Shown here: positions 1 to 64,000 of the stretch, one piece after another
How the letters are laid out: each line of letters starts with the position of its first letter
Numbering within the stretch: the stretch's first letter is position 1
Source of the DNA: Devosia indica
Lineage (GTDB): Bacteria; Pseudomonadota; Alphaproteobacteria; Rhizobiales; Devosiaceae
Reading direction: 5' to 3'
Length of the DNA: 64,000 bases
NCBI RefSeq assembly: GCF_003056405.1
Contig: NZ_PYVZ01000004.1
Coordinates: 124,001 to 188,000 of the forward strand
Made by a program: the position numbers and the translations under genes
The notes under the pieces: generated by a model
Told to the model about the DNA's origin: nothing
The model's database searches: none
What the model saw: only the letters and a program-made list of their open reading frames with translations

Positions 1-1
1 A

Positions 2-958
2 TCAGGCCGCGAAGCGGTCGCGATAGGCTTGCGGGGTGACGCCGAGTTTCCTGAGAAAGGCGCGGCGCAGTGTTTCCTCGCTGCCGAAACCGCAGCGGCC
101 GGCCACGCGGGCGATTGGCAGATCCTGCTCCAGCAGGCGCCTTGCCGTCTCGATCCGCAAGTTCTCGACGGCACGGGCGGGGGTCTGGCCGGTTTCCTGC
201 CGATAGCGACGGGAGAAATTGCGCTCGCTCATGCCGGCGGCGGCGGCCAGGTCCGGCAGGGCCAGCGGGCGGTGCAGATTTTCCATCATCCAGCCGTGCA
301 GGCCATCGAAACGACCGCCTTGATCCTGCAAGGTCAGGGCCGCGCTGAACTGGGACTGGCCGCCGGGGCGCTTGAGGAAAACCACCAATTGCCGCGCGAC
401 GGCCAGGGCGAGATCGCGGCCAAGATCGGCTTCGACCAGCGCCAGGGCCAGATCGATCCCGGCGGTGACACCGGCTGAGGTCCAGAACTGGCCATCCTGG
501 ATGAAGATCGGATCCGGATCGAGCCGGACGCGCGGGAAGCGCGCGGCAAATTCCTTGCAGCGCCACCAATGGGTGACCGCGCGGCGGCCATCAAGCAGGC
601 CCGTGCTGGCCAATAGAAACGCGCCACTGCACACCGATGCCGTGCGGCGCGCAATGGCGGCGCGTGCCGTGATCCAGTCGGTCAGGCTTGTATCGTCACA
701 GGCGTCGTAGACGCCCCAGCCGCCGGCAATGACCAGCGTGTCCACGGGCTCCGTGGCGGATGAAAGGGTTTGGGCTTCCAGCACCAGGCCGGACGAGGTG
801 ACCAGACGCGGCTGCGCGGCGACCACTACGGGCGTGTAAGGCAGCGGCAGACCCTGTGCACGGGACAGGTCATTGGCCGAGGCAAACACCTGCAACGGCC
901 CGGTCACGTCGAGCAATTGGCAATCGGCGAAACCGAGAACTTCGATGCGTCGGGTCAT
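2..958 (-). CDS. GlxA-family transcriptional regulator (DJ-1/PfpI + AraC HTH)
   Basis: A 318-residue two-domain regulator. The N-terminal half (about 1-190) is a DJ-1/PfpI-like fold with the nucleophile-elbow cysteine in SVCSGAFLLA (Cys110). The C-terminal half (about 220-315) is an AraC-type double helix-turn-helix with the usual GFGSEETLRRAF element. The length is normal for GlxA-type regulators. The start lies 82 bp from a divergently transcribed stand-alone DJ-1 protein, so it probably controls that gene. The effector is unknown; the DJ-1 domain is normally a ligand-sensing rather than catalytic module in this family. Stop codon at window bases 2-4, so the gene is complete. Confidence 0.88.
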   Translation of the reverse strand: MTRRIEVLGFADCQLLDVTGPLQVFASANDLSRAQGLPLPYTPVVVAAQPRLVTSSGLVLEAQTLSSATEPVDTLVIAGGWGVYDACDDTSLTDWITARAAIARRTASVCSGAFLLASTGLLDGRRAVTHWWRCKEFAARFPRVRLDPDPIFIQDGQFWTSAGVTAGIDLALALVEADLGRDLALAVARQLVVFLKRPGGQSQFSAALTLQDQGGRFDGLHGWMMENLHRPLALPDLAAAAGMSERNFSRRYRQETGQTPARAVENLRIETARRLLEQDLPIARVAGRCGFGSEETLRRAFLRKLGVTPQAYRDRFAA

Positions 959-971
959 TTGGCGTAAAACG

Positions 972-1029
972 AGGGTTGATTGGCAGTTCGGCCAAACTGT
1001 TCTGCCATAGACTGGCCGCCGTCAACCCT
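972..1029. promoter_or_regulatory. Nested dyad in the divergent GlxA/InhA-like promoter region
   Basis: An 8-bp perfect inverted repeat (agggttga at 972-979, tcaaccct at 1022-1029) encloses a second dyad, ttggc-N6-gccaa at 980-995. The region separates the two divergent starts and is a plausible operator for the GlxA-type regulator. Binding is inferred only. Confidence 0.4.
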
Positions 1030-1040
1030 GGAGGTGGTCC

Positions 1041-1715
1041 ATGACGCTCAATATCGGATTTCTCGTCTTTCCCAATGTGCAGCAGCTCGACCTGACCGGC
1101 CCCTATGAGGTGTTCGCCTCGGCGGCCGACGTAGCGGTGCATCTTTTGTGGAAGGACCTGGCCCCGCTGCGCAGCGCCACCGGGCTAATGCTGTCGCCAA
1201 CCATGACACTCGGGGATTGCCCGCAACTGGATCTGATCTGCATTCCCGGCGGTGCCGGGGTCAATGCGCTGCTCAACGACCGGCAAGTCCTCGATTTCGT
1301 GCGGACCCAGGCGGCCGGGGCGCAATTCGTGACATCGGTCTGCACCGGTTCGCTGGTCCTGGGCATGGCAGGGCTGCTGGAAGGCCGCCGGGCGACGTCG
1401 CACTGGAATGCTGTGGACCTCTTGCCACGCCTTGGCGCCATTCCGACTCCGGGCCGGGTGGTACGCGACGGCAATGTCATCACGGCAGGCGGGGTGACCT
1501 CGGGAATTGATTTCGGGTTGACGGTATTGGCCGAATTGCAGGGTGAAGTGGCGGCGCGTCGGGTGCAACTGGCGCTCGAATATGCGCCGGCGCCGCCCTT
1601 TGACAGCGGGACGCCCGAGGCCTGCGATGCGGACCTGGTGGCAACGGTGCGCCAGGGCATGGCGCGCGCGCGTTCGGAAAGGGAGGTTTTGCTGCCGCCG
1701 GTCAGGCCGCAGTAA
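1041..1715 (+). CDS. DJ-1/PfpI family protein, isonitrile hydratase-like
   Basis: A 224-residue single-domain DJ-1/PfpI protein. It resembles Pseudomonas putida isonitrile hydratase (InhA), which hydrates isonitriles to N-substituted formamides. Length and key positions fit: Asp17 in QQLDLTG, Cys101-Thr102 in TSVCTGS. As I recall, InhA uses Asp17, Cys101 and Thr102, so the match is position-exact. GGAGG at 1030-1034 supports the ATG start. It diverges from a GlxA-type regulator and its 3' end overlaps the convergent GGDEF gene by 14 bp. The substrate is inferred; other DJ-1 amidase/hydratase roles are possible. Confidence 0.75.
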   Translation: MTLNIGFLVFPNVQQLDLTGPYEVFASAADVAVHLLWKDLAPLRSATGLMLSPTMTLGDCPQLDLICIPGGAGVNALLNDRQVLDFVRTQAAGAQFVTSVCTGSLVLGMAGLLEGRRATSHWNAVDLLPRLGAIPTPGRVVRDGNVITAGGVTSGIDFGLTVLAELQGEVAARRVQLALEYAPAPPFDSGTPEACDADLVATVRQGMARARSEREVLLPPVRPQ

Positions 1716-2985
1716 AATAGCGCCAGGTGCCGCGACCTTCGGATTTTGCCTGATAGAGCGCGCTATCGGCATCGCGGTACAGCGCCTCCGCGTCCTGGCC
1801 AGAATTGCGCGCCATGCCGATCGAGGCGCCGATCTGATGGGACTGCCCGCCGAGCACAAAGGGTTCGCGGAACGCCTCGACGATGCTGGCGCAGAGGTTT
1901 TCCGGTCCCGGCGCGGCGCCCTGGCTCAGAATGATGGCGAATTCATCGCCGCCGATACGGGCCACCAGCGCCTCAGACGTACAACAGGCCGTCAGCCGGC
2001 GTCCGGCCTCGATCAGGCAGGCATCGCCCTGGGCGTGGCCCAGAGTGTCATTGATGGATTTGAAACGGTCCAGATCGATCAGGATCAGCGCGCCGATGGG
2101 CCTGGCGTGGCTGTCATCTCGCAGGTCATCCAGCCGGGTCTGGAACAGGCTGCGATTGGCCAGACCGGTCAGGGCATCTGTCTCGGCCATGCGCCGGGTC
2201 CGCTCGGCGAGCAGTTTTTCCTCGGTGACGTCCTGTTTCATGCCAAAAATGCGGCGCGCCTGTCCGTCCACGCCATCAACGGTTGCGGTGATCCGCATCC
2301 AGCGATGCTTGCCGGTACTGGTGACGATTTCGGCATCGAAATTGAAGTCGCCAAGCGTTTTTATCGCGCGTGCCCGCAGGGCCTGCATGCGGCGGCGCGA
2401 GTGGGGCATGTACATTTTCAGGGTCTGAGCCCGGCTGACCGCCGAGCCGCGCGGCAGTTCGAACAGGTCATAGACACCGTCGGACCAGGACAATTGCTCG
2501 TCGGGCAGGGAGCAGGACCAGATACCAATACGGGCCGTCGCCGACGCCCGCTCGATCAGGTATTGCCGGTGCTGTTCGGCGGCGCGGCGGCGGTCCATCG
2601 CGGCATGACCAACCAGTTCGGTCACCCTTGCGAGCAGGAAACCGGCATCAGCATGGCTTCTCTGGGCCTGGTCCCAGAGCACCAGCCATTGCTGTCGCGC
2701 CGCGTCGATTCCGGGCACCGGCACGGTCAATACGAACCTGGCGATGGGGTCGTCGTTCATGCTGACGCGGCCGGTCGGGGCGAGCAAGTGTGCCGCAATC
2801 CCCGTGGGTGGCGTGGCCCCGTCCATGTCGATCCAGTGCATGCCGCTGGTCGCAAACCCCGCGCCGGCCATGCCGGTCAGTGCCCGCAAACGGGACAGAA
2901 ATCCGCCCGCCGACGGCGTGGCGCCGGGCGGAACCATAGGTTGCTCTGCACACGGCCAGCTTTCTGTGAGGGGCTGCACAAACAT
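1702..2985 (-). CDS. Sensor diguanylate cyclase (GAF-like/PAS-GGDEF)
   Basis: A 427-residue protein predicted to make cyclic di-GMP. The C-terminal GGDEF domain (about 265-425) has an intact RIGGDEF active site at about 343-349 and the upstream DALTGLANR and DLDRFKSIND motifs. The RxxD inhibitory I-site is absent: residues 336-339 are TSEA. A PAS/PAC segment lies at about 145-255, ending in a QDVTEEK-type linker; the N-terminal 130 residues look GAF-like. No membrane segment or signal peptide, so cytosolic. Monocistronic, no EAL partner nearby. The signal sensed is unknown. Confidence 0.85.
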   Translation of the reverse strand: MFVQPLTESWPCAEQPMVPPGATPSAGGFLSRLRALTGMAGAGFATSGMHWIDMDGATPPTGIAAHLLAPTGRVSMNDDPIARFVLTVPVPGIDAARQQWLVLWDQAQRSHADAGFLLARVTELVGHAAMDRRRAAEQHRQYLIERASATARIGIWSCSLPDEQLSWSDGVYDLFELPRGSAVSRAQTLKMYMPHSRRRMQALRARAIKTLGDFNFDAEIVTSTGKHRWMRITATVDGVDGQARRIFGMKQDVTEEKLLAERTRRMAETDALTGLANRSLFQTRLDDLRDDSHARPIGALILIDLDRFKSINDTLGHAQGDACLIEAGRRLTACCTSEALVARIGGDEFAIILSQGAAPGPENLCASIVEAFREPFVLGGQSHQIGASIGMARNSGQDAEALYRDADSALYQAKSEGRGTWRYFTAA

Positions 2986-3043
2986 GCGCGGACCCTAGCA
3001 GTGCCTTCTTAAAACATTGTTTTCTTGGAGGGATTTAGTTCGA

Positions 3044-3075
3044 CAAAAAAGAGCGGCGATTTTGATCGCCGCTCT
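3044..3075 (-). terminator. Intrinsic terminator of the exported hypothetical gene
   Basis: A perfect 11-bp stem (3050-3060 with 3065-3075, loop tttg) is followed on the minus strand by six T residues (A6 at 3045-3050 on the plus strand). It lies 20 bp after the stop of the gene ending at 3095. Confidence 0.85.
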
Positions 3076-3094
3076 GGAAATGTCTTCTACGTCA

Positions 3095-3622
3095 TTAGCG
3101 CGAGAACGGCACTTCGGCGCGCAGGCTGTCGCCGGATTCGACATAGACGACTTCGAATACCACCTGAATGGCGTCGCCATTGAGCTGAATCTGCGCGGAG
3201 ATGTTGAGGTCCTTGCCTTCCTCGTCCTGGTCGCGTTCGCGCAGGTTGAAAACCAGGCCCGAACCGCGCTTCTGTCCGACGGCGATGCCTGTAAAGGTGG
3301 CATTTGAGGTCATGGCGGCTTCAAAGCGCCGGCTGGCGTCGACATAGGCCAGGGTTCCGGCAACCGAGAGATTGGTGCCGGCCAAGGCGCAGCGGCCATT
3401 ATAGTTGACCTTGTCCTGATTGCCCTGGCTCAGGGACAGGCGACAGACCACGGATTCTTCGCTGGCGCCATAGAGCGTGCCGCGCCCGCGCCATTCGCCG
3501 ATATAGGACTTGAGCAGGGCAACATCTGCCGGCGCAGCCAGAACGGGCGTGACACCCGCCATGGAAGAAAACAGGAGTCCTGACAGTGCAGCGGCACGGG
3601 TCAGGGTTCCGAAACTGGTCAT
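3095..3622 (-). CDS. Exported hypothetical protein
   Basis: A 175-residue protein with an N-terminal signal peptide (hydrophobic run at about 8-27, Ala-Ala-Pro near 29-31), so probably periplasmic. The mature part is rich in beta-strand-like segments and contains YIGEWRGRGTL and two cysteines (CRLSLS, GRCAL) that could form a disulphide. This resembles a small beta-barrel or lipocalin-like fold, but I do not recognise the family. It is monocistronic, with its own strong terminator downstream. Function unknown. Confidence 0.7.
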   Translation of the reverse strand: MTSFGTLTRAAALSGLLFSSMAGVTPVLAAPADVALLKSYIGEWRGRGTLYGASEESVVCRLSLSQGNQDKVNYNGRCALAGTNLSVAGTLAYVDASRRFEAAMTSNATFTGIAVGQKRGSGLVFNLRERDQDEEGKDLNISAQIQLNGDAIQVVFEVVYVESGDSLRAEVPFSR

Positions 3623-3800
3623 GGCGCTATGCCTCCAACAAGCAAAACAAGCCCCCCGGCATGTCTTCGCAGGCCAAGATTACCGATTGTCGGCCAGGGA
3701 TGTGGCCGGTTCTCGCGAAAGTGATCGCGCCACAAGCGGTCCGGCCGGAATCACTGCACGCATGGTAGCTTTGGCGACCCATTTGCGGCAAGCGGCTCCC

Positions 3801-6179
3801 TCAGGGCGTGCGGCCGGCGCCGACGCGGGTGTCGGTGTTGCCGGTCGGATCGTCCGGCGTGGCGACATGGTCGGCTGTCTGGACATGGATGCCGGTGAGG
3901 TTTTCCAGCATGCGCGATGCCGCCACCAGCAGCGAGGGCAGCATGAACAGGTCGCCCACCAGGGCCAGCGACAGGGATAGCACGAAGAGCGAGCCGAACA
4001 GGGCCACCTGCGGCAATTCGGAGAAGGCCACGATGATGGTACCGGCGCAGAGGATAACGGTGGTCGCGACAATTGCGCCGCCGATACGCCGCAGCGTGTG
4101 ATGCACGGAATCTAGGTGACTGCGCTGCTCTTCGCGCCGCCCGTGCATGTAATGGGAGAGCATATGGATAGTATCATTGACGGCGATGCCGAAGGCGATG
4201 GTCAGCGCCATGACTGTGGTCAACTGCAGACCCGCACCGGTGGCCCAGAGCCAGGCCTGGGTGCCCAGTATGGGGAACATGTTGGGGATGGCGGAGACCA
4301 GAGCCATGCGCAGCGAACCAAAGGCAACGCCGATCAGCACCAGGTTGAGCAGCACGCTGGCCGCCAGGGATATCTGCAGCGAGCGCACGATGTCGTCCGT
4401 GGCAAATGTCGTCAGGATGCGGAAGCCGCCCAGCTCGGCCTGGGGAATGCCGGCCTCCGCCATGCGGGTCTCGATGCGCGCCACCATGTCCTTGAGCGCC
4501 TGGCTCTCCAGGATTGTCGGCATGAAGCCGGTGACCAGGGCCTGGCTGCCATCTTCGGTGATGAAGCGCTTGCGCATGAAGGGGCCGACGGCGTCAAACA
4601 CTTCTTGGCGGGTGAAACCGCTGTCGGTGTAGTTGGTCAGGCTGGCGGCCGAGATGACCTTGTTTTCACCCAGCTCGGACTCGACGATCTCGTGCACGAT
4701 GCGGATGGTTTCGAAGTCCTCGGCGGCGACATTGGGATCCATCTGCGTGAGCGGCACGCGCACATAGAGAGGGGCAACTCCGCCCACACCCTCATCGATG
4801 CTCTCTGCCGTGCTGAGCGCGGTCGAATCCTTGGCCATGAAGTCTTCGAATGAGAACCGTGGCTGGATGAGGAAGAAGGGGATGATCAGGAGAATGGTGA
4901 GCAGGATTGCGAGCACGCTGACCGGGCGGCCGAATCTCATCGCCAGGCCAAGCGCGGCAGGCAGGGGCGCATTGAGCGCGAAGTTCGGCGCCTTGGGCAG
5001 TTTGAAGCCGAGCCGCAGGGCCAGCTTGAGCAGAAGCGGCATCACCGTCATCAGGCAGACGAACATGATCGCGCTGCCGGCGGCGCCGGCCAAGGCAAAT
5101 TCCTGGACGCCCTGGCCTGGCGAGAAATAGAGCGAGGCGAAGGCGACGAGCGTCGTCAGGGTCGTCAGCGCTGTCGCAGGGCCCACCAGCTTGAGCGTGG
5201 TATCGACGGCCTTGTTGGGCTCCATCCCGTCGCGCCAATAGGCTAGCCAGTTGAAAATGAAGAACATCGACTCGGCAAAGGCCATGACCAGCACAAGCGT
5301 GGTCACGATAATGGTGAGGAAAGAGAAAGAGCCAAACAGCAGCAGCACCGTGCCGATGGACCACATGACCGCCACGAAGGGGGTGGCAGCGACGATGATG
5401 GCGCCCCAGAATGAGCGCAGGGCGAACAGGGCGATGAAAGCGCCCAAGCCAAAGCCATAGACCGTGAACTTGATCTGGTCATCGACGGCCGCATTGAGCA
5501 TTTCCGAGGTCCAGACCGGCGGGCCGGTCAACTCGATCTCAAGGCCGGTATCGTCATAAAAGGCCAGGGTTTCGCGCAGGCTGGCGATCATCGCCTTGGT
5601 GCCGTCCTGGTTCACCAGTTCCTGGTTGGGGAACATGATGAGGACCACGCCGGTCAGATCAGGCGTGATGAGGTTGCGCATCATGGGATCGTTCTGTTGC
5701 AGATCCATCAGCGCCATGGCGACTTCGTCGGCGTTCAGCATGCCCTCGGGCACGGCCGGCACGGAGCCGCCGCTGCCATTGGGCTTGCGCAGGGTAAAGG
5801 GCGACATGGTGCCCACGGCGTATTCATTGAGCTCGAGATCGAAGGCGAGGCTGCGGATGTCCTCGAGAACATCGGGATCGACGAGATTGGGCGAATTGAC
5901 CATGACATAGATGTCGTTCTCGAAGGTGCCGAAGGTCTTCGAGAGATTGTCATAGGCGTCGTAATAGTGCCCGGAATGGGCGTAGACACGCAGCAGATCG
6001 CCGTCGACATTGGCTTTGGGGATCTGCCAGAAACAGAGGATCGTGAACAGCAGCACGATCACGGACATGATGCGCGGATAGCGCAGGGTTGCCACGCCCA
6101 GATACTCAAAGCCGAAACCAATGGATCGCCGGTTGGTGAACCAGTCGACGAAACGCGACACCACAGAACCCGAAGACAC
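3801..6179 (-). CDS. RND-superfamily (MMPL-type) transporter
   Basis: A 792-residue inner-membrane protein with the duplicated RND architecture: one TM (about 38-58), a large periplasmic loop, a TM bundle (about 235-405), a second single TM (about 425-447), a second periplasmic loop and a final TM bundle (about 630-770). The second bundle carries FGIAVNDTIHML, the GxxxND-type motif of MMPL/SSD transporters. There is no membrane-fusion or outer-membrane partner, which favours a lipid or hydrophobic-compound exporter of the MMPL/HpnN type over a tripartite drug pump. Substrate unknown. Monocistronic. Confidence 0.83.
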   Translation of the reverse strand: MSSGSVVSRFVDWFTNRRSIGFGFEYLGVATLRYPRIMSVIVLLFTILCFWQIPKANVDGDLLRVYAHSGHYYDAYDNLSKTFGTFENDIYVMVNSPNLVDPDVLEDIRSLAFDLELNEYAVGTMSPFTLRKPNGSGGSVPAVPEGMLNADEVAMALMDLQQNDPMMRNLITPDLTGVVLIMFPNQELVNQDGTKAMIASLRETLAFYDDTGLEIELTGPPVWTSEMLNAAVDDQIKFTVYGFGLGAFIALFALRSFWGAIIVAATPFVAVMWSIGTVLLLFGSFSFLTIIVTTLVLVMAFAESMFFIFNWLAYWRDGMEPNKAVDTTLKLVGPATALTTLTTLVAFASLYFSPGQGVQEFALAGAAGSAIMFVCLMTVMPLLLKLALRLGFKLPKAPNFALNAPLPAALGLAMRFGRPVSVLAILLTILLIIPFFLIQPRFSFEDFMAKDSTALSTAESIDEGVGGVAPLYVRVPLTQMDPNVAAEDFETIRIVHEIVESELGENKVISAASLTNYTDSGFTRQEVFDAVGPFMRKRFITEDGSQALVTGFMPTILESQALKDMVARIETRMAEAGIPQAELGGFRILTTFATDDIVRSLQISLAASVLLNLVLIGVAFGSLRMALVSAIPNMFPILGTQAWLWATGAGLQLTTVMALTIAFGIAVNDTIHMLSHYMHGRREEQRSHLDSVHHTLRRIGGAIVATTVILCAGTIIVAFSELPQVALFGSLFVLSLSLALVGDLFMLPSLLVAASRMLENLTGIHVQTADHVATPDDPTGNTDTRVGAGRTP

Positions 6180-6282
6180 CAGAACCCGACTCCCCCTTGG
6201 GCGGCAATTGGTTCAATTTTCTACGGGTTTGTGGGCAATGCGTCCAGCTTGGGGGCCGGCAAACTGTCTGGGCGGTAAATGC

Positions 6283-6306
6283 CGGGTCCGGATCAGGCCG
6301 GACCCG
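6283..6306 (-). terminator. Hairpin downstream of the qorB-like gene
   Basis: A perfect 9-bp GC-rich stem (6283-6291 with 6298-6306) with a 6-base loop lies directly after the stop of the gene ending at 6315. The following minus-strand bases contain only a weak T stretch, so termination may be partial. Confidence 0.5.
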
Positions 6307-6314
6307 ACGCTGCT

Positions 6315-7196
6315 TCAGGCGCCCAGGGCGGCCTTGTTGGATGCGAGGAAATCGGCCAAAGCCTCGGGCCGGCGGCCGGAATAACGCTCGACCACATCGG
6401 TCACCACGCCATGATGACCGCTGACGGCGTCGCGCTCGAAGGCAGTCAGGGCTTCGGCAAATCCTTCAGGCAGGCCGGCGGCGATCATGCCGGCCTTGAG
6501 GTCGGCAGGGGACAGAGTGACAACGGCGACAGGCCGGCCGGTGAGGTCCGAAGCGATCCGGGCGCGCTCGATATTGGTCACCGGGGCTGGCCCGGTGACA
6601 TCCTCTATTGCCTTGCCCTGGGCGGACAGCAGGGCGCCCGCAGCCGTGCGGGCGGTATCGGCCCGGGTGACATAGCTGGTGCCGCGATCACCGATCAGGC
6701 CGTAAAGCTGACCGCTGGCGACGGCCTGGGGCAGGCTCATCAGATTGTTTTCCGAGTACATGTGATTGCGCAGGATGGTGAAGTCGAGGCCCGAGGCCGC
6801 GATCGCGACTTCCGTCCAGAAATGTTCCGGATTGAGACCGGCATCGGCATTGGGCCGGGCGGCGGGGGCAGAGGTATAGACGATATGCTTGACCCCGGCA
6901 GTCTTGGCGGCCTCGACGGCGGCGGTCTGCTGGGCGATGCGGGTGCCTATGCCATCGGTCGAGACGATCAGCAGGCGATCGACCCCGGCAAAGGCGGCGG
7001 GTAGGCCGGCGGGGTCGTTGAAGTCGACCTTGCGGATTTCGACGCCCCTTTCCGCCAGGTCGGCGAGCTTTGCGGGATCGCGGGTGCCGGCGATGACCTT
7101 GCTGGCGCCGCGCGCAAGGAGCTCCTCAACCGCCGCGCGGCCGAGATGGCCGGATGCGCCGGTCACGAGAAGGGAGGCATTGGTGAAATCTGTCAT
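6315..7196 (-). CDS. qorB: NAD(P)H-binding quinone reductase, QorB/NmrA type
   Basis: A 293-residue atypical short-chain dehydrogenase. The N-terminal VTGASGHLG is the NAD(P) Rossmann motif. The sequence follows E. coli QorB (YtfG) in several blocks: ARDPAKL-like, GVDRLLIVST, AAKTAGVKHIVYTSA, and a YSEN motif. QorB is an NADPH:quinone oxidoreductase. The divergent neighbour is an HxlR-family regulator, the same arrangement as qorB/qorR (ytfG/ytfH) in E. coli, which supports the assignment. Soluble, probably cytosolic, likely involved in quinone or electrophile detoxification. Confidence 0.82.
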   Translation of the reverse strand: MTDFTNASLLVTGASGHLGRAAVEELLARGASKVIAGTRDPAKLADLAERGVEIRKVDFNDPAGLPAAFAGVDRLLIVSTDGIGTRIAQQTAAVEAAKTAGVKHIVYTSAPAARPNADAGLNPEHFWTEVAIAASGLDFTILRNHMYSENNLMSLPQAVASGQLYGLIGDRGTSYVTRADTARTAAGALLSAQGKAIEDVTGPAPVTNIERARIASDLTGRPVAVVTLSPADLKAGMIAAGLPEGFAEALTAFERDAVSGHHGVVTDVVERYSGRRPEALADFLASNKAALGA

Positions 7197-7323
7197 GGCA
7201 CGAACTCCTGAATAGGGCTTCGATCCTTGTCTCTCGCTGTCCTGGAGAGTAAGTATCGAAAAGAGAGTGCCTATCTAGTCTCCTCAAAGCAGGCTGAAAA
7301 GGAGGCACTTTTTCGGCCATAGA

Positions 7324-7337
7324 TTACCTGGAGGTAA
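7324..7337. promoter_or_regulatory. Palindrome overlapping the Shine-Dalgarno of the HxlR regulator gene
   Basis: ttacct-gg-aggtaa is a perfect 6+6 dyad. It contains the GGAGG ribosome-binding site (7330-7334) of the GTG start at 7342. A related half site (cctggagagtaagt, 7241-7254) lies nearer the qorB start. The arrangement suits autoregulation plus control of qorB; inferred. Confidence 0.5.
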
Positions 7338-7341
7338 GTGC

Positions 7342-7749
7342 GTGCAGCAGGATCAGGACATTGCAGCGGTGTTTGTGGACCGCTGGAACCAGGCGGCAAG
7401 CTTTGAGCAGACCGGAACCTGTCCGGTGCGCGATGTGCTCGACAAGATCGGGGACAAATGGAGCATGCTGATCGTGATGTACCTTGCGGCAGGGCCGAAG
7501 CGTTTCAACCAGTTGCACCGCGAAGTGCCGGACATCTCGCAGAAAATGCTGACCCAGACACTGCGGGACCTGCAGCGGGACGGGCTGGTATCCCGCCATG
7601 TCTTCGACACCAAGCCCCCATCGGTGGAGTATCGCCTGACCGGGCTGGGCCAATCGCTGATCGTGCCCTTCGGTTATCTGATCGACTGGGCCAATCAGAG
7701 CATCCCGAGCATTGAGGCGGCGCGGGCCAGTTATGACAAGGCAGCCTGA
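7342..7749 (+). CDS. HxlR-family redox-type regulator, QorR-like
   Basis: A 135-residue winged-helix regulator of the HxlR/MarR-like class. It has the family cysteine early in the chain (Cys27 in [10 protein letters not shown]), then [11 protein letters not shown], the recognition-helix region [14 protein letters not shown], and the wing PPSVEYRLT. Cys27 is where YodB/QorR-type proteins sense quinones and electrophiles. A GTG start with GGAGG 8 bp upstream is used. It diverges from the qorB-like gene and is followed after 1 bp by the Ble-type gene, so it probably controls both directions. Confidence 0.83.
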
Positions 7750-7750
7750 A

Positions 7751-8110
7751 ATGGCTGACTTCGCAACACCAAATCTGCCATCGCGTAACTTTGATGTTAC
7801 AGAACAATTCTACGCTGCGTTGGGATTTGAGCGCAGTTGGCGCGACGAAGGCTGGATGATCCTCAAGCGCGGGACGCTGGTGATCGAGTTCTTCCCGCAT
7901 AAGGACCTTGACCCTGCAAATAGCTGGTTCAGTTGCTGCCTTCGCTTTGATGATGTCGATGGCTTCTTTGCAGTGTGCCAGGCGGCCGGGGTTCCAGAGC
8001 GCAAGACCGGGTGGCCACGGCTGATTGCGCCGGAAGAACAGCCCTGGGGTGGACGGCTGGGCTATCTTGTCGATCCCGATTGCACACTGGTGCGGTTGAT
8101 CCAGGATTGA
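7751..8110 (+). CDS. ble: Bleomycin-binding resistance protein (Tn5 Ble-like, VOC fold)
   Basis: A 119-residue glyoxalase/VOC-fold protein. It closely follows the Tn5 Ble protein as I remember it: ATPNLPSRxFD near the start, GWMIL, SWFSCCLR, a PxRIxAPE-like PRLIAPEEQPWGG block and LVDPDxTLxRLIQ at the end. Ble dimers bind and sequester bleomycin-type glycopeptides. I chose the ATG one base after the regulator stop because the family start (M-x-D-x-ATPNLPSR) fits it exactly; a longer frame opens at 7712. Probably co-transcribed with the HxlR gene. Confidence 0.85.
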   Translation: MADFATPNLPSRNFDVTEQFYAALGFERSWRDEGWMILKRGTLVIEFFPHKDLDPANSWFSCCLRFDDVDGFFAVCQAAGVPERKTGWPRLIAPEEQPWGGRLGYLVDPDCTLVRLIQD

Positions 8111-8207
8111 GCGTCGATCTCTCCACAGCTCAAACCTCCTGAAAATTGGCAATCGGGTGCGGAATCGCCTATCTATCGGGGATCAAGAACCAACGTAGAA
8201 TCACCCC

Positions 8208-11015
8208 GTGACAGATACGCCTGATGATGTGAGCGGTGGACCCTCGTCCTCCGACATCGCCCCGATCTTCATTACCGAGGAAATGCGCAAGAGTTATCTC
8301 GATTACGCCATGAGCGTGATCGTGAGCCGTGCGCTCCCCGACGTGCGGGACGGGTTGAAGCCGGTGCACCGGCGCATCCTGTTCTCGATGAGCGAGAACG
8401 GCTACGAATATAACAAGCCCTATCGCAAATCGGCACGCGTCGTCGGCGACGTTATCGGTAAATACCATCCGCATGGTGACAGCGCCGTCTATATGGCTTT
8501 GGTGCGCATGGCCCAGTCGTTTTCGATGGGGCAGATGCTGGTCGAGGGCCAGGGCAATTTCGGCTCGGTGGACGGCGATATGCCGGCCGCCATGCGTTAC
8601 ACCGAAGTGCGCATGCAGCGGATCACCAATTCGCTGCTGGACGATCTGGACAAGGACACGGTCGATTTCCGCGACAATTATGACGGCTCAGAACATGAGC
8701 CGACGGTGTTGCCGGCGCGGTTCCCCAACATGCTGGTCAATGGCGGCGGCGGCATTGCCGTGGGCATGGCCACCAATATTCCGACCCATAATCTGACCGA
8801 GACCATCAACGCCGCGCTGGCGGTGCTGGACAATCCGTTCGCCACGACCGAGGACTTGCTCGAGCACCTGCCGGGGCCGGACTTCCCGACGGGCGGTATT
8901 ATCCTGGGGCGCGCCGGTATCCGGCAGGCCTATGAGACGGGCCGTGGCTCGATCATGGTGCGTGGCCGTTCCAGCATCGAGGAAGTGCGCAAGGAACGCG
9001 AAGCCATCATCATCACCGAGATTCCCTATCAGGTGAACAAGGCCTCGCTGGTCGAAAAGATCGCCGAGCTGGTGCGCGACAAGCGCATTGAAGGCGTGGC
9101 CGATCTGCGCGACGAATCCAGCCGCGAAGGCATGCGCATCGTGGTCGAGGTCAAGCGCGATGCGCTGCCCGACGTGGTGCTGAACCAGCTCTATCGCTTC
9201 ACGCAGCTGCAAAGCTCGTTCGGGTGCAATTTCGTGGCGCTCAATGGCGGCAAGCCCGAGCTGATGAATCTCAAGCAGATTCTGGATGCCTTCATCGATT
9301 TCCGTGAGCAGGTGGTTACGCGTCGCGCCCGGTTCCTGCTCAACAAGGCGCGTGATCGTGCCCATGTGCTGGTGGGTCTGGCCGTCGCCGTGGCCAATAT
9401 TGACGAGGTCATTGCGCTGATCCGTACCGCGCCCGATCCGGCGACGGCGCGCGAGCAGTTGATGACCCGCCGCTGGCCGGCAGCCGATGTGGCGCCGCTG
9501 ATCGCGCTGATCGACGATCCGCGCCACCGCATCAATGACGACGGCACCTTCAACCTTTCCGAAGAACAGGCCCGTGCCATTCTCGAATTGCGCCTGGCCC
9601 GCCTGACGGCACTTGGCCGGGACGAAATCGGCGAAGAGCTCAACGGTCTTGGCGCAGAGATCGAGGACTATCTCGATATCCTGCGCAGCCGTGATCGCGT
9701 TCGGGCGATCATTCGTGAAGAGCTTGAAGCTGTTCGCGAGCAGTTCGGCACGCCGCGCCGGACCGAGATTTCCGATCACGCCGCCGACTTTGACGATGAA
9801 GATCTCATCGCGCGCGAGGACATGGTGGTGACCGTCAGCCATGGCGGCTACATCAAGCGCGTGCCGCTCTCGACCTATCGGGCACAGAACCGGGGCGGCA
9901 AGGGCCGCTCGGGCATGGCGACGCGTGATGAGGATTTCGTGGCGCGGCTGTTCGTGGCCAATACGCATACGCCGGTGCTGTTCTTCACCAGCCGCGGCAT
10001 TGCCTACAAGCTCAAGGTCTGGCGTCTGCCGCTGGCGGCTGCCAATGCCCGTGGCAAGGCGCTGATCAACATCCTGCCGCTCGAGCAGGGTGAACGCATC
10101 ACCTCCATCATGCCGCTCCCCGAGGACGAAAGCTCCTGGGGCAATCTCGACATCATGTTCGCCACGACGCGCGGCACGGTCCGCCGCAATTCGCTGGCTG
10201 ACTTTGTGGAAGTGCGCCAGAACGGCAAGATCGCCATGAAGCTCGATGAGGGCGATGCGATCGTGGGCGTGGACACCTGCACGGTCAATACCGACGTGCT
10301 GATGACCACGGCGCTGGGCCAGGCGATCCGCTTCCGGGCCGATGATGTACGCCTGTTCAAGGGCCGTGACTCCATGGGCGTGCGTGGCATCCAGCTCGCC
10401 GAAGGCGACACGGTCATCTCCATGGCCATCATCAACCACTCGGACGCAACATCGGAACAGCGCGCGGCCTATCTCAAGATGAGCCGTGCAGTGCGCGGGG
10501 AGGCGGAGGGCGAGGATGCGGGTTCGGACGAGGCCGATGTGGTCGCCGGCGAATTGAGCCCCGAGCTTTATGCGCAGATGAGCGCCACCGAGCAGTTCAT
10601 TCTGACCATTTCCGAGAATGGCTATGGCAAACGGACCTCAAGCCATGAATACCGGATCACCGGGCGTGGCGGCAAAGGCATTGTCGCCATGGCGGTCAAC
10701 AAGCGCAATGGCAATCTGGTGGCCAGCTTCCCGGTGGAGGATGACGACCAGATCATGCTGATCAGCGATGGCGGGCAGACCATTCGCCTGCCGGTGGGTG
10801 GCGACAAGCCGATCCGCATCGTCGGACGGTCCAGCCAGGGCGTCATCGTGTTCGATACGGCCGAGGACGAGAAGGTGGTTTCGGTGGAACGCATCAGCGA
10901 GCCTGAAGCCGAAGAGGATGACCTGCCGCCTGACGCGTCGGCGGACGGCGCTCCCGAAACGCCGCCCGATGGCGACGGTGAGGGCGAAAGCCCCGGCGAG
11001 CCGAACGGCGAATGA
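8208..11015 (+). CDS. gyrA: DNA gyrase subunit A
   Basis: A 935-residue full-length GyrA, the DNA-breaking subunit of gyrase. The catalytic tyrosine is Tyr131 in AAMRYTEVRM. The GyrA box at about 560-569 (QNRGGKGRSG) opens the C-terminal beta-pinwheel and marks it as gyrase rather than ParC. In the quinolone region Ser92 matches E. coli Ser83, but the residue at the Asp87 position is Met96. The last 40 residues are an acidic, Pro/Asp/Glu-rich tail, and an acidic insert lies near 765-785. The start is GTG. An intrinsic terminator follows directly. Confidence 0.97.
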   Translation: MTDTPDDVSGGPSSSDIAPIFITEEMRKSYLDYAMSVIVSRALPDVRDGLKPVHRRILFSMSENGYEYNKPYRKSARVVGDVIGKYHPHGDSAVYMALVRMAQSFSMGQMLVEGQGNFGSVDGDMPAAMRYTEVRMQRITNSLLDDLDKDTVDFRDNYDGSEHEPTVLPARFPNMLVNGGGGIAVGMATNIPTHNLTETINAALAVLDNPFATTEDLLEHLPGPDFPTGGIILGRAGIRQAYETGRGSIMVRGRSSIEEVRKEREAIIITEIPYQVNKASLVEKIAELVRDKRIEGVADLRDESSREGMRIVVEVKRDALPDVVLNQLYRFTQLQSSFGCNFVALNGGKPELMNLKQILDAFIDFREQVVTRRARFLLNKARDRAHVLVGLAVAVANIDEVIALIRTAPDPATAREQLMTRRWPAADVAPLIALIDDPRHRINDDGTFNLSEEQARAILELRLARLTALGRDEIGEELNGLGAEIEDYLDILRSRDRVRAIIREELEAVREQFGTPRRTEISDHAADFDDEDLIAREDMVVTVSHGGYIKRVPLSTYRAQNRGGKGRSGMATRDEDFVARLFVANTHTPVLFFTSRGIAYKLKVWRLPLAAANARGKALINILPLEQGERITSIMPLPEDESSWGNLDIMFATTRGTVRRNSLADFVEVRQNGKIAMKLDEGDAIVGVDTCTVNTDVLMTTALGQAIRFRADDVRLFKGRDSMGVRGIQLAEGDTVISMAIINHSDATSEQRAAYLKMSRAVRGEAEGEDAGSDEADVVAGELSPELYAQMSATEQFILTISENGYGKRTSSHEYRITGRGGKGIVAMAVNKRNGNLVASFPVEDDDQIMLISDGGQTIRLPVGGDKPIRIVGRSSQGVIVFDTAEDEKVVSVERISEPEAEEDDLPPDASADGAPETPPDGDGEGESPGEPNGE

Positions 11016-11019
11016 GATT

Positions 11020-11046
11020 GAAAGGGGCGCTGCGGCGCCCCTTTTT
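11020..11046 (+). terminator. Intrinsic terminator of gyrA
   Basis: An 8-bp GC stem (11023-11030 with 11035-11042, loop tgcg) is followed by a T5 run (11042-11046), 7 bp after the gyrA stop. The same stem lies just beyond the convergent DUF805 gene and may act weakly for it too. Confidence 0.85.
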
Positions 11047-11049
11047 GCG

Positions 11050-11541
11050 TCAGATGAAGCGCTGGATGTCGCCCGCGTCGTTTCGGCGGATCCGGTCCCT
11101 GGCGGCGCTGCTGCCCATCCGGACCTGTCGCGGAATGGTCGTGCGCGGCGTTCTGGCCCAGCTTGCTTGCGCCCGCGCGCCGCGCGGATCAGGCCCGAAA
11201 TCATTCTCGCCCCCTTCGGGCGGCCACATCATCCAAATCAGCATCGCTATGCTCCCAATAACGGGCACAAGTGGAATGAAGTACCACCAGCCCGAATGAC
11301 CGGTATCGTGCAGGCGACGGACGGTTACGGTGATCCCCGGTATGAAGTGGAAAAGCCCGGCAAACAGTGTGAATGGCCCATATTCGCCTTCGGCGAGATT
11401 GGCGCCATCAATCGTGTAGTCGGCAAAGAGCCCGACCCCACAGGCGATTGTCGCGAACAAAAAGAAAAGCCAGTATTGACGCCGGGTGCTGCGACCCGAA
11501 AACTCGAAATAGCGCAGCATGCTGTCAAAATAGGATATCAC
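11050..11541 (-). CDS. DUF805 inner-membrane protein
   Basis: A DUF805-family membrane protein with about three or four TM helices. Family hallmarks are FSGRSTRRQYW at the N-terminus, VRRLHDTGHSGWW, and a C-terminal NDFGPDPRG. A basic, polar tail of about 40 residues follows. I prefer the GTG at 11541, which has AGGA about 9 bases upstream. An in-frame ATG at 11520 and an upstream GTG at 11580 are alternatives. The function of DUF805 proteins is not established. Convergent with gyrA. Confidence 0.75.
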   Translation of the reverse strand: MISYFDSMLRYFEFSGRSTRRQYWLFFLFATIACGVGLFADYTIDGANLAEGEYGPFTLFAGLFHFIPGITVTVRRLHDTGHSGWWYFIPLVPVIGSIAMLIWMMWPPEGGENDFGPDPRGARAQASWARTPRTTIPRQVRMGSSAARDRIRRNDAGDIQRFI

Positions 11542-11688
11542 GACTTTATTTCCTGCGTTATTGACCTGCAATATTACCACGACTTCAACTGACCTTCGCT
11601 GGCAAGTGTTGGCAGGCTTAGCGAATGGTCAACACGCTTGCCAATTCCGGCGGCGCATGGCTTGCTCGGGCCGCAAGGAGCAGCGGTC

Positions 11689-12309
11689 ATGGTCGATCTT
11701 TCAGTTCTCATCCCCTATGTCGGCGCCTGCTTTGTGCTGGCGGTGGTACCCGGACCAACGGTGACGGTCATCGTTGCCAATGCGCTGTCGCGCGGCACGG
11801 GTGCGGGCCTTGCCATTGTGGCCGGCACCCAGGCCGGCGTGCTGATAATGACGCTGATTGTCGCCCTGGGAATGCAGGCGCTGGTGGCCTTCATGGGCGC
11901 GGCCTTCGACTGGATCAAGCTGATCGGGGCGGCTTATCTCATCTGGCTGGGCTACAAGATGCTGCGCAGCGACGGGAACCTCGGGACCGTTCGGGCGGAG
12001 CGTGGCAAGTCCAACGGTCGCATTGCGCTTGAGGGGTTCCTTGTCATTCTCTCGAACCCGAAGCTGCTGATTTTCCTGGGCGCGTTCCTGCCTCAATTCG
12101 TTGACGTGACCCAGCCGACATTCCCGCAGGTGATGGTGTTGGGACTTGTCTTCATGTTCGTCGCCGGGGCGACAGATGCGGTCTATGCATTGGTGGCCGG
12201 TCGCGCACGGGGTCTGCTGAGCGCGGCGCGGGTGCGTGTGGTGTCTCGACTTGCTGGCGTCATTCTGATGGCGGGCGGCGTCTGGCTGGCGCTGCAGCAG
12301 CGGGCGTGA
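11689..12309 (+). CDS. LysE/RhtB-family amino-acid exporter
   Basis: A 206-residue six-TM LysE-type translocator. It has the N-terminal family signature [31 protein letters not shown] in the middle, and [16 protein letters not shown]. Such proteins export amino acids or homoserine-lactone-like compounds by proton exchange. I chose the ATG with AAGGAG 9 bases upstream; the frame opens 51 bp earlier. It overlaps the following GNAT gene by GTGA, so the two are translationally coupled. Substrate not predictable. Confidence 0.85.
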
Positions 12310-12776
12310 CGGCGGGTTTGAACATCCGCGACCTGCGCGAAGTTCCGCAGTACTTCGACGAGGTTGCAGATCGAATCTGGCGGGCCTGGTGGGAACCAGA
12401 CGGGCGGACGCTGGCGGAGGTCGAGGCCGCGTTGCGAGACGTGATCGCCAGACCGGGTTTTCCCTTTTCCCTCGTGGCCACGTATGGGGACCAGTTCGCC
12501 GGCACGATCACAAGCATTTCGTCCGATATCGCGGCCCGTCCGGCGTTGGGCCCTTGCCTGGCGGCGCTCTGGGTAGAGCCAGGCGTGCGCGGGCAGGGTG
12601 TGGCGGGTCAGCTTTTGGAGACGGCTCAACAAAGGTTGATCGAACAAGGCTTTGAGCGGGTCTATCTCACTGCCAAGCCGCGCTTGCGCGGCTACTACCA
12701 GCCACGCGGCTGGACCAGAATCGAGGGCGATATCGACGCGGACCATCTCGACGTCTATGTCCGGACGTTGCGATAG
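12306..12776 (+). CDS. GNAT-family N-acetyltransferase
   Basis: A 156-residue GNAT acetyltransferase. The acetyl-CoA-binding motif A is [21 protein letters not shown] (V-R-G-Q-G-V-A core), followed by [22 protein letters not shown], the typical end of motif B. The GTG start overlaps the stop of the LysE exporter (GTGA), implying one operon and perhaps a shared amine or amino-acid substrate. The substrate is unknown. Confidence 0.83.
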
Positions 12777-12889
12777 GGGCCGGCTTGGTTTGTTCGATCG
12801 GCGATTGTGCGCCTGGCAAAAGTATCTCCGGAACAAAGATATCCCCGCATGAAAATCCTGTTCCATACTCTCCCCATCACTCCCGCGCG

Positions 12890-13133
12890 GACGGACTGCA
12901 GCGAACTTTTGCGGGGGGAGCCGGTTGGGTGCTGGGTCGCTCCAGGGCCTGCCTGCTCGTTGGGTCACCTTGCGACGAGCGATCAATAGGGGCCACGACA
13001 GCAGGAGAAACCCGGTGTTCCGAGGCGGCGACGTCTCTATTACTTAGTTTTACCGAGACGCACGTGCCTCGGAACACGTCCACAATGACCGGAGGCCGAA
13101 CAGGCTGGCCGGATCTTCCGCATGGCTCGGCCT
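12890..13133 (+). other. Gene-free, strongly structured region upstream of coaD (candidate RNA)
   Basis: The 415 bases between the GNAT stop and coaD (12777-13191) hold no convincing gene. Three inverted repeats stand out. (1) gctcgt/acgagc, 12955-12960 with 12975-12980. (2) A perfect 12-bp stem, 13015-13026 with 13066-13077, whose interior forms a second 6-bp stem (13032-13037 with 13055-13060) around a 17-base AT-rich loop. (3) A 7-bp stem, 13093-13099 with 13127-13133. A smaller hairpin (13161-13178) abuts the coaD ribosome-binding site. No T-run follows stem 2, so it is not a simple terminator. I recognise no known RNA family. It may be a small RNA or a coaD leader. Confidence 0.5.
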
Positions 13134-13191
13134 TGCCTCAAGGCGGCCTGCGTGACAAAACCTTTGTAACTACAAGGGGAAGGGGGATGCC

Positions 13192-13686
13192 ATGACGCAA
13201 CTGGTTGGATTTTATCCGGGGTCGTTCGACCCGCTGACCAATGGGCATCTCGACGTCATCGAGCGGGCCTGCAAGCTGGTGGATACGCTGGTCGTGGCGG
13301 TGGGCATCAGCGCCACAAAGAAAAACCCGCTGTTCACCCATGAGGACCGTATCGAAATCCTCAAGCAGGTCTTGCCGGCCGTCGGCACGCGGACCAATAC
13401 CGAGTTCCGGATTGTCGATTTCTCCGGCTTGATGGTCAATGCGGCGCGGACCAATGGTGCAAAGCTGATCATTCGCGGCCTGCGCGACACCACTGACTAC
13501 AATTACGAAATGCAGATGGTGGGGATGAACGCCCAGATGGCGCCCGACCTGCAGACCGTGTTCCTGCCTTCCAGCCCGCCGGTGCGGCATATCTCGGCCA
13601 CATTGGTGCGGCAGATCGCTGAAATGGGCGGGGATATCTCCGCCTTTGTCCCACAAATCGTTCTCAAGGCTCTTAAGAACAAATGA
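13192..13686 (+). CDS. coaD: Phosphopantetheine adenylyltransferase
   Basis: A 164-residue PPAT that adenylates 4'-phosphopantetheine in coenzyme A synthesis. It has the nucleotidyltransferase signature GSFDPLTNGHLD (TNGH in place of T/HxGH), YEMQM, and the C-terminal HISATLVRQIA block. The length is standard. GGGGGA precedes the ATG by 4-9 bases. It overlaps the next cyclophilin gene by ATGA. A long structured gene-free stretch precedes it. Confidence 0.96.
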   Translation: MTQLVGFYPGSFDPLTNGHLDVIERACKLVDTLVVAVGISATKKNPLFTHEDRIEILKQVLPAVGTRTNTEFRIVDFSGLMVNAARTNGAKLIIRGLRDTTDYNYEMQMVGMNAQMAPDLQTVFLPSSPPVRHISATLVRQIAEMGGDISAFVPQIVLKALKNK

Positions 13687-14267
13687 TCAAGCTGACCCGC
13701 CGCCATTTCGCCGCCCTCGCTCTGGGTGCGACCCTTGTCGCCGCTCCGGCCTTTGCCCAGGAGGGGACACCGCACCTGCTGCTGACGCTTGAGGATGGTG
13801 TCGTCGATATCGAGCTGCTCCCCGAGATTGCGCCCAAGCATGTCGAGCGCGTGGTGACGCTGACCGAGGCGGGCGAATATGACGGGGTGGTGTTCCACCG
13901 CGTGATTGATGGGTTCATGGCCCAGACCGGCGACGTCGCAAATGGCGACTCGGACGATGCAAGCTACAATTTGGCCATGGCCGGTACCGGTGGTTCGGAC
14001 CTGCCCGATGTTGAGGCCGAATTCAATTCGGAAAGCTTCGGGCGCGGTGTTCTTGGTGCGGCGCGCTCGCAGGATCCCAATTCGTTCAACTCGCAATTCT
14101 TCATCACCACCGCCGATGCCAGCTTCCTTGATGGCCAGTACACCGTGTTCGGCAAGGTCGTTTCCGGCATGGAAGCGGTCGATGCCCTGGAAAAAGGCCC
14201 GCAGGAAGCCAATGGCGCCGTAGCCAATCCGGACAAGATCGTTTCGGCGATGATCGAGTATCGCTAA
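13683..14267 (+). CDS. Exported cyclophilin-type peptidyl-prolyl isomerase
   Basis: A 194-residue cyclophilin with an N-terminal signal. TRRHFAALAL fits a twin-arginine motif, followed by a hydrophobic stretch ending APAFAQ, so it probably acts in the periplasm. The catalytic-domain blocks are present: YDGVVFHRVIDGFMAQTGD, FGRGVLGAARSQDPNSFNSQFFI and FGKV. It is coupled to coaD by ATGA and followed 97 bp later by a cytosolic paralogue. Confidence 0.9.
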   Translation: MIKLTRRHFAALALGATLVAAPAFAQEGTPHLLLTLEDGVVDIELLPEIAPKHVERVVTLTEAGEYDGVVFHRVIDGFMAQTGDVANGDSDDASYNLAMAGTGGSDLPDVEAEFNSESFGRGVLGAARSQDPNSFNSQFFITTADASFLDGQYTVFGKVVSGMEAVDALEKGPQEANGAVANPDKIVSAMIEYR

Positions 14268-14363
14268 CAGGTTCCAATGCCAGGGGCGGGTGGCCGTGAG
14301 GCTTGCACCTTGCGCGCATTCGCCCTACACCCCGGCCACATTCTGAACCGAAAGAGACCTCTC

Positions 14364-14876
14364 ATGGCCTATGCAGATCCCGAAAACACCCTCGTCATCG
14401 AAACCTCCAAGGGCAAGGTCGTCATTGCCATGAAGCCGGACGTGGCGCCGGGCCATGTCGATCATATCAAGAAGCTGGCCCGTGAAGGCGCCTATGACGG
14501 CGTGGTGTTCCATCGTGTGATCGAGGGCTTCATGGCCCAGACCGGTGACGTCAAGTTCGGCAATTCCAATCTGCCTGAGTTCAACCCGTCGCGCGCGGGC
14601 ACCGGTGGCTCGAAATATCCGAACATCAAGGCCGAGTTCAACGCCGAGCCGCACAAGCGCGGTACCGCCTCGATGGCCCGCGCCCAGGACCCCAACAGCG
14701 CCAATTCGCAGTTCTTCATCTGCTTTGCCGACGCCCCGTTCCTCAACCGCCAGTACACTGTCTGGGGTGAGGTGATCGAAGGCATGGAGAATGTCGACCA
14801 GATCAAGCGCGGCGAGCCGGTGACCGATCCGGACAAGATGGTCTCGGTCAAGGTTGCGGCCGACATCACCGAGTAA
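14364..14876 (+). CDS. ppiB: Cytosolic cyclophilin-type peptidyl-prolyl isomerase
   Basis: A 170-residue PpiB-type prolyl isomerase without a signal peptide. It carries YDGVVFHRVIEGFMAQTGD, the R-x-SMARAQDPNSANSQFFI block and VWGEV, all typical of active cyclophilins. I use the ATG before AYADPENTLVIE, which matches the family start; the frame is open 87 bp earlier. Sequence and position show it is a paralogue of the exported enzyme just upstream. It ends in an intrinsic terminator. Confidence 0.92.
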   Translation: MAYADPENTLVIETSKGKVVIAMKPDVAPGHVDHIKKLAREGAYDGVVFHRVIEGFMAQTGDVKFGNSNLPEFNPSRAGTGGSKYPNIKAEFNAEPHKRGTASMARAQDPNSANSQFFICFADAPFLNRQYTVWGEVIEGMENVDQIKRGEPVTDPDKMVSVKVAADITE

Positions 14877-14882
14877 GACTTC

Positions 14883-14914
14883 AAACCGGCGGCTTCGACC
14901 GCCGGTTTTCTTTT
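14883..14914 (+). terminator. Intrinsic terminator of the coaD-cyclophilin operon
   Basis: A 10-bp perfect stem (14883-14892 with 14899-14908, loop cttcga) runs into a T-rich tract (ttttctttt, 14906-14914), 7 bp after the ppiB stop. Confidence 0.9.
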
Positions 14915-15006
14915 GGGTGATCGGTTGACGCGAGGGGCCGGGTCGGGATGACTTCGCGCATTCTCCCGGGCTCAATCGAGTCGTCATTCGGATCGTTACT
15001 TTGAAA

Positions 15007-15456
15007 ATGGATAGTCTTCTCTGGGCGCTGATGGGCGTCATCGCCGGCGCTTGTATCGCTGCCCAAGCCCCGATCAATGCCAGCCTGGGCAGGGCGCTCG
15101 AAGTGCCGATTGCAGCGGCGGCGGTGTCGTTCCTGGCGGGTGGCGTGGTGCTGTGGGCATTGGCATTCCTGTTCAGCCACCTCACCAGCACGCCGATCAA
15201 TTACGGCGCGCCTGCGCCCTGGACCTTCATTGCCGGTGGATTGCTCGGCGCGTTTTATGTGTTCTCCAACATCACCCTGACCCCCCTGATGGGCGCGGCC
15301 GCCGTGATGGCGCTGTCTGTGACCGGGCAATTGATCGGCGGTCTGTTTCTCGACAAGATCGGTTTCATGGGCATGGCGGTGCGGGAAATTTCTGTCGGAC
15401 GGATCGCCGGCGCCGTGTTGCTGGTGGCCGGTGCGGTGATGATCCGCGTTCTTTAG
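15007..15456 (+). CDS. DMT-family small transporter (YdcZ/DUF606 type)
   Basis: A five-TM protein of about 149 residues of the DUF606 (YdcZ) branch of the drug/metabolite transporter superfamily. The order of features fits: an N-terminal helix followed by QAPINASLGRAL, GGLLGAFYVFSNI, LSVTGQLIGGLFLDKIGF, and a final helix GRIAGAVLLVAGAVMI. Members usually work as a gene pair or fused dimer, but no partner is seen here. No clear ribosome-binding site; ATG at 15007 is preferred over TTG at 15001. Confidence 0.8.
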   Translation: MDSLLWALMGVIAGACIAAQAPINASLGRALEVPIAAAAVSFLAGGVVLWALAFLFSHLTSTPINYGAPAPWTFIAGGLLGAFYVFSNITLTPLMGAAAVMALSVTGQLIGGLFLDKIGFMGMAVREISVGRIAGAVLLVAGAVMIRVL

Positions 15457-15547
15457 GGCACACTGGGGAGGCGTTCTGGCGGCCCGGAGCAACCGGTATG
15501 CGTTTTGGCCCGTTCCCGACAACACAGACCCATGCTAACGAGCGGCT

Positions 15548-16627
15548 ATGCGCGTTACAGAATTTGACTTCTACCTGCCCGAGAACCTGATCGCCCTGCA
15601 TCCGGCAGAGCCGCGCGACAGCGCGCGCCTGCTGGTGGTGCGTCCTGGCGAGCCTTTTGCCGATCAACATATTCCCGACCTCAAGACGCTGTTGCGGCCA
15701 GGCGATGTGCTGGTCGTCAACGACACGCGGGTCTTGCCCGCAGAGCTCAAGGGCGTTCGGCTGCGCGGCGATGTGCGCGCCAATGTCTCGTTCAACCTGC
15801 ACAAGCGCGTTGATGCGAAGACCTGGCGGGCTTTTGCGCGGCCAGCCAAGAAGCTGCACCTCCTCGACCGGCTGGAACTGGGCAATGGCGAAGCTGAACC
15901 GCTGGTGGCACGGGTCGCTGGCAAGGGCGAGACGGGGGAGGTCACGCTGGAGTTCGAGTTGGGCGGGGCACAACTGGACGAAGCGATCAAATCGCATGGC
16001 GCCATGCCCCTGCCGCCCTATATCGGGGCCAAGCGTCCGGTCGAAGAGCGTGACAAGATCGACTATCAGACCGTCTATGCGGCCGAGGACGGCGCTGTTG
16101 CCGCACCAACGGCTGGCCTGCATTTCACCGAGAAATTGCTGCAAGAGCTGGCCAATATGGACGTCGCAATGGAGCGCGTGACGCTGCATGTCGGCGCGGG
16201 CACCTTCCTGCCGATGAAGGCGGACGACACCGACGACCATGTGATGCATTCGGAATGGGGTGAGATCGACCAGGCGACGGTCGAGCGCATCAATGCGCGA
16301 CGCGCGGCCGGGGGCAGGGTGATCGCGGTGGGAACAACCAGCCTGAGGCTTTTGGAAACGGCTTCGCGGGCAACTGGCGAGCTGAAGCCGTTCATGGGTG
16401 ACACCGATATCTTCATCACACCAGGGTTCCGGTTCCGCACGGTCGATGTGCTGATGACCAATTTCCACCTGCCCAAGTCCACGCTGTTCATGCTGGTCAG
16501 TGCCTTTTCGGGGCTAGACACGATGAAGGCGGCCTATGCCCATGCCATTGCCAATGGCTATCGCTTCTATTCCTACGGCGACTCCTCGCTGCTGCACCGC
16601 GTGCCACATCCTGAGGATGATGCGTGA
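15548..16627 (+). CDS. queA: S-adenosylmethionine:tRNA ribosyltransferase-isomerase
   Basis: A 359-residue QueA. It transfers and isomerises the ribose of SAM onto 7-aminomethyl-7-deazaguanine in tRNA to give epoxyqueuosine. Family blocks include [19 protein letters not shown] at the start, [53 protein letters not shown] and [17 protein letters not shown]. The stop overlaps the GTG of the exoD-like gene, and tgt, the preceding queuosine-pathway enzyme, lies 670 bp downstream on the same strand. Confidence 0.97.
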
Positions 16628-17253
16628 GCGCGCGGCCGGCGCCAATCACCCGCTATACGCGCCGCATTGCCGCTTCACTGAAGCGGGCGGCTGAACAGGA
16701 CCAGTCGCATCTGACGCTGTCGCGCCTGGTTGAAATATTGGGGCCGCGGGCGCATCGACTGCTGCTCCTGGTGGTATCGCTGTTCAACATGATCCCAGGT
16801 CCACCGGGCTATGGCGGCACTATCGCCTGGACGACCTGCGCCATTGCCGTGGGCATGCTGACCGGTCGTCCAATCCAGCTGCCGCGTATTATCGGCAAAC
16901 GCAAGCTGCCGCTCGATTTGATGGTCAAGGCGAGCAACCAAGTGGTGAAGGTGGCCGGTATCCTGGCGCGGTTTTCCAGGCCGCGTATGCGCTGGCTGAC
17001 CGGGGCAGCCGCGAACAGGCCCTACGCCGTTCTCGTGATTTGCGTCAGCGTCGTGATGTCGCTGCCCATCCCCTTCATCAATGCCATTCCCAATGTGGGG
17101 CTGTGCATCATTGCCTTTTCAATGCTTAACAGGGATGGGGCCGGGGTGATTGTTGGACTGGTGGCGACGGCCATCGGGCTGGCGATTGCCATTGCGATTT
17201 TTATCGGCGCGTTCCATCTGGGCATGGCCGCAGTCAATTCAATGGCCGCCTGA
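16624..17253 (+). CDS. exoD: ExoD-family membrane protein
   Basis: A 209-residue protein of the ExoD family, named after the Sinorhizobium protein needed for exopolysaccharide production and alkali tolerance. Visible features are an N-terminal soluble segment with [20 protein letters not shown], then [11 protein letters not shown], and hydrophobic helices at about 50-75, 135-160 and 170-205. The GTG start overlaps the queA stop (GTGA), so it is coupled to queA, although the pathways are unrelated. The biochemical role of ExoD is not known. Confidence 0.82.
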
Positions 17254-17298
17254 TCGGGCCACTTTCGCAAGCGCTCACAACCGGCTAGAACCCGCGCC

Positions 17299-18426
17299 AT
17301 GAAGCAAGTCAATTTCTCCCTTATCGCCAGCGATGGCATGGCGCGCCGCGGCCGGATCGATACGCCGCGCGGCGAAATCAACACACCTGCCTTCATGCCC
17401 GTGGGCACGGCCGGCACCGTCAAGGCGATGTATCCTGAGCAGGTGCGCGAGACCGGCGCAGATATCCTATTGGGCAATACCTATCACTTGATGCTGCGGC
17501 CAGGCGCCGAACGCGTCGCCTCGCTCGGTGGGCTGCACGAATTCATGGACTGGCAAAGGCCGATCCTGACCGATAGCGGCGGTTTCCAGGTGATGTCGCT
17601 GGCCAAGTTGCGCAAGCTCACTGAGAAGGGTGTGACCTTCAAATCGCATATCGACGGCTCGAGCCATGAGCTGACGCCGGAGCGCTCCATCGAGATCCAG
17701 ACGCTGCTGGATAGCGACATCATCATGCAGCTCGACGAGTGCATTGCCTTGCCGGCGGAGCGCAAGGAGATGGAACGGGCCATGGAGCTCTCCATTCGGT
17801 GGGCCGACCGTTCCAAGACGGCGTTCAACAACCAGCAGAACCGGGCGCTGTTCGGGATTGTGCAGGGTGGGGACGACGCCGAATTGCGCGGGCGCTCGGC
17901 CGACGGGCTCAAAGGCATAGGGTTTGATGGTTATGCGGTGGGAGGGCTCGCTGTCGGTGAGCCGCAGGAGGTGATGTTCCGCGTGCTCAACGAGATCACG
18001 CCGGAACTGCCGACCGATCGGCCGCGCTATCTGATGGGCGTGGGCAAGCCCGACGACATCCTGGGCGGGATTGAGCGGGGCATCGACATGTTCGATTGCG
18101 TGCATCCCACGCGGGCGGGACGCCATGGCCACGCCTATACGCGGTTCGGCGTCATCAACCTGAAGAATGCCCGGCATAAGGACGATTATCGACCTTTGGA
18201 CGAGGCGTCGCCCAACCCCAATTGCCGCCGCTGGAGCAGGGCCTACCTGCACCATCTGGTTCGGACCGAAGAGATATTGGGCGCCATGGTGCTTTCGCAG
18301 ATCAACCTGGCCTACTATCAGGAACTGACGGCGGGGTGCCGGGCGGCGATTGAAGCGGGCCGGATGAAGGATTTTGCGGCAGAGACGCGCGCGGCATGGG
18401 CCGCTGGCGACCTGCCGGTTTTGTAA
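17299..18426 (+). CDS. tgt: tRNA-guanine transglycosylase, zinc-ligand cysteines partly missing
   Basis: A 375-residue bacterial Tgt that swaps G34 for preQ1 in GUN anticodons. Catalytic features are intact: Asp92 in [11 protein letters not shown] and the nucleophile Asp266 in [17 protein letters not shown]. The C-terminal zinc site, normally CxCxxC plus His, reads SPNPNC (304-309) before SRAYLHHL. Only the third cysteine (Cys309) and the histidines remain. Expression is probably linked to queA, 670 bp upstream. The length is typical, so this is not a truncated copy. Confidence 0.95.
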
Positions 18427-18437
18427 GGGGACAAGGA

Positions 18438-20069
18438 ATGGCCAAGGACGCGGGTTTCAAAGCGCTGAGCAAACATCGCAAGCGCATTGCAGAAACCGAT
18501 ATGCGCGCGATGTTCGCACTCGATCCGAACCGCTTCCAACGGTTTTCGGCGACCGGGGCAGATATTCTGCTCGATTATTCCAAGAACCGGATCGACGAAG
18601 AGGTGATGGGCGCGCTGTTTGAGCTGGCGCGCGCCGCCGGCGTCGAGGAACGTCGCACTCAGATGTGCGAGGGCGAGCACATCAATATGACCGAAGACCG
18701 CGCCGTCATGCACATGGCGCTGCGTTATCAAGGTGAGCACCCGGTCGAGGTCGATGGCAAGGATGTGATGCCGGACGTGCGTGCGGTGCTCAAGGCCATC
18801 GAGACCTATTCCAACGCCGTGCGTTCAGGTGAAATCCGTGGCCACGGCGGCGAGCAGATCACCGATGTGGTCAATATCGGCATTGGCGGCTCGGATCTCG
18901 GCCCCGCCATGGTGACGCTGGCGCTGGAGCCCTATACCCGCGCTGATCTGCGCGCGCATTACGTCTCCAATGTCGATGGCGCGCATATTCACGATGTGCT
19001 TAAGCGCCTCGATCCGAAAAAGACCCTGTTCATCGTCGCTTCGAAGACCTTCACGACTGACGAGACCATGACCAACGCCAATTCGGCGCGGGCCTGGATC
19101 GCCGAGGCGCTGGGTGAAGAGGCGGTGCCAAACCACTTCGCGGCGGTTTCGACCAATATCGAGGCCTGCGCCGGTTTCGGCATTCGCGAAGACCGAATCT
19201 TTGGCTTCTGGGACTGGGTGGGTGGCCGCTATTCGGTGTGGTCGGCCATCGGTCTGCCCATTGCCCTGGCCGTTGGCTATGACAATTTTGCCAAGTTCCT
19301 GGCCGGGGCCGATGCCATGGACAGACATTTCCTGGAAACACCGCTCGAGCGCAATCTGCCAGTGATCATGGCGCTGCTCGGCGTCTGGTATCGCAATGCC
19401 TGGGGGTTCTCTACCCATGCGGTGCTACCCTATGACCAGCGGATGAGCCGTTTTGCTGCCTATCTACAGCAGCAGGACATGGAATCGAACGGCAAGTCGG
19501 TGACGCTGGACGGCAAGAAGGTCGACTGGCCGACCGGGCCGATCGTCTGGGGCGAACCGGGGACCAACGGTCAACACGCCTTCTACCAGCTCATCCACCA
19601 GGGCACCGATGTCATTCCGTGCGATTTCCTGATTGCTGCGCGGCCGCATGAGAGCCTGCCGCCGCATCACGACAAGCTAGTGGCCAATGTGCTGGCGCAA
19701 TCCGAAGCGCTGATGCTGGGCAAGACCAAGGACGAGGTTGTGGCCGAACTCAGGGCACAGGGTCTCGAAAAGGCCGAGATCAAGGCGCTGGCGCCGCACA
19801 AGGTGTTCCCGGGCAATCGCCCGTCCAACACGCTATTCTACAAGCAGCTTACGCCCGAGACGCTGGGTTCGCTGATTGCGCTCTACGAGCACAAGGTGTT
19901 CGTGCAGGGGGTGATCTGGAACGTCAATTCCTATGATCAATGGGGCGTGGAACTGGGCAAGCAACTGGCCAAGGCGCTGCTACCAAAGGTGAAGGGCGAA
20001 CAGGGTGGCGAGGGGCATGATGCCTCGACGCAGGGCTTGCTCGGCTACTACCTCGCCAACAAGGCCTGA
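18438..20069 (+). CDS. pgi: Glucose-6-phosphate isomerase
   Basis: A 543-residue PGI that interconverts glucose-6-phosphate and fructose-6-phosphate. Signatures are present: [17 protein letters not shown], the [13 protein letters not shown] phosphate loop, [32 protein letters not shown] (PGI signature with the base Glu) and the terminal [24 protein letters not shown] at 18438 is chosen for its fit to the family start and an AGGGG about 8 bases upstream. It lies in line with tgt (11 bp gap) and map (3 bp gap). Confidence 0.96.
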
Positions 20070-20072
20070 CGC

Positions 20073-20828
20073 TTGATTATCACGACAGACGAGCAACTCG
20101 GGAAGCTCAAGGAAATCGGACGCATTTGTGCCATGGCTCGCGAGGTCATGGCAGAAGCGATGCGACCGGGCATGACCACGCTTGAGCTGGATGATATTGG
20201 CGCCAAGTTCCTTGCCGACCATGGCGCGGTATCAGCGCCGATCATCACCTATGAGTTTCCCGGAGCCACCTGCATTTCGGTCAATGAGGAAATTGCCCAC
20301 GGCATTCCAGGGGACCGGGTGCTCAGGGATGGCGACCTGGTCAATATCGATGTGTCGGCGGCCAAGGATGGCGTTTATGCCGATTGCGGGGCGTCCTATA
20401 TTCTGGGCAAGGGCGACCCGCGGCTGGAAAAGCTGTGCCGCGACGGCAAGAAGGCGATGTGGGCCGGGATCAAGGCGGTCAAGGCCGGGGCACCGCTGGC
20501 CGATATCGGCATGGCCATCGGCAAGGTCGCCAAGAAAGGCGGCTATACGCTGATCCGCAACCTTGCCAGCCACGGGGTCGGCGACAGCCTGCATGACGAG
20601 CCGGGCGAGGTGCCGACCTGGCCGGACAAGACGGAGCGGCGAAGAATCGGCAACGGGCTGGTTTTCACCATTGAACCGTTCCTCTCGCTGGGCGGGCAGA
20701 TGGCCGAGCAGATGTATGATGACGATGAATGGACGCTGACGGCCGAGCCGCTGGCGCCAACGGTGCAGTATGAACATACGATTGTTGCGACGCCACGTGG
20801 GCCTGTGGTGGTGACGCTGGCAGGGTAG
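20073..20828 (+). CDS. map: Methionine aminopeptidase, type I
   Basis: A 251-residue MetAP-I that removes N-terminal methionine from nascent proteins. The five metal ligands are visible: the two Asp in NIDVSAAKDGVYADCG, His in NLASHGVGDSLHDEP, Glu in FTIEPF and Glu in QYEHTIV. The start is TTG three bases after the pgi stop, with AAGG in the pgi end as a possible Shine-Dalgarno. No N-terminal zinc-finger extension. Confidence 0.95.
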   Translation: MIITTDEQLGKLKEIGRICAMAREVMAEAMRPGMTTLELDDIGAKFLADHGAVSAPIITYEFPGATCISVNEEIAHGIPGDRVLRDGDLVNIDVSAAKDGVYADCGASYILGKGDPRLEKLCRDGKKAMWAGIKAVKAGAPLADIGMAIGKVAKKGGYTLIRNLASHGVGDSLHDEPGEVPTWPDKTERRRIGNGLVFTIEPFLSLGGQMAEQMYDDDEWTLTAEPLAPTVQYEHTIVATPRGPVVVTLAG

Positions 20829-20857
20829 GGCGCGTCAGCGCTGCGCAGTGGTTCAGG

Positions 20858-21385
20858 CTAGAGCCAGACCAGCAGAAGCGGGCCGAGAATGATCAGGCCA
20901 ATGCCCACCGCGTAGCGTAGATTGCCCAAACGTCGCAGGGCGGGCACGCTGAGCACAGTGGACAGTACCAGGAAGCCGATCAGGCCAACCAGCGCGGGCA
21001 GCAGCGGATTGAGGTTCAGCGCCGCGTTCTCGGTGATTTGCAAATAGACCATATGCCCGCCGGCAAAGCCGAGCAGGGCCATGATGACCACGGTGACAGC
21101 CTTGGCGGTGATGAGCAGTGCCATGTCGATTGTGGTGCTGGTGAGCAGCAGCGCGATGCCGGAGCCGGTAACGTGAACGGCGGCCAGGGTTGCGAACACG
21201 CCGCTGCCGGTCAGGACAGGGACCAGTTCAGGCGGCGCATTAAGGGGCAGGGATCCGACCATGGGCAGGTCGGCGCCATATTGGGCCAGAAGCAAAATGC
21301 CATAGAGCATGACAAATGTGCTGGCCGCAAAGACCAGCAAAGTGACCGCCAGGACCTTGAGCAGGTCTGTCGTCTCCTGAGACAT
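20858..21385 (-). CDS. Hypothetical multi-pass membrane protein
   Basis: A 175-residue very hydrophobic protein with about five predicted TM helices (near 10-33, 60-82, 88-110, 126-146 and 155-175). It has no recognised signature and few charged residues apart from the short N-terminus and the RRLGNLR loop. Convergent with map and not linked to an operon. Family and function not recognised. Confidence 0.65.
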   Translation of the reverse strand: MSQETTDLLKVLAVTLLVFAASTFVMLYGILLLAQYGADLPMVGSLPLNAPPELVPVLTGSGVFATLAAVHVTGSGIALLLTSTTIDMALLITAKAVTVVIMALLGFAGGHMVYLQITENAALNLNPLLPALVGLIGFLVLSTVLSVPALRRLGNLRYAVGIGLIILGPLLLVWL

Positions 21386-21439
21386 GTGTATCCCCCAAAC
21401 GCTGTGCCTGTTGCCGATAGTACGGCATAGCGCTGATTC

Positions 21440-21613
21440 TCAAACGGGAATGCGGCGTCCAGGAGCGCCCAGGCGCGTCTGGGTGGTGCGGGACGCGGGC
21501 CCGCGGGCGCGATGGATCCGCGTAGGCTTGCGAAAATCCTCGGATAGCTCGAAGGCATCGGCCCGGTTGTCGAGCTCGGCATATGGGTCGGGATCTATGC
21601 AGGTCTGGGACAT
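21440..21613 (-). CDS. Small hypothetical protein (57 aa)
   Basis: A short frame from ATG at 21613 to TGA at 21440 in a 312-bp stretch otherwise without a gene. The product is polar, begins MSQTCIDPDPYAELDN, contains FELSEDFRKPTRIHRARGP and ends basic. Codon third positions are mostly G/C as in neighbouring genes. There is no clear Shine-Dalgarno. No family recognised; it could be a chance frame. Confidence 0.4.
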   Translation of the reverse strand: MSQTCIDPDPYAELDNRADAFELSEDFRKPTRIHRARGPASRTTQTRLGAPGRRIPV

Positions 21614-21697
21614 GGCCGCGCACTGGTTGAGACGTGCATCAATATGCCTTCATACCGGGGCGGTTTCGCGACGATAGCGTGATGCATTGAGGAAAAG

Positions 21698-21772
21698 TGG
21701 TACGCCGGGTGGGGGTCGAACCCACGACCATTCGATTAAAAGTCGAATGCTCTACCACTGAGCTACCGGCGC
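21698..21772 (-). tRNA. tRNA-Lys (anticodon TTT)
   Basis: A complete cloverleaf on the minus strand: 7-bp acceptor (GCGCCGG with CCGGCGT, first pair G-U), D-arm GCTCAGTGGTAGAGC, anticodon loop CTTTTAA with anticodon TTT at plus positions 21738-21740, and T-arm GTGGG-TTCGACC-CCCAC. The 3' CCA is encoded (21698-21700). Confidence 0.97.
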
Positions 21773-21901
21773 CTACATTTTTGAATGTCACGTTTCAGAT
21801 CAAGCGGGATAGCCCAAATTTCCGGAAACGCTCCGTGAACGCCCTTCGGCATCGCGGCGGAACATAGCCAGACTTGTCGGCCTGTCAACCGAATTTGGTC
21901 G

Positions 21902-22702
21902 CTAACGCGACATGTCCAGGGGAGTGCCGGAATACGGCATCGGGATGCAGGCAATTGAAACCCGTTCGAAGCGCTGACAAAGGGAGCGCGCTTCAGCCAG
22001 TTCCTCGATGGGGCCCACAACGATGCGCTTGCCCTCGCCATTGGCCTCATCCACCACCAGCGGAGACAGGCCAAACAGCAGCGGGCCCAGCTTGAGGGTC
22101 AAGTCGCTCCAGAGGGCCGGCGTCTGCTCAAAGGGCACGGCCGCGCCGACAGCGATGCCATAGGCATTCTCATTTGGCATCGCCAAGGCCGCGGTCTGCT
22201 CAGTCGCCACGGGTGCGGGCAGGGGCTGATTGACTGGGGCAGGCACTGAAGCCTGGGGCAAGGCGGACTGCCGAACGGCGACCGTGCCGCCTTCGGCCTC
22301 GAAGGTCAGCGTCTGATTGCTGCCGATGGAGGCCGTAACGTTAGCGCGGTCAACGGAGGTGCCGTTGGGCAGGTTTTCGAGAATTTGCGGCACGGTGGTC
22401 TCAAGGGCCCCGACCCGGCGGGTAATGTCGTTGCCAGAGCGCTCCTGCATGGAGAAACGTGTCACCAGAAGCTCGTTTTCGCGCTTGAGCCGTGTGGTCT
22501 CGTCGCGAAGATCGGATACCTGCAGGCGCAGTGTCTCGATCGACGCGCCTGCCACACGTGGCTGATGCAGGCCGCCAATGATGGATTGCGGCACAAGCAA
22601 AGAGATATTGGAGCCAAAAACCGCCAGAGCGACACAGACGAGAGCAACCACGCCCCAGACCGTTACGTCGGATTGCCGGAACTGTTCGGATGCTTTAGCC
22701 AA
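21902..22702 (-). CDS. Single-pass membrane protein with coiled coil and SPOR-like C-terminus
   Basis: A 266-residue protein: a short cytoplasmic start, one TM helix (about 15-38), a coiled-coil-like segment (about 50-110, heptads around LRLQVSDLRDETTRLKRENELL cut by basic residues), a Pro/Ala/Val-rich linker, and a C-terminal 75 residues with LKLGPLLFGLSPLVV and IVVGPIEELAEARSLCQRF. The last part resembles the glycan-binding SPOR domain, where V-G-P-F-x-x-x-x-A is typical. It may be an envelope or division-associated protein. The family assignment is tentative. Confidence 0.6.
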   Translation of the reverse strand: MAKASEQFRQSDVTVWGVVALVCVALAVFGSNISLLVPQSIIGGLHQPRVAGASIETLRLQVSDLRDETTRLKRENELLVTRFSMQERSGNDITRRVGALETTVPQILENLPNGTSVDRANVTASIGSNQTLTFEAEGGTVAVRQSALPQASVPAPVNQPLPAPVATEQTAALAMPNENAYGIAVGAAVPFEQTPALWSDLTLKLGPLLFGLSPLVVDEANGEGKRIVVGPIEELAEARSLCQRFERVSIACIPMPYSGTPLDMSR

Positions 22703-22839
22703 GCGAGGATCCTCTGAGACGCCCGAATCGCCGGGTGTATCGTGGTTAGAGTGGTCCCAATGTTATCGGTTCGCCAACTGTTGGCTGCCATAAATTTGTG
22801 TAAATGCCGGGGGAAAACCGGTGGGTCGGGGAGAGCGTG

Positions 22840-24189
22840 ATGGCCGAACTGCTTTCGATCATTCTTGCAGCGGGCGAAGGCACGCGGATGAAGTCCGCCC
22901 TGCCCAAGGTGTTGCATCCGGTCGGGGGCTTGCCCGTGGTCAGCCATGTGCTGCGGACGGTGCAGGGATTTGGCTCGAAAGTCGCGGTTGTCGTCGGGCC
23001 CGGCCACGAAGCGGTCGAGGCAGCGGTAACCCGATTTGAGGCGATGGCGCATATCGCGCGACAGGAGCATCGGCTGGGGACGGCCCATGCGGTGCAGCAG
23101 GCGCGCGGGGCCTATGAGGCGGCGCCCGGACATGTGCTGGTGCTCTATGCCGACACGCCGCTTGTGACCGCACAAACCATCAGCAGCATCGTTGCCAAGC
23201 TCGATGATGGCGCCGACATGGTGGTTGTGGGGTTCCGCCCTGGTGATCCGACAGGCTATGGTCGATTGCTGACGGAGGGCGGCCAGGTGCGCGCCATTCG
23301 GGAGCACAAGGATGCGACCGAGGCCGAGCGGGAGATCGGCTTGTGCAATTCGGGGATTATCGGTTTTCGGGGCGATGCGCTGCGCGGCGTGATCGACCGC
23401 ATCGGCAACCAAAATGCCAAGGGCGAATATTATCTGACCGACGCTGTCGAACTGGCAACGGGTGATGGCAAGCGCGTCGACTTTATCGAGGCGGATGCCG
23501 CCGAACTGGTCGGTGTGGACAATCGCGAGAAACTGGCCGAGGCCGAAGCAACCTTCCAGCAGTTCAAGCGCAAGGAAATCATGGCGGCTGGTGTCACGCT
23601 GCGCGATCCGAACAGCGTGTGGTTCTCCTGGGATACCGAGATCGGGCGCGATGTGACGATTTTTCCCAATGTAGTGTTCGGGCCAGGTGTGAAAATTGCC
23701 GATAATGTCGAGATCCGCGCTTTTTGCGACATTGAGGATGCCGTAATCGGCGAAGGGTCGAGCATTGGGCCGTTTGCGCGCATTCGCGGCGGGGCCGAAC
23801 TGGGGCCTGAAGTGCACTTGGGCAATTTCGTCGAGGTCAAAAAAAGCAAAATCGGGGCCGGCACCAAGGCGGGGCATCTGAGCTATCTCGGCGACGCCGA
23901 AATCGGGACCAAGACCAATATCGGGGCGGGAACCATCACCTGCAATTATGATGGCGTGAACAAGGACAAGACGATCATTGGGGACAATGTGTTCATTGGC
24001 TCCAATGCGTCGCTGGTGGCGCCGGTCAATATTGGCGATGGCGCCTACACCGCATCGGGCAGCGTGATTACCCAGGATGTGCCTGCAGATGCGCTGGCGC
24101 TGGGGCGGGCACGGCAGGAAAATAAGCCGGGTTATGCGCCGAAATTGCGGGAACGAGCCCTGGCCAAGAAGGCGGCGAAAGGAAAATAG
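22840..24189 (+). CDS. glmU: Bifunctional GlcNAc-1-P uridyltransferase / GlcN-1-P acetyltransferase
   Basis: A 449-residue GlmU that makes UDP-GlcNAc for peptidoglycan and LPS. The N-terminal pyrophosphorylase domain starts with ILAAGEGTRMKSALPKVLHPV and has YADTPLV, GTAHAVQQA and GEYYLTDAVEL. The C-terminal left-handed beta-helix (from about 250) has hexapeptide repeats and the acetyltransferase block NFVEVKKSKIGAGTKAGHLSY, then NIGAGTITCNYDGVNKDKT. Start at the ATG preceded by GGGGAGAG. glmS follows after a single base, so both UDP-GlcNAc enzymes share a transcript. Confidence 0.97.
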   Translation: MAELLSIILAAGEGTRMKSALPKVLHPVGGLPVVSHVLRTVQGFGSKVAVVVGPGHEAVEAAVTRFEAMAHIARQEHRLGTAHAVQQARGAYEAAPGHVLVLYADTPLVTAQTISSIVAKLDDGADMVVVGFRPGDPTGYGRLLTEGGQVRAIREHKDATEAEREIGLCNSGIIGFRGDALRGVIDRIGNQNAKGEYYLTDAVELATGDGKRVDFIEADAAELVGVDNREKLAEAEATFQQFKRKEIMAAGVTLRDPNSVWFSWDTEIGRDVTIFPNVVFGPGVKIADNVEIRAFCDIEDAVIGEGSSIGPFARIRGGAELGPEVHLGNFVEVKKSKIGAGTKAGHLSYLGDAEIGTKTNIGAGTITCNYDGVNKDKTIIGDNVFIGSNASLVAPVNIGDGAYTASGSVITQDVPADALALGRARQENKPGYAPKLRERALAKKAAKGK

Positions 24190-24190
24190 C

Positions 24191-26017
24191 ATGTGCGGAA
24201 TCGTTGGAATTGTCGGCGATGCGCCGGTGGCCGGTCGCCTTGTGGATGCGCTGAAGCGCCTCGAATATCGCGGCTATGACAGCGCTGGCGTGGCGACGCT
24301 GGAGGATGGCGCGATTGCCCGCCGCCGCGCTGAGGGCAAGCTGGGCAATCTGGCCAGCAAGCTGGGCATGGAACCGCTCGAGGGGCATATCGGCATCGGC
24401 CACACACGATGGGCAACGCATGGCGCACCCACCGAAACCAATGCGCATCCGCATGCCACCGAGCGCGTCGCTATCGTGCACAATGGCATTATCGAGAATT
24501 TCCGGGAATTGCTGGAAGATCTCGCCAGGGATGGGTATCGGCCCCAGACGCAGACCGACACTGAATCGGTGGCGCTTTGGGTTAGCCGTGAGCTTGAAAA
24601 TGGCGCCGAGCCGGAGCTGGCGGTGGCGCGGACGCTCAAAAAGCTCAAAGGTGCCTTTGCCCTGGCTTTCATGTTCAAGGGCGAGGACGGGCTGCTGATT
24701 GCCGCGCGCCATGGTGCGCCGCTGGCCGTCGGCTATGGCGCGACCGAGATGTATCTGGGCTCCGACGCGATGGCCCTGGCGCCGTTCACCTCGCGCCTGA
24801 CTTATCTCGAGGATGGCGACTGGGCCGTCATTACCCCCCAGGGCGTGACTATCCGCGACGGCAAGGATGCGCTGGTGGAACGCGAGCAGATGGTCTCGCA
24901 AGCTTCGGCCCTGCTGGTGGACAAGGGCAATCATCGCCATTTCATGGCCAAGGAAATCTATGAGCAGCCCGAGACCATTTCGCATACGCTGAGCCACTAT
25001 GTGGACATGGGTGCCGAGAAGGTGGCCGTTCGCGAGACGCTGCCATTTGACTTCGCCGACCTGTCGCGCCTGACCATGAGCGCTTGCGGGACGGCCTACT
25101 ATGCGGGCGCCATCGCAAAATACTGGTTCGAGCGTTATGCACGGCTGCCTGTGGATATCGATGTTGCCAGCGAGTTTCGCTATCGCGAGCCACCGCTGGA
25201 AAAGGGCGGGTTGTCGCTGTTCATTTCGCAATCAGGTGAGACGGCCGATACGCTGGCGGCACTGCGCTATTGCGCCGGGCAGGGACAGCATGTGGCGAGC
25301 CTGGTCAATACGGTGGAATCGACCATTGCGCGCGAATCCGGCGTGGTCTTTCCGATCCTGTGCGGGCCGGAAATCGGGGTGGCTTCCACCAAGGCTCTGA
25401 CAGCACAGCTTACGGCACTGGCCAGCCTGGCGATTGCTGCCGGGCGGGCGCGCGGGGTGGTGTCTGCCGAGCAGGAGACGGAGCTGGTGCGGGCGATGAC
25501 CGCGTTGCCTTCGGCGGTCTCGGCGGCCCTAGCTGCCGAAGAGCAGATCATGGACATTTCCAAGCGGCTCTCCAAGGCCAAGGATGTGCTTTATCTCGGG
25601 CGCGGTGCGATGTTCCCTGTGGCGATGGAGGGCGCGCTAAAGCTCAAGGAAATCAGCTATATCCATGCCGAAGGTTATGCAGCGGGTGAGCTAAAGCATG
25701 GCCCCATCGCTCTGGTGGACGAGGCCATGCCGGTGATCGTGGTGGCGCCGTCCGATGAGCTGGTCGACAAGACGCTCTCCAATATGCAGGAAGTGGCGGC
25801 GCGCGGCGGGAACATCATCCTGATCACCGACCCAGAAGGGGCGCGGACAGTTGGGCGCGGCGTTGCCGACATTATCGAGATCCCGCATGTGCATAATTTC
25901 GTCGCGCCGATCCTGGCGACCATTCCGGTGCAATTGTTGGCCTATCATACCGCCGTATTCATGGGCACCGACGTGGATCAGCCGCGAAACCTGGCGAAGT
26001 CGGTAACGGTGGAGTAG
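24191..26017 (+). CDS. glmS: Glutamine-fructose-6-phosphate aminotransferase (isomerizing)
   Basis: A 608-residue GlmS that forms glucosamine-6-phosphate from fructose-6-phosphate and glutamine. The processed N-terminal cysteine nucleophile is Cys2 in MCGIVGIVG. The glutaminase domain has HTRWATHGAPTETNAHPH and HNGIIENF; two SIS domains follow (ACGTAYYAG, SQSGETADT, EGALKLKEISYIHAEGYAAGELKHGP) and the conserved AKSVTVE end. I use the ATG one base after glmU, required by the catalytic Cys. No glmS ribozyme space exists. Confidence 0.97.
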   Translation: MCGIVGIVGDAPVAGRLVDALKRLEYRGYDSAGVATLEDGAIARRRAEGKLGNLASKLGMEPLEGHIGIGHTRWATHGAPTETNAHPHATERVAIVHNGIIENFRELLEDLARDGYRPQTQTDTESVALWVSRELENGAEPELAVARTLKKLKGAFALAFMFKGEDGLLIAARHGAPLAVGYGATEMYLGSDAMALAPFTSRLTYLEDGDWAVITPQGVTIRDGKDALVEREQMVSQASALLVDKGNHRHFMAKEIYEQPETISHTLSHYVDMGAEKVAVRETLPFDFADLSRLTMSACGTAYYAGAIAKYWFERYARLPVDIDVASEFRYREPPLEKGGLSLFISQSGETADTLAALRYCAGQGQHVASLVNTVESTIARESGVVFPILCGPEIGVASTKALTAQLTALASLAIAAGRARGVVSAEQETELVRAMTALPSAVSAALAAEEQIMDISKRLSKAKDVLYLGRGAMFPVAMEGALKLKEISYIHAEGYAAGELKHGPIALVDEAMPVIVVAPSDELVDKTLSNMQEVAARGGNIILITDPEGARTVGRGVADIIEIPHVHNFVAPILATIPVQLLAYHTAVFMGTDVDQPRNLAKSVTVE

Positions 26018-26023
26018 GGCGGT

Positions 26024-28132
26024 CTACCCCGCCCGGATCAGCGGGATCGCGAGGTCCTTGCGGAACAGATAGAGCAGGGTACGAGCGGCCTCTCCTTCGG
26101 GACCCGTCAGCGCGGGGTTGCGCTGCATCAGTTCTTTTGCCTCGTCATGGGCAAATTCGAGCAGGTGCCGGTGCACATCCGGCACGGCCAGACGGTAGCC
26201 GGGCATGCCGGACTGGCGCGTACCCAGCACATCGCCCTGGCCGCGCAGTTCAAGGTCGCGCTCGGCAATCAAGAACCCGTCCTCGGTGGATTTGATGGTT
26301 TCGAGGCGTGCCTTGGCGGTTTCGGAAAGCGGGTCCTTGTAGAGTAGCAGGCAGGCCGAACGCTGGGAGCCACGGCCGACTCGGCCACGCAACTGGTGCA
26401 GTTGGGCCAGTCCGAAGCGTTCGGCATGCTCAATTATCATGATGGTGGCGTTGGGAACGTCGACACCGACTTCGATGACCGTGGTGGCTACCAGCAGCTT
26501 TATTTCGTTGTCCTTGAAGCGCTGCATGACGTCCTGTTTGGCGGCGGCGGACATGCGGCCATGAACCAGAGCAACCTGTTCGCCGAAGACGTTCTTGAGC
26601 TCCGCGAAGCGATCTTCGGCTGAAACCACTTCCAGCGTCTCGCTTTCTTCCACCAACGGGCAGACCCAATAGGCCTGGGCGCCTTCGGCAAGGCGCGACT
26701 GCAGACGGGAGACAACACGGTCATAGTCGCCAATCGACATGACGGCGGTGTCGATCGGCTGGCGGCCGCGCGGCTTCTCGCGGAGCACGCTGACCGCCAT
26801 GTCACCGAAGTGGGTCAGTACCAGGGTGCGTGGAATGGGGGTGGCGGTCATCACCAGCAGATCGGTGTGGCGACCCTTGTCAGACAGGGCGAGACGCTGG
26901 TGCACGCCGAAGCGATGCTGTTCATCCACCACTGTCAGGCCCAGATCGTGAAAGACAATATCGGACTGGAACAGGGCGTGGGTACCAACAGCAATGGATA
27001 TGGATCCATCTTCCAACCCGGCACGGATAGTGCGCCGCTCGGCTGCCGGCATTTTTCCAGTGAGGAGGGCACATTTCAGTCCCGCAGACTCGCAAAGGGG
27101 CTGGATGGTCCGGTAGTGCTGCGAGGCCAGAAGTTCGGTGGGGGCCATCAGGGCGGACTGGGCACCGCTTTCGGCAATGGCCGCCATGGCCATGAGGGCG
27201 ACGACGGTCTTGCCGGAGCCGACATCCCCCTGCAAAAGGCGCGACATGCGCTCGGGCGCTGCGAGGTCGGCATGGATTTCCACCAGGGCTTGTTGCTGGC
27301 CGTCGGTGAGAGAGAAGGGCAGGGCGGCGGCGATCTTGTCCGAGATTGCGCCGGTGAAGCTGCGAGCGACACCGCGGGCCGAGACCATGCTTGAGCGGAC
27401 CAATTGCAGCGTGATCTGGCCGGCCAGATATTCGTCATAGGCCAGGCGCTGTCGAGCTGGCGACCAGAGCTCGGCTTGGTCGGGACTTTCGGGGAGGTGC
27501 ACCGTGCGCATTGCTCGGGCAAAGCCGGGCCAGTTCCGCTTCTCCATGGTTTCAGCTGCAATCCATTCGGGCAGGTCGGGCACCGAGTCGACGGCCTGCC
27601 GCACCAGCTTGGCAAGGGCCTTTGAGCTCAGGCCATTGGTGAGCGGATAGACTGGTTCGACCAGCGGCAGGGTTTCGAATTTGTCCGGTTCGACCACGTA
27701 GTCGGGGTGGGTGATCTGCTTTTCGCCATTGAAGAAGCCGATTTGGCCGGAGACGTAGCGCTCCTCGCCGATGGGTAAAGCGCGTTCGACCCAACCGCCC
27801 TGGGCGCGAAAAAAGACAAGCTGCATGTCTCCGCTGTCGTCATGGGCGAACACCCGGTGCGGGACATGCGGCTTGCCGCGTGGCGGTGGCTGGTGCCGGT
27901 CGATGTGGAGGCGGAGCGTGACGATCTGGTTGAGGTAGGCTTCAGCAATACCAACTTGCCGCCGACGGTCGACAACACCGGACGGCATGTGCATGAGCAC
28001 ATCGAGAACGATGGCCTCCTGTCCATCCGGCGCGCCGAAATAGCGGGTCAGCAGCGCGGCCAGCTTGTCGCCGACACCCTTGATGGTGTGCAGCGACCGG
28101 AACAGTGGCAAAAGGTTCTGTGGGCGGGACAT
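26024..28132 (-). CDS. recG: ATP-dependent DNA helicase RecG
   Basis: A 702-residue RecG that remodels stalled forks and Holliday junctions. An N-terminal wedge/OB region is followed by helicase domains with Walker A GDVGSGKTVVALM, the family-specific DEQH box in VVDEQHRFG, TATPIPRTL, and the motif VI region QLRGRVGRG. The C-terminal block ELRGQGDVLGTRQSG is typical of RecG. Start at the ATG before SRPQNLLPLF; the frame opens 48 bp earlier. Convergent with glmS (6 bp apart) and divergent from the sdhE-mfd unit. Confidence 0.96.
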   Translation of the reverse strand: MSRPQNLLPLFRSLHTIKGVGDKLAALLTRYFGAPDGQEAIVLDVLMHMPSGVVDRRRQVGIAEAYLNQIVTLRLHIDRHQPPPRGKPHVPHRVFAHDDSGDMQLVFFRAQGGWVERALPIGEERYVSGQIGFFNGEKQITHPDYVVEPDKFETLPLVEPVYPLTNGLSSKALAKLVRQAVDSVPDLPEWIAAETMEKRNWPGFARAMRTVHLPESPDQAELWSPARQRLAYDEYLAGQITLQLVRSSMVSARGVARSFTGAISDKIAAALPFSLTDGQQQALVEIHADLAAPERMSRLLQGDVGSGKTVVALMAMAAIAESGAQSALMAPTELLASQHYRTIQPLCESAGLKCALLTGKMPAAERRTIRAGLEDGSISIAVGTHALFQSDIVFHDLGLTVVDEQHRFGVHQRLALSDKGRHTDLLVMTATPIPRTLVLTHFGDMAVSVLREKPRGRQPIDTAVMSIGDYDRVVSRLQSRLAEGAQAYWVCPLVEESETLEVVSAEDRFAELKNVFGEQVALVHGRMSAAAKQDVMQRFKDNEIKLLVATTVIEVGVDVPNATIMIIEHAERFGLAQLHQLRGRVGRGSQRSACLLLYKDPLSETAKARLETIKSTEDGFLIAERDLELRGQGDVLGTRQSGMPGYRLAVPDVHRHLLEFAHDEAKELMQRNPALTGPEGEAARTLLYLFRKDLAIPLIRAG

Positions 28133-28285
28133 GGCACCTATCTTGCCTCGATTCCTGGCAATGGGGCAGTCGTCGGCCATCTGGGAGCGAGAATAGTGTG
28201 GAGGAAAGCGAGAAAGTTAAGATTGCCTCTATCCAAGCAAGGGTCAGTTAGTGTGGTGCATGATCAATGCCGGTCAGGAGGCCGC

Positions 28286-28444
28286 ATGGATCGCGTATTA
28301 TCCTTTTTGCTCACCATTGGTATGCCAAGCCGCCTGATTGACGGGCTGCGCCAACGCCCCTTTCTGGTGATCCTGCTGCTTGGCATTTTGGCCTGGGTGC
28401 CTGTGCTCCTACTGGTCTGGTTGTTCCTGCGCTTGCTGGGCTGA
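28286..28444 (+). CDS. Small single-pass membrane protein (52 aa)
   Basis: A short gene with a strong ribosome-binding site (AGGAGG ending 4-5 bases before the ATG at 28286). The product has an amphipathic N-terminus, a basic middle (SRLIDGLRQRP) and a C-terminal TM helix of about 24 residues ending FLRLLG. It sits between divergent recG and sdhE, upstream of and in line with sdhE-mfd. No family recognised. The good Shine-Dalgarno and membrane-helix pattern make it a credible real gene. Confidence 0.6.
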   Translation: MDRVLSFLLTIGMPSRLIDGLRQRPFLVILLLGILAWVPVLLLVWLFLRLLG

Positions 28445-28499
28445 CAAGCCAGGACTTTGCGCGTAAAGAACCTGTCCAAATCGCGAACATTTTTCAATC

Positions 28500-28790
28500 A
28501 TGGGTGTCCAGATGACGGCCGGTGAGGACATTGCTATTCGGCGCAAGCGCCTGCGCTACAGGGCCTGGCATCGTGGCACAAAGGAAATGGACCTGATTCT
28601 AGGGCCGTTTGCCGACGCCAATGTCGAGGCCTTCGACGGCCCAGCCCTGGATCGGCTCGAATCTCTGATGAGCGAGGAAGACCCTCCGCTACTCAAATGG
28701 GTGATGCGGCAGGAAGAACCGCCGGCCCACATCGACATAGATTTTCTCAATCTGGTGATAGCCGACCACCAGTCCCGGATCGAAAAATGA
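28500..28790 (+). CDS. sdhE: Succinate dehydrogenase assembly factor 2 (FAD assembly factor)
   Basis: A 96-residue SdhE/Sdh5 family protein (former DUF339), which promotes covalent FAD attachment to SdhA. The N-terminal RRKRLRYRAWHRGTKEMDLILG contains the conserved RGxxE motif (Arg25-Glu29), and a C-terminal EEDPPLLKWVM block matches the family. Its stop overlaps the mfd start (ATGA). The recG-sdhE-mfd order is, as far as I recall, common in Rhizobiales. ATG at 28500 or 28512 could be the start. Confidence 0.92.
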   Translation: MGVQMTAGEDIAIRRKRLRYRAWHRGTKEMDLILGPFADANVEAFDGPALDRLESLMSEEDPPLLKWVMRQEEPPAHIDIDFLNLVIADHQSRIEK

Positions 28791-31700
28791 ACGACATTGC
28801 TGGGGTGGCACCAGATGTGCGCACCATCTCCAATGTGCCAGACGGCATGCAACCCATGGTGCTGGCGCGGTTGGTTGAGCAACGCCTGAAGGATGCGCCG
28901 CAGGATCCCGCCAGCCTCGTCTTTGTGGCGCGAGACGGCCGGCGCATGCAGCGCATGGCGGAAATTCTGGGCGCGATACTGCCCGGGCACACCGTCCTGA
29001 CGCTGCCGGCCTGGGACTGTCTGCCATACGACCGTGTCTCGCCCAATACGGTGACCATCGCAGCGCGCATGAACGCGCTTGCAGCCCTCACCAGCGGCGC
29101 AAGCGGGGCCATTGTGCTTACCGCAGTCAATGCGCTGATCCAGAAGCTGCCGCCGCGCGATCTGGTCGAAACGATGAGCTTTTCGGCCGCCGTCGGCCGC
29201 ATGGTCGACAGCGACAGGCTGATCGCCTGGGCGGCCAATAATGGCTATCTGCGCGTGCCGACAGTTCGCGAAAGTGGCGAATTTGCCGTCCGTGGTGGCC
29301 TGGTCGACCTGTTTCCGGCCGGATCAGACGCGCCCTTGCGGTTCGATTTCTTCGGCAGCCAGCTCGAATCGATCCGGACGTTCGATCCTGACAGCCAACG
29401 CACCACTGGTACACTCAAGCGCATCGACCTGACACCGATGAGTGAAGTGGTGCTCAATGAAGAGACCATACGGCGGTTTCGGCAGAATTATACTGCGGCC
29501 TTTGGCGGCAATACCGTGGACGACACGCTCTATGCCTCGGTCAGCGGCGGGTCGCGCTATTCGGGCACCGAGCATTGGCTTCCGTTCTTCTACGATCACA
29601 TGGACCGCCTCGCCGATTATGTCGGGGATGCGCCATTTGTGTTCGACGATCAGGTGGCTGAGGCCTTTGCCGAACGGGCCGAGCAGATTCGAGACTATTA
29701 CGAGGCGCGCGAAACGGCCCGGCAGGAGCCCAAAGTCGCGGGGGGCGGGGCGCCCTACAAGCCGATCAAGCCAGAGCTGCTCTATGATCTTGAGGCCGTG
29801 CCAACCGAATTGGCGGGCGCTTCAGTGGTGCGGCTTTCGCCGTTCCTAGCACCTGACACGGCGCGTGGCGACGATGCGGGCGGGCATATCGCGCCGAGCT
29901 TTGCGGCGGAACGGGCGGCATCCGACGTCAATCTGTTCCAGGCGGTGGTCGACCGGTTGCTGGCCGAACGGCGCCAAGGGCGCAGGGTGATCGTAGCGTG
30001 CTGGAGCATGGGCACGCGCGATCGCATGGTGCAGGTCCTCAAGGACCATGGCCTGACCAATCCGCGGTTGGCCGAAAACTGGCGTGATGCCGAGACCACG
30101 AGCGCGGCAACCACCTCGCTGGTGGTGCTGCCGCTTGAAACCGGGTTCGAGACCAAGGATCTGCTGGTCCTTTCCGAACAAGACATTCTGGGCGAACGCA
30201 TTCTCCGGCCGCAGCGGCGGAAGAAAGCATCCGACGCTCTGACCGAGGCGGCAAGTCTGAGCGCAGGCGACTTGGTGGTGCACGTCGACCATGGTATCGG
30301 GCGGTTCCTGGGGCTCAAGGTTATAGAGGCGGGTGGGGCGCCGCATGAATGCGTGGAGCTGCAATATGCCGGTGACACCAAGCTGTACCTGCCGGTCGAA
30401 AATATCGAGCTACTGACCCGCTATGGCTCCGATGATGCTTCGGTAGCGCTGGACAAGCTGGGCGGCGTTGCCTGGCAGGCCAAGAAGGGCAAGCTCAAGA
30501 AACGTATCCGCGAGATGGCGGAGCAGCTGATCAAGCTGGCGGCACAGCGGCTGCTTACCAAGGCCGACGTAGTCGATATCAATACCGGCGCCTATGACGA
30601 GTTCGCGGCGCGTTTCCCGTATGAGGAGACTGAAGACCAGCTCAATGCCATCGAGGCGGTGTTTGACGACATCTCCTCGGGCAAGGTCATGGACCGGCTG
30701 GTCTGCGGCGATGTGGGCTTTGGCAAGACCGAAGTGGCCCTCAGAGCGGCCTTTGCGGTGGCTTTGAGCGGCAAGCAAGTGGCCGTGGTTGTGCCGACGA
30801 CTCTGTTGGCTCGGCAGCATTTCAAGACCTTCTCCGAACGCTTCAACGGCCTGCCGGTGAGGGTGCGCCATGCCTCGCGCATGGTGTCCTCGGCCGAGTT
30901 GAAGTCCACCAAGGAGGGATTGGCGGACGGCCAGGTCGACATCGTGGTAGGCACTCATGCCCTGCTGTCGAAATCGATCAAGTTCAACGATCTGGGGCTT
31001 CTCATCATCGATGAGGAGCAGCATTTCGGCGTGGGCCACAAGGAGCGCCTGAAGGAGCTCAAGGCCAATGTGCATGTGCTTACGCTGACCGCGACGCCGA
31101 TTCCGCGGACGCTGCAGCTTGCACTGACGGGTGTACGCGACCTCTCTCTGTTGGCGACGCCGCCCGTGGATCGCCTGGCCATTCGCACCTTTATTTCGCC
31201 GTTCGATCCTCTCTCGATCCGGGAAGCGCTGCTGCGCGAGAAGTATCGCGGTGGGCAGAGCTTCTATGTCGTTCCGCGGATCAAGGACCAGCCCGATATT
31301 GCCGAGTTCCTGCGCCAACAGGTGCCGGAGGTGAGCTTCGTGGTCGCCAATGGGCAGATGCCGCCGGGTGAACTCGATGACATCATGAATGCGTTCTACG
31401 ACAACAAGTTCGATGTGCTGCTGGCAACGACAATCGTGGAATCGGGGCTCGATATCCCCAATGCCAATACCCTGATCGTACATCGTGCCGATCAGTTCGG
31501 GCTGGCGCAGCTTTACCAAATCCGGGGCCGCATTGGCCGGGCCAAGCAGCGCGCCTATGCACTGTTCACCGTGCCGCCTGACCGCAAGCTGACCGATACG
31601 GCCGAGCGGCGCCTTGGTGTGCTGCAATCGCTCGAAAGTCTGGGCGCCGGCTTCCAGCTTGCCAGCCACGACCTCGACATCCGCGGGGCAGGGAACTTGC

Positions 31701-32275
31701 TTGGTGACGAGCAGTCCGGCCATATCCGCGAGGTCGGTTTCGAACTCTACCAGGCAATGCTGGAGGAAGCCGTCGCCAACCTCAAGAGCGGCGAGGAAGA
31801 ATACGAAGACCGCAACGAGTGGAGCCCGCAAATCTCGCTGGGCATGCCGGTGATGATTCCGGAGAGCTATGTGCCCGATCTGCAATTGCGTATGCAGCTC
31901 TATCGCAAACTCGGCGATCTGAACGAGGTGCGCGATATCGACGCGGCAGGTGCAGAGCTGATCGACAGGTTTGGTCCTTTGCCCGAGGAGGTGGAGGCCT
32001 TGCTCAAGGTGATCCTGGTCAAGTCGCTGTGCCGCCAGGCCAATGTCGAGAAGGTCGATGCCGGCCCAAAAGGTGCGGTCATCAGCTTGCGCAACAATGA
32101 GTTTCCCAATCCGGCCGGTCTGGTGAAGCTGGTGAGCGATCCGGGTAATCAGGTCCGGATCAAGCCTGATCAGAAACTCGTGTTCGCCCGTAATTGGCCC
32201 AGCGCCGAGCAGCGGCTCAAGGGGGCGGCAGCAATCCTGTCAAAGCTTGCAAAACTGGCGGAAACCGGCGCTTGA
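28787..32275 (+). CDS. mfd: Transcription-repair coupling factor
   Basis: A 1162-residue Mfd that displaces stalled RNA polymerase and recruits UvrA. Visible domains: UvrB-like N-terminal part (LPAWDCLPYDRVSPN at about 70-85), the RNAP-interacting CarD-like domain (DLVVHVDHGIGRF near 495), RecG-like motor with Walker A CGDVGFGKTEVALRAA (about 640-655), DEEQHFG (about 740), TATPIPRTL, and the C-terminal TRCF domain. The start overlaps the sdhE stop by ATGA; a longer in-frame opening into sdhE is rejected for that reason. Confidence 0.97.
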   Translation: MNDIAGVAPDVRTISNVPDGMQPMVLARLVEQRLKDAPQDPASLVFVARDGRRMQRMAEILGAILPGHTVLTLPAWDCLPYDRVSPNTVTIAARMNALAALTSGASGAIVLTAVNALIQKLPPRDLVETMSFSAAVGRMVDSDRLIAWAANNGYLRVPTVRESGEFAVRGGLVDLFPAGSDAPLRFDFFGSQLESIRTFDPDSQRTTGTLKRIDLTPMSEVVLNEETIRRFRQNYTAAFGGNTVDDTLYASVSGGSRYSGTEHWLPFFYDHMDRLADYVGDAPFVFDDQVAEAFAERAEQIRDYYEARETARQEPKVAGGGAPYKPIKPELLYDLEAVPTELAGASVVRLSPFLAPDTARGDDAGGHIAPSFAAERAASDVNLFQAVVDRLLAERRQGRRVIVACWSMGTRDRMVQVLKDHGLTNPRLAENWRDAETTSAATTSLVVLPLETGFETKDLLVLSEQDILGERILRPQRRKKASDALTEAASLSAGDLVVHVDHGIGRFLGLKVIEAGGAPHECVELQYAGDTKLYLPVENIELLTRYGSDDASVALDKLGGVAWQAKKGKLKKRIREMAEQLIKLAAQRLLTKADVVDINTGAYDEFAARFPYEETEDQLNAIEAVFDDISSGKVMDRLVCGDVGFGKTEVALRAAFAVALSGKQVAVVVPTTLLARQHFKTFSERFNGLPVRVRHASRMVSSAELKSTKEGLADGQVDIVVGTHALLSKSIKFNDLGLLIIDEEQHFGVGHKERLKELKANVHVLTLTATPIPRTLQLALTGVRDLSLLATPPVDRLAIRTFISPFDPLSIREALLREKYRGGQSFYVVPRIKDQPDIAEFLRQQVPEVSFVVANGQMPPGELDDIMNAFYDNKFDVLLATTIVESGLDIPNANTLIVHRADQFGLAQLYQIRGRIGRAKQRAYALFTVPPDRKLTDTAERRLGVLQSLESLGAGFQLASHDLDIRGAGNLLGDEQSGHIREVGFELYQAMLEEAVANLKSGEEEYEDRNEWSPQISLGMPVMIPESYVPDLQLRMQLYRKLGDLNEVRDIDAAGAELIDRFGPLPEEVEALLKVILVKSLCRQANVEKVDAGPKGAVISLRNNEFPNPAGLVKLVSDPGNQVRIKPDQKLVFARNWPSAEQRLKGAAAILSKLAKLAETGA

Positions 32276-32420
32276 GGGCCACAGTGTCAACGATATAACT
32301 CATAATGTTTTGGCAAGGCTGATCGGTCATGTTATTGCCCGATTTGAGCCCTTGAAGGGCAGTTCGAATTTACGGGCGGTTTTGCGCCGCCGGGACCGCC
32401 AAGGAAGGCAAGGACATTCT

Positions 32421-33149
32421 ATGACTTTCAGGAAACCCCTCGTCGCCAGTGTTGCGGTAGCTGCACTGATGCTCTCCCCGATTGCTTCGATTGCGCAGGA
32501 GACGACGACCGAGGCGCCGGCTGCCGAAGCAGCGCCTGCCGACGACTCCGCGAGTGAAGGCGTGGCCGCCGCCGTTGATGAGCTGGCCTCGCAAAACTGG
32601 CTGAAGGTCTGTGATCCGCTGCCCGACGGGCAGAAGGCCTGTCTGATGCGTCAGGTAGTGCTGGCCAATGGCCAGTTCCTTGGTTCGTTCCTGCTGCGCG
32701 ACGATCCCGGTCAGGAAAGCCGCCTGTTGGCAGTGGCTGCTGTCCCGCTTGGCGTCTTGCTACCGTTTGGCCTGACCTGGCAGATCGACAATGCCGACCC
32801 GGTTCGCGTGCCCTACATGCTGTGCGACGTGCAGTCGTGCTCAACCCAGCTCGTGATCAATGAGCAGTATGTTAATTCGCTCAAGCGCGGCGCCAAGCTG
32901 ACCCTGACCGCGAAGAACCGGCAGAATCAGGACCTATCGGTCGAGATCGACCTGGCCGGCTTCACCGCCACATATGATGGAGATGCCGCGCTGACGTTTG
33001 AGCAGTTGCAGCAGCAGGAATCGGGCCAGAACGCCCTTGAGCAGGTGCTGCAGGATCGGGCCGAACAGCTTCGCCAGGAATTGTCCGGTGAGGGTGCCGC
33101 GGCTCCTGCCGATGGGGATGCCGTCACGGAAGAGGCACCGGCGCAATAA
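32421..33149 (+). CDS. Invasion-associated locus B (IalB) family exported protein
   Basis: A 242-residue protein with a clear Sec signal peptide (hydrophobic 9-25, ending SIAQE). The mature domain has the IalB pattern: WLKVCDPLPDGQKACLMRQVV, then VPLGVLLPFGLTWQIDN and YMLCDVQSCSTQLVIN, with two Cys pairs likely disulphide-bonded. An Ala/Glu/Pro-rich linker follows the signal and a Gln/Glu-rich tail ends the protein. IalB proteins are common in Rhizobiales; outside Bartonella their role is unknown. Monocistronic with its own terminator. Confidence 0.88.
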   Translation: MTFRKPLVASVAVAALMLSPIASIAQETTTEAPAAEAAPADDSASEGVAAAVDELASQNWLKVCDPLPDGQKACLMRQVVLANGQFLGSFLLRDDPGQESRLLAVAAVPLGVLLPFGLTWQIDNADPVRVPYMLCDVQSCSTQLVINEQYVNSLKRGAKLTLTAKNRQNQDLSVEIDLAGFTATYDGDAALTFEQLQQQESGQNALEQVLQDRAEQLRQELSGEGAAAPADGDAVTEEAPAQ

Positions 33150-33172
33150 GCCAGTCAAGATCCGGTTTCAGG

Positions 33173-33199
33173 AGGGCGCGGGTGACCGCGCCCTTTTTT
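33173..33199 (+). terminator. Intrinsic terminator of the ialB-like gene
   Basis: An 8-bp GC stem (33174-33181 with 33186-33193, loop gtga) followed by six T residues (33194-33199). It lies 24 bp after the stop and just before the convergent UbiH-type gene. Confidence 0.9.
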
Positions 33200-33204
33200 C
33201 GCGC

Positions 33205-34389
33205 TCAGTTCCGCGCGCCCATGCCCAGCGCGAAGGCTTGCCGACGGAGTGGTGGCAGCAGCTTGAGGGCCCAGAGACCGCCGGCACGCATGGCCTGGCT
33301 GGGTAGCATATCGGCCAGCAGCGAGCGAAAGAGGGTATCAACCATGCCGCCGGTGCGGGCCAGATCGGGCGCGCGGCTAACGGCATAGCTGTGGCTTGCC
33401 TCAATCCCCCAATTGGACCGGGTGCGATCGGCAGTGCGGATAGATGCGAGCAGGTCGGCGACATCCCGCAACCCGAGATTGAGCCCTTGGGCGCCAATTG
33501 GCGGGAAAGCGTGGGCCGCTTCGCCAATTAGGGCGAGTCCGTCGCGTCCGGCGGTTTCAACAGTCAATGTCGAGAGCGGAAAAACGAAGCTGGGGGAAGA
33601 AAGCACTATCGCGCCGAACAGGTGTTGGGAGCGTTGAGAAATTGCGGATGCCAGCGCCTCGGGCCCGCCTGACTGGACTTGTCGCAGAACCGGTTCTTCA
33701 TCGATCCATACCAGATTGACCTTGTTCCCGCCGGCTGGAACAAGGGTGAAAGGGCCGTGGGTATAGTGAAACTCGATAGACGTTTCATCGATAGGACGAC
33801 CCAACTCCAGGTCACATACCAGGGCGGCCTGGGAAAAGTGGTGTTCTCGGGTGGTAATTTTGGCGGCTGCGCGAAGCAGTGATTTCTTGCCATCCGCCCC
33901 GACGACGAGTGGGGCACCGAGGATTGTGCCGTCTGCAAGCGTGACCACGCCGAGATCTCCGTCGCGGCGATAATCAGCAACGGCGGCATTGCGAATATCG
34001 GGGGCGTTCACTGGCGCGGCCGCCTGAAAGCGGTTGAGCAGGGCAGCATTGGGAAAGTTCCAGCCGAATGCGGGGAGCCCGGCTTCCCTGGCTTCGAACA
34101 GGGTTTCGGGTGCTCGGATCAGACGGGGCGTTGCATCGATGATCCGGATCGCAGTGAGCGGGTGTCCAATTTCTCCTGGGTCCGCAATCAGGCCGGCTTG
34201 GCGCATGAAATCCACGCTAGGTATCATCAGGGCCGACGTGCGGCGGTCAGGCGGCGCTGTCGGGGCAAGGTGGATGACCTTGAGATTGTTGCGGGCGAGG
34301 GAAACTGCGGCTGCGGAGCCGGCAAGTCCACCCCCGACCACGATAATGTCTGCATCCTGTTTCAAACTGCTCTCCAAACCTTGCGGCAT
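33205..34389 (-). CDS. UbiH/COQ6-family FAD-dependent monooxygenase
   Basis: A 394-residue class A flavin monooxygenase. Motifs: N-terminal FAD-binding IIVVGGGLAGSAAAVSLA, the middle VVGADGKKSLLR (DG motif), and IGEAAHAFPPIGAQGLNLGLRD, the second FAD ribose/phosphate motif in the UbiH/VisC/COQ6 form. Such enzymes hydroxylate the ubiquinone ring. Which ring position cannot be decided from the sequence. Start chosen at the ATG before PQGLESS; the frame opens 93 bp earlier. It diverges from terC. Confidence 0.87.
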   Translation of the reverse strand: MPQGLESSLKQDADIIVVGGGLAGSAAAVSLARNNLKVIHLAPTAPPDRRTSALMIPSVDFMRQAGLIADPGEIGHPLTAIRIIDATPRLIRAPETLFEAREAGLPAFGWNFPNAALLNRFQAAAPVNAPDIRNAAVADYRRDGDLGVVTLADGTILGAPLVVGADGKKSLLRAAAKITTREHHFSQAALVCDLELGRPIDETSIEFHYTHGPFTLVPAGGNKVNLVWIDEEPVLRQVQSGGPEALASAISQRSQHLFGAIVLSSPSFVFPLSTLTVETAGRDGLALIGEAAHAFPPIGAQGLNLGLRDVADLLASIRTADRTRSNWGIEASHSYAVSRAPDLARTGGMVDTLFRSLLADMLPSQAMRAGGLWALKLLPPLRRQAFALGMGARN

Positions 34390-34551
34390 GTCAACTGTCC
34401 AGTGGCTGGATGCATGTCGCCATAGCAGGGGCGGCGCGGGAGAGGGAGCCGGTTTGATGCCGCACGCTCGCAGAATCCGCATTTACGCCCTTCACCGCAA
34501 GCCGGGCGGCCCATAGATTGAACCGCGCGACGACTCGCAATTGCGGAGCTA

Positions 34552-35499
34552 ATGATGCTTGAACTGCTTGCCGACCCCAATGTCTGGATCGCCTTTGCCA
34601 CGCTCACCGTGATGGAGATCGTGCTGGGCATCGACAACATCGTGTTTATCTCGGTTCTGGTATCGCGCCTGCCGCGTGAGCAGGCCGAGTTCGCCCGCAA
34701 GCTCGGCATCGGGCTGGCATTGGTGTTCCGGATCATTTTGCTGCTGCTGATCAGTGTGATCGTGCAGTTGCAGGACCCGGTATTCGAAGCCTTCGGACAC
34801 GGCTTTTCCTGGAAAGATATCATCCTGATCGCCGGTGGCGGGTTCCTGATCTACAAAGCCACCCACGAAATGCATGCGGCCATCGAAGAGCCGCACGAAG
34901 TGGGGTTGGCCGATGCTGCCAAGGCGAGCCTGCAGGCCATTCTGGTGCAGATTGTTATCATCGACATGGTGTTTTCCATCGACTCGATCATTACGGCAGT
35001 GGGGATGGTCCCGGCCGATCAGGTGATCGTGATGATCGCGGCGGTGCTGGTGGCTGTTGCGGTGATGTTCTTTGCTTCCGGGCCGATCGCCAAGTTCGTG
35101 GCTGACCATCCCACCACCAAGATGCTGGCCCTGGCCTTCCTTCTGCTGATCGGCGTGACGCTGGTGGCTGACGGCCTCGGCTTCCACATTCCCAAGGGCT
35201 ACATCTATTCGGCGATGGCATTCTCTGTGCTGGTCGAGGCCATCAATATCTTTGCCAAGGGGCGCAGGGCGCGGGCCGGCGGAGACAAGGGCGGCAAGGT
35301 AGAGTTCACGCCATTTACCGGTGATACCGGATCGGTGTCGGCTCAGGTTGCCATTGCGGCGATTGACGGGACGGCGGCCGTGACGGTAACGCCAAGCGTG
35401 GAAACCGCGTCGGCCAGGCCGCGCACCAAATCGAGCAATGCCAGTCGGTCGCAGTCGCGACCAAAGTCGGCACCGCGCAAGCCAAGGACGCCCAAATGA
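34552..35499 (+). CDS. TerC-family integral membrane protein
   Basis: A 315-residue TerC/YgdQ-type protein with about seven TM helices in the first 235 residues. Family motifs are WIAFATLTVMEIVLGIDNIVFIS near the start and DMVFSIDSIITAVGM in the middle; both Asp-bearing segments are thought to bind or transport metal ions (TerC/Alx proteins are linked to Mn efflux). The last 80 residues are a soluble Ala/Ser/Arg/Lys-rich tail. GGAG precedes the ATG. It overlaps the quinone oxidoreductase gene by ATGA. Confidence 0.9.
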   Translation: MMLELLADPNVWIAFATLTVMEIVLGIDNIVFISVLVSRLPREQAEFARKLGIGLALVFRIILLLLISVIVQLQDPVFEAFGHGFSWKDIILIAGGGFLIYKATHEMHAAIEEPHEVGLADAAKASLQAILVQIVIIDMVFSIDSIITAVGMVPADQVIVMIAAVLVAVAVMFFASGPIAKFVADHPTTKMLALAFLLLIGVTLVADGLGFHIPKGYIYSAMAFSVLVEAINIFAKGRRARAGGDKGGKVEFTPFTGDTGSVSAQVAIAAIDGTAAVTVTPSVETASARPRTKSSNASRSQSRPKSAPRKPRTPK

Positions 35500-36467
35500 C
35501 CAGAGTAGTCGCCGTCAATACAGTCGGTGGACCCGAGCAATTGTCCATTGAAGAGTGGGATGTAGGCGCCCCGGGACCGGGCCAGGTTCGCCTGCGCCAG
35601 ACAGCCATTGGACTCAATTTCATCGATACCTATCAGCGTTCGGGACTTTATCCGCTGCCGCTGCCCTTTGTGGCCGGCAATGAGGCTGCTGGCGAGGTGG
35701 TGGCGGTCGGAGAAGACGTGACGGTTGTCAAGGTCGGCGACCGCGTTTGCTATCAGGGCTCGCCCGGCTCTTATGCCGACGAGCGCCTGATGCCGGTGGA
35801 AAAGCTGGTGCCCATTCCCGATGGTGTCGACGACCAGACGGCGGCAGCGGTTCTGCTCAAGGGGCTGACGGCCTATTACCTATTGTTCAAGACTTGGCCA
35901 GTGCAGGCAGGTCAAACTATCCTCTGGCATGCGGCGGCGGGCGGCACGGGGCTGATCGCCACCCAGTGGGCGCGGGCCCTGGGGGCAACCGTGATTGGCA
36001 CAGCCGGTGGACCGGACAAGGTGCAGAAGGCGCTCGATCATGGCTGTCATCATGTCATTGACTACAGCATTGAGGACTTTCCGCGTCTGGTGAAGGAATT
36101 CACCGGGGGCAGGGGTGTCGATGTCGTTTATGACGGTGTCGGCAAAGCCACCTTCGAAGGATCGCTCGATTGTTTGCGCCCACGCGGCCTGCTGGCCAGT
36201 TTCGGCAATGCTTCGGGCGTGGTCAGCGTCCCTGATCTTGGCATCTTGGCGCGCAAGGGCTCGCTGTTCGTTACGCGTCCGACAGGCGTGCATTACTTTG
36301 CAAAGCGGGACGATCTGCTCGAGGGTGCCAAGGCGCTGTTCGATGCGGTGCTGGCCGGTGATATCAAGGTGGAAATTGGCCGGACCTATCCGCTGGCCGA
36401 TGTGGCCGAGGCGCATCGGGCCCTTGAAGGCCGTGAAACCACCGGGTCGGTGGTGCTGCTGCCATAA
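35496..36467 (+). CDS. qor: NADPH:quinone oxidoreductase (zinc-independent MDR)
   Basis: A 323-residue medium-chain reductase of the QOR/zeta-crystallin type. It has GLNFIDTYQRSGLYPLPLPFVAGNEAAGEV cut into the usual N-terminal blocks, no zinc-binding cysteines, and the Rossmann motif HAAAGGTGLIATQWARALGA. The sequence follows E. coli Qor throughout, including FDAVLAGDIKVEIGRTYPL and GRETTGSVVLLP at the end. It probably reduces quinones by one electron with NADPH. Coupled to the terC gene by an ATGA overlap. Confidence 0.92.
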   Translation: MTRVVAVNTVGGPEQLSIEEWDVGAPGPGQVRLRQTAIGLNFIDTYQRSGLYPLPLPFVAGNEAAGEVVAVGEDVTVVKVGDRVCYQGSPGSYADERLMPVEKLVPIPDGVDDQTAAAVLLKGLTAYYLLFKTWPVQAGQTILWHAAAGGTGLIATQWARALGATVIGTAGGPDKVQKALDHGCHHVIDYSIEDFPRLVKEFTGGRGVDVVYDGVGKATFEGSLDCLRPRGLLASFGNASGVVSVPDLGILARKGSLFVTRPTGVHYFAKRDDLLEGAKALFDAVLAGDIKVEIGRTYPLADVAEAHRALEGRETTGSVVLLP

Positions 36468-36531
36468 GGTGCGATTGGGCGGCGCTAGCCTCTAGACAGG
36501 TGGCGCCGCCGCCGCTAAACGCACAGGCAAT

Positions 36532-36621
36532 GGGCAGGTGGCAGAGTGGTCGATTGCTCCGGTCTTGAAAACCGGCGAGGGTGCAAGCCTTCCGGGGGTT
36601 CGAATCCCTCCCTGCCCGCCA
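36532..36621 (+). tRNA. tRNA-Ser (anticodon TGA)
   Basis: A complete 90-nt class II tRNA: acceptor GGGCAGG with CCTGCCC, D-arm GGCAGAGTGGTCGATTGCTCC, anticodon loop CTTGAAA (TGA at 36566-36568), long variable arm gcgagggtgcaagccttccg, T-arm GGGGG-TTCGAAT-CCCTC, discriminator G and encoded CCA. A GC-rich inverted repeat (36478-36485 with 36503-36510) lies between qor and this gene. Confidence 0.97.
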
Positions 36622-36640
36622 CTCGACCGGGACCACGCAG

Positions 36641-36877
36641 ATGAGCCGCAAGGAACTGGACAATTCGCGCATGCGGCGCATGAAGCGGGCGGCGGCACGC
36701 CGCGGATTGACGATTCTGACCTCGGAAAAGGCCAAAGTGCTCGGACAGCCGGGCGGCCATGCCGTGCGCGACGATGAGAGCTTCAAGATTGTCTACGGGG
36801 ATGAGCCCAAGCCATTTTCGGCGACGCTGGACGATATCGAGTCCTGGCTAGATGGGCTTGATGACGAATCGGAATAG
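36641..36877 (+). CDS. Small hypothetical protein (78 aa)
   Basis: A 78-residue protein that starts 19 bp after the tRNA-Ser gene. A strongly basic N-terminal third (RMRRMKRAAARRG) is followed by an acidic C-terminus (TLDDIESWLDGLDDESE). The basic part could bind nucleic acid, but no domain is recognised. The frame stays open upstream through the tRNA, so the ATG at 36641 is the sensible start. G/C-rich third positions support coding. Confidence 0.6.
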   Translation: MSRKELDNSRMRRMKRAAARRGLTILTSEKAKVLGQPGGHAVRDDESFKIVYGDEPKPFSATLDDIESWLDGLDDESE

Positions 36878-37015
36878 CGCGGCGAAGGCCGCATTGGGTC
36901 CCAAGTCGTTGCGGAAAATGGTGTTTCCCGCTCGTACGACAAAATTGTGAAAGCGCGCGAAGCGTAAGCGAGGCTGACCTTGTCGGCAAGACCGGTTCTG
37001 CCCCATCAGGGTGGT

Positions 37016-37092
37016 TTCCGTTATTTAAGCGGTAACGGAATCGACGCACACTCATATTCGTAGGCTCGTCTGGAGCCAGTCTGGTTCCAGAC
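37016..37092. other. Two adjacent inverted repeats in a gene-poor stretch
   Basis: The 290 bases between 36878 and 37167 hold no gene. They contain ttccgtta/taacggaa (37016-37023 with 37033-37040) and gtctgga/tccagac (37068-37074 with 37086-37092). No T-run follows either, so they are not typical terminators. They could be operators or leader hairpins of the small gene at 37168. Confidence 0.35.
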
Positions 37093-37167
37093 TATTGTGG
37101 TCGCGGGCTCCTGCGGAAACCGTCTCCCTACTTCCGCATCCCGCTCCAGTGTGGAGGCGCGTTCCTC

Positions 37168-37344
37168 ATGTTTACCCTGATCAACGCCGACGCCGACGAA
37201 GACGACGCCGAAATCACCGATCCCCAGGAAATCGCGGAGCTGTTTGCAGCCATTGCCGCCGTGGCCATCGAGGCCATCGGGGCAGGGCAGGCCCGCACCC
37301 TGTTCGAGGCGGTGATCGAGCAGGAGGGGCGCGACCCAAACTGA
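37168..37344 (+). CDS. Small acidic hypothetical protein (58 aa)
   Basis: A short frame with GGAGG at 37152-37156, about 11 bases before the ATG. The product starts MFTLINADADEDDAEITD and then has an alanine-rich amphipathic helix (about 22-40) and ends in EQEGRDPN. Codons end mostly in C or G as in neighbouring genes. No family recognised. It precedes pxpBCA on the same strand with a 114-bp gap, so linkage is uncertain. Confidence 0.45.
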   Translation: MFTLINADADEDDAEITDPQEIAELFAAIAAVAIEAIGAGQARTLFEAVIEQEGRDPN

Positions 37345-37458
37345 CCGATTGGACCACCCCGATCTCGCATCAAAGATCTTTGGCATTCTGCTGACGCAGG
37401 GCTGCTGATGACTATCCTCTTGACGGCATGCAGTTCCATCTGAACGACTGCATGTCCC

Positions 37459-38145
37459 ATGGAACAGCCATCAAACCAGTCCCTGCCCGGCGATGACCGC
37501 CACTGGCCAACTTTGCCCCAAATCGTGCTGCTGGGCGATTCCGCCTTGCTGGTCCGCTTCGGTCAAAGCCTTGATGATGCCGCCAACCGGGCCGCGCTGG
37601 TGTTTGCAGCACGGTTAGAGGCTGATGGCATTGTCGGCGTTGTCGAGATCGTGCCGAGCCTTGTTTCGGTATTGGTGCGCTATGACCCTGCACAGGTCGG
37701 TGTGGCGCGCCTTTCCGGTGAGCTGGCTTTGCGCCTGAGTGGCGATGGTGCGTTCGGCGAGAGCCGAACGCATCGCATCGCGGTGCGCTTTGACGGTCCG
37801 GATATCGGTGAAGTTGCGGCCTTGCTAGGCCTGTCGATCGACGGATTCGTCGAAGCGCATAATCGCGGCGGCATGCGCGTGCTTGCGACAGGCTTTGCAC
37901 CTGGCTTCGTTTATTGCGGGTTTCACGAACAGGCGCTGGCGGTGCCGCGGCGCACTCTCGTGCGGCCCCAGGTGTCGGCCGGGAGTGTATTGTTTGCTGC
38001 CGGGCAAACGGCCATTGCGGCGACCGACATACCCACCGGCTGGCACGTTATCGGGCACACTCAGTTTCGCAATTTCGACCCGACGGTCAATCCGCCGACG
38101 CAGTTGCGCGCTGGGGACCAGATCATCTTTGAGGTGGTCCTTTGA
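37459..38145 (+). CDS. pxpB: 5-oxoprolinase subunit B (KipI family)
   Basis: A 228-residue PxpB/KipI protein. With PxpC and PxpA it forms the ATP-dependent prokaryotic 5-oxoprolinase that opens pyroglutamate to glutamate. Family blocks: VLLGDSALLVRFGQ near the start, ATGFAPGFVYCGF, PRRTLVRPQVSAGSVLFAAGQTAI and the end LRAGDQIIFEVV. The stop overlaps a TTG start of pxpC (TTGA). Confidence 0.9.
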   Translation: MEQPSNQSLPGDDRHWPTLPQIVLLGDSALLVRFGQSLDDAANRAALVFAARLEADGIVGVVEIVPSLVSVLVRYDPAQVGVARLSGELALRLSGDGAFGESRTHRIAVRFDGPDIGEVAALLGLSIDGFVEAHNRGGMRVLATGFAPGFVYCGFHEQALAVPRRTLVRPQVSAGSVLFAAGQTAIAATDIPTGWHVIGHTQFRNFDPTVNPPTQLRAGDQIIFEVVL

Positions 38146-39047
38146 GCAGCAGCTTGAGAGTAGAACGGGCGGGACCGCTGTGCACAGTGCAGGATGGTGG
38201 GCGACAGGGTTTGCTCGCACACGGGATCAGCGCCTCCGGGCCAATGGATATTGATGCACACCGGCTGGCCGGTGCATTGGCGGGTGCAAGTGACAAGACC
38301 GGGATCGAGCTGACCCGGGCGGGGCTCGACTTGCTGGTGGAGTCCGGGGGCCTGACTGTGGGCTGGGCGGGTGGCGCGTTCGATGTGCAATTGAACGGAG
38401 AACGACGGCCTTGGCCTGGCAGCGCCAGCATTGCGGCCGGTGACCGGCTGTGCATAGCGCCAGGCGCCGCTGGAAATTATGGCTATCTGCGCTTTGGCAA
38501 GAAGTTGGACTTGCCGATGGTGCTGGGAAGCAGGGCGACCAGCACAAGGGCAAGGCTGGGTGGCCTGGAGGGGCGCGCCCTGCGCGCGGGCGATGTTCTG
38601 AATTTTTCGGAGGAAGGCGGAACGGTGCAATCGGTGTGTTCGCCGGATCCGCCGGAGGCCGGACCTGTCCGGTTCGTCTGGGGAATCCATGCTGATAAGT
38701 TTGCGGCGGGCATTCGCCGCAAGTTTGTCGAGACACCGTTTCGCGTGACCAGTGCCATGGACAGGATGGGGGTGCGGCTGGCCGATGAAGGTGGGGTGTT
38801 CGCCGGGTCCAGCATATTGTCGCTGATTTCTGATCCGATCCTGCCGGGCGACATCCAGATCCTGGGGGATGGCACGCCGATCGTCCTGATGCGCGATCAC
38901 CAGCCGACCGGTGGCTATCCGCGGATCGGCACTATCGTGAGCGCGGATCTCGGCCGGTTTGCACAAATCCGTTCCGGTGAGGCCGTTGTATTTGCGCCTG
39001 TCAGTGTGGACCATGCGCACCAACTGATGCGGAGCGGCAGGCCATGA
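38142..39047 (+). CDS. pxpC: 5-oxoprolinase subunit C (KipA/biotin-dependent carboxyltransferase-like)
   Basis: A 301-residue PxpC/KipA protein. It has the N-terminal GPLCTVQDGGRQGLLAHGISASGPMD, then GAAGNYGYLRF, a central STRARLGGLEGRALRAGD and the C-terminal FRVTSAMDRMGVRLAD and HQPTGGYPRIGTI blocks. It works with PxpA and PxpB in pyroglutamate hydrolysis. The start is TTG overlapping the pxpB stop, and its own stop overlaps the pxpA ATG, so the three are tightly coupled. Confidence 0.9.
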   Translation: MSSSLRVERAGPLCTVQDGGRQGLLAHGISASGPMDIDAHRLAGALAGASDKTGIELTRAGLDLLVESGGLTVGWAGGAFDVQLNGERRPWPGSASIAAGDRLCIAPGAAGNYGYLRFGKKLDLPMVLGSRATSTRARLGGLEGRALRAGDVLNFSEEGGTVQSVCSPDPPEAGPVRFVWGIHADKFAAGIRRKFVETPFRVTSAMDRMGVRLADEGGVFAGSSILSLISDPILPGDIQILGDGTPIVLMRDHQPTGGYPRIGTIVSADLGRFAQIRSGEAVVFAPVSVDHAHQLMRSGRP

Positions 39048-39814
39048 CTTCTATCGACCTCAACGCGGATCTGGGCGAAGGCATGGGCTCTGATGATGCC
39101 TTGTTGCGGATCGTTTCGAGCGCTTCGATCGCTTGTGGCGGACATGCCGGGGATGCTGCTACGATTCGGAGAATTCTCGAGCTATGCAAGGCGAATGGCG
39201 TGCGTGCGGGTGCGCATCCAGGTTATGTCGATCCCAAGCGCTTCGGACGGTTTCGCATCGTGATGCCGCTTGAGCAATTGCTTGGCCAGATCAGGGGGCA
39301 GCTCCTGTTGGCGCGGCACATTGCCGATGATGTCGGCGTGGCGCTTTCCTATGTCAAACTGCATGGAGCACTCGCCAACCAGACAGCAGAAGAACTGGCC
39401 TTTGCCGTGGGCATTTTCGCCAGCATTCAGGCCATGGATCCGCAGATTGCGGTGCTGGCACTGGACAACAGCCAACAGGTGCGCGCCGCCAAGGCGGTTG
39501 GCTTGCCGCTGATCCGCGAGGCCTATGCCGACCGGGCCTATACGGCAGAGGGACTATTGGTGTCCCGCAAGGAAGAGGGTGCAGTGATCCACGATGCCGG
39601 GGCGGTTATTGCGCGGTGCCTGCGACTGGCTGAGGCAGGCGAGATCGTCGCTATTGACGGCACTGTGCTGAAATCCTCTGCGCGATCCATCTGCCTGCAT
39701 GGCGACACGCCCGGGGCGGTCGAGCTAGCCCGCGGTGTGCGTTCGGCGCTGGAAGATGCGGGTGTCGAGATTACGCCAACGGCGCCGGAGACGGATGCGA
39801 TCACCCAACTTTGA
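39044..39814 (+). CDS. pxpA: 5-oxoprolinase subunit A (LamB/YcsF family)
   Basis: A 256-residue PxpA. Family marks are the opening IDLNADLGEGMGSDDALL, SIACGGHAGDAATIRR, GVRAGAHPGYVDPKRFGR, YVKLHGALAN and ICLHGDTPGAVELAR. The Asp and His residues in these blocks line the active site of the family. Last gene of pxpBCA; a palindromic repeat and the convergent ABC-transporter operon follow. Confidence 0.93.
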   Translation: MTSIDLNADLGEGMGSDDALLRIVSSASIACGGHAGDAATIRRILELCKANGVRAGAHPGYVDPKRFGRFRIVMPLEQLLGQIRGQLLLARHIADDVGVALSYVKLHGALANQTAEELAFAVGIFASIQAMDPQIAVLALDNSQQVRAAKAVGLPLIREAYADRAYTAEGLLVSRKEEGAVIHDAGAVIARCLRLAEAGEIVAIDGTVLKSSARSICLHGDTPGAVELARGVRSALEDAGVEITPTAPETDAITQL

Positions 39815-39936
39815 AGGCGGGCGACTTGTGGTGCGGGGTAAGTGATAGCTTCTGCCACTCAAGCGTAGCGTTCGTGGCCTTCTCACCTAGAATGGCTCCA
39901 CTGGAGCGACTTTGCGGCTGCGCCGCCGGCTCGAAG

Positions 39937-40006
39937 TACCCTGGGCCCCGTGAGGGGGAGAGGGTGAGATCGGCATCATGCCTTGGTTCTCACAGGACCC
40001 AGGGTA
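39937..40006. repeat. Imperfect palindromic element between pxpA and livF-like gene
   Basis: A 9-bp perfect inverted repeat (taccctggg at 39937-39945, cccagggta at 39998-40006) encloses gtgag/ctcac (39950-39954 with 39989-39993) and ggcat/atgcc. It lies in the 206-bp gap between two convergent operons. Its look resembles short dispersed palindromic elements of alphaproteobacteria, or it may act as a bidirectional terminator. Confidence 0.4.
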
Positions 40007-40020
40007 GCTGGTGCGCCGGT

Positions 40021-40791
40021 TCAGATTGCCAGATACTCGTGGCGGAGGTCGGCGTTCTCGAGGACCTCCTTGGCTGAACCGGCAAAGGCGACTTCGCCTG
40101 TATCCAGAATGACCGCGCGATCTGCCAGCTTGAGCGCCGCCACCGCGTTCTGCTCAACAATCACTGTCGTGATACCCATTGGCTTGATCGAATGAAGAAT
40201 GCGTTCGATTTCCTGCACGATTACCGGCGCCAGCCCTTCATAGGGCTCGTCGAGCAGCAAGAGTTTGAGGTCGCGCGCCAAGGCCCTTGCGATCGCCAGC
40301 ATCTGCTGTTCGCCACCCGACAAGGTGACCCCTTCCTGGGTGCGGCGTTCGGCGAGACGCGGGAAGCTTTCATAGATCTGTTCAAGGCTCCACCCATTGC
40401 CGGGCGCGACCTTGGCCAGAGTGATGTTCTCCTCGACAGTCAGACCCTGGATGATCCGGCGATCTTCGGGAACGAGCTGAATGCCGGCGCGCGCGGCCTG
40501 AAAGCTGCTCATCTGGTGGATCGGCATGCCATCGAGCCAGATTTCGCCCTGCCGCATCTGCGGATTGTCGGTGCGGGCGATGGTGCGCAATGTGGACGTC
40601 TTGCCCGCGCCGTTGCGGCCGAGCAAGGCGAGGATTTCGCCCTTTCGGACATCAAGTGAGATTCCCTGCACGATGTAGCTCTCGCCGTAATAGGCGTGCA
40701 TGTCGCGCACCGAAAAGAAGGGGCGGGTGGTTTCCAGTTCTGCGGCATTGCTGCCGATGGCCGTTTCAGATTGCATGGCGACTGAACTCAT
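40021..40791 (-). CDS. Branched-chain-type ABC transporter ATPase (LivF-like)
   Basis: A 256-residue ABC ATPase of the LivF class. Walker A is LLGRNGAGKTSTL, signature LSGGEQQMLAIARAL, Walker B LLLLDEPYEGLAP with EGLAPVIV typical of LivF, and H-loop VIVEQN. An N-terminal extension of about 27 residues precedes the domain. Last gene of the importer operon; it overlaps the LivG-like gene by one base. Confidence 0.92.
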   Translation of the reverse strand: MSSVAMQSETAIGSNAAELETTRPFFSVRDMHAYYGESYIVQGISLDVRKGEILALLGRNGAGKTSTLRTIARTDNPQMRQGEIWLDGMPIHQMSSFQAARAGIQLVPEDRRIIQGLTVEENITLAKVAPGNGWSLEQIYESFPRLAERRTQEGVTLSGGEQQMLAIARALARDLKLLLLDEPYEGLAPVIVQEIERILHSIKPMGITTVIVEQNAVAALKLADRAVILDTGEVAFAGSAKEVLENADLRHEYLAI

Positions 40792-41555
40792 CAGTGAGCT
40801 CCTCCGAGATAGGCTTCCTGGACCTTGGGGTTGCCGCGCACTTCGTCCGGGGTGCCGTCGGCGATGATGCGACCCTGGGCGAGTACGGAGATCTTGTCGG
40901 CAAGCGAGAACACCACATGCATATCATGCTCGATGATCACCTTGGTCATGCCACGGCTTTTGATCTTCTTGAGAAGCTCGATGGTGGTATTGGTGTCATG
41001 GCGGCTCATACCGGCCGTTGGTTCGTCGAGCAACAGCAGGCGCGGGTGCTGGATCAGGCACATGGCCAGTTCCATGCGGCGTTTGTCACCGCGGCTGAGG
41101 CTGCCAGCCTGCATGTCCCGGCGGTTAAGCATGCCCACATCCTCAAGCATGTGTTCGGCCTCCTCACGGATGGTCGTTTCGCTGTCCAGGGCGCGCAGCA
41201 TGTTGAGTGTGAAGGTACCATCGCGCTTGGCAAAGGCAGGGATCATGACATTGTGCAAGACTGACAGATCGGAGAAGATTTCCGGCGTCTGGAAGACGCG
41301 GGCAATGCCGAGCTGGTTGATCTGGTAGGGCTTGCGACCGGTCAGAATGGCGCCGTCGAATACCACCTGGCCGCTGGACGGCGCCAGCTTGCCGATGATG
41401 ACGTTGAGCAGGGTCGACTTGCCCGCTCCGTTGGGGCCGATGATGGCGTGGGTCTTGCCCTCCTCGACCTGCAGGTCGATGTCTGCCAGCGCATGAAGAC
41501 CCCCGAACCGCTTGTGAACGTCCGCCACGTGCAGGACAATATTGGAATTTGCCAT
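40791..41555 (-). CDS. Branched-chain-type ABC transporter ATPase (LivG-like)
   Basis: A 254-residue ABC ATPase of the LivG class: Walker A IIGPNGAGKSTLLNVI, LivG-type ARVFQTPEIF (Q-loop), signature LSRGDKRRMELAM, Walker B LLLLDEPTAGMS and H-loop IIEHDM. The signature departs from LSGGQ, as in several non-amino-acid members of the family. Encoded 11 bp after the LivM-like permease. Confidence 0.92.
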   Translation of the reverse strand: MANSNIVLHVADVHKRFGGLHALADIDLQVEEGKTHAIIGPNGAGKSTLLNVIIGKLAPSSGQVVFDGAILTGRKPYQINQLGIARVFQTPEIFSDLSVLHNVMIPAFAKRDGTFTLNMLRALDSETTIREEAEHMLEDVGMLNRRDMQAGSLSRGDKRRMELAMCLIQHPRLLLLDEPTAGMSRHDTNTTIELLKKIKSRGMTKVIIEHDMHVVFSLADKISVLAQGRIIADGTPDEVRGNPKVQEAYLGGAH

Positions 41556-41566
41556 ATCGCTTGTCC

Positions 41567-42706
41567 TTATTCTGCGGGCTGATGCTGATGTGACTTGGCG
41601 CCAGGCGGGTCGGAGCGGCGGGCGGTCGCCGCCATGCGGCGCACGCCTTCCATGATCCCGCCGGGCAGGAAGATCACGATGATCACAAAGACCAGGCCAA
41701 GGGTGAGGTGCCAGCCATCACCTACGAACTTGCTGGTCACCTTGACCACGATTTCGGCGAGCCCTTCGGGCAAGAAGCTCCAGAACTGGGTCAGGATGTT
41801 ATCATTGAGGGCCGAAAGAATGTTCTCGAAGTATTTTATGATCCAGGCCCCGATCACCGGGCCGACCAGCGTTCCCACGCCGCCCAGAATAGTCATCAGC
41901 ACGACTTCGCCCGAGGCTGTCCATTGCATGCGTTCGGCACCAGCCAACGGGTCGGTAACGGCGAGCAGGGCGCCGGCCAGGCCAGCATACATTCCCGAAA
42001 TCACGAACGCAGACAGGGCATAGGGCCGCGTGTTGAACCCGGTGAACTGCATGCGCGTCTGATTGGACTTGATGGATTTGAGCATCATGCCGAATGGCGA
42101 GCCAGCAACACGTTGTGCGAAAAAGAACGAGAGGATCAGGAAGCCGGCGCAGAAGTAGAAGCCAGCATAGCCGCCCAGTTGTTGACCCAGCAAGGTGGGG
42201 ACAGGTTGGCCGACAAATGTTTGCCCGATCGCCGCGTCAAGGACGCGGGGGTCGTTCAGGGTGAGTTGGAGCCCGGTTTCGCCATTGGTAATCGGGGTGA
42301 GCACCGAATAGGCCAGATTGTAGCTCATCTGGGCGAAGGCAAGGGTCAGGATCGAGAAGTAGATGCCCGAGCGTCGCAGCGAGAGGAAGCCGATGATCAG
42401 GGCGAACAGGCCCGAGATCAGAACGGCAAAGATCATGGCGGGAATGGCGTCCAGTGTCAGCAGCTTGAATGACCAGACTGCCGCATATGAGCCGACGCCG
42501 AAGAAAGCGGCGTGGCCGAAGCTGAGATAGCCGGTGAGACCAAACAGGATATTGAAGCCGACGGCGAAGATGCCGAAGATCATGAAGCGCTGCAGCAGGT
42601 CCGGATAGCCGGCGCCGAAAGGCGTGAGCCAGATCGGCATGGTCAGCACCACGACGGTGAAGCCCAGAAGAAGCAACAGATCATTGCGGGACATGAAGTT
42701 GGCCAT
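41567..42706 (-). CDS. Branched-chain-type ABC transporter permease (LivM-like)
   Basis: A 379-residue inner-membrane permease with about ten TM helices. LivM features: [44 protein letters not shown] and the EAA-like [26 protein letters not shown] near the C-terminus. The C-terminal 25 residues are soluble and basic. An insertion of about 45 residues lies between TM segments (about 160-205). Pairs with the LivH-like protein. Confidence 0.91.
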
Positions 42707-42707
42707 G

Positions 42708-43739
42708 TCAGCTCTCCATCACACCGCGGCGGCCCATCAGACCACGCGGGCGAACCAGTAGAATAACGACGGCAACGAGATAGATGATGATCTGATCGAT
42801 GCCGGGAATGACGTCCTTGACCTGGGTCATGGACGCAAAGGACTGCAGAATGCCCAGCAGGAAGCCAGCGGCGACGGCGCCGGGCAGGGAGCCCATGCCG
42901 CCCACGACCACCACCACAAAGGAAAGGACCAGGAAATCCATGCCGAGATGGTAATTGGGTGGGAGCAGGGGCGTGTACATCACGCCCGCCATGCCTGCGA
43001 CGACCGCAGCCAGGCCGAACATGATGGTGAAGCGCCGATCAATATTGATCCCCAGTAGCCCCACTGTCTCACGATCCGCCATGCCGGCGCGCACCACCAT
43101 GCCGAAGGTCGTGAACTGGAGGAAGGCAAAGACGCCGCCAATGACAATGGCCGAGAAGAGGAAATAGATCAGGCGCCAAAGCGGGTAGGTGATGACGTTG
43201 GCCTGGAACCCAATCCAGGAGCCGATGTCAGCCGCGCCGCGCAGATCGGTGGGCATGGGCTGGGGGATGGGGTTGGGTCCGAAGATTGACTTGATCACTT
43301 CCTGCGCCACGATGGCCAGGCCGAAGGTCACCAGGATCTGCTCGGCGTGGGGGCGCTTGTAGAAGTGCTTGATGATGCCGCGTTCCAGCGCGATGCCGAG
43401 AAGCAGCATGATCGGGATGGTGATCAGGATCGAGAAGGGTACGGAGTAATTGACCAGTACCGCGCCGAAATCTCCAAACCAAGCCTGCACCAGCGGGGTG
43501 CGGATTTCCAGTGGGGCGCCCCAGGGTGATGTCTGGGTCGGGTCGATGGTGACGGTTTCAAGGGTCAGGAACTGACGGAACATAACGGCACAAAAGGCAC
43601 CAAGCATGAACAAGGCGCCATGGGCAAAATTCACGACCCCAAGCGTGCCGAACACCAGGGTGAGACCAAGGGCGATCAGCGCATATGCGGCGCCTTTGTC
43701 GAGCCCGTTGAGAAATTGCAGAAAGATGACTTCGAACAT
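42708..43739 (-). CDS. Branched-chain-type ABC transporter permease (LivH-like)
   Basis: A 343-residue permease of the LivH class: [42 protein letters not shown] at the N-terminus (in family order), [14 protein letters not shown] and [24 protein letters not shown] near the end. Start at the ATG giving [10 protein letters not shown] soluble insertion (about 58-85) follows the second helix. The gene lies 160 bp downstream of the substrate-binding-protein gene and 1 bp before the LivM-like gene. Confidence 0.91.
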
Positions 43740-43864
43740 TTGATGCTCCGCTAGTGGCGAGGTCCTCACGATCCCCGCGCGACGCCGTCACCGGATGCTC
43801 CGAAGACCCCGTTCTGCAGGTGTGCAGGCGGGAGCACCCGGCGGACCGGGCACTGGCGGACCTG

Positions 43865-43893
43865 AAGGGGCAAGGATCGCTCCCTGCCCCCTT
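43865..43893 (-). promoter_or_regulatory. Hairpin between binding-protein and permease genes
   Basis: A roughly 11-bp imperfect GC-rich stem with loop tcgc begins 6 bp after the binding-protein stop and lacks a following T-run. Such hairpins often stabilise the upstream mRNA or attenuate read-through, giving excess binding protein over permease. Inferred. Confidence 0.4.
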
Positions 43894-43899
43894 GCTGGT

Positions 43900-45258
43900 T
43901 TAGGCGCAGACAGGGGCCGGTTCTGCCGGGCCGAGTTCGCCGCCGAAGATGGAGGGGTCGTAGTCGACGGTTGCAGCGTCGACTTCCTCGACCACGTTGA
44001 GCACGTCGTATTCGCTGGTGGGGGCATCATTGCCCTGCACCACGAGCACGGACTTCATGCATTGGTGATCTTCGGCGCGATAGAGCGTGCGGCCATTGCC
44101 CATGCCGTCGAACTCGTGGCCTTCCAGCGCCTTGATGACTTCGGGCGGATAGAAGGTGCCTGCGCGTTCCACTGCGTCTGCATAGAGCAGCGTCTGCACG
44201 TAGCACGTGTGCGCGGCCTGCGAGGGCGGGGAGCCATAGGCAGCACCGAACGACTTGGTAAAGGCGATGGAGCCAGGGTCCTGCAGGTTCCAGTGCCAGT
44301 TCGACGTGCCAAAGATGCCCTTGATGTTCTCACCGGCGCCCTTGGCCATCAGTTCGGAGAACAGCGGCACGACGATCTGGAAATCCTTTCCGTTGGCCTG
44401 ACGATCGCGCATGCCGAACTGGACCGCCTGGGTCAGCGAATTCACCATGTCATTGCCGTAGTGGTTCAGGATCAGGACATCCGCACCGGAGTTGAGAACC
44501 GGGGTGAGGAACTGCGAGAAGTCGCCTGCACCAAGCGGGGTGCGCACGGCCTCCACAGTGTCCCAACCAAGGGCCTCGGTGGTGTTCTTGATCGATTCTT
44601 CCTGGGTCCAGCCCCAAGTGTAGTCGGCAGTCAGGTGATAGGCGCGACGGTCATTGCCATAGGCATTGCTTAGCACCGGACCCAACGCCGTGCCGGACTG
44701 ATAAGCATTGAAGAAATGACGGAAGCCGTAGCGCCGCTTGTCCTTGCCGGTGGTGTCATTGGAATGGGTCAGGCCCGCCATGAAGATGACGCCCATTTCC
44801 TGGCACAGGCCCTGCACGGCAACGGCTTCGCCCGAGGACGAACCGCCGGTGATCATGATGGCGCCATCGCGTTCGATCATGCGAGTGGCACCGGCACGGG
44901 CCACGTCGGACTTGGTCTGGCTGTCGGATGTGACATAGCCGACCTTCTTGCCCAGGATACCATTGCCTGTCAGTGCAGATGGGGTCAGGACGTTGAGCAG
45001 ACCACCGTCGCCTTCACCATTGAGATGGGCAATGGCCAGCTCATAGGCTTTCTGTTCGTCTGCGCCTTCTTCTGCGTAGGCACCTGTCAAAGGCAGATTG
45101 AGGCCAAGGGTAACCGTGTCGCCAGTCGGATTGTTGCAGAATTCCTGCGCCCAGGCGCCTTTGGTGAACATCATGGGGGCCACGCCCGAACCGATAATGC
45201 CGGCCATACCTGTCTGCAGAAGCCTGCGGCGGGACATCCCGCTCTTCAGAATTGTCAT
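43900..45258 (-). CDS. ABC transporter substrate-binding protein (Tat signal)
   Basis: A 452-residue periplasmic binding protein of the Leu/Ile/Val-binding (type I) class. The N-terminus has a twin-arginine motif (MSRRRLLQTG) and a hydrophobic stretch ending GAWAQE. The mature protein starts with TVTLGLNLPLTGAYAEEG and contains IMITGGSSSGEAVAVQGLCQEMGV and the HFFNAYQSG hinge region. First gene of the five-gene importer. The ligand is unknown; binding proteins of this type carry amides, urea and short organic acids as well as amino acids. It diverges from the XRE-regulator operon. Confidence 0.88.
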   Translation of the reverse strand: MTILKSGMSRRRLLQTGMAGIIGSGVAPMMFTKGAWAQEFCNNPTGDTVTLGLNLPLTGAYAEEGADEQKAYELAIAHLNGEGDGGLLNVLTPSALTGNGILGKKVGYVTSDSQTKSDVARAGATRMIERDGAIMITGGSSSGEAVAVQGLCQEMGVIFMAGLTHSNDTTGKDKRRYGFRHFFNAYQSGTALGPVLSNAYGNDRRAYHLTADYTWGWTQEESIKNTTEALGWDTVEAVRTPLGAGDFSQFLTPVLNSGADVLILNHYGNDMVNSLTQAVQFGMRDRQANGKDFQIVVPLFSELMAKGAGENIKGIFGTSNWHWNLQDPGSIAFTKSFGAAYGSPPSQAAHTCYVQTLLYADAVERAGTFYPPEVIKALEGHEFDGMGNGRTLYRAEDHQCMKSVLVVQGNDAPTSEYDVLNVVEEVDAATVDYDPSIFGGELGPAEPAPVCA

Positions 45259-45404
45259 CGATCTCCTCCTTATGGCGCGGGGCGACCGATACTTTGCCAG
45301 TCACTCACCGCCTGCCCAGTATTCGACATATTTGAAAACGCCTGCAATAGAGCATTGTAATTCCTATGGAAAATTGTAAATTGTTGTTCTTGTGATTGGG
45401 TCTT

Positions 45405-45424
45405 GTTGTCAATTCGTTGACAAC
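45405..45424. promoter_or_regulatory. Perfect 8-bp dyad upstream of the XRE/ScfR-type regulator gene
   Basis: gttgtcaa-ttcg-ttgacaac lies 25 bp before the regulator ATG, in the 190-bp divergent promoter region. The form (two 8-mers with a 4-base spacer) recalls the TTTGCAAA-N4-TTTGCAAA site reported for the related PccR. Two direct attgtaa repeats (45354-45360 and 45373-45379) lie nearer the transporter start. Likely operator, inferred. Confidence 0.5.
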
Positions 45425-45448
45425 TTGGTGGATCAAGGGAGGTTGGCC

Positions 45449-47077
45449 ATGCGTGCACCAATCGGGTTCCGGATCAGCAACAGGCGGAAATCACTCAAGA
45501 TTTCCCAGGCGGCGCTGGCCCGATTGGTGGGCATATCGCCGAGCTATCTCAATCTAATTGAAAACAACAAACGCGACGTTGGCGGAGCGCTATTGCAGCG
45601 CGTGGCACTGCATCTGAACATCGACATCGACGATCTGACAGGGCAGGCCGAACAGAAACTGTTACAAGACCTGGAAGAGGCCTATGCCGAACCTATGGTC
45701 GAGTCGCTGCCATTTCAGCCCGACGAGCGGCGGCAAATGGTTGCGCAGTATCCCGCCAGCGCGCAGGCTATGGCGCGATTGCATCGTGCCTATGCCGAGG
45801 CGGTGGCCAGTGCTGACGCCTTTGCCGACCGTTTGCGTTCTGATCCCTTGCTGAGCCAATTGCTGCACCAGGTGCTTTCCGGGGTTACCGCAGTGCGCTC
45901 GAGCGCGGAAATTCTTGAAGAGGTGGTCGACCTGGACGAGGGCGAGCGCGGGCGGTTTCTTGCCTCGATCGGGCGGGAGACCCGCAATCTTGGCGCGGTA
46001 GCGCGCAATCTGATCGGCCATTTCGAGAATGCCAGCGCCAGCCGGCGCAGCGTTTCGGCGGCGCGCGAGATCGATGACCTGCTCATCGAGCGGACGAATT
46101 ATTTTCCAGCACTGGAAGTCGCCGCAGAAGGCCTGCGGCTGGACGTTGAGCGACACGGAATATTTGGGCCGGAAAGCCTTGTGGCGGCGCTCGAGACGCA
46201 GTTCGGCGTGCGGATCGCCATCGGCGGGCCGCCGCCATCAGGTCCGGCAGATTTTCCGGGGCAGTATCGCTATTTTCCTGAGCTGGCGACCATGTGGCTG
46301 CAGGGCGCGACGACGCTGGCTACGCGACAGTTCCAGCTTTCCCGGCTCTACGGCGAGCTGGCCGCCGGATCGACTATTGATGCGGAGCTGGCCGAGTCCA
46401 ACCTAGCGTCTCCTGCGGCTCTGCGGTTAGCGCGACGGGCGCTTGGATCTTATCTGGCCGGCGCGATGGTGTTTCCCTATTCCCGTTTCCTGGAGCAGGC
46501 AGAGACGACGCGCTATGACATCGACCAGCTTCGTCAAGTTTATTATGCCAGCTACGAACAGGTTGCCCATCGTCTGGTCTCGCTTCGCCGCCCCGGTGAG
46601 GAGGGTGTCCCGTTCGGCTTTCTGCGCTCAGATCCAGCCGGCCGGCTGACCAAACATTTTCCGTTGCCCGGCTTGCTGCTGCCCTATTCGGGGCACGCCT
46701 GCCCCCTATGGGCGATCTATGGCGCTTTTCGTACGCCTGACATGCCGGTGCGCCAGGTGGTGCGGTTCTCGGACGGCTCGCGTTATCTCTTTGTCGCCCG
46801 TACGGTGCAGCGCCGGGCTGCGGCATTTCACGAACCACCTGTGATGGCCTCGGTCATGCTGGCCTGCAATGTGTTGCATGCGGACAAGACGGTCTATGCG
46901 CAAGGCCTGGACCTGGGCAATACCGGTGCCGATGTGGAAGTTGGCCCAACCTGCCGGCTGTGCACGCGTTCGAACTGTGCCAGCCGGCAGGAAGAGCCCT
47001 TGGCGCCGGCTCCGGGCCGCGAAAATCTGCGCACCGCCCTGGTCCCCAATGGTTTTGCCCTTGGCGAGGGCGGGTGA
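45449..47077 (+). CDS. XRE/ScfR-type transcriptional regulator with inserted DHp-like domain
   Basis: A 542-residue regulator. Residues 8-62 are an XRE HTH (NRRKSLKISQAALARLVGIS, YLNLIENNKR). About 205-385 is ImmA/IrrE-like but lacks a HExxH motif. About 400-515 matches the ScfR C-terminal domain, with Cys418, Cys473, Cys502, Cys505 and Cys510. Proteins of this class (RamB, PccR) sense short acyl-CoAs and control acetate or propionate metabolism. Residues 133-192 form an extra segment that aligns with the DHp helices of the kinase in the same operon: LHQVLSGVTAVRSSAEIL against SHEVRTPMTSIRSFSEIL, with His140 at the phospho-acceptor position. GGGAGG precedes the chosen ATG by 6 bases. Confidence 0.85.
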   Translation: MRAPIGFRISNRRKSLKISQAALARLVGISPSYLNLIENNKRDVGGALLQRVALHLNIDIDDLTGQAEQKLLQDLEEAYAEPMVESLPFQPDERRQMVAQYPASAQAMARLHRAYAEAVASADAFADRLRSDPLLSQLLHQVLSGVTAVRSSAEILEEVVDLDEGERGRFLASIGRETRNLGAVARNLIGHFENASASRRSVSAAREIDDLLIERTNYFPALEVAAEGLRLDVERHGIFGPESLVAALETQFGVRIAIGGPPPSGPADFPGQYRYFPELATMWLQGATTLATRQFQLSRLYGELAAGSTIDAELAESNLASPAALRLARRALGSYLAGAMVFPYSRFLEQAETTRYDIDQLRQVYYASYEQVAHRLVSLRRPGEEGVPFGFLRSDPAGRLTKHFPLPGLLLPYSGHACPLWAIYGAFRTPDMPVRQVVRFSDGSRYLFVARTVQRRAAAFHEPPVMASVMLACNVLHADKTVYAQGLDLGNTGADVEVGPTCRLCTRSNCASRQEEPLAPAPGRENLRTALVPNGFALGEGG

Positions 47078-47120
47078 TTGCGATTTAGTAGCGCCATTCG
47101 CGGAGGGGAGACCGCGAATA

Positions 47121-47516
47121 ATGGGGGGAACATTGGCCATCGATATTTTGATCGCCGAAGATGAGCCTAGCATTCTGGAGTCGCTCGACTTTATTCTGCG
47201 CCGGGCAGGGTGGAGCGTGGAATCGGTCACCGATGGCGAGGCTGTGCTTGAGCATGTGCGCCGAGAGTCGCCGCGCATCCTGGTTCTTGATGTCATGCTG
47301 CCCAAGCGCAGCGGCTTCGACGTGCTCAAACAATTGCGCTCCGAAGAGCTGACCAGGGTCTTGCCGGTCTTGATCCTGACCGCCAAAGGGCAGCAGCAAG
47401 ACCGGCGCATAGCCGAGGAATTGGGAGCCGATGGTTTTGTGACCAAGCCCTATTCCAACGCTGAAGTAGTGGGAGCAGTACGCCAATTGCTGGGTGATGA
47501 TGACCGCGCGGCGTAA
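47121..47516 (+). CDS. Single-domain response regulator (REC only)
   Basis: A 131-residue stand-alone receiver. Phospho-acceptor Asp57 (LVLDVMLP), acidic pair Glu13-Asp14, Thr87 (ILTAKG) and Lys109 (TKPY) are all in place. There is no output domain, so it must pass phosphate on or act by protein contact. It lies between the XRE/DHp regulator and the symporter-kinase gene. GGAGGGGAG lies 10 bases before the ATG; a TTG at 47133 is an alternative start. It overlaps the next gene by about 20 bp. Confidence 0.9.
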   Translation: MGGTLAIDILIAEDEPSILESLDFILRRAGWSVESVTDGEAVLEHVRRESPRILVLDVMLPKRSGFDVLKQLRSEELTRVLPVLILTAKGQQQDRRIAEELGADGFVTKPYSNAEVVGAVRQLLGDDDRAA

Positions 47517-47733
47517 GCTGGAGAGCGGTGTTTTCGTCTTTGCGGTGTTCGGTGCGCTGCTGATTATTCCGCCGTTGGTATATATCTTCAATCACCCGAT
47601 CCTGTTTTTCGGGATTCCACAGATCGTCGTTTATCTGTTCGGGGTCTGGGCGCTGATGGTCATCGGCGCCGGCATTCTGACGCATTATCTGCCCCATGCC
47701 TCTGACGAGGATAGCCACGAAGGGGACGAGTGA
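47497..47733 (+). CDS. Small two-helix membrane protein (possible symporter accessory subunit)
   Basis: A protein of about 78 residues with two TM helices (about 12-32 and 42-65), a basic N-terminus (ARRKLE) and an acidic C-terminus (SDEDSHEGDE). Its size, topology and position directly before a sodium/solute-symporter gene recall the DUF485/DUF4212 small subunits that accompany ActP-type symporters. Sequence membership is not certain. Start at GTG 47494, ATG 47497 or ATG 47500. Its end abuts the kinase start. Confidence 0.7.
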   Translation: MMTARRKLESGVFVFAVFGALLIIPPLVYIFNHPILFFGIPQIVVYLFGVWALMVIGAGILTHYLPHASDEDSHEGDE

Positions 47734-50432
47734 TGCTTTCGGCCGACTTCGTCATTGTGACAGCTATCGTCTATGTGGGGCTGCTGTTCATTCTGGCCTA
47801 TTTCGGCGACCGGCATACGCGCGCCAACAAGTCGTCTTTCCTGCGCTCGCCGGCAGTCTACACACTCTCGATTTCGGTCTATTGCACGAGTTGGACCTTT
47901 TACGGAGCCGTCGGCAATGCCGCGCGTGGCGGGCTCGAGTTCCTGACCATCTATCTTGGGCCCACTATTGTTTTTGTCGGCTGGTGGTTCATATTGCGCA
48001 AGCTGGTCCGGATTGGACGCATGCAGGCCATTACCTCGATCGCCGATCTGTTGTCGTCGCGCTATGGCAAGTCGAGCCGGTTGGCCGTGCTGGTGACGCT
48101 GATCGCCGTGATTGGCATCACTCCTTATATTGCGCTGCAGCTCAAGGCCATTACGGCCTCTATCCAGGTGGTGGCAGAATCAGCCGAGGGAGCGCGTGGC
48201 AGTCTTGTGGGTGTGGACGATGGTGCCCTGGCGTTCGGTATCGCTGCGGGCATGGCGCTGTTCACCATTCTGTTCGGCACGCGGAATGTCGATGCTAAGG
48301 AGCAGCACCATGGCGTGGTTGCCGCCATTGCGTTCGAGGCAGTGGTCAAACTCGCGGCGCTGCTGGCTGTCGGCGTATTCGTCACTTTCGGGCTGGGTGG
48401 CGGCTTTGAGTCGATCTATCGCGGCGCTGAGGCGGCAGGTATCGCGATCTATGAAGACGACCCTTTCGGCCCGCGCTGGGTGGCGATGACGGTGCTGTCG
48501 GCCGCTGCGATCATCTGCCTGCCGCGCCAGTTCCAGATCACCGTGGTCGAAAACGCCAATGAGGATCACCTGCGCGTCGCAGGCTGGGCCTTCCCCGCCT
48601 ATTTGCTGCTGATGAGCGTGTTTACGCTGCCCATTGCGCTTTATGGCATGACCGTCATGCCAGAGGGTGCCAATCCGGACATGTTCGTGCTGACGTTGCC
48701 ACTGTCCGAAGGGCAATCCGGTATTGCATTGCTTGCCTTTATCGGCGGTTTCTCATCTGCGACATCAATGATTATCGTGGCCTCGATCGCCTTGTCGATC
48801 ATGGTGTCGAACCACATCATCATGCCGATCATCCTGCGCTCGTCCAATGTTGGGCAGGGCGACGGGCAGGGCGTGCGCCGCCTGCTGCTGCTGAGCCGCC
48901 GAGTGTCGATCGGGGTGATCCTGACCCTGGGCTTTCTCTATTTCTCGCTGACTGGCGATGATGCGCTGGCGCCAATCGGACTTATTTCCTTTGCTGGTGT
49001 CGCGCAGTTTCTGCCGGCTATCCTGGCAGGTCTCTACTGGCGCGAGGCCGCACAACGCGGGGCGGCGAGTGGTATCCTGGTTGGATTTGTTGTCTGGGCC
49101 TGGACTATGTTTCTGCCCAGTTTTGAAACGGTGTTGCCCTGGGTGTCGGACGTCATGGAAAGTGGCCCATGGGGCATTGGTTTCCTGCGGCCGGAAAACC
49201 TGTTCGGTCTGAATGGACTCGATCCTCTGGTGCACTCGGTGTTCTGGAGCCTGCTGCTCAACAGCGTCTTTCTGGTCATCGGTTCGCTTGTATCAAACCA
49301 GTCTGCGCTCGAGCGGATCCAGGCGGCTGCCTTTGTCGATGTGTTCCGCCGCCGCCCCTTTGCCCATCGCGGATTTATGCCCGGATCGGCGACGGCGAAT
49401 GACCTCTATTTCGTGGCCGAGCGCGTGCTGGGTGAAAAGCGGGCCGCGACGCTGTTCGAGACTGCAGCGCAGGAACGGGGTGTCGAACCGGCGATGCTGG
49501 AGCCCACGCCCGAGTTCATCTCCCGGCTTGAGCGCGAGTTGGCCGGATCCATCGGTTCGGCCTCGGCGCATGTGATGCTGGCAAAAGTGGTGGCTGGCGG
49601 CGACGTGTCGCTCGAAGAGATGATGCAGATGGCCGATGAAACCCAGCAGGTGATCGAGTACTCCCAGGAGTTGGAAAAGACCTCCGCGGAGTTGCGGGTC
49701 ACTGCACGCAAGCTGGAAGACGCCAATGCGCAATTGCGCGAGCTGGACAGCCAGAAGGACGAGTTTCTCAGCCAGGTGAGCCACGAAGTGCGCACACCGA
49801 TGACCTCAATCCGTTCGTTCTCCGAAATCCTGATGGAGCCGGGGGAGCTCAATGACGGGCAGCGGCAAAGGTTTATCTCCACGATTCACAATGAGAGCCT
49901 GCGCCTGACCAGGCTTCTCGACGAAATACTGGACCTTAGTGCACTTGAGCGAGGAGAGCGTAGCTGGCAGAACGCGCCGGTGGATGCAGAGGAGGCCCTG
50001 GATCGGGCTGTCGCCGTCTGTGACGCCTTGCTGCGGCAGAAGGGCATGCGGGTGGAGTTTGGCGACAGGGCGCACACCACCATGGTCGACGGTGACAGCG
50101 ACCGGCTCTGTCAGGTGTTCATCAACCTGATATCTAATGCGGTAAAGTACAATGATGCCGATCATCCCATCGTTCGGGTGAGTTCGGCGGTGCGAGCAGG
50201 TCAGTTCGTGGTCGAGGTGGCCGATAATGGCCCGGGTATTTCCAAGACGGATAGGAAGCTCATTTTCGAGAAGTTCTGGCGTGGCGTAGAAGGCGGCGGA
50301 GATCAAGGTGGTGCTGGCCTAGGCCTGGCCATCAGCCGGCAGATAGTGGCCCGGATGAACGGGACGCTGGAACTGGTGCCCGGACCCCTGCCAGGGGCGT
50401 GTTTCCGGGTGCGGCTGCCGGTCATTAAATAG
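47733..50432 (+). CDS. Sodium/solute symporter-histidine kinase hybrid (CrbS/CbrA-like)
   Basis: An 899-residue sensor. Residues 1-520 are an SSS/PutP-type domain with about 13 TM helices (SVYCTSWTFYGAVGNAA near 49, IGGFSSATSMIIVASIALS near 338). A linker and coiled coil (about 560-675) follow, then the DHp domain with His684 in SQVSHEVRTPMTSIRSF and the ATPase domain with N-box FINLISNAVKYN, G1 ADNGPGIS and G2 GGAGLGLAIS. CrbS/CbrA kinases respond to acetate, histidine or carbon supply and usually signal to a REC partner, here the single-domain regulator upstream. ATG with AGGGG 7 bases upstream is chosen over GTG 47730. Confidence 0.92.
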   Translation: MLSADFVIVTAIVYVGLLFILAYFGDRHTRANKSSFLRSPAVYTLSISVYCTSWTFYGAVGNAARGGLEFLTIYLGPTIVFVGWWFILRKLVRIGRMQAITSIADLLSSRYGKSSRLAVLVTLIAVIGITPYIALQLKAITASIQVVAESAEGARGSLVGVDDGALAFGIAAGMALFTILFGTRNVDAKEQHHGVVAAIAFEAVVKLAALLAVGVFVTFGLGGGFESIYRGAEAAGIAIYEDDPFGPRWVAMTVLSAAAIICLPRQFQITVVENANEDHLRVAGWAFPAYLLLMSVFTLPIALYGMTVMPEGANPDMFVLTLPLSEGQSGIALLAFIGGFSSATSMIIVASIALSIMVSNHIIMPIILRSSNVGQGDGQGVRRLLLLSRRVSIGVILTLGFLYFSLTGDDALAPIGLISFAGVAQFLPAILAGLYWREAAQRGAASGILVGFVVWAWTMFLPSFETVLPWVSDVMESGPWGIGFLRPENLFGLNGLDPLVHSVFWSLLLNSVFLVIGSLVSNQSALERIQAAAFVDVFRRRPFAHRGFMPGSATANDLYFVAERVLGEKRAATLFETAAQERGVEPAMLEPTPEFISRLERELAGSIGSASAHVMLAKVVAGGDVSLEEMMQMADETQQVIEYSQELEKTSAELRVTARKLEDANAQLRELDSQKDEFLSQVSHEVRTPMTSIRSFSEILMEPGELNDGQRQRFISTIHNESLRLTRLLDEILDLSALERGERSWQNAPVDAEEALDRAVAVCDALLRQKGMRVEFGDRAHTTMVDGDSDRLCQVFINLISNAVKYNDADHPIVRVSSAVRAGQFVVEVADNGPGISKTDRKLIFEKFWRGVEGGGDQGGAGLGLAISRQIVARMNGTLELVPGPLPGACFRVRLPVIK

Positions 50433-50438
50433 GGGCGG

Positions 50439-51251
50439 TCAGCCCTGGCCTTCGTCCGGAATGTTAAGTAGGTGGCCGCAGGCCTTGCAGTGAACAGCGT
50501 CTGGCTCATGGCGATGCAAACCGCATTGGGGGCAAGAGAAATTCACCTTGGCCGGACGGAAGATGAGCTGGGCAAGCCGAACAAACAACGAAATTCCGAC
50601 GATCATGACAACAACCGAGACCAGCTTGCCGAAGGTGCCCGGCAGAACGATGTCGCCAAAGCCGGTCGTGGTCATGGTGGTGACGGTGAAATAGAGTGCA
50701 TCGACATAGCCGGCGATGCCGGAATCGCGGCGTGCAAAGGCGGTATAGACGAAGCCGGTGACCACGAAGATAAAGACCAGCAGGTTGATGACGGCCTGCA
50801 CGGTGTCGCGATATGCGCCCAAGCCCCGTTTTTCGAGAGGCCGCCAAACCATGCTGGAGCGGGACAATGTCCAGAGGCGCAGGATGCGCAAGAATCCCAA
50901 GTTGAACAGCCAAGTGGGTGCAAGCAGTGTGATCAGGATGAAGACGTCAATGATCACCGGCAATTGCCTTAGCCAGCGCATGGGATGGGTCGCGGCGAGG
51001 CCCCTCGCGATCAGATCAAGGGCCAGGATCGCGGCGATCGAATAATCGATCCAGAGAAAAGTTTCGGTTTCCCGAAGCAGCGGCGTGGCGATGAAAAAGG
51101 CAATTATGGCCAAGTCGACAAGCAGGATGATGCTCTGAAAGCGCAAGGCTTTGGCCGACTGGCCATGATAGAGGAGCCGCAATCTGGAGCGGAGCCGGTC
51201 AAAGCGAGATTCTTCAGCGTCTTCTATGGGGGATCGTTCGGAGGAGGCCAC
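50439..51251 (-). CDS. Voltage-gated-type K+ channel with C-terminal zinc ribbon
   Basis: A 270-residue six-TM channel. The pore loop carries the selectivity filter TTTGFGD (194-200). An S4-like helix has spaced arginines (Arg122, Arg125, Arg131). After S6, the C-terminus has two CxxC pairs (CPQC at 240-243 and CKAC at 255-258), a rubredoxin-like zinc ribbon. It has no RCK/TrkA-N or cyclic-nucleotide domain. The N-terminal 30 residues are soluble and charged. Convergent with the symporter-kinase gene (6 bp apart). Confidence 0.85.
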   Translation of the reverse strand: MASSERSPIEDAEESRFDRLRSRLRLLYHGQSAKALRFQSIILLVDLAIIAFFIATPLLRETETFLWIDYSIAAILALDLIARGLAATHPMRWLRQLPVIIDVFILITLLAPTWLFNLGFLRILRLWTLSRSSMVWRPLEKRGLGAYRDTVQAVINLLVFIFVVTGFVYTAFARRDSGIAGYVDALYFTVTTMTTTGFGDIVLPGTFGKLVSVVVMIVGISLFVRLAQLIFRPAKVNFSCPQCGLHRHEPDAVHCKACGHLLNIPDEGQG

Positions 51252-51345
51252 TCTGGCTCACTTCTTGTCGGCCGGTCGAGCAGACAAGAAAGGATGTTTT
51301 GCCCGACAGTTCAAGTGGCTGCGTTCTGCCGGTGCAGGTTGGGCG

Positions 51346-52110
51346 TCAGCAGTTTTGTGGATCTGTGCAAGGCTGGTTCTGGGCCGGAGCAGGGCGGCCG
51401 GTTGATCCGTCCACCAGCGAGTCGGAGGCAGATTGCGGCGGTGGAGCCAGGCAGGCCTGGCCACCGGAAACCCGGAAGGGGGGCAGAAAGCTCGATTGAA
51501 CATTGGACAGCGGGAAATTGGGCGACACACGGTCGCGCTCGTCATCCTGCCAAGTCAGAAGATTGGCGCCGCCGCCGGCCACGGCGCCGATATCACAGCG
51601 ATTGGTGAGATCGACGCAATTGGAGCCCCGGCAAATGGTCAGGGCGCCGTCATAGAGCAGGACGAAGCTCTGGCCACCACCGACCGTCAGATCGAATTCG
51701 GTCCCCCGCACGGCGATTGAGGCCGTGGGTGTGTCGATGGAGTAAGCCGATTTTGGACTAGTGCCGGAAATGAAGCGGAAGGTCCCGGCCAAGGCGTTCA
51801 CGGCGAATGTGTCGGCGCCTGATCCAGCTAACAGGTAGGTTTCGATTTCCAGCGTGCTACCCGGTCCGACGACCAGCCTGGTCTGGTCGTCAAACAACAG
51901 TTGGACATTGCCCCTGGGGCCGGTGACGATGGTCTCGCCCACCGATACATCGGCACCGACAACGAGAACGCGCTCGTCCGACGCGGCGCGGGCCAGGGCA
52001 TCTGGCCTGACGCCAACGGCAGTGCCCTCAGCGGCGGCAAGTGCCGTGCCGTTCAGGCAGAGTGAAGAAATGGCGAAATATGCAGCAAGTCTGTTCATGG
52101 TGGTATCCAT
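51346..52110 (-). CDS. Exported FecR-domain protein
   Basis: A 254-residue protein with a signal peptide (about 1-26) and a FecR domain (about 50-160): GETIVTGPRGNVQLLFDDQTRLVVGPGSTLEIE, then the repeat-like AGTFRFISG and IDTPTASIAVRGTEFDLTV. Unlike TonB-linked FecR it has no cytoplasmic anti-sigma part and there is no FecI sigma gene nearby. The C-terminal third is Pro/Ser-rich with several cysteines (GSNC, NRC, QPC, NC). Probably periplasmic or surface; role unknown. ATG 52110 or 52098. Confidence 0.78.
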   Translation of the reverse strand: MDTTMNRLAAYFAISSLCLNGTALAAAEGTAVGVRPDALARAASDERVLVVGADVSVGETIVTGPRGNVQLLFDDQTRLVVGPGSTLEIETYLLAGSGADTFAVNALAGTFRFISGTSPKSAYSIDTPTASIAVRGTEFDLTVGGGQSFVLLYDGALTICRGSNCVDLTNRCDIGAVAGGGANLLTWQDDERDRVSPNFPLSNVQSSFLPPFRVSGGQACLAPPPQSASDSLVDGSTGRPAPAQNQPCTDPQNC

Positions 52111-52306
52111 TCAACTTTGCCGCTGAACGGGACATGAACCGTTCAGGCCTGAGAACATCTTAGCAGATTAGAGGACCTGGCGGAACGGGCGAGGTCTCAA
52201 CCGGCTGATTGACGCAGGATTGGTGCCATTGGTTGCCGCAGGCGGCGTTGCGCGCTATGTGCAGCACAAACAAGAACCGGCGCGAGGCCGGGCAAAGGGG
52301 ATCCCC

Positions 52307-53050
52307 ATGAAGCTGGCCTTCGTCATTCCCGCCTATAATGAAGAAGCGCTGATCGGCAAATGCCTTGAATCGGTGCTGGCGGAAATCAAGCGCTCCGGCG
52401 CAGATGCCGACGTGATCGTCGTCAACAATGCCTCGACCGACCGGACCGGAGAAATCGCGCGCAGCTATGAGGGTGTGCGGGTAGTGGATGAGCCCAAAAA
52501 GGGACTGGTGAATGCCCGCGACGCCGGCTTTGCGGCGAGCGAAGGCTATGAGCTGGTGGCCAATATCGATAGCGACACCATTGTGCCCGAAGGGTGGCTC
52601 GATGTCGTGCTGCGCGAATTCGGCAAGGATAGCAAGCTGGTCTGCCTTTCCGGCCCCTATGTCTATTATGACATGGCCATGCACAATCGCTTCCTGATTA
52701 GTCTGTTCTATGGGTTGACCTACCTGATCTACATTCTCAACCGCTTCATTCTGCGTGTTGGATCGGTCGTGCAGGGCGGAAATTTCGTGTTCAAGCGCGC
52801 GGCCTGGGCCGCTGTTGGCGGATATGATCGCAGCATCGAATTCTTTGGCGAGGATACTGACGTTGCGGTGCGTCTGTCCAAGGTCGGCGGGGTCAAATGG
52901 ACCTATGCGCTCAAGATGAAAACCTCAGGCAGGCGGTTGGAAAAGGAAGGTGTGTTCCGTACCGCCGGTACCTATACGCTGAATTTTTTCTGGGTGACCT
53001 TCAAGGGCAAGCCCATGACCAAGGACTATACGGACATCCGGCCGCAATAG
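52307..53050 (+). CDS. GT2-family glycosyltransferase
   Basis: A 247-residue GT-A glycosyltransferase. It opens with LAFVIPAYNEEALIGKCLESVL, has VNNASTDRTGEIA, the metal-binding NIDSDTIVPEGW (DxD), an acceptor-side GGNFVFKRAAWAAVGGYD and FGEDTDVAVRLSKVG. A hydrophobic stretch at about 130-155 (FLISLFYGLTYLIYILNRF) could anchor it to the membrane. I use the ATG giving MKLAFVIPAYNEE. Sugar donor and acceptor unknown; no polysaccharide cluster is nearby. Confidence 0.88.
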   Translation: MKLAFVIPAYNEEALIGKCLESVLAEIKRSGADADVIVVNNASTDRTGEIARSYEGVRVVDEPKKGLVNARDAGFAASEGYELVANIDSDTIVPEGWLDVVLREFGKDSKLVCLSGPYVYYDMAMHNRFLISLFYGLTYLIYILNRFILRVGSVVQGGNFVFKRAAWAAVGGYDRSIEFFGEDTDVAVRLSKVGGVKWTYALKMKTSGRRLEKEGVFRTAGTYTLNFFWVTFKGKPMTKDYTDIRPQ

Positions 53051-53144
53051 GTTGATCACCAAGCCAAGCGTCGATGGCTGGCGCTGAACCCGCAATGCGC
53101 TAAACTCGGCGTAGCCACATGACGTGGCTGGAGTCGCCAGGCCG

Positions 53145-55121
53145 ATGAGCATATCGTCCCAGCTTCCGCCGATCCCGCTGGCCATGGCCGGTGCCAGTCT
53201 GCGCGCCCTGGCCCAGGCGGCCGGCCAAACCGTGGAAGCCCGTGTGCTGTCGCAGGCCGGCAATGGCGCAACACAGGTGCAGATCGGGCGGCAGGTCTTG
53301 ACCCTCAACTTACCGCAAAGTCAGCCGGTAGGTGCAACGCTGACCCTTGCGGTGCAGCGGGCCGATGGGCATTTGCAGCTTACGCTTGAAGGCGTGCGTC
53401 CACCGGCTGGGGGGACAACGCCGATATCCGGTGCAGGCCAGAATGCGCCGGCAACAAAGGTTCAGCTTTCTGCAATCGCGCTTTCCGGGGGGCAGGTCGA
53501 TCTGGCTCCAGCGAACAGACCAGCGCAGCAAGGGGCGGCGCCAGCGTCTGCGAGTAATTTGAGCATGCCGTCGGCGTCCGTTTCGGCGCCTTCCATGGCG
53601 CCGCTGGCAGCATATGGGGCAAGTGCAGTTCTGCAGACCAGTCCTGCCAGCACGGCACCTGTTACCTCTGTCGTCGGCAATGCGACATCTGCTCCAGTCA
53701 CAGTCGCACCGGCGGCGCCGGGTGCATCTGCACCGCCGCAGGCTGTGACCGTGGCATCACCCTCCTCGCCGGTTGCTGCAGAAAATGGACCGGCGACGCA
53801 GGTGGCGAGTGGCAATCCAACAGCTCTGGCAGCGGGCAATGTTGGGCCGGAGGCGACAGACGCTGGTCTTCGCGTGTCCCGGCAACCTACCGCTCCCCCG
53901 CCGTCTACAACGGCAGCTGCAGGCATTTCAACACCTTCTACGGCGGCATTGGCAACGCCGCTGGCACCCGCGGCGTCGCATGTGTCCCGACCCGAGATTC
54001 CCTATGCGGTTGCGGCGCCTGTGAGCGCGACCGGGCGACCGATGGTGGGCGTTGCCGCGTCGGCAAGCACGGCCCTCCCGCCTGTGGGGCAGGCGCTTTC
54101 ATCGAGCGTTGTGGGGCAGCATGCGCCACCGCTAAATATGGCTGGCGCGGCGGCAGCACAGGCGAGCCAAGCGCGTCCTGTTCCGGTACAGCCGCAATCC
54201 CCGGTACCGGCAAATCCGCAGGCTGCTCTGGCGCAGATGGTGCAGCAGGCGCTGCCGCGACAAGATAGTGTGGTCGGGCTGACGACCGCGCTCGGTGCTG
54301 CCATTGGAAAATTTGCGCTGCCCGAGCCGGTTACCAAGGCTGCCCAGAAAGTGTTGGCGGCGCGGGTTCCATTGGATAGTCCGCAAGTCAGCGGTGCTAT
54401 CCTGAAAAATGCCGTGCTGAAGTCCGGAGTATTTCAGGAGGCCTTGCTGGCGTCGGGGCAGGGCGCCCAGGCGGCGGGCGATGCCAAATCTGCCTTGTTG
54501 GGATTGCGACAGAGCCTGGGGGCGTGGTTGGGACAGCAGGCGCCAGTAGCACAGGTCGCAGCCGTGGCGCCGCCATTGCGCGGTCTGCCCCCACGCGCCA
54601 GGGCAGGCGATGTCAGCACGTCAAACTTGCCTGATGACCTGCTGGAGGTGGGAAGGATGCTGCTGGAGCGGACCGAAGCGGCGCTGTCGCGGGTGCGGCT
54701 GCACCAAAGTGCGTCCTTGCCCGACCAGAACGTGGCGCGGCACGACGCACAGTGGAGCCTTGACCTTCCCGTGGTGGTGGCGGGCCAGCAGCACTTGCTG
54801 CAGATGCAGATACACAAGGACCCCGACAGCGAGGATGAGCGGACAGAGGAGCGCGGCTGGCAGATCCGGTTTGCCATTAATCTTTCCGACGCGGGTGAAA
54901 TCGGCGCGCAAATTTCACTGCGAACCGGAAGTGCGGGCGTTCTGCTCTGGGCGGAACGGCCTGAAACGAGTGCCGCTTTGTCGGCGGATGTCGAAGCTCT
55001 CAAGTCGGATCTTGCTGCGCTCGGGTTGAAACCGGGTGCGGTGGTGATCCGAACGGGTGCGCCGGCCCCTCCACCCAAGTCGCCGTCCGCTTCTGGGCAG
55101 CATCTGGATGCCACGCGATGA
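53145..55121 (+). CDS. FliK-like flagellar hook-length-control domain protein
   Basis: A 658-residue protein. The N-terminal 100 residues are ordered and beta-rich. Residues about 118-368 are low-complexity Ala/Pro/Ser/Val. The C-terminal part (about 536-635) matches the FliK C-terminal domain: WSLDLPVVVAGQQHLLQMQI, a RGWQIRFAINLSDAGEIGAQISL-type block and a final alpha/beta unit. FliK measures hook length and triggers the FlhB switch. It is coupled by ATGA to an FlhB-C-like gene, and no other flagellar gene is in the window. Start at ATG 53145 after a GGAG. Confidence 0.78.
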   Translation: MSISSQLPPIPLAMAGASLRALAQAAGQTVEARVLSQAGNGATQVQIGRQVLTLNLPQSQPVGATLTLAVQRADGHLQLTLEGVRPPAGGTTPISGAGQNAPATKVQLSAIALSGGQVDLAPANRPAQQGAAPASASNLSMPSASVSAPSMAPLAAYGASAVLQTSPASTAPVTSVVGNATSAPVTVAPAAPGASAPPQAVTVASPSSPVAAENGPATQVASGNPTALAAGNVGPEATDAGLRVSRQPTAPPPSTTAAAGISTPSTAALATPLAPAASHVSRPEIPYAVAAPVSATGRPMVGVAASASTALPPVGQALSSSVVGQHAPPLNMAGAAAAQASQARPVPVQPQSPVPANPQAALAQMVQQALPRQDSVVGLTTALGAAIGKFALPEPVTKAAQKVLAARVPLDSPQVSGAILKNAVLKSGVFQEALLASGQGAQAAGDAKSALLGLRQSLGAWLGQQAPVAQVAAVAPPLRGLPPRARAGDVSTSNLPDDLLEVGRMLLERTEAALSRVRLHQSASLPDQNVARHDAQWSLDLPVVVAGQQHLLQMQIHKDPDSEDERTEERGWQIRFAINLSDAGEIGAQISLRTGSAGVLLWAERPETSAALSADVEALKSDLAALGLKPGAVVIRTGAPAPPPKSPSASGQHLDATR

Positions 55122-55390
55122 GCTCTGATGAAGCCAAGGCCCGCGCTCTAGCCGTCGCGTTGCATTATGAGGAAGGGTCACGGGAAGCGCCGCGCGTCGT
55201 CGCCAAGGGGCGCGGGCTGGTGGCCGAAAAGATTGTCGCTTTGGCGCAAGAGAACGGGGTGGTGATCGAGGCCAATCCTGTTCTTGCCGAGGCGCTGAGC
55301 GGTGTGGAACTCGACGATAGCATCCCGATCGAACTCTATGACGCAATGGCCGTGGTGATCGGCTATGTGCTGCGTCAGACCCGGCAGTGA
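55118..55390 (+). CDS. FlhB C-terminal-domain-like protein (export switch fragment)
   Basis: A 90-residue protein equivalent to the part of FlhB after the autocleavage site. It has AVALHYEEGSREAPRVVAKG, AEKIVALAQENGVV and the end LDDSIPIELYDAMAVVIGYVL, which align with FlhB-CC. The NPTH motif and all TM helices are missing, so it cannot replace full FlhB. Similar stand-alone FlhB-like proteins (FhlB/YlqH type) are known and can partly substitute for FlhB-CC. Coupled to the FliK-like gene by ATGA. Confidence 0.87.
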   Translation: MSSDEAKARALAVALHYEEGSREAPRVVAKGRGLVAEKIVALAQENGVVIEANPVLAEALSGVELDDSIPIELYDAMAVVIGYVLRQTRQ

Positions 55391-55448
55391 CCTTGCGGGA
55401 GTGAGGCAAGCTTCCCATGTCTGTGACCGACGATGATGGGAGAATGTC

Positions 55449-55982
55449 ATGCTGCGAGACGAAGACAAACACGCCATTGAAGACTTGTTTGAGCGCCTGC
55501 GCCGGGTGGAGCGCAATAGCGGGCCGCGCGATCTGGATGCTGAAGCGCTGATCAGCCAGCGCTTGTCCGAGAATCCCGCGGCTGCTTACTACATGGCCCA
55601 AACGATAATCGTGCAGGAAGCGGCCTTGCGGGACCAGCAGGCCAGGATCGAAGCGCTGGAGGCCGACGACAAACGCGGTTCGTCAGGGTTCCTGGGCAGC
55701 ATTTTTGGTGATGTTCCTGAAGAGCGACGGTCGCCGTCAGCGCCCGAGCAACGGCAAAGAGGGCCTTGGGACCGGCCGGCCTCAGGCGGGTTTCTGGCTG
55801 GTGCCGCGCAGACCGCGCTGGGCGTGACCGGCGGCGTGCTTCTGGGGTCGGCAATTGCCGGCGTGTTCAGCGCCCCGGCCCAGGCCGCCGAGGCCCCGGC
55901 AGCACCTGAAGAACCGCCGGCCGATGATGGTTTTGACGGCGGAGACGATTGGGGTGGGTTCGATATTGGCGGCGACTTCTAG
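55449..55982 (+). CDS. DUF2076 family protein
   Basis: A 177-residue DUF2076 protein. The N-terminal half is a helical region with AIEDLFERLRRVE, AEALISQRLSENPAAAYYMAQTIIVQEAAL and ALEADDK. It is followed by a Pro/Ser linker, a short hydrophobic Gly/Ala-rich stretch (about 115-140, FLAGAAQTALGVTGGVLLGSAIAG) and an acidic Asp/Gly-rich tail. The function of the family is not established. Convergent with the cell-wall hydrolase gene (3 bp apart). Confidence 0.85.
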   Translation: MLRDEDKHAIEDLFERLRRVERNSGPRDLDAEALISQRLSENPAAAYYMAQTIIVQEAALRDQQARIEALEADDKRGSSGFLGSIFGDVPEERRSPSAPEQRQRGPWDRPASGGFLAGAAQTALGVTGGVLLGSAIAGVFSAPAQAAEAPAAPEEPPADDGFDGGDDWGGFDIGGDF

Positions 55983-55985
55983 GCG

Positions 55986-56459
55986 CTAGCGTACACGGCG
56001 CTTTTCATAGAATTCGTTGCCGCCTGCTTCGAGGACGTAGAACATATTGTTGTATGGGAACCGCAGGCCTGCGGTGTGGAAATGCTGGGCGGCCTGAACG
56101 CCCGGATGTCGGGCGCCGGACAGAACCTGGTCAGCGACCTGTGACGCAAGCATTGCGCCGCTATCGGTCATTGGCCTTGTAAGAACGCCTTGGGCGAATT
56201 GATTTTTCTGGCCCACGACGCCGCAAACCGATTTCGGATAGCGCGGATCGTTGAGACGATTCATCACCACAGTGCCAACGGCCAGCATGCCCTCGGCGCT
56301 GGATCGGTTGGATTCGAAATACATGGCGCGCATCATGCATTCCTTCTCGCTCAACCGCGCCATGCCGAAATTCATCCCGGCAACGCCGCAGGCTGCAAGA
56401 CTGACAACGGCCACAGCCGCTACCGACAGACGCAGAAGGGCTTTGCAGAACTGGCGCAT
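55986..56459 (-). CDS. SleB-type cell-wall hydrolase, probable lipoprotein
   Basis: A 157-residue Hydrolase_2 (SleB/CwlJ) family protein. A signal sequence ends with a lipobox (SLAAC, Cys24), so it is probably a lipoprotein. The catalytic domain has CMMRAMYFESNRSSAEGMLAVG, VVMNRLNDPRYPKSVCGVV and QFAQG in family order; the Glu in YFES is the likely catalytic residue. It probably cleaves peptidoglycan glycan strands. Short for the family, with no extra peptidoglycan-binding domain. Confidence 0.86.
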   Translation of the reverse strand: MRQFCKALLRLSVAAVAVVSLAACGVAGMNFGMARLSEKECMMRAMYFESNRSSAEGMLAVGTVVMNRLNDPRYPKSVCGVVGQKNQFAQGVLTRPMTDSGAMLASQVADQVLSGARHPGVQAAQHFHTAGLRFPYNNMFYVLEAGGNEFYEKRRVR

Positions 56460-56553
56460 TAGGGCGCTCCGGGATGGTGACGAAATGGTCGATTAATCCC
56501 GAAAATGCGCGCGCAGGCTTAAGGAAACGCTGTCTGGGAAGGTTAATCAGTGC

Positions 56554-56874
56554 TTAGCGTCGGCTGAGCAGTCGCATAAGCAGCAGAGCCGTGCCCGCCA
56601 GAGCAAGGGCTGGCAAAGGATCTCTCCGGATCATTCTGGCGCCTTTTCGGGCCTCTTGGCCGGCCAGTTGGGCGAACTCACCAGTCTGGGTGGCGACGGC
56701 CGAGCCAATTTCGTGCAACTGGTCACCCCAATGGTGCGTAGCCTGACCGGTCTGTCGGGACAGTGATTGCCTAAGATGCTGGACGTCGCGCCGCATAGCG
56801 TGCAATTGGGCTTCCAGACTATGCGGGTCGTGCCGCTGGAGGCCGATTTGGGTCAGCAAAGTATTGAGGGACAT
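56554..56874 (-). CDS. Small C-tail-anchored protein, ElaB/DUF883-like
   Basis: A 106-residue protein. A helical, Gln/His-rich N-terminal 70 residues (LEAQLHAMRRDVQHLRQSL and repeated TQTGEFAQLAGQEARKGARM) is followed by PLPALALAGTALLLMRLLSRR, one C-terminal TM helix with a basic end. This layout resembles ElaB/YqjD (DUF883) proteins, which anchor at the inner membrane, but the sequence match is weak. Divergent from the next gene. Confidence 0.65.
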   Translation of the reverse strand: MSLNTLLTQIGLQRHDPHSLEAQLHAMRRDVQHLRQSLSRQTGQATHHWGDQLHEIGSAVATQTGEFAQLAGQEARKGARMIRRDPLPALALAGTALLLMRLLSRR

Positions 56875-56978
56875 GGTCAGCTCCGTAATTGCTGGTCAAC
56901 GGTTGGACTATTCGGGCGGTTCCATGCCCTTGAACCGCCGGATGTCAGCGCCATCTTGTTGAGATGGAAGGGAACCGC

Positions 56979-57302
56979 ATGAGCAAGAGCACAGATCGCC
57001 TGAATCGACTGTTTGATCGCCTGGAACGGCGTATCCCCAGTCTGGCCGCTGGCTGGCTATCACGGCTGCGACGCCCGGGCGCGCGTTGGGTGCGCATTCC
57101 ACTCGGTATTGTTCTGGTGCTGGGCGGTATCTTCAGCTTCTTGCCGGTGCTTGGCATCTGGATGCTGCCACTCGGCCTGTTGCTGTTGGCGGTTGATTTG
57201 ATCTTCCTGCAGGGGCCGGTGAACACGGCTGTGCTGCGTGGTAGCCGCTGGTGGACGAACTGGCAGCGTTCGCGGCGCGATAAGAAGCGCGATGGAAAGT
57301 AG
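56979..57302 (+). CDS. Small membrane protein of PGPGW-like type
   Basis: A 107-residue protein with a basic N-terminus (LFDRLERRIP), the segment RWVRIPLGIVLVLGGIFSFLPVLGIWMLPLGLLLLAVD giving two close TM helices, and a basic C-terminal tail (WWTNWQRSRRDKKRDGK). The middle resembles the PGPGW transmembrane family (P-L-G-x-x-L-x-x-G-G), common in Rhizobiales. AAGGGAA precedes the chosen ATG by 4 bases. Function unknown. Confidence 0.7.
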   Translation: MSKSTDRLNRLFDRLERRIPSLAAGWLSRLRRPGARWVRIPLGIVLVLGGIFSFLPVLGIWMLPLGLLLLAVDLIFLQGPVNTAVLRGSRWWTNWQRSRRDKKRDGK

Positions 57303-57305
57303 CCG

Positions 57306-57899
57306 TCAGGCCTTCAGGGCGTAGTGGGCCTCGATGAGCTCCACCGCAGCGGCAAGGCGCTCATCGACGATATGCAGATATTGCGTCCAGTCCGCCATGC
57401 CGGAAACCTCCGCCTTGCCGTCGGAAATCCCTCGCAGTGCCAATAGGGGGATACCAAATGCCTGGCAGGCCCGTAATATGGCAAAGGTTTCCATGTCGAC
57501 CATGTCTTCAGGCACAGAATCATAGGCCGCGCCAGAGACGACATTGGCGCCAGTGGACAGTGTGGCGGGCACCAGCCCAGGCACAAGTGGCTCCAGCGGC
57601 AGTGTCGCCGGCAGGTCGAGAAATGGTGTTACGCCCGTGGGAAAACCGAGAGCCGAGGCGTCCATATCGCGGTACGACACCGAGATGGCCTGATAGACCT
57701 CACATTGCTCAAGGCGGCGTGAGCCAGCGGAACCGAGCGACACCACTATGTCAGGCAGATCGTCCACCATGGACGCCAGGATGCGGGTGGCGTTAACGGC
57801 AGCCTCTACCGGACCCACACCAATCATCTGCGGCTTGATGCGGGCACGCAGGTGTGGGCCGTATTCCGGCTCCGCGGCCATGAGGTAAAGGATCGTCAT
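57306..57899 (-). CDS. MTA/SAH nucleosidase-like nucleoside phosphorylase superfamily protein
   Basis: A 197-residue protein of the PNP/UDP superfamily. MIGVGPVEAAVNATRIL, VVSLGSAGS (phosphate/ribose loop), AAYDSVPEDMVDMETFAILRAC (substrate Glu) and LLALRGISDGKAEV (catalytic Asp) follow MtnN/Pfs order. MtnN hydrolyses 5'-methylthioadenosine and S-adenosylhomocysteine. It is shorter than E. coli MtnN (232 aa) and may have a different nucleoside substrate. Convergent with the PGPGW-like gene (3 bp). Confidence 0.8.
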   Translation of the reverse strand: MTILYLMAAEPEYGPHLRARIKPQMIGVGPVEAAVNATRILASMVDDLPDIVVSLGSAGSRRLEQCEVYQAISVSYRDMDASALGFPTGVTPFLDLPATLPLEPLVPGLVPATLSTGANVVSGAAYDSVPEDMVDMETFAILRACQAFGIPLLALRGISDGKAEVSGMADWTQYLHIVDERLAAAVELIEAHYALKA

Positions 57900-58022
57900 G
57901 GCTCAATTTCTAGCACGGTATTAGGTTTCGCCAAGCCAGTTCGCCTTGTCATCGGCACCTCGTCATTGGCTGGGCGCGATTGGCCGCGAGATGCGTAGAC
58001 CCGCGGCCACCCGAAACGGCAA

Positions 58023-58202
58023 TCAAGCGGCCTTGCTGGTTTTGGCCGCTCTTGTTGTGCGTTTGCGCGGCGGCTTAATTGTCTTGGCGGCCTCGGAAGC
58101 GATCTCTGAAACGGCCTTGAACCAATAGGCCTGGTCCTGACCTTCGGGGCGGCCATCGGCCTCCCACATCGCATAGGCTCGGCGTTGGACTTGCTCGTGC
58201 AT
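58023..58202 (-). CDS. DUF2934 small protein (59 aa)
   Basis: A 59-residue protein from ATG at 58202 with AAGGAG 8 bases upstream. It starts HEQVQRRAYAMWEADGRPEGQDQAYWF, the DUF2934 pattern (R-A-Y-x-x-W-E-x-x-G-R-P-E-G-x-x-x-x-x-W), and ends in a Lys/Arg/Ala-rich tail (PRKRTTRAAKTSKAA) that may bind DNA. Function of the family unknown. A longer overlapping frame on the same strand (57896-58423) has no protein-like character. The 261 bases from 58203 to 58463 hold its promoter region and no gene I can support. Confidence 0.82.
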   Translation of the reverse strand: MHEQVQRRAYAMWEADGRPEGQDQAYWFKAVSEIASEAAKTIKPPRKRTTRAAKTSKAA

Positions 58203-58463
58203 TTCAGCACTCCTTGATGGATTGGGCGAGAGAAGCGTGCGCGTGCATGGTTTATGAATGGTAAACGCGCTTGTTGCGCGGATGCATGGCGCCTGTGCCG
58301 ACAGCGCGTGCTAGGACTTGTTCTTGAGGTGTCGAAGTTGCCCGCGATGGCTCGTCGGTGATGTGCCGATGCTGAGCTGGGTTGCTGACAGTAGTGGTCA
58401 GCGGACACTGCTAAGCATCGCACCAGGATCCGGGCCTGCCCCTATGGTGGGTCGGACTTCAGC

Positions 58464-59828
58464 ATGGATGGGTCGAAAATGAAGCCGTTTCACCAGATTC
58501 TCGCCAATAATCTTGTGGCCAATGTCACCAATTTCACGGTGTGGTTTGCCATAACCTTCTGGGTGTTTCTCGAAACCAAGTCGGTTTTCGCCACGGGCAT
58601 GATCGCTGGATTCTACCTGGTATTCACGGCCGGGTTCGGCTTCTGGTTCGGCTCGATTGTGGATCATAACGCCAAGAAGCACGCCATGCTGGCCTCCAGC
58701 GTAGCTTCGGCCTTCTTCTACCTGCTGGCGCTGGGGATTTTGCTGGCCGAGCCGGAAGGGGCGTTCCGGGACCCCTATGGCTGGTATCTGTGGGGCTTTG
58801 TCCTGCTGGTCATGCTGGGTGTTATCGCGGGTAACATCCGATCAATCGCATTGCCGACGCTGGTGACCATCCTGATCGCCGAGGACCAGCGCGACAAGGC
58901 AAACGGGTTGGTTGGCATGGTGACCGGCATCGGTTTTCTGACGACTTCGGTGATATCGGGGTTCCTGGTGGCCTATGCCGGCATGTTCGGGGTAATGGTG
59001 CTGGCCCTTGTCGCGACGGGGCTGGTGTTCCTGCATCTGAGCCTGGTTCAGATCGATGAGGGCAGGGTGGCGCCCAATCCCGATGTGCCGGCAGAGCCCA
59101 AGCGGGTCGACATTGCCGGAACCATAAAAGTTGTGGCCGCTGTGCCGGGGCTGTTCGCCCTGATCTTTTTTGCCTGCTTCAACAATTTCCTGGGTGGCAT
59201 CTTCATGGCGCTGCTTGACGCCTATGGCCTGTCGCTGGTGCCGGTGGAAGTGTGGGGGCTGACCTTCGGCGTGCTGTCGATCGCCTTCATCCTGAGCGGA
59301 ATCATCATTTCCAGAACAGGCCTGGGCAAAAATCCACTGCGCACGCTGCTCATGGTCAATGCCATCACCTGGGCGGTGTGTAGCGTGTTCACCATTCAGT
59401 CCTCGTTCTGGCTGCTGGCCGCTGGATGCTTCGTATGGATGCTGCTTGGCCCTTATGCCGAAGCGGCCGAACATACGACGCTGCAAAAGGTGGTGCCGCT
59501 GGAGCGACAGGGGCGGGTGTTCGGCTTTGCCCAATCGGTCGAACAGTCCGCTTCACCGCTGACGGCGTTCCTCATTGGTCCGCTGACGCAGTTCGTGGTC
59601 ATTCCCTTCATGACGGACGGCGCCGGGGCCGAAGCGATTGGAGGGTGGTTCGGCACCGGTCCGGAGCGTGGCATGGCGCTGGTATTTACCATTGCTGGCC
59701 TGGTTGGCCTGCTGGTCACCATCATCGCGTTCAACTCCCGCTATTACCGGGACCTCTCTGCCGCTTATGCGCGGGGCAAGGATGATGACGGGGAAGGCGG
59801 CGGGGCGACCGTGGCCAGCCTTGCCTGA
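58464..59828 (+). CDS. MFS transporter
   Basis: A 454-residue major facilitator with 12 predicted TM helices. It starts with QILANNLVANVTNFTVWFAITFW, has FWFGSIVDHNAKK as the loop 2-3 motif A variant, and a second-half counterpart around VFGFAQSVEQSASPL. This resembles the MFS-3/permease branch related to multidrug or macrolide efflux. The C-terminus is a soluble Asp/Gly-rich tail. ATG 58464 or 58479. Substrate unknown. Confidence 0.85.
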   Translation: MDGSKMKPFHQILANNLVANVTNFTVWFAITFWVFLETKSVFATGMIAGFYLVFTAGFGFWFGSIVDHNAKKHAMLASSVASAFFYLLALGILLAEPEGAFRDPYGWYLWGFVLLVMLGVIAGNIRSIALPTLVTILIAEDQRDKANGLVGMVTGIGFLTTSVISGFLVAYAGMFGVMVLALVATGLVFLHLSLVQIDEGRVAPNPDVPAEPKRVDIAGTIKVVAAVPGLFALIFFACFNNFLGGIFMALLDAYGLSLVPVEVWGLTFGVLSIAFILSGIIISRTGLGKNPLRTLLMVNAITWAVCSVFTIQSSFWLLAAGCFVWMLLGPYAEAAEHTTLQKVVPLERQGRVFGFAQSVEQSASPLTAFLIGPLTQFVVIPFMTDGAGAEAIGGWFGTGPERGMALVFTIAGLVGLLVTIIAFNSRYYRDLSAAYARGKDDDGEGGGATVASLA

Positions 59829-59843
59829 TCGGTAAGGGCCCCG

Positions 59844-61066
59844 TTACGCGGGCAGGGCGTCCTTGGGTGCCGCATCCTCGGTCTTTGGTGGGAAGGCCAG
59901 GGCAAGCATGGCTGCGGCCAGACCAATGGCGGCCGAAGCGATATAGAGCCAGTGATAGTCACCAAAAGTATCGAAGAGATAGCCGCCACCGACAGGTCCA
60001 AAGGCCATTCCGATTGCCGAGGTCATGGTAATGCCACCAAGGACGGTGCCCATGACCTGGGGGCCGAAATAGTCACGCGCCAGCACGGAATAGAGGGGCA
60101 TTACGCCGCCATAGACAAGGCCCAGCACGACGGCCAGCAGGTAGAAGTGGGTCAACTCGGAGACATAGATATAGGCATAGATGCCGGCTGCCTGCAGCAG
60201 CAACCCGCCGATAATGACCCGCTTGACCCCGATGCGGTCGGCTAACAGGCCGAAGATGACACGGCCAAAAAGCCCGGCAAGGCCCTCCACACTATAGATA
60301 CTGGCGGCCGCCAGCGCAGATGCACCGCCAGCATGGCATAGCTGACCGTGTGAAAGATCGGGCCGGAATGGGCGCCGCAGCACAGGAAGAATACGGCGGC
60401 CAGAACGATGAATTGCGGTGTGCGCAGGAGGATCCCGATGCTGGTGGGTGGCTTGGCAGACGGTACGACGTCGCTCCCCGGCGTCGGCGCTTCGGCCAGA
60501 ACCTCTGGCGCCCTGCGGATTAGAAAAGCTGCCGGAATGATGAACATCGTTGCCGCGAATGCCGTCATCATCATGGCGGCGCGCCAGCCAAAATTCTCGA
60601 TCAACACGGTGGCCAGTGGGGTCATGGTCATTGGCGCGACACCGGCACCCAGCGAGACAAGCGAGACTGCCAGGCTGCGATGTTTGTCGAACCAACCCAA
60701 CGTCGTGGCGATCAAGGGAGCAAAGAAAGCACCACCGGAAGCACCGACCAAGCCGCCATATGCTAGCTGGAAGACCAGAAGGTCATTGGCCCGGCTCGCG
60801 ATGAACAGTCCAACGCCGAGCATTGCCGCTGCCGCCAGGATGACCGGGCGTGCGCCAATACGGTCGGTCAAGGTGCCCCACAAGAAACCGGCAACACCCA
60901 TGACGATGAAGCCCACGGTCATGGCGCCGGATATGCCGGCTCGGGTCCAGCCGGTTTCTGCGGCGATGGGTTGGAGATAGACCGGCAGCGCGAACATGGC
61001 GCCCATTGCCAGACAGGTGATCACTGCGCCCGCAGCCACGATCACCCAGCCATAGTGTCGTTCCAT
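59844..61066 (-). pseudogene. MFS transporter (oxalate/monocarboxylate type) broken by a single-base frameshift
   Basis: Two overlapping minus-strand frames together make one MFS protein of about 405 residues. The N-terminal frame runs from ATG 61066 (AAGGGAC 8 bases upstream; MERHYGWVIVAAGAVI) to FHTVSYAMLA. The C-terminal frame resumes with GASALAAASIYSVEGLAGLFGR and continues to the stop at 59844. The switch maps to about 60325-60326, where GCGGTG on the coding strand probably was GCGGGTG. Otherwise the frames look intact, so this is a recent mutation or a sequencing error. Intact relatives are OxlT/monocarboxylate-type MFS importers. Confidence 0.85.
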
Positions 61067-61201
61067 TTGGTAAGTCCCTTCTTGCAGGAATTCACCTTTG
61101 CGACGGATGAGGCGCCGGTGTTTCGACCCAAACAAGCGAAATTTATCCGCAGTTCGGCTGCCCGCCTTGCCGGGGCGTTTGCGGGGCCACATATTCAAGC
61201 C

Positions 61202-61921
61202 ATGAGTGAGAAAAATCCGGCCCGCCGTGCCGATGCGGTGACGCCCAAGACGCAAGTTCGGGACGAAGTGTCTGTCTTTGTGCAGAAGGTTGGGCTAATG
61301 GCCCGCCCCAATGCGGCTGAGGATGGGCGGCTCTTGTTCGGCATGGATGCGACCATGAGCCGGCAGCCCACCTGGGACATGGCGATTTCCCTGCAGGCAG
61401 GCATGTTCGAGGCCATCCCCAAGGATGCGCATCTGCAGGTGCAATTGATCTATTTCCGGGGGCTGGGGGAATGCCGGGCCTCGAAATGGGTGCTCGATTC
61501 CAACGCCTTGGCTCGCCTGATGAGCACGATTTCCTGTCAGGGTGGCAATACGCAGATCGGGCGGGTGTTTTCGCATGCCAGGGACGAGCACAAGAGTCGA
61601 CGCATCAATGCGGTGATCTATGTCGGCGACGCCATGGAGGAGAACGTCGATGCGCTCTGCGCCAAGGCAGGGGAGCTTGGCGTGATGGGGCTGCCGCTGT
61701 TTGTGTTTCAGGAAGGCCATGACAGCCGGGTGGAGGCGGCCTTTCGGGAGTTTGCACGCCTCTCCAAGGGCGCCTATGCGCGGTTTGACAGCTCAGCGCC
61801 GCAACAGCTCGCCGATTTGCTAAAGGCCGTGGCGGCCTATGCCAGCGGCGGACGGGCCCATCTCAGGTTGCAATCAAGCGGTGCCGCGCGTGCCCTGCTA
61901 ACCCAGATCGAGAAACGATGA
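61202..61921 (+). CDS. VWA-domain protein
   Basis: A 239-residue protein with a von Willebrand A-like fold. The first strand ends in LLFGMDATMSRQP, a DxTxS form of the MIDAS motif (Asp49, Thr51, Ser53). Later blocks are VQLIYFRGLGECRAS, RINAVIYVGDAMEEN (third-strand Asp) and PLFVFQEGHD. No signal peptide or TM. The stop overlaps the next gene, encoding a membrane J-domain protein, by ATGA, so they probably act together. I chose the ATG before SEKNPARRAD; the frame is open upstream. Confidence 0.8.
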   Translation: MSEKNPARRADAVTPKTQVRDEVSVFVQKVGLMARPNAAEDGRLLFGMDATMSRQPTWDMAISLQAGMFEAIPKDAHLQVQLIYFRGLGECRASKWVLDSNALARLMSTISCQGGNTQIGRVFSHARDEHKSRRINAVIYVGDAMEENVDALCAKAGELGVMGLPLFVFQEGHDSRVEAAFREFARLSKGAYARFDSSAPQQLADLLKAVAAYASGGRAHLRLQSSGAARALLTQIEKR

Positions 61922-62625
61922 GCTGGGTTTTTCTCGGTGCATTGGTCCTGATCGGCATTCTGTGGCTGGTCTACGCACTGCGCAACATGGATCGTCGTCT
62001 GGTGATGCAGGGCTTGCGCTGGATCATCGGCGGTGGCGCGGGCCTCATTGCCGCGGCGGCGCTCCTCTTTCGGCGCATTGATATAGCCATGATTCTGGGC
62101 GCGGTCGCTGCGTCAGTGCTGATCCGCGGCCGGCTGGGGCAGTTCTCATTCGACAGCATCGGCCCCGGGCCCGCAAATGTGTCAAAGGTGCGCAGCCGGT
62201 ATCTGGCCATGGAGCTGGACCACGATACGGGTGAGCTGACGGGCAGGGTGCTGGATGGTCAGTTTGCCGGCTGGGACCTGATGGATCTGGGCGAAGCGGA
62301 GACGCGGGCCCTCATCGATGAGATCGGGCACGACGCCGAGAGCGTGAACCTGCTCGAAAGTTGGCTCGATACCAACCGCGCCGGCTGGCGCGAGTATTTT
62401 GCCGAGAATGGCGCTTCTGGGACGGAGGGTGCGCGGTCAAACGGCGCTGCCGGTGACCCGGTGGCCGAAGCCTATGCCGTACTGGGCCTGAAGCCCGGGG
62501 CCAGCGACGAGGAGATCAAGGCGGCGCATCGTGAATTGATGAAGGGTGTACATCCAGACAGGGGGGGGTCGGAGTTCCTTGCCGCAAAGATCAATGAGGC
62601 GCGAGACTTCCTGCTCGGACGATGA
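61918..62625 (+). CDS. Membrane-anchored J-domain protein (TIM14/DjlC-like)
   Basis: A 235-residue protein with an N-terminal TM helix (about 3-22), further hydrophobic segments (about 33-70), a soluble middle (about 90-165) and a C-terminal J-domain (about 183-235). The J-domain has the HPD motif (His212-Asp214) and the end GGSEFLAAKINEARDFLL, close to the TIM14/Pam18 type. It should stimulate DnaK at the membrane. Coupled to the VWA gene by ATGA. Confidence 0.88.
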   Translation: MSWVFLGALVLIGILWLVYALRNMDRRLVMQGLRWIIGGGAGLIAAAALLFRRIDIAMILGAVAASVLIRGRLGQFSFDSIGPGPANVSKVRSRYLAMELDHDTGELTGRVLDGQFAGWDLMDLGEAETRALIDEIGHDAESVNLLESWLDTNRAGWREYFAENGASGTEGARSNGAAGDPVAEAYAVLGLKPGASDEEIKAAHRELMKGVHPDRGGSEFLAAKINEARDFLLGR

Positions 62626-62649
62626 CCCAGACGGCGCGGGCGCACTTGC

Positions 62650-63849
62650 TTAGTCCGTTGCCCGGAGGCCACGGCGCTGGCCATGAGCAACCCATATTGC
62701 CAAGGGCACCATGACCAGTCCGGCCCAACCATAGGCCGGCAGGATGCCGATACGCTCTGCCAAAAAGCCGAACGCCAGTGTGCCAAGAATGCCCGAGACG
62801 TTTTCCGCCATAACCAGGGCGGAGGTCGTGGTGGCGCGGCTCTTGCCTTCCATAACGCGATGAAAGCGCGCTTCAGCGAGCACCCCAAGTGGCGCCATCA
62901 GGACATAGGCCAAGGACAGCAGCAAAACGTACCAGGGCGTGGTGCCGCTCGACGCGAGGATGAGCAGGGTCCCGCCAAGTAGTGGGAGGAGCCAGGCCAG
63001 CCATGGCCGCCCGGCCAGACGATGGGCGTAAATGCTGGCCGCAGCATAAATGAACTCGACCGCGGCGCCCACAATGCCCCAGGCCCACACTGGAAGATTG
63101 ACCGCAAGAAAGTAAATCTGGTCGAACTCCTCGATCAACTCGAAAACGACAAGACCGACCGCGATATAGGTGGTGACGAAACGCAGGTCGGCGTGGTGGC
63201 GAAACTCCATCACGGCATCGGCAAAGTGCGAGAAGTAGCTGGCAGGCGCTTCTGCCGTCTCAGAGGTCGCTGCACCGCGTCGGGTATCGTGCAACCAGAG
63301 GGCGAGAAAGGACGCGAGCAATAGCGGCGGTATGGAGAGCCACAGGCCCCAGTCGAAACTGTAATAGGCGACGAAGCCGCCCAGGAGCGCGCCAGCGCCG
63401 ATGCCGAGCTCTTCGGCAGCATTGTCGCGGCCCAGAACCTTGTCGAATTCCTCAACGCGACCTTCGTGTTGCATGCGCTCAAAAAGCAGGGCTTCTCGCG
63501 AGCCCGATTGCAGGGCCTGAGCCAGGCTCCAGAACAGGAAGCCAAGCGCATAGAGCCAGAAATGGCCCGCAGCAACGATCCAGAGCAGGAAGGTCAGCGC
63601 CTTGAACAGCGGCGCGGCGACCAGCAACCAACGCCGGTCAAAGTGGTCCGAGAGCGCGCCTGACGGCATCTCCAGGACGATTGCCGTTGCCGACCAGAAC
63701 GCCAGCAAAAGGCCTATCTCGGTCAGCGACAGGCCTTCGAGCTCGAACAAGGCGGTATAGAAGGCGTAGGCGAGGATGAAATCGAACAGGAATGCGTAGG
63801 CGTAATAGAGCCAGAGGAAGCGACGGAGGTCTGAGGAAGGGCTGGACAT
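62650..63849 (-). CDS. MFS transporter
   Basis: A 399-residue major facilitator with about 12 TM helices. The loop 2-3 motif is GALSDHFDRRW (motif A), preceded by LGLLLAFWSATAIVLEMPSGALSDH in order. It begins with SSDLRRFLWLYYAYAFLFDF. Substrate unknown. It diverges from a TetR regulator 82 bp away, which suggests TetR-controlled efflux. Confidence 0.86.
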   Translation of the reverse strand: MSSPSSDLRRFLWLYYAYAFLFDFILAYAFYTALFELEGLSLTEIGLLLAFWSATAIVLEMPSGALSDHFDRRWLLVAAPLFKALTFLLWIVAAGHFWLYALGFLFWSLAQALQSGSREALLFERMQHEGRVEEFDKVLGRDNAAEELGIGAGALLGGFVAYYSFDWGLWLSIPPLLLASFLALWLHDTRRGAATSETAEAPASYFSHFADAVMEFRHHADLRFVTTYIAVGLVVFELIEEFDQIYFLAVNLPVWAWGIVGAAVEFIYAAASIYAHRLAGRPWLAWLLPLLGGTLLILASSGTTPWYVLLLSLAYVLMAPLGVLAEARFHRVMEGKSRATTTSALVMAENVSGILGTLAFGFLAERIGILPAYGWAGLVMVPLAIWVAHGQRRGLRATD

Positions 63850-63931
63850 CGAGGCATTCCTGTTTCAGAACAACACGTGAATAACCCTGTGCAGAGGCGG
63901 GGTCAATTGATAACAGAACGATTGGTTTGAA

Positions 63932-64000
63932 ATGGCGCGACCGCGTGGCTATGTCCGGGAAGATGTGCTCGACAAGGCAATGGAGTTGTTCTGGCGCCTT
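63932..64000 (+). CDS. TetR-family regulator, N-terminal fragment (cut by window end)
   Basis: The first 23 codons of a frame that runs off the window. It reads MARPRGYVREDVLDKAMELFWRL, the classic TetR/AcrR start leading into the HTH. It diverges from the MFS gene and may repress it. Only the start is visible. Confidence 0.75.
   Translation, partial: MARPRGYVREDVLDKAMELFWRL

Follow-up and report, generated by a model that had tools for sequence, protein, structure and literature searches.

In the usual two-component arrangement, receiver (REC) and DNA-binding domain are fused in one protein. The CrbS/R, RpuS/R and CbrA/B systems are built on SLC5/STAC kinases, in which a transporter-like N-terminus is joined to HisKA and HATPase domains; regulators of the CrbR and RpuR type are, in the accessible portions of the literature, LuxR-family response regulators. 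Histidine-bearing DHp domains without kinase activity are found in Spo0B, ChpT and PhyT. The first two are phosphoryl donors to another REC protein. PhyT receives it via its His from the single-domain SdrG, with no kinase step, and hands it to a further REC protein, as described in the available part of the source (PMC5898713). The accessible text on DivL describes a pseudokinase that keeps its PAS and ATPase domains. Although DivL is no kinase and has Tyr in place of the His, its DHp reads phosphorylated REC (REC~P); position H+3 is important for this binding (PMC4211667). ScfR (or IsaR) regulators, among them PrpR, RamB, PccR and MccR, combine HTH, IrrE-like and ScfRs domains with a CX2CX4C motif, which in PrpR is an iron-sulphur ligand, according to the part of the paper at hand (PMC6765138).

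The locus described here lies in the window, that is, the whole stretch of 64,000 nucleotides of Devosia indica DNA that was analysed. Its features are as follows.

45406..45423, no strand assigned: palindrome TTGTCAA-TTCG-TTGACAA, 25 bases upstream of the regulator ATG; possible operator
45449..47077, plus strand: XRE-DHp-ScfR regulator, 542 residues (Pfam: HTH_3 11-63, Peptidase_M78 275-376, ScfRs 379-519)
45824..46048, plus strand: DHp (HisKA-like) stretch, residues 126-200; profile-profile match to the kinase DHp 99.6%; model helices 133-158 and 164-204
45866..45868, plus strand: codon of His140, aligned with kinase H685; His in 70/79 sequences
46952..46978, plus strand: CX2CX4C motif, Cys502 to Cys510; found in 77/79 sequences, the window included
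47121..47516, plus strand: REC-only response regulator with phospho-acceptor D57 (Response_reg 9-120 of 131 residues; D57 and K109 in 70/70)
47494..47733, plus strand: small hydrophobic ORF between REC and kinase; adjoins the kinase in 65/65 same-strand loci
47730..50432, plus strand: transporter-like sensor histidine kinase, 900 residues, H685 (Pfam: HisKA and HATPase_c)

The regulator has the ScfR/IsaR layout of HTH, IrrE-like and ScfRs domains, and its best solved relative is Mycobacterium PrpR. The DHp sets it apart: two ScfR paralogues in the same genome are without one, and most of the ScfR matches listed for the class sample end ahead of it. Like Spo0B, ChpT and PhyT, the regulator bears a His on a DHp without kinase activity; unlike them, it holds this DHp inside a DNA-binding protein, and the window operon encodes no second REC. 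The parallel with DivL and DivK is that the DHp probably serves as the input for a REC that is a separate protein, although DivL is a pseudokinase and the protein here a transcription factor. The kinase shares the transporter-like N-terminus of the CrbS/R type, whereas the REC has no output domain and it is the DNA-binding protein that carries a DHp. In terms of two-component wiring, the output sits on an acceptor-type domain, which leaves the receiver free.

The conserved architecture is real, and no description of a DHp inside a DNA-binding regulator was found in the searchable literature, which was seen in part and lies largely outside subscription journals. A candidate counterpart is Paracoccus Pden_1785, a member of a ScfR sequence network; its gene lies in a cluster with a two-component system, a connection not followed in the accessible text of PMC10370305, the sole paper in the searched literature to name it.

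The original prediction was that residues 133-192 of the regulator, encoded by 45845-46024, align without gaps to the DHp of the operon kinase and place His140 on its phospho-acceptor His. Counting from the ATG at 45449, the coordinates are correct, and His140 does fall on H685. The gapless register extends over 61 residues (regulator 132-192, kinase 677-737) and holds 21 identities, the next best placement on the kinase having 12. BLASTP aligns the two proteins at E 4e-9 over 94 positions, 31 of them identical, and opens a single 2-residue gap immediately ahead of the DHp. The match had been said to run through to the motif LIGHFE. As a pattern of hydropathy it does; identities are sparse past residue ~181, where the BLASTP alignment ends. 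Column-mean hydropathy of regulators and kinases correlates at 0.80 in this register, compared with no more than 0.26 in any of 50 other shifts and no more than 0.38 in any of 391 other windows of the regulator.

Comparison of profiles leads to the same register. The regulator DHp matches the DHps of the operon kinases at 99.6% (E 3.8e-24) and 26 other HisKA domains of its own genome at 97.9% (E 3.8e-13), while five control comparisons (linker, IrrE part, kinase coiled coil) reach 0.2-3.2%. Apart from the regulator, a search of the genome with the DHp profile brings up the operon kinase at 2.9e-14 and a further protein at 0.13; by Pfam the same genome has 27 HisKA matches, 26 of them above cut-off. 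Taken alone, the window regulator scores 14 bits against HisKA (PF00512), under the curated cut-off of 26.9; among 19 of its relatives, 18 have HisKA matches at E<=0.1, the best at 7.1e-5. Against the sequences of the PDB the DHp profile finds several kinases at E 0.08-1.9 only, among unrelated helical proteins, one of which ranks top at 0.014. These alignments identify regulator residues ~126-200 as a DHp hairpin of the HisKA type, homologous to its counterpart in the operon kinase.

Models of the structure were consulted in two forms. A full-length AlphaFold2 model built with six Devosia sequences has a mean pLDDT of 46 and was used for helix positions only. A model of fragment 96-205 has a mean pLDDT of 72, with helices at 133-158 and 164-204 and block pLDDT values of 76-84 over 136-195. 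The expectation had been that a structure model would show the hairpin with His140 on helix 1 and recover HisKA or Spo0B folds. The first half is borne out by this moderate-confidence model, which places His140 on the first helix of a two-helix hairpin; as to the second half, the fold searches listed no histidine kinase. Foldseek with the fragment gave no match at E<=0.001, the query being a single-chain model of a domain that acts as a dimer, and the 50 matches listed by VIA-align consisted of designed three-helix bundles, FAT domains and similar folds, with no histidine kinase among them.

Relative to its ScfR paralogues the DHp is, from the alignments, an insertion. Both paralogues align with the regulator up to ~124-133 and resume at ~203-207, and in one of them 11 residues stand opposite 78 of the DHp regulator. 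In the other, BLASTP extends the N-terminal match to 179; this extension overlaps the C-terminal match and we read it as spurious. With a profile of HTH plus DHp, 44 of the 385 genomes of the class sample (the present one included) were matched over almost the full length at E <= 4.5e-47. Among the matches listed, the next ones end at about position 142 or earlier, save two at 170 and 186, so that the matches form a two-peaked distribution. The phylum sample gave almost full-length matches in 32 of 398 genomes, every one in the same class. Five named loci with the regulator, at 70-96% identity, are all Devosia.

Where the insertion came from can be approached through the DHp tree and through pairwise identities. 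In the tree, 29 regulator DHps form one clade (99.1/100); the best group joining regulators and kinases also takes in 11 of the 26 remaining HisKA domains of this genome (97.9/61). Identity of a regulator DHp to the kinase of its own locus ranges from 22 to 44%; in 24 of 25 cases, L131 being the exception, it is higher than the identity to the closest of those 26. We consider it likely that the DHp was captured from the operon kinase.

Conservation was assessed in an alignment of the window sequence with 78 homologues, of which 30 came from the order sample (chosen because their match covered the DHp), 5 from named Devosia and 43 others from the class sample; 56 sequences remained after a 70% identity filter. 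His is present at position 140 in 70/79 sequences and in 49/56 after filtering, and this is the most conserved column of the DHp, ranking 10 of 462 overall (56 sequences). The conservation on which the original prediction had staked His140 is broad, and it has exceptions. Nine homologues carry Leu (L051), Gln (L064, L120, L125), Phe (L139-L141, L143) or Tyr (L142). Two of them, L051, from the same genus, and L064, have the REC and kinase still beside the regulator. Conservation of His140 favours phosphoryl chemistry at this site; the nine homologues without it, among them L051 with its REC and kinase in place, indicate that His is not required everywhere.

Most kinase-specific residues of the DHp have been lost. 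As predicted, the Glu and Pro that follow the phospho-acceptor are gone from the window regulator (Q141 at H+1, G145 at H+5), and there is no ATPase domain (no HATPase_c match at E<=1). Across the 56 regulators H+1 is Q in 17, R in 16, E in 7, A in 4 and other residues in the remainder; with D in about three more, counted by eye, an acid is present in about 10/56. H+4 is T in 31, S in 21 (as in the window), N in 2 and A in 1. In HisKA kinases the acid at H+1 is required for kinase and not for phosphatase activity, while T or N at H+4 is required for phosphatase and not for kinase activity, on the evidence in the accessible text of PMC3510030. With the H+1 acid mostly gone and H+4 kept as T, S or N, the regulator DHp looks kinase-dead, yet able to face a receiver. 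The main specificity sites of EnvZ are T250, L254 and A255 according to the available part of PMC2991266. In our alignments T prevails at H+7 and S at H+11, both in the regulators (41/56 and 52/56) and in the kinases (62/67 and 61/67), H+12, the third EnvZ site, is Phe in 66/67 kinases and variable in regulators, and H+3 mostly differs between the two. H+15 is also conserved in the regulator DHp. Across regulator-kinase pairs the kinase side is almost invariant.

The REC-only gene had been placed between regulator and kinase, where it is indeed found at 47121-47516. Besides D57, it conserves D14 and K109 in 70/70 sequences, with E or D at 13 and T or S at 87 in all; Pfam recognises no output domain in it. 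The small ORF that follows, which the original prediction does not mention, has no clear Pfam family, the best match being DPM3 at 0.046. The kinase retains the H, E, R, T and P of its HExRTP motif in 67/67 readable copies. Its residues 1-560 have no Pfam match whatsoever, and residues 8-465 match the solved 'histidine kinase' 10ed at 1e-69. This match, the label 'sodium:solute symporter' given to the Paracoccus counterpart and the known build of CbrA and CrbS suggest a transporter-like kinase, which we take to be SLC5-like. That counterpart belongs to a Paracoccus ferrooxidans module annotated as XRE regulator, response regulator, hypothetical protein and sodium:solute symporter, with His at the site.

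REC and kinase genes are found together with the regulator in 68/79 loci, in keeping with the predicted linkage. They lie on the strand of the regulator in 65 of the 78 homologue loci (about 4-5 kb away in L111) and on the opposite strand in two (L137, L138). Eleven loci are without both neighbours: two have the REC only (L102, L114), one the kinase only (L116) and eight neither within ~7 kb. In ten of these eleven genomes (all but that of L116) a kinase with an adjacent REC is encoded elsewhere, 8-9 kb off in four. As a separate observation, L114 and L165 (G199) show one REC gene immediately following that of the regulator and another next to the kinase gene on a different contig. Seven of the unlinked loci are also His-less, which at face value would suggest that loss of His accompanies loss of the operon ([[66,4],[2,7]], Fisher 3.7e-6); we set this association aside, the seven loci amounting to three families. 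In four of the seven, kinase and REC are 8-9 kb off, and a kinase is retained in 13/13 genomes examined. In the class sample all 44 regulator genomes also carry the kinase, whereas 9 of the 53 genomes with a full-length kinase have no regulator, so that in some genomes the REC must act on something else.

The REC is without an output domain and the regulator is the sole recognised DNA-binding protein of the module, so the REC most likely acts on the regulator; and because the DHp is the kind of domain that RECs bind, it most likely acts through the DHp. We accept the regulator as a DHp-bearing transcription factor, most likely addressed by a stand-alone REC. The original prediction suggested a Spo0B-like relay from kinase through REC to His140, or REC docking on the transcription factor, combined with acyl-CoA sensing. 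The analysis supports it in part: the homology of the DHp, the well conserved His, the linkage to REC and kinase and membership of the ScfR family hold, and the relay, the docking and the binding of acyl-CoA are putative. The mechanism that we infer would begin with autophosphorylation of the transporter-like kinase on H685 and transfer of the phosphoryl group to D57 of the REC, transfer from kinase to REC being a standard two-component step. REC~P would then dock on the DHp bundle of a dimeric regulator in the pose that RECs adopt on kinases, and His140, in most lineages, would accept the phosphoryl group or aid its removal. The resulting alteration of the DHp and the neighbouring helical linker would change DNA binding by the pair of HTH domains, the ScfR part contributing acyl-CoA information.

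Taken jointly, that regulator, REC, small ORF and kinase constitute one signalling module, that the REC docks on the regulator DHp and that His140 takes part in most lineages is a reading that we favour with moderate confidence. Within it lies a narrower one, a phosphorelay that ends on the DHp His of a DNA-binding protein, the phosphoryl group coming backwards from the stand-alone REC and being combined with acyl-CoA sensing. Phosphotransfer to His140 is plausible from the conservation of the residue, and the complete switch we advance only tentatively, as a possibility that falls somewhat short of an even chance. If docking or transfer is true, the locus would represent another kinase-to-promoter link, with transporter-type and acyl-CoA sensing brought together in a single protein. 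Single-domain receivers with unknown targets would gain a possible output, and there would be a pattern to search for, namely a DHp without ATPase domain within a DNA-binding protein.

The REC, or REC~P, may instead bind the DHp purely as an allosteric input, with no phosphoryl group passing to His140, whose role would be in packing or in contact with the phosphoryl group. This explanation fits the nine homologues in which Leu, Gln, Phe or Tyr stands in for His, including the two that retain both neighbours, and it fits DivL, which binds DivK~P with a Tyr and whose affinity was left unaltered by Y550H (PMC4211667, accessible text). A His kept in 70/79 sequences, at the tenth most conserved of 462 columns, suggests chemistry, and we think it unlikely that docking is all there is. 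Homologues that naturally have Phe, Gln, Tyr or Leu instead of His lend themselves to testing this. Chemistry of a different kind would be involved if the regulator DHp were to dephosphorylate REC~P and so damp the kinase signal, the regulator itself being mainly under acyl-CoA control. Loss of the kinase residue in most regulators together with T, S or N at H+4 is the pattern of phosphatase-only HisKA mutants (PMC3510030, in the part available); but H+4 is Ser in 21/56 and in the window, unlike the T and N that were tested, and the REC would be left without a known output. We consider such a role improbable.

The REC could also be bypassed, the regulator DHp pairing with that of the kinase or being phosphorylated by the kinase ATPase domain, with membrane tethering of the regulator. 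Although the two DHp sequences are alike, the acid for attack on ATP is mostly gone and a REC is nearly always beside the regulator-kinase pair; we regard direct contact of this sort as very improbable. Least credible of all, in our judgement, is that the DHp is a leftover, a helix pair for dimerisation only and without signalling role: the structure model is moderate, the HisKA score is under cut-off and at eight loci both REC and kinase are absent within ~7 kb, but His140, H+7, H+11 and H+15 are conserved and the kinase co-occurs in 44/44 genomes.

The kinase-only loci give some hints that a free REC may serve DHp-bearing effectors more broadly. In 7 of the 9 (L178, L180-L185) a protein of ~700 residues, here called X, is encoded between REC and kinase. 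Pfam finds PAS and RNase_T exonuclease domains in the X proteins of L180 and L183, the latter with a weak HisKA match (0.01), and a DHp-like stretch without His is readable in X of L180-L184. That a DHp should occur either in the regulator or in X was considered as a rule and dropped. Among the 24 regulator genomes examined, G276 and G530 encode a full-length X too, and no X of full length turned up in G564 and G254, which are two of the nine genomes that have the kinase but not the regulator. In G381 and G205 a form of X without the DHp stretch occurs alongside the DHp regulator.

By analogy with PrpR, the regulator is expected to bind acyl-CoA and a [4Fe4S] cluster. Regulators of ~430 residues (L131-L134 and L046-L050) retain both the DHp and the CX2CX4C motif; judging from their length and from two sequences, the middle IrrE-like part is largely absent. 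The palindrome at 45406 is possibly an operator through which the regulator controls its own gene. It is the sole site of its kind in the genome, but its exact form is present in just 4/79 loci, like sites being found at L038, L040 and L054, and we do not treat it as an established operator. It falls within a longer, GTG-started reading of the regulator gene, which favours the ATG at 45449. On the minus strand, at 40021-45258, lies a divergent set of five genes that by eye would make up an ABC importer (two ATPases, two permeases and one binding protein).
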